Part shown: positions 1 to 21,089 of the stretch, in pieces
Layout of the letters: each line of letters starts with the position of its first letter
Position numbering within the stretch: position 1 is the first letter of the stretch
Virus record (IMG/VR): IMGVR_UViG_3300022707_000362
Location: 1 to 21,089 of that record
DNA length: 21,089 bases
Reading direction: 5' to 3' (one strand)
Source of the DNA: a virus
Translations under genes and position numbers: made by a program
Notes under the pieces: model-generated
The model's input: the letters and a program-made list of their open reading frames with translations, nothing else
What the model was told of the DNA's origin: nothing
Database searches by the model: none

Positions 1-159
1 AAATTAACTCGAGCAATAGCGGCTGTATTGATTATTATTACCTCAACGATAATGGTGTTTTTTCCTGAAACCTTACCTATGGTATCTATTCGATGGTTCG
101 GAGGTGCTAGCATATTCTTTGCGCTTGGGGTGCTACATACGTTAATATACAATCCATGA
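1..159 (+). CDS. Small membrane protein, 5' truncated by window edge
   Basis: The reading frame is open from the first base and ends at TGA 157-159, giving 52 visible residues. Two hydrophobic stretches are visible, one rich in Ala/Ile/Val near the start (around AVLIIITSTIMVFF) and one near the end (around ASIFFALGVLHTLI), so this is probably the C-terminal part of a small two-span membrane protein. Its stop overlaps the next start as ATGA, so it belongs to the co-translated small-gene cluster that follows. The start codon lies outside the window. No family is recognised; a holin-like or superinfection-exclusion role is possible in a phage but nothing in the sequence shows it. Confidence 0.55.
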   Translation, partial: KLTRAIAAVLIIITSTIMVFFPETLPMVSIRWFGGASIFFALGVLHTLIYNP

Positions 160-356
160 AACCCATGACCACCACCATAAAGCATTTAAAGATTATAGAT
201 AGGCCGTATATGCATTGTAGTGATAGGGGTTTAGCTCACAGTATATTTCATTTAGGGACTATGGTAACCGCTACTATACTAACAAAGTCTTCGTATTGGG
301 ATCAAAAAAAAGAACATTTAGATTTATTAACGCTCGAAAGGGCATACAGGAATTAG
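156..356 (+). CDS. Hypothetical protein, 66 aa
   Basis: Soluble 66-residue protein whose ATG overlaps the stop of the preceding gene in an ATGA junction, which suggests translational coupling. The sequence is basic in its first third (MKPMTTTIKHLKII) and acidic/basic mixed at its C-terminus, with two Met-Thr-rich stretches. No domain is recognised. The next gene starts four bases after its stop. A second in-frame ATG three codons in could be the real start. Its place among tightly packed phage-type small genes is the main support. Confidence 0.5.
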   Translation: MKPMTTTIKHLKIIDRPYMHCSDRGLAHSIFHLGTMVTATILTKSSYWDQKKEHLDLLTLERAYRN

Positions 357-360
357 AATT

Positions 361-567
361 ATGTTTCGTCCAACTAAAAGAGAATACAAACCATACAAAA
401 CAGAATACTTTACCGTATCGAATAATAACAGAGATGATTTCGATTCTAATTGCAATAAATTACGCGCGGATGGGTGGCATATTAACGACCCTATGAAAGC
501 TCTTGTATTTAATGGAGCAATAACGTATTACCAACAATGGTATAAACACACAACTATCGAAGATTAG
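361..567 (+). CDS. Hypothetical protein, 68 aa
   Basis: A 68-residue soluble protein. The middle reads like a small alpha/beta fold: a beta-like segment (KTEYFTVSNNN), a helix containing DDFDSNCNKLRADGWH, then a beta hairpin (ALVFNGAITYYQQWYK). The pattern 'helix ending in L-x-x-x-G-W, then hydrophobic strands' resembles small DUF1737/DUF4177-type proteins, in which a residue counter helix is followed by strands, but this is only a pattern impression. It begins four bases after the previous stop and is followed after three bases by the next gene, so it sits in the same transcription unit. A competing frame at 296-496 overlaps both neighbours and was not accepted. Confidence 0.55.
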   Translation: MFRPTKREYKPYKTEYFTVSNNNRDDFDSNCNKLRADGWHINDPMKALVFNGAITYYQQWYKHTTIED

Positions 568-570
568 ATT

Positions 571-717
571 ATGGAATGGATAGGAAAATTACTTTACGAC
601 GGCTTAGTATTGGCTTGCCTATGTTACGCTGCATACATGGTGTACATGACAGTTATGATAATTAAATCTATACACAAGGATTTTAAAAAGGAAATGAAGA
701 AATGGAAAGGACTATGA
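571..717 (+). CDS. Single-span membrane microprotein, 48 aa
   Basis: This short ORF runs from ATG 571 to TGA 715-717. The first six residues are followed by a hydrophobic segment at about residues 7-33 (core LVLACLCYAAYMVYMTVM) and then a strongly basic tail (KSIHKDFKKEMKKWKGL). The positive-inside rule places the C-terminus in the cytoplasm. The gene begins three bases after the previous stop, and its TGA overlaps the ATG of the next gene (ATGA at 714-717). No function can be assigned. It is one of at least five tiny membrane proteins in the first 7.4 kb. Confidence 0.55.
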   Translation: MEWIGKLLYDGLVLACLCYAAYMVYMTVMIIKSIHKDFKKEMKKWKGL

Positions 718-1028
718 ACGCACTACCCAAGGCAAACAGAAAATTAACCAAAGACGAAGAGATAGTCGAGTTACAATACAGGCTAAAACAATTCACTCGG
801 TTATTATCGTTAGTCGGCAAAGAGATCGGACAAGACAAGATAATCGAAATAGCTAAGTCGAATGAGTACCCAAAAACCAAAGAGCAGATTATCGAAATGA
901 TTGAGCAAGGGAGGGGGTTGAAGGATGTCAATAGATATCAAATATCAACAGACGGTCAAGGAATTGGACACTTGCAAATAAACGGCGAATGGGTCAAGTG
1001 GGAAGACATAGAAAAACTAATCGAATGA
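714..1028 (+). CDS. Hypothetical protein with helical N-terminal half, ~104 aa
   Basis: The gene ends at TGA 1026-1028. I chose ATG 714, because it makes an ATGA overlap with the upstream stop; an in-frame ATG at 702 would add four residues. The first two thirds are charged and helical (LTKDEEIVELQYRLKQFTRL, then EIAKSNEYPKTKEQIIEMIEQG), consistent with a small coiled-coil or helix-hairpin protein. The final segment (STDGQGIGHLQINGEWVKWEDIEKL) looks like a beta hairpin and short helix. No conserved family is recognised. Both ends are joined to neighbours by ATGA overlaps. Confidence 0.6.
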   Translation: MNALPKANRKLTKDEEIVELQYRLKQFTRLLSLVGKEIGQDKIIEIAKSNEYPKTKEQIIEMIEQGRGLKDVNRYQISTDGQGIGHLQINGEWVKWEDIEKLIE

Positions 1029-1231
1029 GACTATACAAATTAAACCGAGAATTTAGGCCGTACTTACAAGCGGGCTCACACGTAGTAAATGTATTCGTAA
1101 AGCTAAAGGATAAAACGGAGTTCTGGTCTGACTGCGTAATATGTTATCCCGAAGAAATAAAGGGTATTTTTAACGAGCATAAGGCTAACATTAAAAAGGA
1201 AATAGCAAGGCATAAACGCGAACTAGGATGA
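1025..1231 (+). CDS. Hypothetical basic protein, 68 aa
   Basis: I chose ATG 1025 (ATGA overlap with the upstream stop) over the in-frame ATG at 989, which would overlap the previous gene by 40 bases. The 68-residue protein is basic, with alternating strands (HVVNVFVKLKDKTEFWSDCVIC) followed by a long charged helix (IFNEHKANIKKEIARHKREL). The strand pattern with two Cys (C42, C45 region, sequence CVIC) is unremarkable as a metal site. Its stop overlaps the next ATG. No function is recognised. Confidence 0.55.
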   Translation: MRLYKLNREFRPYLQAGSHVVNVFVKLKDKTEFWSDCVICYPEEIKGIFNEHKANIKKEIARHKRELG

Positions 1232-1407
1232 GATCACCAAAAGAAACAGAAGACAGAATAACCGAGCTAATCCAAAAGATTGAATTTGGTACTAAAATGA
1301 TAACTGAACTAAAAGGTAAGGGTGAGTTTTCAGGTTATTTGGAGCTAATGAACGACAAGTACCAAACAGAAAAGAAAGCCTTGCTATGGGTGTTAGAATT
1401 GGACTAA
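1228..1407 (+). CDS. Hypothetical helical protein, 59 aa
   Basis: The ORF runs from ATG 1228, in ATGA overlap with the previous stop, to TAA 1405-1407. The translation opens MRSPKETEDRITELIQK and is predicted helical almost throughout, with heptad-like hydrophobic spacing and many Glu/Lys residues, as in a short coiled coil. A Trp-containing hydrophobic end (ALLWVLELD) could pack against a partner. It has no recognisable domain. Translational coupling to its neighbour is the main argument that it is expressed. Confidence 0.5.
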   Translation: MRSPKETEDRITELIQKIEFGTKMITELKGKGEFSGYLELMNDKYQTEKKALLWVLELD

Positions 1408-1417
1408 AAATAATAGA

Positions 1418-1573
1418 ATGAGCAATGAACTTCAAATAATAATTCTATGGATATTTATACTTTATCTTCTTTATCAAATACAGGCGACCAATCGAAGATG
1501 GGAAAAGGCGATTAGGGAGTTTAGAGATAATTTCATTAAAGACATAGATAAGCTAAAGAAAAAAGCGAAATGA
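1418..1573 (+). CDS. Single-span membrane microprotein, 51 aa
   Basis: ORF from ATG 1418 to TGA 1571-1573. After a six-residue N-terminus there is one hydrophobic segment (core IIILWIFILYLLYQI) followed by a very basic amphipathic helix (NRRWEKAIREFRDNFIKDIDKLKKKAK). This N-out/C-in layout with a charged tail is like a small single-span phage membrane protein or spanin-like anchor, but no lipobox or lysis partner is visible, so no function is claimed. It starts ten bases after the previous stop and its stop overlaps the next ATG (ATGA at 1570-1573). Confidence 0.55.
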   Translation: MSNELQIIILWIFILYLLYQIQATNRRWEKAIREFRDNFIKDIDKLKKKAK

Positions 1574-1800
1574 CAAAAGAAGATAGACAATTGGTAGTTG
1601 AGTATATTGCAAGCAATAAGATTATATTGGCTTCATACGTTACGCATCCGAAAAACGAGAGAGTTAAGCTAATCAAATGGCATTACAACACAACCGCCTT
1701 CAAGTTCTACGCCATCAACCACGCATGGAAAGAACTAATATCCTACATCAAAAAAGAGGTGTACAGAAGATGGATTAATTTAATTGTAAAGTATAAATGA
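1570..1800 (+). CDS. Hypothetical basic protein, 76 aa
   Basis: This 76-residue protein starts in ATGA overlap with the previous gene. It is basic and aromatic-rich: an N-terminal helix (KEDRQLVVEYIASNK), a strand (IILASYVTH), and a C-terminal region full of Lys, Trp and Tyr (HAWKELISYIKKEVYRRW). The composition suits a nucleic-acid-binding or partner-binding helper protein, but no motif is diagnostic. The following gene begins two bases after its stop. Confidence 0.5.
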   Translation: MTKEDRQLVVEYIASNKIILASYVTHPKNERVKLIKWHYNTTAFKFYAINHAWKELISYIKKEVYRRWINLIVKYK

Positions 1801-1801
1801 T

Positions 1802-2014
1802 ATGAAAAGATATATTTGCGATTGCGGAAATACATGCCTAGAATCAACAAAACCCGATAACACAGTATGTGGCGGATGTAATAATCCTAACTGGAACACA
1901 ATGAGTATTCAAGAACCATACAGGGTTAAAGACGCAATAGAGCAGGCACGTTATGATGCCGAGATGAATTCATTAAAAAGGTTTACACGAACAGACAATA
2001 ACGATTATAAATGA
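1802..2014 (+). CDS. Small zinc-ribbon-like protein, 70 aa
   Basis: A 70-residue protein with five cysteines in the first 26 residues: C6, C8, C12, C23 and C26 (pattern CxC...C...CxxC, ending CGGCNNPNW). The paired arrangement around a short loop resembles a zinc ribbon, so a metal-stabilised fold is likely; which four residues would bind zinc is not certain. The remainder is a charged helix (VKDAIEQARYDAEMNSLKRF). Phages often carry such small zinc proteins, but no specific role follows. The stop overlaps the next start (ATGA at 2011-2014). Confidence 0.6.
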   Translation: MKRYICDCGNTCLESTKPDNTVCGGCNNPNWNTMSIQEPYRVKDAIEQARYDAEMNSLKRFTRTDNNDYK

Positions 2015-2106
2015 TACTACTAAAAACAGCATGTTTCCTGATGGCTCTGTACTTGGTTTACGATACTGTAATTCTAACGATATTGATTGCAAAAGGACAC
2101 TTATAA
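2011..2106 (+). CDS. Tiny single-span membrane peptide, 31 aa
   Basis: ORF from ATG 2011, in ATGA overlap with the preceding stop, to TAA 2104-2106. Nearly the whole 31-residue product is hydrophobic (ACFLMALYLVYDTVILTILI), with one Lys before and a Lys/His after, so it would be a single transmembrane peptide with almost no soluble part. The acidic Asp in the middle of the span is unusual and could support oligomerisation. Expression is inferred only from the coupled start. Confidence 0.4.
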   Translation: MILLKTACFLMALYLVYDTVILTILIAKGHL

Positions 2107-2126
2107 ATTAATTAAAATATTATATT

Positions 2127-2435
2127 ATGGAAACAAAAACACAAGAAATAGTAAAAAAGTATATTGAAAGAATCAAGGCAGACTATCCAGAAGATGACAA
2201 ATTAATGATTGACTTACAGCAATTCGCGATTGAGATAATGAGAGTGAGTGCAACTGAAAATAACAATCCATATTGTGACGGGTTTAGCACTAATCCCCTT
2301 AGTAATTACGATTCTGATTATTGTCATCAGTGTGGTCAGCACAAATCGGAACATGATTTGACTAATCGCTTAAACAAGGCTATACGATACATGCATGGAA
2401 TTGAAGAGCCTGTGATTAATCTAAAAGATTTATAA
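2127..2435 (+). CDS. Hypothetical protein with a Cys/His putative zinc site, 102 aa
   Basis: A 102-residue protein preceded by an A/T-rich leader with no Shine-Dalgarno site, typical of Bacteroidota. It has an N-terminal helix (TQEIVKKYIERIKADYPED), a second helix, then a central loop holding C49 and a CxxC pair (CHQCGQH) with following His residues. This C...CxxC...H arrangement resembles a small zinc finger. It ends in a helix (LTNRLNKAIRYMHG). A 20-base gap separates it from the upstream gene. Function unknown. Confidence 0.6.
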   Translation: METKTQEIVKKYIERIKADYPEDDKLMIDLQQFAIEIMRVSATENNNPYCDGFSTNPLSNYDSDYCHQCGQHKSEHDLTNRLNKAIRYMHGIEEPVINLKDL

Positions 2436-2465
2436 ACTTACTTTACCAACTGAAAAGGATAAATT

Positions 2466-2669
2466 ATGGCAATGATAAACGGTAAAGAAGTAGGTGAGAT
2501 AAAAATATTTATTGGAGGCAAGGAAATTAAAGGAGTGAAGTCGATTAATTACACGCCACAGTACAAGTTATATTATGACTTAAGACCGATATGGCCTAAA
2601 GTTCCTTTAAAGCGATTAGAGCCTAGTATTATAGAAGTTCTGGCAACAGGTATGCACCACGATAATTAA
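2466..2669 (+). CDS. Hypothetical protein directly upstream of terminase, 67 aa
   Basis: A 67-residue mostly beta protein: MAMINGKEVGEIKIFIGGKE reads as paired strands with tight Gly turns, followed by a Tyr-rich segment (YTPQYKLYYDLRP). Its TAA overlaps the ATG of the terminase large subunit by one base (TAATG at 2667-2671). In many phages this place holds the terminase small subunit, but this product lacks the N-terminal helix-turn-helix and is too short, so I do not call it that. Tight coupling suggests its level is tied to terminase. Confidence 0.55.
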   Translation: MAMINGKEVGEIKIFIGGKEIKGVKSINYTPQYKLYYDLRPIWPKVPLKRLEPSIIEVLATGMHHDN

Positions 2670-5185
2670 TGAACCAACCCACCGAGCAAGTACTATTCGA
2701 CATATCCAACTTCCCGACGGCTAAACTATTTATCGATGCGTGTCTAAGTGGAAAATATAGTGTAGTAGTATACGGAGGTGCAGTTCGAGGTGGTAAAGCG
2801 AATCCTCTTGATTCAGAGATAGTTACCCCGTTTGGAGTGCGCACAATGGGAGACATGAAAATAGGCTCTCAAGTGTCTAATCCTGATGGCACAATAAGCC
2901 GAGTTATTGCAGTACACCCACAAGGCAAAAAGGAAATATACGAGGTTAAATTTGTAGACGGCACTAGCGTTGAATGTTGCGGCGAACACCTTTGGAATTA
3001 TCACAGGAACGAAACTAAGGTTAAAGCCAAAAGGGAATACGGCCTTTGGAAAACAGCAACGATACTACAGATGAAGAAAATGATGGAGACAACAAATGTT
3101 TCTATTCCTATCACTAAGCCTGTAATATTCACAAGAGGTAAAAAGATGCCTATTGACCCATACTTGCTAGGTCTTATTTTGGGTGACGGATGCATAACAC
3201 AGCCTAGTTCCATTTTATATTCAAGCAATGACCAGTTTTTAATTGATGAAATAAGCAAGTTAGTTACGCGGGTTTCTGTGTATAAAGATTACAACTATAG
3301 AATTATAGACGACAAACTAAAGGAGGACTTAAGGAAATTTGGACTCATGGGATGCGATAGCGAAACTAAATTTATTCCCAATATTTATTTGCATTCATCT
3401 ATCGCTGAAAGGGAGGAAATCGTTAAGGGATTAATGGATACTGACGGGTATATGGATGACCGAGGCCACGCGGAATATACTACGGTGAGTAAACAGCTAT
3501 GTGATGGAATGGTATTTATGCTTCGAAGTTTAGGTTATAAGGTTACGATCTCATCTAAAATAGGCTCATACAAAAAGAACGGGGTAAGAATAATGTGTAA
3601 GTTGGCCTACAGATTATACATTCAATCAGATAACAATATTGAACTATTTAAATTAGAAAGGAAACGCGCCCGATCTTACCAATGTAGATACGAAAGAAAG
3701 AAGCGAATACTATCAATAGAAAAGATCGGTAAAAAAGAGTGCCAGTGCATAACCGTAGATAATCCTAACGGGCTTTATATCACAAATGGATTCAACGTAA
3801 CACACAACTCATTCAACGGTATAGGCGCTTTAGTTCTCTTACATGCACTCTATCCACAAAGCCGCTCATGTATCATTAGAAAGGACGCCGAGGTGCTTAG
3901 AATCAATACCCTACCAACGTGTCAAAAAGCTATTCCAACAAGCGCGATAAAACAATATAACGGATCAGAAAACAAATGGACGTTTCACAATGGTTCTTCA
4001 ATGTTTTTCTTTGCCGAGGGTTACGAAAAGGACAAGGACTTAAACAGGTGGAACGGGTTAGAAGTTAATTTTATCATGATGGATCAAGTGGAAGAACTTC
4101 AATTCGACGCATGGGAGAAAGCAAATGAGCGTGTTGGGTCTTACTTCATACCAAAGAATTTAGGCAAACAACCTAAGCCGCTTATTATAATGACGGTCAA
4201 CCCTACTCAAACATGGGTGAAAGAAGAAATTTACGATAGGTACATGGACGGTACACTGCCTAAAGATTGGCTTTACATACCCGCCAAAGTAACCGATAAC
4301 CCACACGTAGAGCAAAGCTATTTAGATCAGTTAAATAACTTAAAGAAGATCAACCCAATAAAACACCAACGCTTTGTAATGGGTGATTGGGAAATACAAG
4401 ATAATGTAGACGGGGCGTTTTATAGTTCTTTTGATTATGACAAGCATGTAGGATCAAGCAAAGACGACTTATCAGTTTATTACGAACCAGAATTAGCCTT
4501 ACAAATAACATTTGATTTCAATCTTAAACCTTACATGACTCTGTTAATATGGCAATTTGATTTTGAAGACCCCGACACAGTACAGGGCAGACTACCAAGA
4601 AAGAAGCTAAATCAAATAGATGAGTTTTGCTTTGCACCTGACAAAAATAGCACAGCCCACGTTTGTAGAGCATTTAAAGCAAAGTACTACGATCATGAAA
4701 ACGGTGTGTTTTATTACGGTGACCCAATGGGAAAGAAGGATGACACAGCCACCGAGAAAGGATTTAATAACTATACGGTTATCAAAAAGGAACTCAAACA
4801 CTTTCATCCAAAAGAGCGAGTAGATAGGGCAGCTCCACCAGTAGCACCAAGGGGTGAATTTATCAATACCATATTTAGGAATCAACCAGAAAAGGACGAC
4901 CCCGAAGGAGTAGGGTATCTAGGCTTAGAAATACATATCGATGTAGATTGCAAAAAGAGTATTATGGATTTAACTAATGTGCTAGAAGATGCCGACGGTA
5001 GCAAGATGAAAAAGAACACTACCGATAAGAAAACCAAGATAGCAACTAGGCTGCTGACTCACACAAGTGACGCCATGGAGTATATGATAATGAGAGCGTT
5101 ACGAAGAGAATTCAAAGAGCATCAAAGGGGAGACGTAACCAGTGCGCATTTCCACATACCAGAGACGAGAAGCACTAGATTTTGA
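2669..5185 (+). CDS. terL: Terminase large subunit with class 3 intein (precursor, 838 aa)
   Basis: Motor of DNA packaging: an ATPase plus RuvC/RNase H-like nuclease that docks on the portal. Removing the intein (residues 44-380) leaves 501 residues, the usual size. The ATPase domain begins with the P-loop around residues 36-43 (GGAVRGGK), completed by Ser381 after splicing. Walker B is around residues 467-472 (NFIMMD, D472), followed by Q473 then acidic E475/E476; the coupling motif is MTVNPTQ at 508-514. Nuclease acidic residues are probably D616 (ITFDFN), D685 (YYGDPMG) and D801 (HTSDAMEY). The start overlaps the preceding stop by one base. The gene ends 29 bases before a tRNA gene, and the promoter of that tRNA overlaps its stop codon. 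ATPase and nuclease motifs make the assignment secure. Confidence 0.95.
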   Translation: MNQPTEQVLFDISNFPTAKLFIDACLSGKYSVVVYGGAVRGGKANPLDSEIVTPFGVRTMGDMKIGSQVSNPDGTISRVIAVHPQGKKEIYEVKFVDGTSVECCGEHLWNYHRNETKVKAKREYGLWKTATILQMKKMMETTNVSIPITKPVIFTRGKKMPIDPYLLGLILGDGCITQPSSILYSSNDQFLIDEISKLVTRVSVYKDYNYRIIDDKLKEDLRKFGLMGCDSETKFIPNIYLHSSIAEREEIVKGLMDTDGYMDDRGHAEYTTVSKQLCDGMVFMLRSLGYKVTISSKIGSYKKNGVRIMCKLAYRLYIQSDNNIELFKLERKRARSYQCRYERKKRILSIEKIGKKECQCITVDNPNGLYITNGFNVTHNSFNGIGALVLLHALYPQSRSCIIRKDAEVLRINTLPTCQKAIPTSAIKQYNGSENKWTFHNGSSMFFFAEGYEKDKDLNRWNGLEVNFIMMDQVEELQFDAWEKANERVGSYFIPKNLGKQPKPLIIMTVNPTQTWVKEEIYDRYMDGTLPKDWLYIPAKVTDNPHVEQSYLDQLNNLKKINPIKHQRFVMGDWEIQDNVDGAFYSSFDYDKHVGSSKDDLSVYYEPELALQITFDFNLKPYMTLLIWQFDFEDPDTVQGRLPRKKLNQIDEFCFAPDKNSTAHVCRAFKAKYYDHENGVFYYGDPMGKKDDTATEKGFNNYTVIKKELKHFHPKERVDRAAPPVAPRGEFINTIFRNQPEKDDPEGVGYLGLEIHIDVDCKKSIMDLTNVLEDADGSKMKKNTTDKKTKIATRLLTHTSDAMEYMIMRALRREFKEHQRGDVTSAHFHIPETRSTRF
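2798..3808 (+). mobile_element. Intein with LAGLIDADG homing endonuclease inside the terminase P-loop (class 3 signature)
   Basis: In-frame protein intron encoding residues 44-380 (337 aa) of the precursor. The N-terminal splice junction is K43|A44 (sequence GGK|ANPLDSE) and the C-terminal one N380|S381 (THN|S). Residue 1 is Ala, so it cannot start splicing the usual way. Instead it has the class 3 triplet: W109 at block B position 12 (ECCGEHLW, with H107 at B:10), C360 at block F position 4 (ECQCITVD, where Asp is usual) and T378 at block G position 5 (VTHN). Family knowledge says the block F Cys then attacks the N-terminal junction. Endonuclease motifs are LLGLILGDG (166-174, D173) and KGLMDTDGY (253-261, D259), both with acidic residues kept, so it may still be a functional homing endonuclease. 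H379 and N380, needed for Asn cyclisation, are present. Confidence 0.92.
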
Positions 5186-5211
5186 TTAATCGAATCAATT
5201 TTCTATATTTG
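5181..5211 (+). promoter_or_regulatory. Bacteroidota sigma-A-type promoter for the tRNA gene
   Basis: TTTG (5181-5184), a 19-base spacer, then TATATTTG (5204-5211). This matches the Bacteroidota primary promoter consensus (-33 TTTG, -7 TAnnTTTG) with a perfect -7 box. Transcription would start about 3-6 bases later, at or next to the first base of the tRNA (5215). The -33 box overlaps the terminase stop codon. Confidence 0.75.
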
Positions 5212-5214
5212 CTT

Positions 5215-5287
5215 CGCGAGGTGGAGGAGTTGGTACCTCGGAAGGCTCATAACCTTCAGGTCGCGGGTTCGAGTCCCGTCTTCGCAA
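5215..5287 (+). tRNA. Initiator-type tRNA-fMet(CAU)
   Basis: A full cloverleaf can be drawn: acceptor 5215-5221/5280-5286, D stem 5224-5227/5236-5239 with an 8-base D loop containing GG, anticodon stem 5241-5245/5253-5257, loop CTCATAA with anticodon CAT at 5248-5250, 5-base variable loop, T stem 5263-5267/5275-5279 with T loop TTCGAGT, and discriminator A5287. Two initiator hallmarks are present: the first acceptor position is a C1xA72 mismatch, and the D stem has A11-T24 instead of the elongator pyrimidine-purine pair. The anticodon stem lacks the full run of three G-C pairs (positions 29-41 are A-T), so it is a divergent initiator. The acceptor also has one G-T wobble (G6-T67). CCA is not encoded; the next bases are CAA. 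An elongator Met or Ile2 tRNA is less likely because of the C1xA72 mismatch. Confidence 0.9.
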
Positions 5288-5329
5288 CAACGTTAAAAAC
5301 GGAGAACCTGTTCATGTACGGTTGGACAT

Positions 5330-5365
5330 TAAACCCTTTCTTTAACTAGGAGGGGTTTATTTTTT
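5330..5365 (+). terminator. Rho-independent terminator after the tRNA
   Basis: A 7-bp stem TAAACCC (5330-5336) / GGGTTTA (5353-5359), with a 16-base loop, is followed at once by six T residues (5360-5365). It lies 42 bases after the tRNA and would end tRNA (and terminase) transcription before the gene at 5493. Confidence 0.75.
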
Positions 5366-5373
5366 CAATTTTA

Positions 5374-5405
5374 TTTGCATAACTCATTATAATTTAGTTA
5401 GTTTG
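5374..5405 (+). promoter_or_regulatory. Candidate Bacteroidota promoter for the gene at 5493
   Basis: TTTGC (5374-5378), 19 bases, then TTAGTTTG (5398-5405), one mismatch from TAnnTTTG. It lies just after the terminator, as expected for a fresh transcription unit. The predicted start is near 5409-5412, giving a leader of about 80 bases. Confidence 0.5.
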
Positions 5406-5414
5406 TCCTAGAAA

Positions 5415-5463
5415 GGAGTGTAGCCTTTGTGAAATTTTTGACTGCTTGAGGGTACTACACGCC
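5415..5463 (+). promoter_or_regulatory. Stem-loop in the 5' leader of the 5493 gene
   Basis: GG-A-GTGTAG (5415-5423) can pair with CTACAC-G-CC (5455-5463): eight base pairs with one A/G mismatch, closing a 31-base loop. If the promoter at 5374-5405 is used, the stem forms the very 5' end of the transcript, so it may protect the mRNA or control translation. No known riboswitch is recognised. Confidence 0.4.
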
Positions 5464-5492
5464 CGAGGGTGGTCATTTTAAATTTATAGATT

Positions 5493-6218
5493 ATGTTGAA
5501 ATTTTTAAAAAGATTCAATCCTATTAGTATGGGAAATATTGACAAGCAAATTTATCAAGATATTTATTCTGCTCAAGAGCTATTATTAGCCGAGGCAAAT
5601 AAGGTGTTGTCAGCACCTAATGAACATAGCGATGAAAGGCTACTAGTTTTGAAAGGATTGGTAGATTTAGGGTTTTCTAACGCGGAACAGGTAAAAGAGT
5701 TTAAAGAAGTAGAAGACAAAAAAGAAGAACAACAGTGGTTAAAAGAAAAGATAGAATATTACAAGCATACATACCCGTTGAACAAATTTATCGATGAGCA
5801 AAGCGTGAAGGTTATTTGTGAAAAGTACGGCCTTTTACTAACAAGGGGCAATGACTATATTTCGGATATACCTGAAAGTAACCAAAAAGAGATAGTTTTA
5901 TTCAAGGTGAAAAGGGGAGACATAAGAGAGCCTATCGAAGTTTACGAAGGGTTATTTTTCCCTCCAAGGGCTTTTGGTTCATTAGTGCTTAGTGCAACAG
6001 AACGCGATAAGTTCGATGAAGAGATGATTAAGGGACAAAATTTGCTAATTGTGGCACCGTCACATAAACTAGACTTGAGAGGCAAAGAAATTAAGGGTCA
6101 CATTGTTAAAATTAAAGACCCAATAGTATTGCAGCCAGTAAAAAAAGGCTATTTAATAGTTTCCAGTTGGGGACTAGAAGCAAGCGACGAATTAGTAATG
6201 AATCCTATCAACAACTAA
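5493..6218 (+). CDS. Hypothetical phage protein, 241 aa
   Basis: Soluble 241-residue protein, first gene after the terminator and promoter patch. Residues about 15-95 are helical, with a strongly charged coiled-coil-like part (EVEDKKEEQQWLKEKIEYYK). Residues about 100-130 contain a short segment with alternating charges (KVICEKYGLLLTRG). The C-terminal half is beta-rich and ends with a conserved-looking block containing DPIVLQPVKKGYLIVSSWG followed by LEASDELV. I have the impression that this block occurs in uncharacterised Bacteroidota phage and prophage proteins, but I cannot name a domain. Start ATG 5493 follows an A/T-rich leader; an alternative ATG lies at residue 13. It is followed after 10 bases by the HU-like gene, so the two are probably co-transcribed. 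Confidence 0.75.
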   Translation: MLKFLKRFNPISMGNIDKQIYQDIYSAQELLLAEANKVLSAPNEHSDERLLVLKGLVDLGFSNAEQVKEFKEVEDKKEEQQWLKEKIEYYKHTYPLNKFIDEQSVKVICEKYGLLLTRGNDYISDIPESNQKEIVLFKVKRGDIREPIEVYEGLFFPPRAFGSLVLSATERDKFDEEMIKGQNLLIVAPSHKLDLRGKEIKGHIVKIKDPIVLQPVKKGYLIVSSWGLEASDELVMNPINN

Positions 6219-6228
6219 ACCCCCAATT

Positions 6229-6516
6229 ATGACAAAATCAGAAATAGTAGAAGAAATAACTAAAGCAACAGGGCTAGAGAATCCTGTAGTATCGGCTGTA
6301 GTAAATGAGTTCATGACACAAGTAAAGAAAGCGAATTCTAAAGACATAAATATCTATCTTAGGGGCTTTGGTTCCTTCGAAGCTAAGACAAGAAAACAGA
6401 AGGTAGGGCGTAACATAACGGCAAACACGCCCCTTGTTATACCCGCTCAAAAGATACCATTTTTCAAGCCTTGTCCTGAGTATAAGGCTTTGTTAAAATC
6501 TATACCTTTAAATTAA
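6229..6516 (+). CDS. HU/IHF-family DNA-binding protein
   Basis: DNA-bending nucleoid-type protein of 95 residues, the normal HU size. Helices at the N-terminus (KSEIVEEITKATGL and PVVSAVVNEFMTQV) form the dimer body; the signature GFGSFEAKTR (46-55) and arm region VGRN...IPAQKIPFFKP (59-81) are clear. In classical HU/IHF the arm tip carries RNP, whose Pro intercalates in DNA; here R61-N62 is followed by Ile63, so intercalation may be weaker or different. Phage copies commonly help packaging, recombination or gene regulation. The gene is 10 bases after its upstream neighbour. Confidence 0.92.
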   Translation: MTKSEIVEEITKATGLENPVVSAVVNEFMTQVKKANSKDINIYLRGFGSFEAKTRKQKVGRNITANTPLVIPAQKIPFFKPCPEYKALLKSIPLN

Positions 6517-6520
6517 AATT

Positions 6521-6700
6521 ATGGAAAAGTTTACGAAATTAGAACAGATAGTAGTGATGAACGCGTTAGCAGATTACGCGCGAAAATCAAGTGACGAAAC
6601 AAAGGAGGCGTGTTTCTCTGTAAAAAACAAGTTAATGCCTATTCTTTTAGGTAAGTCTAAAGAAGAGTTTGAAGATGGACTAGTATCTTTTGAACCATGA
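6521..6700 (+). CDS. Hypothetical protein, 59 aa
   Basis: Short ORF starting four bases after the HU stop (ATG 6521, TGA 6698-6700). Residues 3-25 (KFTKLEQIVVMNALADYARK) and about 35-55 look helical, giving a helix-turn-helix-hairpin type mini-protein with one Cys. No family is recognised. Its stop overlaps the next ATG (ATGA 6697-6700), so it sits in the same operon as the HU-like gene. Confidence 0.5.
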   Translation: MEKFTKLEQIVVMNALADYARKSSDETKEACFSVKNKLMPILLGKSKEEFEDGLVSFEP

Positions 6701-6786
6701 TAATAAAAGCCACCCTAGTATTATTAACTTTGATTTGCTTAGTTGATTTGAAGGATGTTAAAGAGTATTTTGGATTATGGGAATAA
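6697..6786 (+). CDS. Tiny membrane or secreted peptide, 29 aa
   Basis: ORF from ATG 6697 to TAA 6784-6786. It opens with a short Lys-containing head and a hydrophobic segment (ATLVLLTLICLV), then a charged tail (DLKDVKEYFGLWE). It could be a very short membrane peptide or be processed as a signal-like peptide. It overlaps the previous gene by ATGA and the next start by ten bases. Coding status is uncertain. Confidence 0.35.
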   Translation: MIIKATLVLLTLICLVDLKDVKEYFGLWE

Positions 6787-6971
6787 ACGTTGAAAATTGG
6801 TTAACATGGGATCATGGCGAATTCCTTCAAGGATGGATTGATGAGTACGAGACTTACAATATTAAGAATAGGAGCAAAGGTCTTAATGCAAACGGTGAAT
6901 TAGAACAAACGAAAGAAGAACTAAAGCAACACAAGTTAAAACACAAAGATTATTACGACAGTATAAAATGA
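6777..6971 (+). CDS. Hypothetical charged protein, 64 aa
   Basis: A 64-residue protein, acidic at the N-terminus (VENWLTWDHGEFLQGWIDEY, three Trp) and with a long charged helix at the C-terminus (GELEQTKEELKQHKLKHK). The C-terminal half has coiled-coil character. No domain is recognised. Its stop is in ATGA overlap with the next gene at 6968. Confidence 0.5.
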   Translation: MGINVENWLTWDHGEFLQGWIDEYETYNIKNRSKGLNANGELEQTKEELKQHKLKHKDYYDSIK

Positions 6972-7180
6972 GATCACACAACAAAACCACCGACCTAATC
7001 GAAGAGGCAATAAACGAGATTATAGCCAACAAAGACAATATAAGCACCATCTTAAGTACAGCGGGTCACTTAAGTACAAAGGGTAGTATCTTGAGTACGA
7101 AGGGTGGCGCCTTAATTACAGAGGTTTGCAAAAAGCACAATGTAATTGAAAATAGCGTTAGGGTTATTATGGGGTGGTAA
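6968..7180 (+). CDS. Hypothetical protein with LSTxG repeats, 70 aa
   Basis: A 70-residue protein in ATGA overlap with the preceding gene. The N-terminal third is helical (TTDLIEEAINEIIANKD). Residues 25-51 contain consecutive units ISTI, LSTAGH, LSTKGSI, LSTKGGA, LITE. The end (TEVCKKHNVIENSVRVIMGW) could be a short helix-turn-helix-like pair, but this is weak. The repeat is mirrored at the DNA level (7052-7124). No function can be given. Confidence 0.5.
   Translation: MRSHNKTTDLIEEAINEIIANKDNISTILSTAGHLSTKGSILSTKGGALITEVCKKHNVIENSVRVIMGW
7052..7124 (+). repeat. Degenerate ~21-bp tandem repeat inside the 6968 gene
   Basis: Units at 7052-7069 (18 bp), 7070-7090, 7091-7111 and a partial at 7112-7124, each beginning TTAAGTAC, TTGAGTAC or TTAATTAC followed by a GGGT/GAGGT block. 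The unit length is a multiple of three, so the frame is kept, and copies differ mainly at third positions and at the variable end. Confidence 0.65.
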
Positions 7181-7189
7181 AAATAGAAT

Positions 7190-7384
7190 ATGAAACGAGA
7201 AACTTTAGAGAAAATATGGATTTGGTTAGTTATCGTGATGGTGATTATAGTTTGTATAATTGGCGCTGTGGCATTATTTGATGATAATCCGTTAGAAAGA
7301 CTTAAATATGTTTTTCTGATGCTTATGATCGGAACACCAATTAATATATTAATGATGTATTTTACTTGTAGCGCAAAGATGTAA
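7190..7384 (+). CDS. Two-span membrane protein, 64 aa
   Basis: A 64-residue protein with a short basic N-terminus (MKRETLEK), a first hydrophobic span (WIWLVIVMVIIVCIIGAVAL), a short charged loop (FDDNPLERLK) and a second span (VFLMLMIGTPINILMMYF), ending in the cytoplasmic-type tail CSAKM. Two spans, small size and phage context fit a class II holin-like layout, but no endolysin gene is in the window, so this is a possibility only. It lies between the microprotein cluster and the promoter of the structural module. Confidence 0.55.
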   Translation: MKRETLEKIWIWLVIVMVIIVCIIGAVALFDDNPLERLKYVFLMLMIGTPINILMMYFTCSAKM

Positions 7385-7396
7385 TTTATTTATTTG

Positions 7397-7427
7397 TTGT
7401 AATCTAATTTTAAATGTTTTAATTTTG
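7397..7427 (+). promoter_or_regulatory. Candidate Bacteroidota promoter for the structural module
   Basis: TTG (7397-7399), 20 bases, then a perfect -7 box TAATTTTG (7420-7427), in the 62-base gap between genes. Start of transcription would be near 7431, about 15 bases before ATG 7447. An alternative TTTG at 7393-7396 gives a 23-base spacer. Confidence 0.6.
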
Positions 7428-7446
7428 CTCTAAACAATAGAGCTAA

Positions 7447-7878
7447 ATGGCTAATCTAATCGTAACAACCTCGATCAATATCACCTTAGAGGGAGAGCCA
7501 CACATATTCGAAAACATTCAAACCCTTACAGGGGTAACGGACTTAATAGATAGTCCAATTCAAGTACCTTTAACAGAGGTATCGATAGTTTCAGTAGCAG
7601 CCGAAAACGCAGGCGCAACGTTCAAAGACATTAATTTCATTTATTTAGAAAATAAAGACACCGTAAACTTTTGCACAATAGGATACAAAAACACAGGCGG
7701 GGATACCGTCTATTTTAAACTATTAGCAGGCAGAAGCAAGTACCTTTGGACTAATGAATTAGAAGTATCTGAATCAGGCGCGGCCTTTTCTGCATTTGCG
7801 GATTGGGACACTGTTACTGGTCAATTCGATACTACTGCTGGAATCCTAAAAGTATTCGCGTGTCAAGTAACCACTTGA
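7447..7878 (+). CDS. Putative virion structural protein, 143 aa
   Basis: First gene after the promoter at 7397-7427. The 143-residue product is beta-rich and nearly lacks Lys/Arg in its N-terminal half (MANLIVTTSINITLEGE), with a threonine/valine pattern throughout (SIVSVAAENAG, DTVYFKLLAG, KYLWTNELEVSESG). This composition fits a small phage coat, decoration or tail-associated protein, and it heads the structural module. No named family is recognised. The GIY-YIG gene follows after three bases. Confidence 0.6.
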   Translation: MANLIVTTSINITLEGEPHIFENIQTLTGVTDLIDSPIQVPLTEVSIVSVAAENAGATFKDINFIYLENKDTVNFCTIGYKNTGGDTVYFKLLAGRSKYLWTNELEVSESGAAFSAFADWDTVTGQFDTTAGILKVFACQVTT

Positions 7879-7881
7879 TAT

Positions 7882-8505
7882 ATGAGCCTAGAATACCATA
7901 GCAAAAGCAATATCGGTGTATATCAGATATTAAATTTAGTAACCAAAGAATCGTACATAGGCAGTTCTAGGAACGTAAAAAAGAGACTCCTTCAACACAA
8001 GTCTACAATTATTGGCAATAAGCATCATAGTAAGATTGTTCAATCGGCGGTAGACAAGTATGGCATTAGTAAGTTTTCTTTCCGTCAAGTAGCATCTTGC
8101 CCTTTAGAATATCTGCCTAAAATGGAACAGTGGTTTATTGATAATACAAATTCCAAATACAATGAATTAAGGTTTGCGCATTCAATGAAAGGATTTAACC
8201 ATAGTGAAGACACCAAGAGAAGAATAAGTGATGCGTCAAAGAACAGACCCCCTATAAGCGAAGAGACAAGAAGAAAAATGAGCGAAGCCAAAAAGAATAG
8301 AGTGGTATCAAAGGCAACGAGAAAAAAAATAGGCGAGGATTCAGCATTAAGATTGAGGAAAAAGACAAAATGCCTAACTACTGGAAAAACATTCAACTCA
8401 GCAAAAGAAGCGGCACAAGAAATGAGTTTATGCAGGGTTGCCGTTGGGGAGTCTTGCAGGAATGGAAGATTAATTTATGGAATTTATAAATTTGAGTACG
8501 TATGA
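7882..8505 (+). CDS. GIY-YIG homing endonuclease with NUMOD repeats
   Basis: Free-standing homing endonuclease, 207 aa. The catalytic domain shows GVY (12-14) and YIG (25-27) for the GIY and YIG motifs, catalytic Arg R35 (VKKR), and Glu E82 (MEQW). Next come three NUMOD3-like DNA-binding repeats: HSEDTKRRISDASKNRP (107-123), ISEETRRKMSEAKKNR (125-140) and a third at about 142-160. A C-terminal NUMOD1/IENR1-like module spans about 164-205 (CLTTGKTFNSAKEAAQEMS). This is the normal I-TevI-type layout. It is placed neatly between two structural genes: three bases after the previous stop, and its TGA overlaps the next start, so it seems to have inserted without hurting expression. All key residues are present. 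Confidence 0.92.
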   Translation: MSLEYHSKSNIGVYQILNLVTKESYIGSSRNVKKRLLQHKSTIIGNKHHSKIVQSAVDKYGISKFSFRQVASCPLEYLPKMEQWFIDNTNSKYNELRFAHSMKGFNHSEDTKRRISDASKNRPPISEETRRKMSEAKKNRVVSKATRKKIGEDSALRLRKKTKCLTTGKTFNSAKEAAQEMSLCRVAVGESCRNGRLIYGIYKFEYV

Positions 8506-9569
8506 GTTTTTTGCGGTTCAGAGATTATTTTACACGTATAAGAGAGAAGGACTTTGATACTATTTTAGCTCAAATAGGTCAATCTACTGCTCACTCACCA
8601 ACTACAATAAGACAAGAAGAGGAAAAGAATACCATAGCGGAAATATCGGCAATGATTTGCCACAGATACGACGTCGAAAAAATCTTTGTTGATATACTGC
8701 CTTGGAACATACTCACTCAATTTAATATAGGTGAACTAGTCGAGTATTCACAACCTGCTTACAGTGATTCAAAAACTTACATTCTAAACGATCTAGTCAG
8801 CTTTCAAACAACTTCAAACGGGGTTATTTCTGACGACATTTACATCAATACTTTAGCCATACCAGCGCCAGAAGTATTCAACCCTTTGAAATGGACTAAG
8901 CAAGAAGAAAACTTTGCTTTATACACGGTTAAGGAGCCTATTATAACGGCTAATCCTTCTGCTGGGTTCTCTTACGATACCAACTTATTTACAGGCAACC
9001 ACGACACTATAAAAGGATGGGATACAACTAAAGATATCTTCTTAAAGCGAGATGCTAACGAAGTTAAGATTTATTACAGTTCAGCAGACCGAACAAACAA
9101 TGTTGATTCAATTGGCGTGGTTGATGTAACCGACCAAGTAAAAACTTTCCCTTCTAATATCCCAATCGAGGCTGGCGATGATTTAGAAAACACATTAAGC
9201 GGTACTTTATTTATAATTGGCTTCATGCCAGACGGTCAAGAGTGGAGCGTAGTAGCTTCGAACGCTTACCAGAAAGAAGACTTTAGAAGTAGATTGATAG
9301 TCTCTATAATGATTGATTTAGTCTTGTTTAATCTGTACGGACTGGTAGCCCAAAGGAACGTACCTGATTTTATCGGCGAAAGAATGGAGCGTGCTATGGC
9401 GGCATTAAAAGACATTAAAAAAGGAGTCACTACACCTAAATTACCACTGTATGACGACGAAACAAGAGGCCAACAAATAGCTTTTGGAAGTGAGCGAAGA
9501 GTAGAGCATACTTTATTCAGAACCCACGACCCTAACAGAAGAAAATCAAGAGGTACATGGGACTATTAA
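8502..9569 (+). CDS. Mu gp36-like (DUF1320) head-tail connector with inserted binding module
   Basis: A 355-residue structural protein. The C-terminal part, residues 256-315 (from KEDFRSRLIVSIMIDLVLF to the GVTTPKLP end), has the helical pattern and terminal 'RMERAMAALKDIKKG' motif of Mu gp36/DUF1320 connector-type proteins. The N-terminal 80 residues (RFRDYFTRIREKDFDTILAQ) begin this fold, and residues about 85-135 carry a chitin-binding-like module (Y-x-x-x-K-T-Y ... W131). The insert makes the protein about 200 residues longer than typical gp36-like proteins. Its place upstream of the portal, not downstream of the capsid gene as in Mu, is unusual. The start is coupled to the GIY-YIG stop. 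Confidence 0.7.
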   Translation: MSFLRFRDYFTRIREKDFDTILAQIGQSTAHSPTTIRQEEEKNTIAEISAMICHRYDVEKIFVDILPWNILTQFNIGELVEYSQPAYSDSKTYILNDLVSFQTTSNGVISDDIYINTLAIPAPEVFNPLKWTKQEENFALYTVKEPIITANPSAGFSYDTNLFTGNHDTIKGWDTTKDIFLKRDANEVKIYYSSADRTNNVDSIGVVDVTDQVKTFPSNIPIEAGDDLENTLSGTLFIIGFMPDGQEWSVVASNAYQKEDFRSRLIVSIMIDLVLFNLYGLVAQRNVPDFIGERMERAMAALKDIKKGVTTPKLPLYDDETRGQQIAFGSERRVEHTLFRTHDPNRRKSRGTWDY

Positions 9570-9730
9570 AAAACATACAGTGGAAAGAGGTTTTAAACAC
9601 AATCGGCGAGGGAATATTGATATTACTATCAATGGTTATTTGGTTACCTATTACTTTATATAAGTTTGGTTTGGTTGCAGCAGATAACATATTAAAGCAT
9701 TACATAAAAGAAGATGAAGGACGTAAATAA
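9557..9730 (+). CDS. Small membrane protein nested between connector and portal genes, 57 aa
   Basis: ORF from ATG 9557 to TAA 9728-9730. It overlaps the end of the connector gene by 13 bases and the start of the portal gene by 17. The product has a short helix (LLKNIQWKEVLNTIGEG), one hydrophobic span (ILILLSMVIWLPITLY), a moderately hydrophobic stretch (FGLVAADNIL) and a charged tail (IKEDEGRK). A one-span membrane protein among structural genes could act in lysis, assembly at the membrane or DNA entry, but no evidence selects one. The 144 bases between the flanking genes are fully used by it. Confidence 0.55.
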   Translation: MGLLKNIQWKEVLNTIGEGILILLSMVIWLPITLYKFGLVAADNILKHYIKEDEGRK

Positions 9731-10955
9731 TAGGCTCAACCCAAAGATTGTAAACGAACACAGGAAGCAGCCCAAAAAGTCGCGTATTGTTGTTCAGTTA
9801 GACAATCGAAACAGGCAACGAAAGGTTGACGACTTAGCCGATTGGTCAAGAGCTTTGAATTTAGCCGAACGAAGAGACGACCCAGACCGTACAGAGCTTA
9901 TCAGGATTTACAAAAATATGCGTATCGACGGGCATATCAACGGAATCATAACGACCCTTATAAACAAGATCAAAGCAAAGGATTTCTTACTAGTTGATTC
10001 ACAAGGGAACGAAGATGAAGAGTCAAAAGCATTATTCGAAAGCAAGTGGTTTCAGAAGTATTTAAAATGGAATGTAGAAGCGCCGTTTGAAGGGTTTAGT
10101 CTTATTCAGTTAAACGATATGGTAGATGGTCAATTCAAGGACATGGAATTAGTTGATAGAGAATTTGTGATACCTGATTTAGGCATTATAAAAAAGTTTG
10201 ATACTAGATTTTCGGGTGACGATCAGCATTGGGTTTATAATGAAGGTGCATTAAAAGATTGGTTTATTTTCATAGGTGAAGACAAGGACTTAGGCTTATT
10301 CAACGCAATCGCACCTCAAGCGATTTCTAAAAAACACATCTACTCGGCTCTTTGGCAGTTTATAGAACTGTTTGGCATGCCTCTTAGGATTGGTAAAACC
10401 GATTTAGACGACCCTAAAGAGAAGCAGAACATGATTGACATGTTAGGCGGTATGGGTCGTGCTGGTTGGGGAGTGTTTGGTAGTAATGATGAAATAGAAT
10501 ACACCGAGTCTGTTAACGGCGCTGTAGAGACTTTCACTGAGGCAATTAGGTCTTCCAATCAAGAGATGAGTAAGAACATGACAGGCGTATCAGGTCTATT
10601 CGATGACAAAGCATTTGTAGGCAGCGCCGAGGCACAAGAGAGAGTAGTAAAAGAGCTTATAATGTCCTTCACTCGTACTATTATGTTTGATATCAACGAT
10701 ATGTTAATCCCTCGTATGCAAAAACAAGGTTCTTTTCCTGATCGCAAATTTATATGGAAAGCTGACGACCTATTAAGCACAGTTGAAAAAGGCGACTTAA
10801 TAACTTCATTGGCTCCATTTTTCGAGTTCACACCAGATGTAATATTGAAAGAATTAGGCATAGAAGTAGAGGCGCCAAAGGTAGCACCGAACACAGAGGC
10901 GGCAACGGTAGCTTCTCAAGTGGCAGCATTGTATAAAACTAAAAAGAATAAGTAA
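9714..10955 (+). CDS. Portal protein (DUF935 / Mu gp29-like)
   Basis: Twelve-fold ring at the packaging vertex, through which DNA enters and leaves. The 413-residue protein shows the DUF935 pattern: an N-terminal region with RTELIRIYKNMRIDGHING, the helix-strand core around AISKKHIYSALWQFIELFG with MPLRIGKTDLDD, then a loop around FGSNDEIEYTESVNG and the 'SSNQEMSKNMTG' C-terminal helix region. It is shorter than Mu gp29 (about 512 aa). Its TAA overlaps the next start by one base (TAATG at 10953-10957). It starts 17 bases within the membrane ORF. Assignment is by family pattern. Confidence 0.88.
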   Translation: MKDVNNRLNPKIVNEHRKQPKKSRIVVQLDNRNRQRKVDDLADWSRALNLAERRDDPDRTELIRIYKNMRIDGHINGIITTLINKIKAKDFLLVDSQGNEDEESKALFESKWFQKYLKWNVEAPFEGFSLIQLNDMVDGQFKDMELVDREFVIPDLGIIKKFDTRFSGDDQHWVYNEGALKDWFIFIGEDKDLGLFNAIAPQAISKKHIYSALWQFIELFGMPLRIGKTDLDDPKEKQNMIDMLGGMGRAGWGVFGSNDEIEYTESVNGAVETFTEAIRSSNQEMSKNMTGVSGLFDDKAFVGSAEAQERVVKELIMSFTRTIMFDINDMLIPRMQKQGSFPDRKFIWKADDLLSTVEKGDLITSLAPFFEFTPDVILKELGIEVEAPKVAPNTEAATVASQVAALYKTKKNK

Positions 10956-12016
10956 TGTCGAGAACAATCAAAGAAATTCACGATGCAATGATACTCGAAA
11001 AGGAGACGGCGGCAGAATTAAACAGTTTAACGCCTAAGCCCGATAGTGCGCAAAACTTATTAGACGACTTGTCTTCACCTTCTAAGGTTGCGGTATGGCG
11101 AACTTTCTTTCGTATTGTAGCCACTTCCGAAAAGTTCCACGAAGATTTATTTGACACTTTCGCCGACCTTGTAGAAGCAAGAGCATTAGAAATTATACCC
11201 CAAACAGATCGAAGGTTAGCGATATTGGCGAAAGAGTTTCAATTTGGTGATGAACTTATTTTTGATCCTTTAACAGGCAACTTTATTTACGAAGACACAA
11301 CAAGCTCGGACGCTTTAGAAAGACAAATCGTTTCACAAGCAAGCGTAAACAGTGCTAACAGAGTAGTAACTTACAAGGTGGCTAAAGATGACGGAGGTGG
11401 AGGTCTAGAGGGGCTTGACGCAGCCGAACAAACTTCATTTGCAACCTTTGTAGATGACACTATTGTATCTGGCACCAAAGTAATTATTATTTCATCGGAT
11501 GCGGACTTTTTAAAAGTGGCCTACACTATTCAATACGACCCATTAGTACTAAAAGCTGATGGTAGTTTAATTGATGACGGTTCTTTTCCAGTTCAAGAGG
11601 CTATTGACGCTTATATTCAAGGCTTAGATTTCAATGGTGCGTTTAGAGTTATAGATTTAACCGACGCAATACAAGACGCGAGGGGTGTTGTTAATGCAGT
11701 AGCAGACGTAGTAGAAGCAAGGGACGCAGTGGCAGGTTACACCAATATTTTAGGGTTACAAACGGAAACATTTTTACCTTTTTCAGGACACTTGCGTACG
11801 GTAGATGAAACAGGTAGCGAGGCGGTACCAGTTTATGGAAGTATCCCGATTCTTTCAGCACCCGTATATGACGCGACAATTTCTTTCAATTCGGGTCAAT
11901 TCGCAGTGTTCGAAGGAGTAACATACAAGGCTAATGCAGATACGTCAGAGCCAGCAGGCACATTCGACACTACAATATGGGACACAGTTTCTAACATAAC
12001 ATTTATAGCGGGCTAA
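10955..12016 (+). CDS. Baseplate J-like protein with C-terminal chitin-binding-like module
   Basis: A 353-residue probable baseplate wedge protein. The N-terminal region (SSPSKVAVWRTFFRIVAT, about 40-57) is a pattern I associate with Bacteroidota baseplate J-like proteins, and residues 211-246 (PVQEAIDAYIQGLDFNGAF then LTDAIQDARGV) form the typical J motif. The 'GTKVIIIS...LKVAYTIQYDP' segment at 173-196 is the preceding strand region. Residues about 303-346 add a module with YDATISFNSGQFAVFEGVTY and W342, like carbohydrate-binding families 5/12. J-like proteins lie at the baseplate of contractile tails. One-base overlaps join it to both neighbours. Confidence 0.75.
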   Translation: MSRTIKEIHDAMILEKETAAELNSLTPKPDSAQNLLDDLSSPSKVAVWRTFFRIVATSEKFHEDLFDTFADLVEARALEIIPQTDRRLAILAKEFQFGDELIFDPLTGNFIYEDTTSSDALERQIVSQASVNSANRVVTYKVAKDDGGGGLEGLDAAEQTSFATFVDDTIVSGTKVIIISSDADFLKVAYTIQYDPLVLKADGSLIDDGSFPVQEAIDAYIQGLDFNGAFRVIDLTDAIQDARGVVNAVADVVEARDAVAGYTNILGLQTETFLPFSGHLRTVDETGSEAVPVYGSIPILSAPVYDATISFNSGQFAVFEGVTYKANADTSEPAGTFDTTIWDTVSNITFIAG

Positions 12017-12846
12017 TGTTTAAAATAAACTTTAAAGATTTATCGACCCAGCTTTCACCGCACTTTTTTAGGCAGCCTATCTATCTTAAATATCTATTCT
12101 CGCTGATTAAACCGCTTTCGGACATAAACGATAACGGCAATCCTGTGATGTTTTTCAATCAAGGCAATTTATCTAACACGGAGTACAAAGGAATATACAG
12201 CGACCAAAAAACATACAGCATAGGTAACCGAGTATTATTTGAGGGAGTGGCCTATAAGAACATAGTAAACATTACCACGCCAGAAGCATTTACCGAAGCG
12301 AATTGGATAAGAAGTACTAATAGATCGTTCTTTCCACTCACTATTTTTATCACAAGGTTTCTACAGGTGGACGCTTCTAGGTTAAAACTACAAAAGTATT
12401 TAAATGAATTATGGGACTCTACAAACGAAGGAATATTGATAGTTAACAATCCCACTGTAGATGTTTTATATAGGTTCAATAACGCGGAACAGCATGATGA
12501 TGAATTTGATTATAATGCTTGGGATTCTACGGTTGATTATGCAGCAACAGGTGAATTTGTACTGGCTAATGACGGTAATGTGTACGAATCAAACACGAAT
12601 CCAAATTTAAACAATGAACCGCCTAGTGCAGAATGGGATTTAATCAGTACAGCAAAGGAATACATGTTTAACGAGGCCGACGAATACACAGCGGACTATA
12701 CCGTGAAGATACCCATACTAGTGACACTACAACCTGATTATAGTAACGACAGATTTAAGGCAGAATTAGATTTTTTTAACGCAGCAGGCAGAACATACCA
12801 AGGCGTTAAACTTGAAACAAATGAATTTTTATTTTCTAACGTATAG
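12016..12846 (+). CDS. Tail/baseplate-associated protein with two chitin-binding-like modules
   Basis: A 276-residue protein right after the J-like gene, the place where the Mu-like baseplate gene (gp48-type) normally sits. It starts with a helical region (QPIYLKYLFSLIKPLSD) and has a conserved-looking core around 105-145 (FPLTIFITRFLQVDASRL, KYLNELWD). Two modules with the Y-x5-Y...G...V...Y...P...W pattern are at 58-99 (GIYSDQKTYSIGNRVLFEG; W97) and 166-211 (AWDSTVDYAATGEFVLAND; W207). The C-terminal stretch (FFNAAGRTYQGVKL) is strand-rich. Its start overlaps the previous stop by one base; it ends with TAG. Likely a tail-tip protein, by position and modules. Confidence 0.65.
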   Translation: MFKINFKDLSTQLSPHFFRQPIYLKYLFSLIKPLSDINDNGNPVMFFNQGNLSNTEYKGIYSDQKTYSIGNRVLFEGVAYKNIVNITTPEAFTEANWIRSTNRSFFPLTIFITRFLQVDASRLKLQKYLNELWDSTNEGILIVNNPTVDVLYRFNNAEQHDDEFDYNAWDSTVDYAATGEFVLANDGNVYESNTNPNLNNEPPSAEWDLISTAKEYMFNEADEYTADYTVKIPILVTLQPDYSNDRFKAELDFFNAAGRTYQGVKLETNEFLFSNV

Positions 12847-12848
12847 AT

Positions 12849-13769
12849 ATGGATAAATTTAAGACAATCGCACTCGGTGGAATTCCTAGAGTACTAGACG
12901 ATTTAAGGCACCTTACGGGGCAAGATGGAGGACAAGGAATATACCAAGCTCTAAATAATATACTAGGCTCATTCGGTACTAACTTTGTGGTACAGGGCTG
13001 TATACTATCGGGCACTTCGCCAGCCGTTGCAATGACAGAGGGATGGATATATCTTGGTGGTGAATTATTAAAGGTAAGTGCTGCGACAGGCATAAATACA
13101 ACTACAGACCCTACCTTCACAAAGGTAACCACATTTAAAAGCACAGGACTTAAGCAGCTTCAATCTGGTGCAAACGCTGATACCTACGAGCAAAATAGAG
13201 GTATTTTAAACGGCGTTGGTGGCACTTTAAACGTACTAACGGGAGATAGATATAAAGACCAATTTGATGAGTGGAAAACATTCGACATAACAGGTACTAA
13301 CGCTAATCTCATATCTAACAGCACTGTAGGGGGTGGGGGTACTGAGATCGACTTAGCTACAGAGATGGTTAGCGGTCATTTCAGGTATAAAATAGTAGGC
13401 AAAACGGTTTATTGGAGTTTAAAATTTGTGGGAATAGTGTTACAGACTAATCTCGCAGTAGGGGCTATTTTCACTATTATAATAAGGAACTTACCTTTTG
13501 CAGCCAAAGTATCACAGAGTTGTGCTGTAAGACTTAACGCTGGCGGTGGGCTTTCGCAGGCAGTGAGTGGTAACACAGAAATATTTATGGACGCGGGTTC
13601 TGATAGAATGTTTATAAATAGGCGTGTATTCGATATTGACACTCCTGTTTTGCTAAATAGGGTTTATGAATGGGATACTACCCCAAGCATGGCTATAGTA
13701 GCAACAGGTAGCACGAACATTTCGGTTATATATAACGGTCTAGGTAATGGAATATTTGAAATTGAATGA
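12849..13769 (+). CDS. Tail fibre or tail-tip protein, 306 aa
   Basis: The start lies two bases after the previous stop. The N-terminal domain (GIPRVLDDLRHLTGQDGGQG, ALNNILGSFGTNFVVQGC, EGWIYLGGELLKVSAAT) reads like the tail-attachment part of Bacteroidota phage tail fibres, in which a 'G-W-hyd-x-hyd-G-G-E' motif precedes a repeat-rich region. The C-terminal part (residues about 170-306) is a beta-rich domain with Gly/Ser/Thr runs (STVGGGGTEIDLATE), like a receptor-binding tip. No catalytic motif is visible. Position downstream of the baseplate genes supports a fibre role; host receptor unknown. Confidence 0.6.
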   Translation: MDKFKTIALGGIPRVLDDLRHLTGQDGGQGIYQALNNILGSFGTNFVVQGCILSGTSPAVAMTEGWIYLGGELLKVSAATGINTTTDPTFTKVTTFKSTGLKQLQSGANADTYEQNRGILNGVGGTLNVLTGDRYKDQFDEWKTFDITGTNANLISNSTVGGGGTEIDLATEMVSGHFRYKIVGKTVYWSLKFVGIVLQTNLAVGAIFTIIIRNLPFAAKVSQSCAVRLNAGGGLSQAVSGNTEIFMDAGSDRMFINRRVFDIDTPVLLNRVYEWDTTPSMAIVATGSTNISVIYNGLGNGIFEIE

Positions 13770-14509
13770 TAAGTTTAGATGACGTAAATACAATATTAAG
13801 AGGCATTTGGAGAGGGAATATTAACGTAAATACATTACCTAAAAAGGTGTTTAATGAGAATAATAATAAACTTACCGAGGGAGTAGAAAAAGGCTTTGGC
13901 TCTAAACTTTCAGACCTAAACGAGGGTACACCAAGATTTAAAACAATGCAAAGCCTACAAAATAACGTCACTTTCTTTTCCGCTGCTAAAACCTTTCAAC
14001 AGGTGAACGCTATGCAGTTTTCAAGGTTCGACGAAAAAGGATTTATATTGTCGTTCAATGATTTCAAAAAAGAAGCGGCACCAGTTATGGAACTTTATAA
14101 TGTTACTTGGTTGGAAACAGAATTTAACACTAGTATTAGTCAGAGCCAAAGCGCGGAGCTATGGGCAACGATTCAAGAAGATAAAAAAGAACTTCCATTG
14201 CTTCAATATCAGACAGCAGACGACGAAAGGGTACGAGATGAGCATACGGCTTGGGACAATATAATACGTCCTGTAGACGATCCTTTTTGGAATACTCACT
14301 ACGCGCCTAACGGTTATAATTGCCGTTGTCAGATTATACAATTATCAAAAGGCACGGTATCAAGTTTAAGCGGAGTACCTAAAAATAAAGATTTATTATT
14401 TGCTGATAATTCGGGCAAATCAGAAGAAGTATTTAAAGAAACAGGCGACGCAAAGCACCCTTATTTTGACGCGCCGCAAAAGAAAAAAGATAACAATTTT
14501 GGGCTTTAA
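13766..14509 (+). CDS. Minor head protein, phage Mu F-like / SPP1 gp7-type
   Basis: Head morphogenesis protein of 247 residues. The diagnostic region is residues 150-190: TADDERVRDEHTAWDNI, then DDPFWNTHYAPNGYNCRCQI, including the paired cysteines C186/C188 that resemble the Mu F zinc/cluster motif 'NGWNCRC'. The N-terminal half is helical (LRGIWRGNIN, KVFNENNNKLTEGV). Mu F is associated with the portal and procapsid; here it is separated from the portal gene by three tail genes. It starts in ATGA overlap with the upstream stop. A Lys-rich end (FDAPQKKKDNNFG) overlaps the next ORF. Confidence 0.88.
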   Translation: MISLDDVNTILRGIWRGNINVNTLPKKVFNENNNKLTEGVEKGFGSKLSDLNEGTPRFKTMQSLQNNVTFFSAAKTFQQVNAMQFSRFDEKGFILSFNDFKKEAAPVMELYNVTWLETEFNTSISQSQSAELWATIQEDKKELPLLQYQTADDERVRDEHTAWDNIIRPVDDPFWNTHYAPNGYNCRCQIIQLSKGTVSSLSGVPKNKDLLFADNSGKSEEVFKETGDAKHPYFDAPQKKKDNNFGL

Positions 14510-14918
14510 AAAGAAAGGTGGTTTTGGTTTAAAAAAGGCGATAGGGCTATTTAAATTGGCTAAAAGTAGCCTACCCAAAGTTATTGCTAACGATGCTAAG
14601 AATCATTTTTTGCTAGGATTTAGGCAAGGCGGAGGGCAAACGGACGCTTCAAAAGGTGGTTGGCAGAAGAGAAAGAAAGACCCAAAAGGAGCGCGAAGAG
14701 GTATATTAATACTTAGAGGCAGGATGATGAAAGCTCTTAAAACGGTTAGTGCAACATTCTCTAAAATTGAGATCGCCATAATAGGAATAGCTTATGCACA
14801 GCGACACAATGAAGGATTGGATGGTATGCCAAAAAGAGAGATTTTAGGAAAGTCTAGCGTGTTGGATGCGAAGACTAAAAGAACAATAGAAAGAGAATTA
14901 AGGAAAATATTTAGATAA
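14499..14918 (+). CDS. Mu G-like virion morphogenesis / head-tail joining protein
   Basis: Probable tail-completion or head-tail joining protein. The motif region is GGWQKRKKDPKGARRGIL (about 54-71 from TTG) with LRGRMMKALKTVSATFSK, IAIIGIAYAQRHNEG and MPKREILGKS; this matches the Mu G/phage virion morphogenesis pattern (W..k, iL..sGrL..Si, YA.iHn.G, ipaR.fLg). The start is uncertain: ATG at 14400 would overlap the F-like gene by 110 bases and add a lysine-rich segment that looks like a shadow of that gene, so I prefer TTG 14499 (139 residues), with ATT 14496 or ATG 14400 as alternatives. It ends at TAA overlapping the next ATG by one base. Confidence 0.8.
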   Translation: MGFKKKGGFGLKKAIGLFKLAKSSLPKVIANDAKNHFLLGFRQGGGQTDASKGGWQKRKKDPKGARRGILILRGRMMKALKTVSATFSKIEIAIIGIAYAQRHNEGLDGMPKREILGKSSVLDAKTKRTIERELRKIFR

Positions 14919-15436
14919 TGGCACTGCTAACAATATATAATGACATCAGAGAAGCCGTAGAAGCTATTGTGGATGAAAACGGTGAGAAGGTGTTTCATCA
15001 TTTCGATATATGGAACAGTCAACCCCAAAACGAGAACGTAGAAACGCCGTTGAATTACCCTGCTGTATTTATTGAATTTGCCGACATACAGTGGGGTCAG
15101 CTTCAAGACGCTGGAGGACATAAAACTGATATAACAGAAGAGCAAAAGGGCGAATTGAGTTTAATCAAATTACACATTGTGCATTCTAGTCTTCAAGGTG
15201 CGGATATAAGTTTTACCGAGCTGCACCCTAAAAACATACAAGTGTATTTTGCTGTTCAGGCTATAGAGCCGACAGAAGAACACAGCAGGATATTAAGAAA
15301 ATCAGAAGCTCAAGACCCAAATCACGACAGGGTACAAGACTGGCAAATGGACTTTGAATTTACAATGACTCAAACAGGTCAAGTACTCAACAAGACAACC
15401 CTTGAATCAGGCTCACTTGACACAGTTATAGTATAA
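14918..15436 (+). CDS. Tail terminator-like protein (Mu gp37 position)
   Basis: A 172-residue protein with an N-terminal helix (IYNDIREAVEAIVDENGEKV) and a central strand region with 'FDIWNSQ' and 'NYPAVFIEFADIQWGQ' followed by 'LSLIKLHIVHSSLQG'. This is the pattern of tail terminator or tail completion proteins in Bacteroidota Mu-like phages. Order (G-like gene, then this) agrees with the Mu arrangement of G, gp36, gp37. It probably caps the tail tube at the head end. One-base TAATG overlaps lie at both ends. Function is by analogy; the family name is not certain. Confidence 0.65.
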   Translation: MALLTIYNDIREAVEAIVDENGEKVFHHFDIWNSQPQNENVETPLNYPAVFIEFADIQWGQLQDAGGHKTDITEEQKGELSLIKLHIVHSSLQGADISFTELHPKNIQVYFAVQAIEPTEEHSRILRKSEAQDPNHDRVQDWQMDFEFTMTQTGQVLNKTTLESGSLDTVIV

Positions 15437-16596
15437 TGGCAACGACAAGAATAGATTTAAATATAACAAACCAAACGATTAGGTCAGGTATTGACGACAA
15501 AGATTGTACTATACAGGTAAGCATTACTGTATTTTCGCCAACGTCAGAAGGGGGCAGCGACGGTAAAGCATCGGCTAACGTAACTCGCGCACAAGGTGCT
15601 GTAACTTATTTATGGTCTACGGGCGCGACCACCCCAACTATATTGAACCGTTCAGAAGGGGCAGTTTCAGTGACTGTTACCGATAGCAATACGGCAGGCT
15701 GTACAGCATTTGCAGAAGGATTTGTAAAAGACCCTGTTGATCCGCCAGTCCCTACATGTAATTTGGTTCTTAATAGTATAGATGTAGTAGGCACAACGTC
15801 GGTAGCAATCGACGGTACGGCGACTGTGAATTTTTCTGGTAATGCGGGCGCTGTTACTGTTGTGTGGGGAGATGACCAAACTGGCGATACAGCAGTAGGA
15901 TTACCGATAGGAGCTATATCTGTGGCTCTGTCAGATCAAGGCGTAGGCGCTACATGTGTTAAGTCGGGACTAGCTGTAATACCTAACCTAAATCTTAGGT
16001 ACTTATTTTTAGACGGGGTTAATGATAAAGTTGATTTTAGTAATGTGCAAATAAGCGGCGATTGGGTGTTTCAAATGGAATTTATTATCGACGACTTCTC
16101 TGTTATGCAGGCTTTTGCGTCAAGCGGGAACAGTCATATATGGATATTTAAAAATTCTACACAAATAGATATTCAAATAGGGGCTACGGCTCATGTATTC
16201 GATGTACCTATAATGAGCGTAGATACTTTTTATTACTTATTTATTGAAAATATTAGCGGCTCATTGAAGCTGTATTTAAACAATGTAGAATCAACTACAG
16301 GCTCTTTAACAGGTGGGACAATACAATTAAAAAAGATAGGAGCCTTCTTTAGCGGGTCGAATCCTACGGGTGGAGGAATTGATAATTTCGCTATAGCAGC
16401 AGGTACTGTAACGTCTGGTGAAAGGACTACTTTGTTTAATAAGCCTTCGACATTTGACGCTGTTATTACTCCCTCGGTATTTTATAAATGCGATGAAACA
16501 GGCAACGCCACTACACTAGTTGATGAAAGTATTAATAACAACGATGGTACACTAGGCGGATACGCTACAGGCGCACCAAGATTTGAAGACAGATGA
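15436..16596 (+). CDS. Virion adhesin with SprB-like repeat and LamG-type lectin domain
   Basis: A 386-residue probable receptor-binding or surface-adhering protein. Residues about 27-95 form a SprB-type repeat (GGSDGKASANVT, YLWSTGATTPTIL, GAVSVTVTDSNTAGCTA), known from the gliding adhesin SprB of Flavobacteria. A degenerate second copy with two Cys spans about 108-180. From about 186 follows a concanavalin/LamG-like lectin region: LRYLFLDGVNDKVDFSN, then KLYLNNVESTTG, ending with YKCDETGN and NNNDGTLGGYATG, a LamG signature. No catalytic motifs. No signal peptide is visible, so it should be a virion part, not a secreted protein. It lies next to the tail terminator and probably extends from the tail or head surface. 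Confidence 0.75.
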   Translation: MATTRIDLNITNQTIRSGIDDKDCTIQVSITVFSPTSEGGSDGKASANVTRAQGAVTYLWSTGATTPTILNRSEGAVSVTVTDSNTAGCTAFAEGFVKDPVDPPVPTCNLVLNSIDVVGTTSVAIDGTATVNFSGNAGAVTVVWGDDQTGDTAVGLPIGAISVALSDQGVGATCVKSGLAVIPNLNLRYLFLDGVNDKVDFSNVQISGDWVFQMEFIIDDFSVMQAFASSGNSHIWIFKNSTQIDIQIGATAHVFDVPIMSVDTFYYLFIENISGSLKLYLNNVESTTGSLTGGTIQLKKIGAFFSGSNPTGGGIDNFAIAAGTVTSGERTTLFNKPSTFDAVITPSVFYKCDETGNATTLVDESINNNDGTLGGYATGAPRFEDR

Positions 16597-16790
16597 ACTA
16601 CGGATATATAACAGGAGAATTTGATATAGACACTTCGAATGATGAGATGTTCGAGATCGAAAGAAAAAACGACTCTAACGAGATCGAGCAATTTTTATGC
16701 ATCGAAACGGCAAGAGATTTAACAGGTTTGAACTTTGTTAAAATAGGAGATGCATCGGCATTTGTAAATTGGAGAGACCAGAATGAATAA
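16593..16790 (+). CDS. Hypothetical acidic protein, 65 aa
   Basis: A 65-residue acidic protein in ATGA overlap with the adhesin stop. The start (MNYGYITGEFDIDTSNDEM) and end (VKIGDASAFVNWRDQNE) are acidic. Repeated Glu-Ile patterns (EMFEIERKNDSNEIEQFL) suggest a mixed alpha/beta fold. It resembles a small chaperone-like partner of the adhesin by position only, as fibre genes often have one, but no tail-fibre-chaperone motif is recognised. It overlaps the next ORF by eight bases. Confidence 0.55.
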   Translation: MNYGYITGEFDIDTSNDEMFEIERKNDSNEIEQFLCIETARDLTGLNFVKIGDASAFVNWRDQNE

Positions 16791-16932
16791 AGACAAAGAG
16801 GTAAAAGACGCTAGGGCGAGATACATTCAAGACGTTGTAAACAGGTCTAAGAGCAGCATAAGGGCTGTAAAGAAGCTATCTAAAGAGTTATTTTTGTCTA
16901 CTAAAACGATCTACGAAGACCTCAAAAAGTAA
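16783..16932 (+). CDS. Small helix-turn-helix protein, 49 aa
   Basis: ORF from ATG 16783 to TAA 16930-16932, overlapping the preceding gene by eight bases. The residues after 12 (ARYIQDVVNRSKSSIRAVKK then LSKELFLSTKTIYEDLKK) make a helix-turn-helix, with the final 'LFLSTKTIYEDL' a typical recognition helix. Very small DNA-binding proteins of this type are known as phage regulators, so an autoregulatory or late-gene role is possible. It is the last gene before the gap at 16933-17020 and the protease gene. Function is inferred from the fold only. Confidence 0.5.
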   Translation: MNKDKEVKDARARYIQDVVNRSKSSIRAVKKLSKELFLSTKTIYEDLKK

Positions 16933-17008
16933 CATAAGTTTTATATATAATTCCGTTACGCTACGGGTTTAACCCCTATCAAACCTACCCTTTCGCTCGT
17001 ACTATAAT

Positions 17009-17016
17009 TAATTTTG
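17009..17016 (+). promoter_or_regulatory. Isolated Bacteroidota -7 box before the protease gene
   Basis: TAATTTTG fits the -7 consensus and lies four bases before ATG 17021, in the 88-base gap 16933-17020. No -33 TTTG/TTG is found at the right distance, and transcription would start at or beyond the start codon, giving a leaderless mRNA. The gap also holds a weak hairpin (GGTTT 16966-16970 / AAACC 16981-16985) with no T tract. Confidence 0.3.
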
Positions 17017-17020
17017 TAGT

Positions 17021-18199
17021 ATGAATTACCCGTTAAAACACATTCAGAACATAAGTCCAGATGAAGCCGACATTAACTTGTTCAGCGAAATCGGCGGCGA
17101 GAATGGTATTAGCGGTCAAGAGTTCGCAGACGAAATAAAACTACTAAACGACTTCGGGGTAAAGACTATAAATATACACACTGCGTCAGTTGGTGGGGTT
17201 GTAACGGACGGTCTAGTTATATTTTCAGCAATCAATAACAGCGAAGCATTTGTAAACATATTTATAGAAGGTGTTGCGGCATCAATGGGTAGTATTATCG
17301 CAATGGCAGGGGACAGAATCCACATGAGCGACATAAGCCAGATAATGATTCACGATCCACACGGTGGCGATCCAGACGACGAAAACACACAAAAAGCATT
17401 AAAAGCACTGAGAGAATCTCTTTTAGTAGCATTAAAAAATAGAGCAACCATATCAGAGAGTAAACTATCGGCTCTGATGAGCGAAGAAACTTGGATTTCA
17501 CCAAAAGACGCTTTAGAAATGGGGCTTATTGACGAGATTATAGAGACGAAAAAATCTAAGATGGATACGCGTAAGAAAAAGCAATCCAAAGCAGCTATAA
17601 CAGATATTTTAAATAAAAATAGTAATAACAACAACAATAAAAACGATATGAAAAACATCGCAAAGCATTTAGGTCTTAACGACGAAGCACTAGAAAGCGC
17701 AATTATAGACGCTATCAAAACTATCGAGTCTAACCTTGAACAATCAGGCAAGGATTTAACAGGAGTTAAAGACGAACTTAAAGAATCAGACAAAAAAGTA
17801 ACAGCACTAGAAACAGAGGTTGCTACTTTTAAATCAGAAGCCGAAAAAATCGAAGATCAATTAGTTGAAGAGACTATTGAGCAAGGTATCAAGGATAACA
17901 AGTTTGATAAGGACGCTAAAGAAGATTTAGTAGCCGAGTTTAAAGGCAACCTTTCTAGTCTTAAAATGATTATGGGCAAAGTTAAAACCAAAGCGCCAGA
18001 CATCGCAGGGTTGTTGAAAGGAAGCGCAGGCGGAGGAACGGATAGTAAATTACCTGAATCACTTGCAAAACTGACTTGGAAAGAAGCAGACAAATTAGGC
18101 AAGACAGAAGAAATGAGAGCTATCAGCGAGGCTGAATGGAACGGAAAATACAAGGCAGAACACGGTAAAGACCACCCTCAATTTGTAGAAGCAGTTTAA
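17021..18199 (+). CDS. Head maturation protease (Clp fold) fused to scaffold, Mu I-like
   Basis: Processes the procapsid and acts as its scaffold. The N-terminal domain (about 1-175) has the Clp/S14 peptidase pattern: GVAASMGS with catalytic Ser88, IMIHDPHGG with His111, and a late acidic region (EETWISPKDALEMGLIDEI, about 155-173) in which the third catalytic acid cannot be fixed with certainty. A low-complexity linker follows at about 198-209 (KNSNNNNNKND). The C-terminal domain (210-392) is a scaffold-like coiled coil (about 240-290) with an acidic/lysine tail; the region from KLPESLAKLT resembles the Mu I/Z end. The gene lies just before the decoration and capsid genes, the normal order. 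An internal start is annotated separately. Confidence 0.85.
   Translation: MNYPLKHIQNISPDEADINLFSEIGGENGISGQEFADEIKLLNDFGVKTINIHTASVGGVVTDGLVIFSAINNSEAFVNIFIEGVAASMGSIIAMAGDRIHMSDISQIMIHDPHGGDPDDENTQKALKALRESLLVALKNRATISESKLSALMSEETWISPKDALEMGLIDEIIETKKSKMDTRKKKQSKAAITDILNKNSNNNNNKNDMKNIAKHLGLNDEALESAIIDAIKTIESNLEQSGKDLTGVKDELKESDKKVTALETEVATFKSEAEKIEDQLVEETIEQGIKDNKFDKDAKEDLVAEFKGNLSSLKMIMGKVKTKAPDIAGLLKGSAGGGTDSKLPESLAKLTWKEADKLGKTEEMRAISEAEWNGKYKAEHGKDHPQFVEAV
17648..18199 (+). CDS. Probable nested scaffold protein from an internal start (Mu Z-like), 183 aa
   Basis: In-frame ATG 17648 (M210 of the protease ORF) is followed by MKNIAKHLGLNDEALESAII, the first ordered residues after the low-complexity linker. 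The preceding 40 bases are A/T-rich (TTTAAATAAAAATAGT...) and look like the leaders of true starts in this window, for example before 18219 (TAAATAAAAAGAAATT). The product would be the helical scaffold alone, as Mu gpZ is made from a start within gene I. The same stop is used. Expression is inferred from composition and family analogy. Confidence 0.5.
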   Translation: MKNIAKHLGLNDEALESAIIDAIKTIESNLEQSGKDLTGVKDELKESDKKVTALETEVATFKSEAEKIEDQLVEETIEQGIKDNKFDKDAKEDLVAEFKGNLSSLKMIMGKVKTKAPDIAGLLKGSAGGGTDSKLPESLAKLTWKEADKLGKTEEMRAISEAEWNGKYKAEHGKDHPQFVEAV

Positions 18200-18218
18200 T
18201 ATTAAATAAAAAGAAATT

Positions 18219-18770
18219 ATGGCAATTAGAAAACCTTTCGGAAACGACGCAGACAATCAAACACCAACCACTTCGGTTAATGTAGGAACGGTTGCAACTG
18301 GCACTACAGTAGTTGAAAACGGCGATGCAATACATCACCAAACAGTATTGACACTAGCTACTACGCTTCCAGCGATTGTGGGTGGAACAAACCTAGCAGT
18401 AGGTAAGTTGATTTACACCTTTCCAGCAGGAGCGATAAACGTAAGAGCTACGCACATGAATGTATCTATAAAGCAAACAGAAGGTAATATCGACGCTGAT
18501 ACACCTGACGGAGGCATAGGAACAGTTCTAGCCAATGGCGCTGTGGTAGTTTTAGGCGGTACAGCAACTTTCGAAAACTTGCTTACAGGTCAAACTTTTG
18601 ATGATTGTGACGGAACAGCAGAAGTAAAAACATTAGCAACTTCATTAGTAATTGAAGCAGCAGGCGCACACACAGTACACTTTAATGTTGCAGACGGATG
18701 GGCTGCGTCGGGTGATGTTGCTGCAATCCTTGCTGGTACAGTAATTATCGAATGGGATTTTATAGTATAA
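18219..18770 (+). CDS. Probable head decoration protein, 183 aa
   Basis: Lies between protease/scaffold and capsid genes, where decoration (D-like) proteins commonly sit. The 183-residue product is beta-rich and low in Lys/Arg outside its start. It has hydrophobic Gly/Ala/Thr runs (ATTLPAIVGGTNLAVGKLIY, FPAGAINVRATHMNVS, AILAGTVIIEWDFIV), as in virion surface proteins. The N-terminus (MAIRKPFGNDADNQTPTTS) is flexible, as in gpD-type arms. No named family. The A-rich leader TATTAAATAAAAAGAAATT precedes ATG 18219. Role by position and composition. Confidence 0.6.
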   Translation: MAIRKPFGNDADNQTPTTSVNVGTVATGTTVVENGDAIHHQTVLTLATTLPAIVGGTNLAVGKLIYTFPAGAINVRATHMNVSIKQTEGNIDADTPDGGIGTVLANGAVVVLGGTATFENLLTGQTFDDCDGTAEVKTLATSLVIEAAGAHTVHFNVADGWAASGDVAAILAGTVIIEWDFIV

Positions 18771-18796
18771 ATAATTAATTAATAAAAAATAATATC

Positions 18797-19714
18797 ATGG
18801 CATCAACGCAGACATTAACAGAAGACTGGGTAACCGACATTGAAGACATATTGTTCGAGAATGAAAACTCATTTATCACTATGTCAAGAAGTCACGACGA
18901 ATTCGTAAAGAATAAAATAGTACATATCCCACAAGCGGGATCACTGGCAGGGGTAACTAAAAACAGAATAATATTCCCTGCTGTAATAGAGCAGAGAACG
19001 GATGTTACAAATGATTACACGCTAGAGGACTATTCTGTTGACCCTGCATTAGTTGAGGACATTGAAGAAATGCAAAACAGCTATTCTAAACGTGATTCTA
19101 TCCTGTTTGACCACAAGTCTAAACTAAAAGAAGAGATAGCATTAAACACTATGTTTGATTGGGCTGTAACCGATTCATCTCAAATCGTTAGGACTACAGG
19201 TTCAGCCATTGTAGGCAATGCACCAGTTGGAGCTACAGGAACTAGATTGGCATTTACACTTAATGACTTGATTAATTTAAGTGCAAACTTGGATTTACAA
19301 TTAATACCAGACGACGGTAGACGTGTTTTATTGCTGCCTACTAGAATGTACAATGATTTATTCAGAGACCCTCAATTAGTCACTATTGATACTATGAATA
19401 AGAAATCTCTACCTACAGGCGTACACGCGGGTATAATGGGATTCAATATTATCAAGAGGAGTTTTGTTGTAAACTACGATTCAGGAGCAACCGCATTAAA
19501 CCCAATTGGCGGCGCTGTAAGCGGCACTGATAATTCGGGAGGTATTGCATGGCACCCTGACTTTGTTACCAAAGCATTAGGTTCTATCAAGGTATTCTTT
19601 GAAGAAGATTCACCTATCTATTTTGGCGATATCCTTTCTTCTCAAGTTCTATTTAAAGCACACTTTATGAGAACAGGCAAAGTAGGAATTGCAGGCATCG
19701 TACAGGCGAATTAA
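18797..19714 (+). CDS. Major capsid protein
   Basis: A 305-residue protein after the scaffold/protease and decoration genes, the order typical of Mu-like phages (Mu T also is about 305 residues). Sequence segments fit an HK97-fold coat: an N-terminal helix (TLTEDWVTDIEDILFENE), an E-loop-like strand part (KIVHIPQAGSLAGVTKN, FPAVIEQRTDVTNDYTLEDY), a long spine helix (MQNSYSKRDSILFDHKSKLK then EEIALNTMFDWAV), P-domain-like region with 'DDGRRVLLLPTRMYNDLFRD', and a C-terminal strand (FKAHFMRTGKVGIAGIVQAN). Assignment is by context plus this pattern; the exact coat family is not fixed. An A/T-rich leader without a Shine-Dalgarno site precedes it. Confidence 0.85.
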   Translation: MASTQTLTEDWVTDIEDILFENENSFITMSRSHDEFVKNKIVHIPQAGSLAGVTKNRIIFPAVIEQRTDVTNDYTLEDYSVDPALVEDIEEMQNSYSKRDSILFDHKSKLKEEIALNTMFDWAVTDSSQIVRTTGSAIVGNAPVGATGTRLAFTLNDLINLSANLDLQLIPDDGRRVLLLPTRMYNDLFRDPQLVTIDTMNKKSLPTGVHAGIMGFNIIKRSFVVNYDSGATALNPIGGAVSGTDNSGGIAWHPDFVTKALGSIKVFFEEDSPIYFGDILSSQVLFKAHFMRTGKVGIAGIVQAN

Positions 19715-19745
19715 TATTTATTAACCCCAAGTAAAATAAATTGAT

Positions 19746-20120
19746 ATGACAAAAGATGAATTGATAGAAGCGGCAAAGCCTTATTTCAGCAATGAAGATG
19801 TTGATATGATGTTTGCCACAGGGGATGGACATTTCTTCCATGCTCATTCTAAAAATCACGCGATGAACCAAGCCAAAATTAAGTCTGTTCAGATGTTCGA
19901 AATAACAAGAGCAGATTTAGCAGACGCAGAAGACAAGGCACCTAAAGCAGCCAAGGTAGAGGCACCAGTTGAAAAAACAGCACCAGCCGATACTTCGGGA
20001 GAAGAAAGAAAGGGCGTTGAAATGACTAAGGGTGAAGATGGAACCGTAACAGGTTTTATTGAAGAAGAAACCAAATCCGATAAGCCAAAGGTTAAGCCTA
20101 AGAAGAAAGATAAAGCGTAA
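19746..20120 (+). CDS. Capsid-adjacent hypothetical protein with charged tail, 124 aa
   Basis: A 124-residue protein between capsid and sheath genes. The N-terminal 58 residues are ordered: MTKDELIEAAKPYF, a 'MMFATGDGHFFHAHSKNHA' loop and a short helix ending FEITRADL. This 'ATxDGxxF...NxAxxHA' pattern is familiar to me from genes next to capsid genes in Bacteroidota prophages, with unknown role. Residues 59-124 are low-complexity Ala/Pro/Glu/Lys, ending in a strong Lys run (KPKVKPKKKDKA), so the tail is likely disordered and may contact DNA or the capsid interior. Confidence 0.65.
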   Translation: MTKDELIEAAKPYFSNEDVDMMFATGDGHFFHAHSKNHAMNQAKIKSVQMFEITRADLADAEDKAPKAAKVEAPVEKTAPADTSGEERKGVEMTKGEDGTVTGFIEEETKSDKPKVKPKKKDKA

Positions 20121-20135
20121 AAATTAAAATAAGTT

Positions 20136-21056
20136 ATGGGCAAAATAACATTTAACAGAACAGAGGGAGGTTTAGGCCGAAAACTTACGGGTGAAGACCA
20201 TTTATCAGCTTTAATTAATTATACTGCTGGGAGTTTGCCCGCTGGCTATACAGCGTCAGACCGTATCAAGAAACTATTTAGTTTAGCCGAGGCCGAGAGT
20301 CTTGGAATATTGGACACACACGCGGACGAAACAAAAGGCACAGGTGGTCAAGTTGTGATAGGCGGCACTTGGATAGCAGATGAGACTTGTTCAATAACTA
20401 TCGAGGGGGCTACTTTAGGTTCTCACACAGCCGTTAGTGGTTCGGTTGCAACTACAGATATCGCAGCGGCTTTGGTTATATCTATAAACGCAGGCACTAA
20501 CACGGGATTACTCCACGGCTGGGTAGCTACTTTAAACACATCTACTGTAGAACTAGCACAACCAGCCAAATTAGGTGTAGTTAATAACGGCTCTAACATT
20601 GTATTTGTAGAAGCCTCAGCAGCAGGAACAGGCACACCGACACAATTTACATCAGGTGTAGGCTCTTACTTTGCTGTTATGCATTACCATATTAGCGAAT
20701 ACTTTAGAAACCAACCTAAAGGGGTTTTGCATCACGCTATCTACGCACAAAGTACTTACGACGGAACAGAGATAAAAACGGTTACAGACTTCGCAGGAGG
20801 TGACATTAGACAAACGGGTGTACTTGTAACGCATGAATCATTTGCTTCTAGTCAATTAACGGCTTCGCAATCTGTATTAGATACTCTTTTTACAGAAGAT
20901 GCACCACAAAGCGTAGTGTTTCACTCTGATTTAACTAGTGCTACATTATCAACAGTTCTGTTGTTCTCTATTGTGGCGAAGTCGCTTGTTCTTGTTGTGG
21001 CTGTCCAACTGTCATTAAAGAATGTGCCTGATGAGCCTCTTTGTTTCGAGAGATAG
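20136..21056 (+). CDS. Tail sheath protein (DUF2586-like), 3' part replaced at a junction
   Basis: Contractile tail sheath. The N-terminus (MGKITFNRTEGGLGRKLTGE) and the following region with LINYTAGSLPAGY and IKKLFSLAEAESLGI are the pattern of DUF2586 sheath proteins, and the core HYHISEYFRNQPKG then GGDIRQTGVLVTHE continues it up to about VVFHSDLTSATLST. From about position 20956 the frame turns into an implausible hydrophobic tail (VLLFSIVAKSLVLVVAVQLS) ending at TGA/TAG-bearing sequence 21054-21056. The true C-terminal half is instead visible on the minus strand (see 20921-21088). A full sheath is usually longer than 400 residues, so this ORF is chimeric; only about the first 272 residues are trustworthy. 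Confidence 0.8.
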   Translation: MGKITFNRTEGGLGRKLTGEDHLSALINYTAGSLPAGYTASDRIKKLFSLAEAESLGILDTHADETKGTGGQVVIGGTWIADETCSITIEGATLGSHTAVSGSVATTDIAAALVISINAGTNTGLLHGWVATLNTSTVELAQPAKLGVVNNGSNIVFVEASAAGTGTPTQFTSGVGSYFAVMHYHISEYFRNQPKGVLHHAIYAQSTYDGTEIKTVTDFAGGDIRQTGVLVTHESFASSQLTASQSVLDTLFTEDAPQSVVFHSDLTSATLSTVLLFSIVAKSLVLVVAVQLSLKNVPDEPLCFER

Positions 21057-21088
21057 ATATAACTAAAGTTACTTAGTTGCTCTATTAA
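20921..21088 (-). pseudogene. C-terminal part of the tail sheath, in inverted orientation
   Basis: Read on the minus strand from the window edge, this frame is open for about 55 codons. It starts with LIEQLSNFSYIYLSKQRGSS and continues with GTFFNDSWTATTRTSDFATI and ENNRTVDNV before running into the stop at 20921-20923. The segment with FNDS...TSDxATIENNRT is the pattern of the C-terminal region of DUF2586-like sheath proteins, the very part missing from the + strand ORF at 20136. The homologous part ends near ENNRTVDN; beyond this the frame is the reverse complement of sheath codons on the + strand. It has no start codon of its own inside the window. Confidence 0.7.
20950..20963. repeat. Short palindrome at the inversion junction
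   Basis: CAACAG-TT-CTGTTG: six-base arms separated by TT. On the left side sheath codons run on the + strand, on the right side on the minus strand, so the junction falls in or beside this palindrome. Such short inverted repeats are typical sites of fold-back template switching. Confidence 0.6.
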
Positions 21089-21089
21089 A

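Follow-up and report, generated by a model that had tools for sequence, protein, structure and literature searches.

An inverted join at the end of a Mu-like phage contig, very probably made in vitro, places two pieces of one tail sheath gene on opposite strands

Inverted chimeras are a well-described product of multiple displacement amplification (MDA), where inversions make up more than 85% of chimeras, more than 70% are primed at matches of 2–21 nt, and intramolecular joins are favoured (Lasken and Stockwell 2007, PMC1855051). The overlaps at MDA joins peak at 7 nt, with more than 95% falling at 3–13 nt, and the joined segments lie mainly within 5 knt of each other with a peak at 80–280 nt (PMC5372508). 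Similar chimeras arise during library fragmentation and repair where inverted repeats or imperfect palindromes occur (PMC10908179). The window analysed here, which comprises an entire 21,089-base IMG/VR virus record classed as a “linear” contig, ends in a structure that resembles both. As in the MDA inverted chimeras (PMC1855051), 2 pieces of one locus are joined in opposite orientation, within 1 kb and through a short complementary stretch; those chimeras come from phi29-amplified DNA, and the window is likened to them by sequence alone. It also shares with the chimeric reads of the PDSM model (PMC10908179) an inverted, short reverse-complementary join, here with an imperfect palindrome at the join, but those reads come from human capture libraries, whereas the chimera in the window would have passed into an assembled contig. 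The interrupted gene is one of the Mu-like phage tail sheaths of DUF2586 (PF10758) and PHROG 907, of which the window holds only 2 fragments on opposite strands.

The contig comes from an ordinary Mu-like contractile phage, as identified by its Mu portal and Mu F-like proteins. Its last + strand open reading frame (ORF), at 20136–21056, encodes 306 aa, of which residues 4–274 match the sheaths of related phage contigs, with 77% identity to L002 and 68% to L003. Past residue 274 there is no alignment to these sheath relatives, and at the very edge T273 is conserved while V274 stands against L. The + strand half has no Pfam match on its own; it is assigned to the DUF2586 tail sheaths through the full-length relatives that align to it, which are DUF2586 proteins with E-values of 1e-27 to 1e-31. 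A PDB profile search returned only weak and unconvincing kinase matches. The loss of family-like sequence near 20956, noticed in the original prediction, is thus borne out by an alignment that ends at residue 274 (Table 1).

The sheath resumes on the other strand. Translation of the − strand from 21088 to 20948 gives LIEQLSNFSYIYLSKQRGSSGTFFNDSWTATTRTSDFATIENNRTVD (LIEQLSNF...TSDFATIENNRTVD), which is identical at 31 of 47 positions (66%) to residues 410–456 of the L003 sheath, with a pairwise E-value of 5e-19. The same piece matches Pfam DUF2586 at 5.4e-9 (36.1 bits, above the PF10758 cut-off of 26.4 bits) and the tail sheaths of PHROG 907 at 1.6e-6. The original prediction had read a sheath segment on the minus strand and proposed aligning both strand translations to full-length DUF2586 sheaths; both match. 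Its interval began at 20921, and one correction applies: family-like sequence on the − strand stops at 20946, where GAT is followed by AAT in place of the Lys codon (AAA or AAG) of relatives, and the bases from 20945 to 20921 are the mere complement of the + strand gene.

Table 1. Features at the right end of the 21,089-base window
Feature	Position	Strand	Basis or remark
N-terminal half (native, 273 aa) of a contractile tail sheath of the DUF2586 type	20136–20954	+	68–77% identity to full-length L003 and L002
Deduced junction overlap of about 9 nt, TTATCAACA	20946–20954		Reads as LST codons on + and (T)VDK codons on −; codon comparison with relatives
Inverted segment from further downstream in this sheath gene, about residues 410–457 of the L003 protein	20946–21088	−	Homology
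Imperfect palindrome CAACAG-TT-CTGTTG, CAACAGTTCTGTTG; 6-bp arms, mismatched TT centre	20950–20963		Within native C-terminal codons
Very probably artefactual 135-base tail, not native + strand order	20955–21089	+	Supplies the last 33 codons of the 306-aa ORF, a false C-terminus

In related phages the gene is collinear. We fetched 98 related loci (on 89 contigs, by our own count of contig names) and searched all of them with 6 sheath proteins; an opposite-strand sheath match occurred in 0 of the 98, leaving the window as the sole exception, so that the 2 orientations do not coexist among the relatives. In these phages the 2 sheath pieces share a strand and a single gene, with a product of about 549–560 aa in the 4 nearest, and they are parts of one sheath gene that sit on opposite strands here only. 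The 2 points that meet at the join are 525 nt apart in L003, L002, L018, and L022 alike, and the sheath middle missing from the window amounts to about 129 aa in each of these 4. The middle of the gene had been noted as absent, and from the window it is; a deletion is not needed to explain this, because the flipped strand is heading back toward the middle at the point where the contig stops, and the middle is probably merely unread.

Comparison with the codons of relatives narrows the join to a few bases. On the + strand, native sequence continues to at least 20954, with TTA TCA ACA encoding the conserved LST, and the codon after these, GTT, stands in place of a Leu or Ile of the relatives. 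Native sequence on the − strand reaches 20946 through ACT GTT GAT AA; one base further on, the almost invariant Lys codon is disrupted. About 9 bases therefore fit the gene on both strands, and the join is deduced to pass through an inverted microhomology of TTATCAACA with TGTTGATAA, the length of which, about 9 nt, is read from conserved residues, since the searches yielded no near-identical intact genome. When blunt inverted joins were placed at random within the window, an overlap of at least 9 nt arose in 5 of 100,000 trials (5e-5). These properties agree with those of MDA-type chimeras: the 2 sheath segments are inverted and come from the same locus, the overlap of about 9 nt lies within the 2–21 nt range and its 3–13 nt bulk, and the distance of 525 nt in 4 relatives is well inside about 5 kb. 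IMG/VR contained no exact record of either the tail or the join, and the phage collection contained no similar DNA.

The 14-base palindrome to which the junction had originally been assigned is present, although it is not perfect, and the join is not centred on it. Since it reads on the − strand as the native C-terminal codons AAC AAC AGA ACT GTT GAT, it is not a product of the join. Hairpins of this kind (6 + 6 bp with loops of 0–4) number 21 in the window, or about one per kb. As a cause of the join the palindrome was rejected as unneeded, given its native codons and the frequency of such hairpins; it is probably incidental, though it could have helped a strand to fold.

Support for a fold-back chimera comes from the homology on 2 strands, from the collinear gene in all related loci, from the inverted overlap of 9 nt, and from the location of the join at the end of a contig. 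We consider, with a probability of roughly 0.93, that the inverted join at the contig end is chimeric and arose in vitro, an artefact and not a biological rearrangement. In such a scheme, a single-stranded 3′ end within the sheath gene would pair over about 9 bases, TTATCAACA with TGTTGATAA, either with a different displaced strand or with the strand of which it is itself part. Extension by a polymerase would then yield a product running forward to 20954 and backward from the downstream site, and the assembler would follow the chimeric read or reads beyond the join by roughly the length of a read before stopping. The tail is about as long as one short read, a length that points to one or a few chimeric reads having taken the assembly across the join. 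We infer both the in vitro origin and the responsible step, which may be MDA or library end repair, as either route would give the same product. The fold-back part of the original interpretation therefore stands, while MDA is only one possible cause of it, since library-repair chimeras look the same (PMC10908179).

Joining between molecules, with the tail derived from a different but related phage, would still be an artefact and is very unlikely. L002 is the nearest relative of the plus part (77%) and L003 that of the minus part (66%), as might be expected of 2 sources, but L002 is equally far from the other sheaths in the latter stretch (55–64%), and 47 residues cannot separate the cases. The preference for intramolecular joins (PMC1855051) speaks against a second phage, as does GC content, which is the same in the tail (0.385) as in the contig (0.384).

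Slightly less likely again is a pure assembler error with no chimeric molecule behind it. Wrong extensions by assemblers do occur at contig ends, but no result of the analysis speaks for one here. An overlap of 9 nt is shorter than commonly used k-mers and the sequence is free of Ns, so the join was probably present in at least one read.

It is very improbable that part of the sheath gene has truly been inverted in the phage population, whether by a programmed switch or by accident. The given sequence would be its left join, and phages such as Mu carry invertible tail-fibre segments. Against this, the inversion would cut an essential structural gene, its flipped order occurs in no relative, and the join has only a 9-nt overlap and lies only 135 bases from the contig end. 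No long inverted repeat was found at the join, and no second join in the contig, which contains only this one, the far end being outside view. Least probable of all is that such an inversion turns off virion production in part of the population.

For the fold-back chimera, the consequence is one of quality control only. The last ~130 bases had been flagged as not being in native order, in agreement with the tail delimited here, and the final 135 bases should be trimmed, or conservatively everything from 20946. The 306-aa ORF is unfit for deposit as a complete protein, and the contig illustrates neatly how a false gene end arises when one chimeric molecule forms the end of a contig.

Several other features of the contig deserve mention. 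An in-frame intein that carries a LAGLIDADG homing endonuclease domain splits the terminase large subunit (2669–5185; PF14528 1e-9, PF05204 4e-8, Terminase_3 1e-5); by eye, the intein sits inside the Walker A motif, with GGAVRGGK before it and SFNG after it. A free-standing homing endonuclease of the GIY-YIG type, carrying a NUMOD3 motif, lies amid the structural genes at 7882–8505, and an HU/IHF-like DNA-binding protein gene (6229–6516; PF00216, 3.5e-21) lies between the terminase and the structural genes. The major capsid protein candidate at 18797–19714 is 91% identical to that of L003, compared with 41% for the next gene and 68% for the sheath; this sharp step in divergence suggests either that the capsid gene has recombined or that it is strongly constrained. 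Finally, a motif of the type Y..GD.V.F.G..Y......P....W recurs by eye in several virion genes (8502–9569, 10955–12016, and 12016–12846) and in the sheath middle of L003 and L022, a region unseen in the window, and by eye it resembles a small carbohydrate-binding (CBM5/12-like) module.
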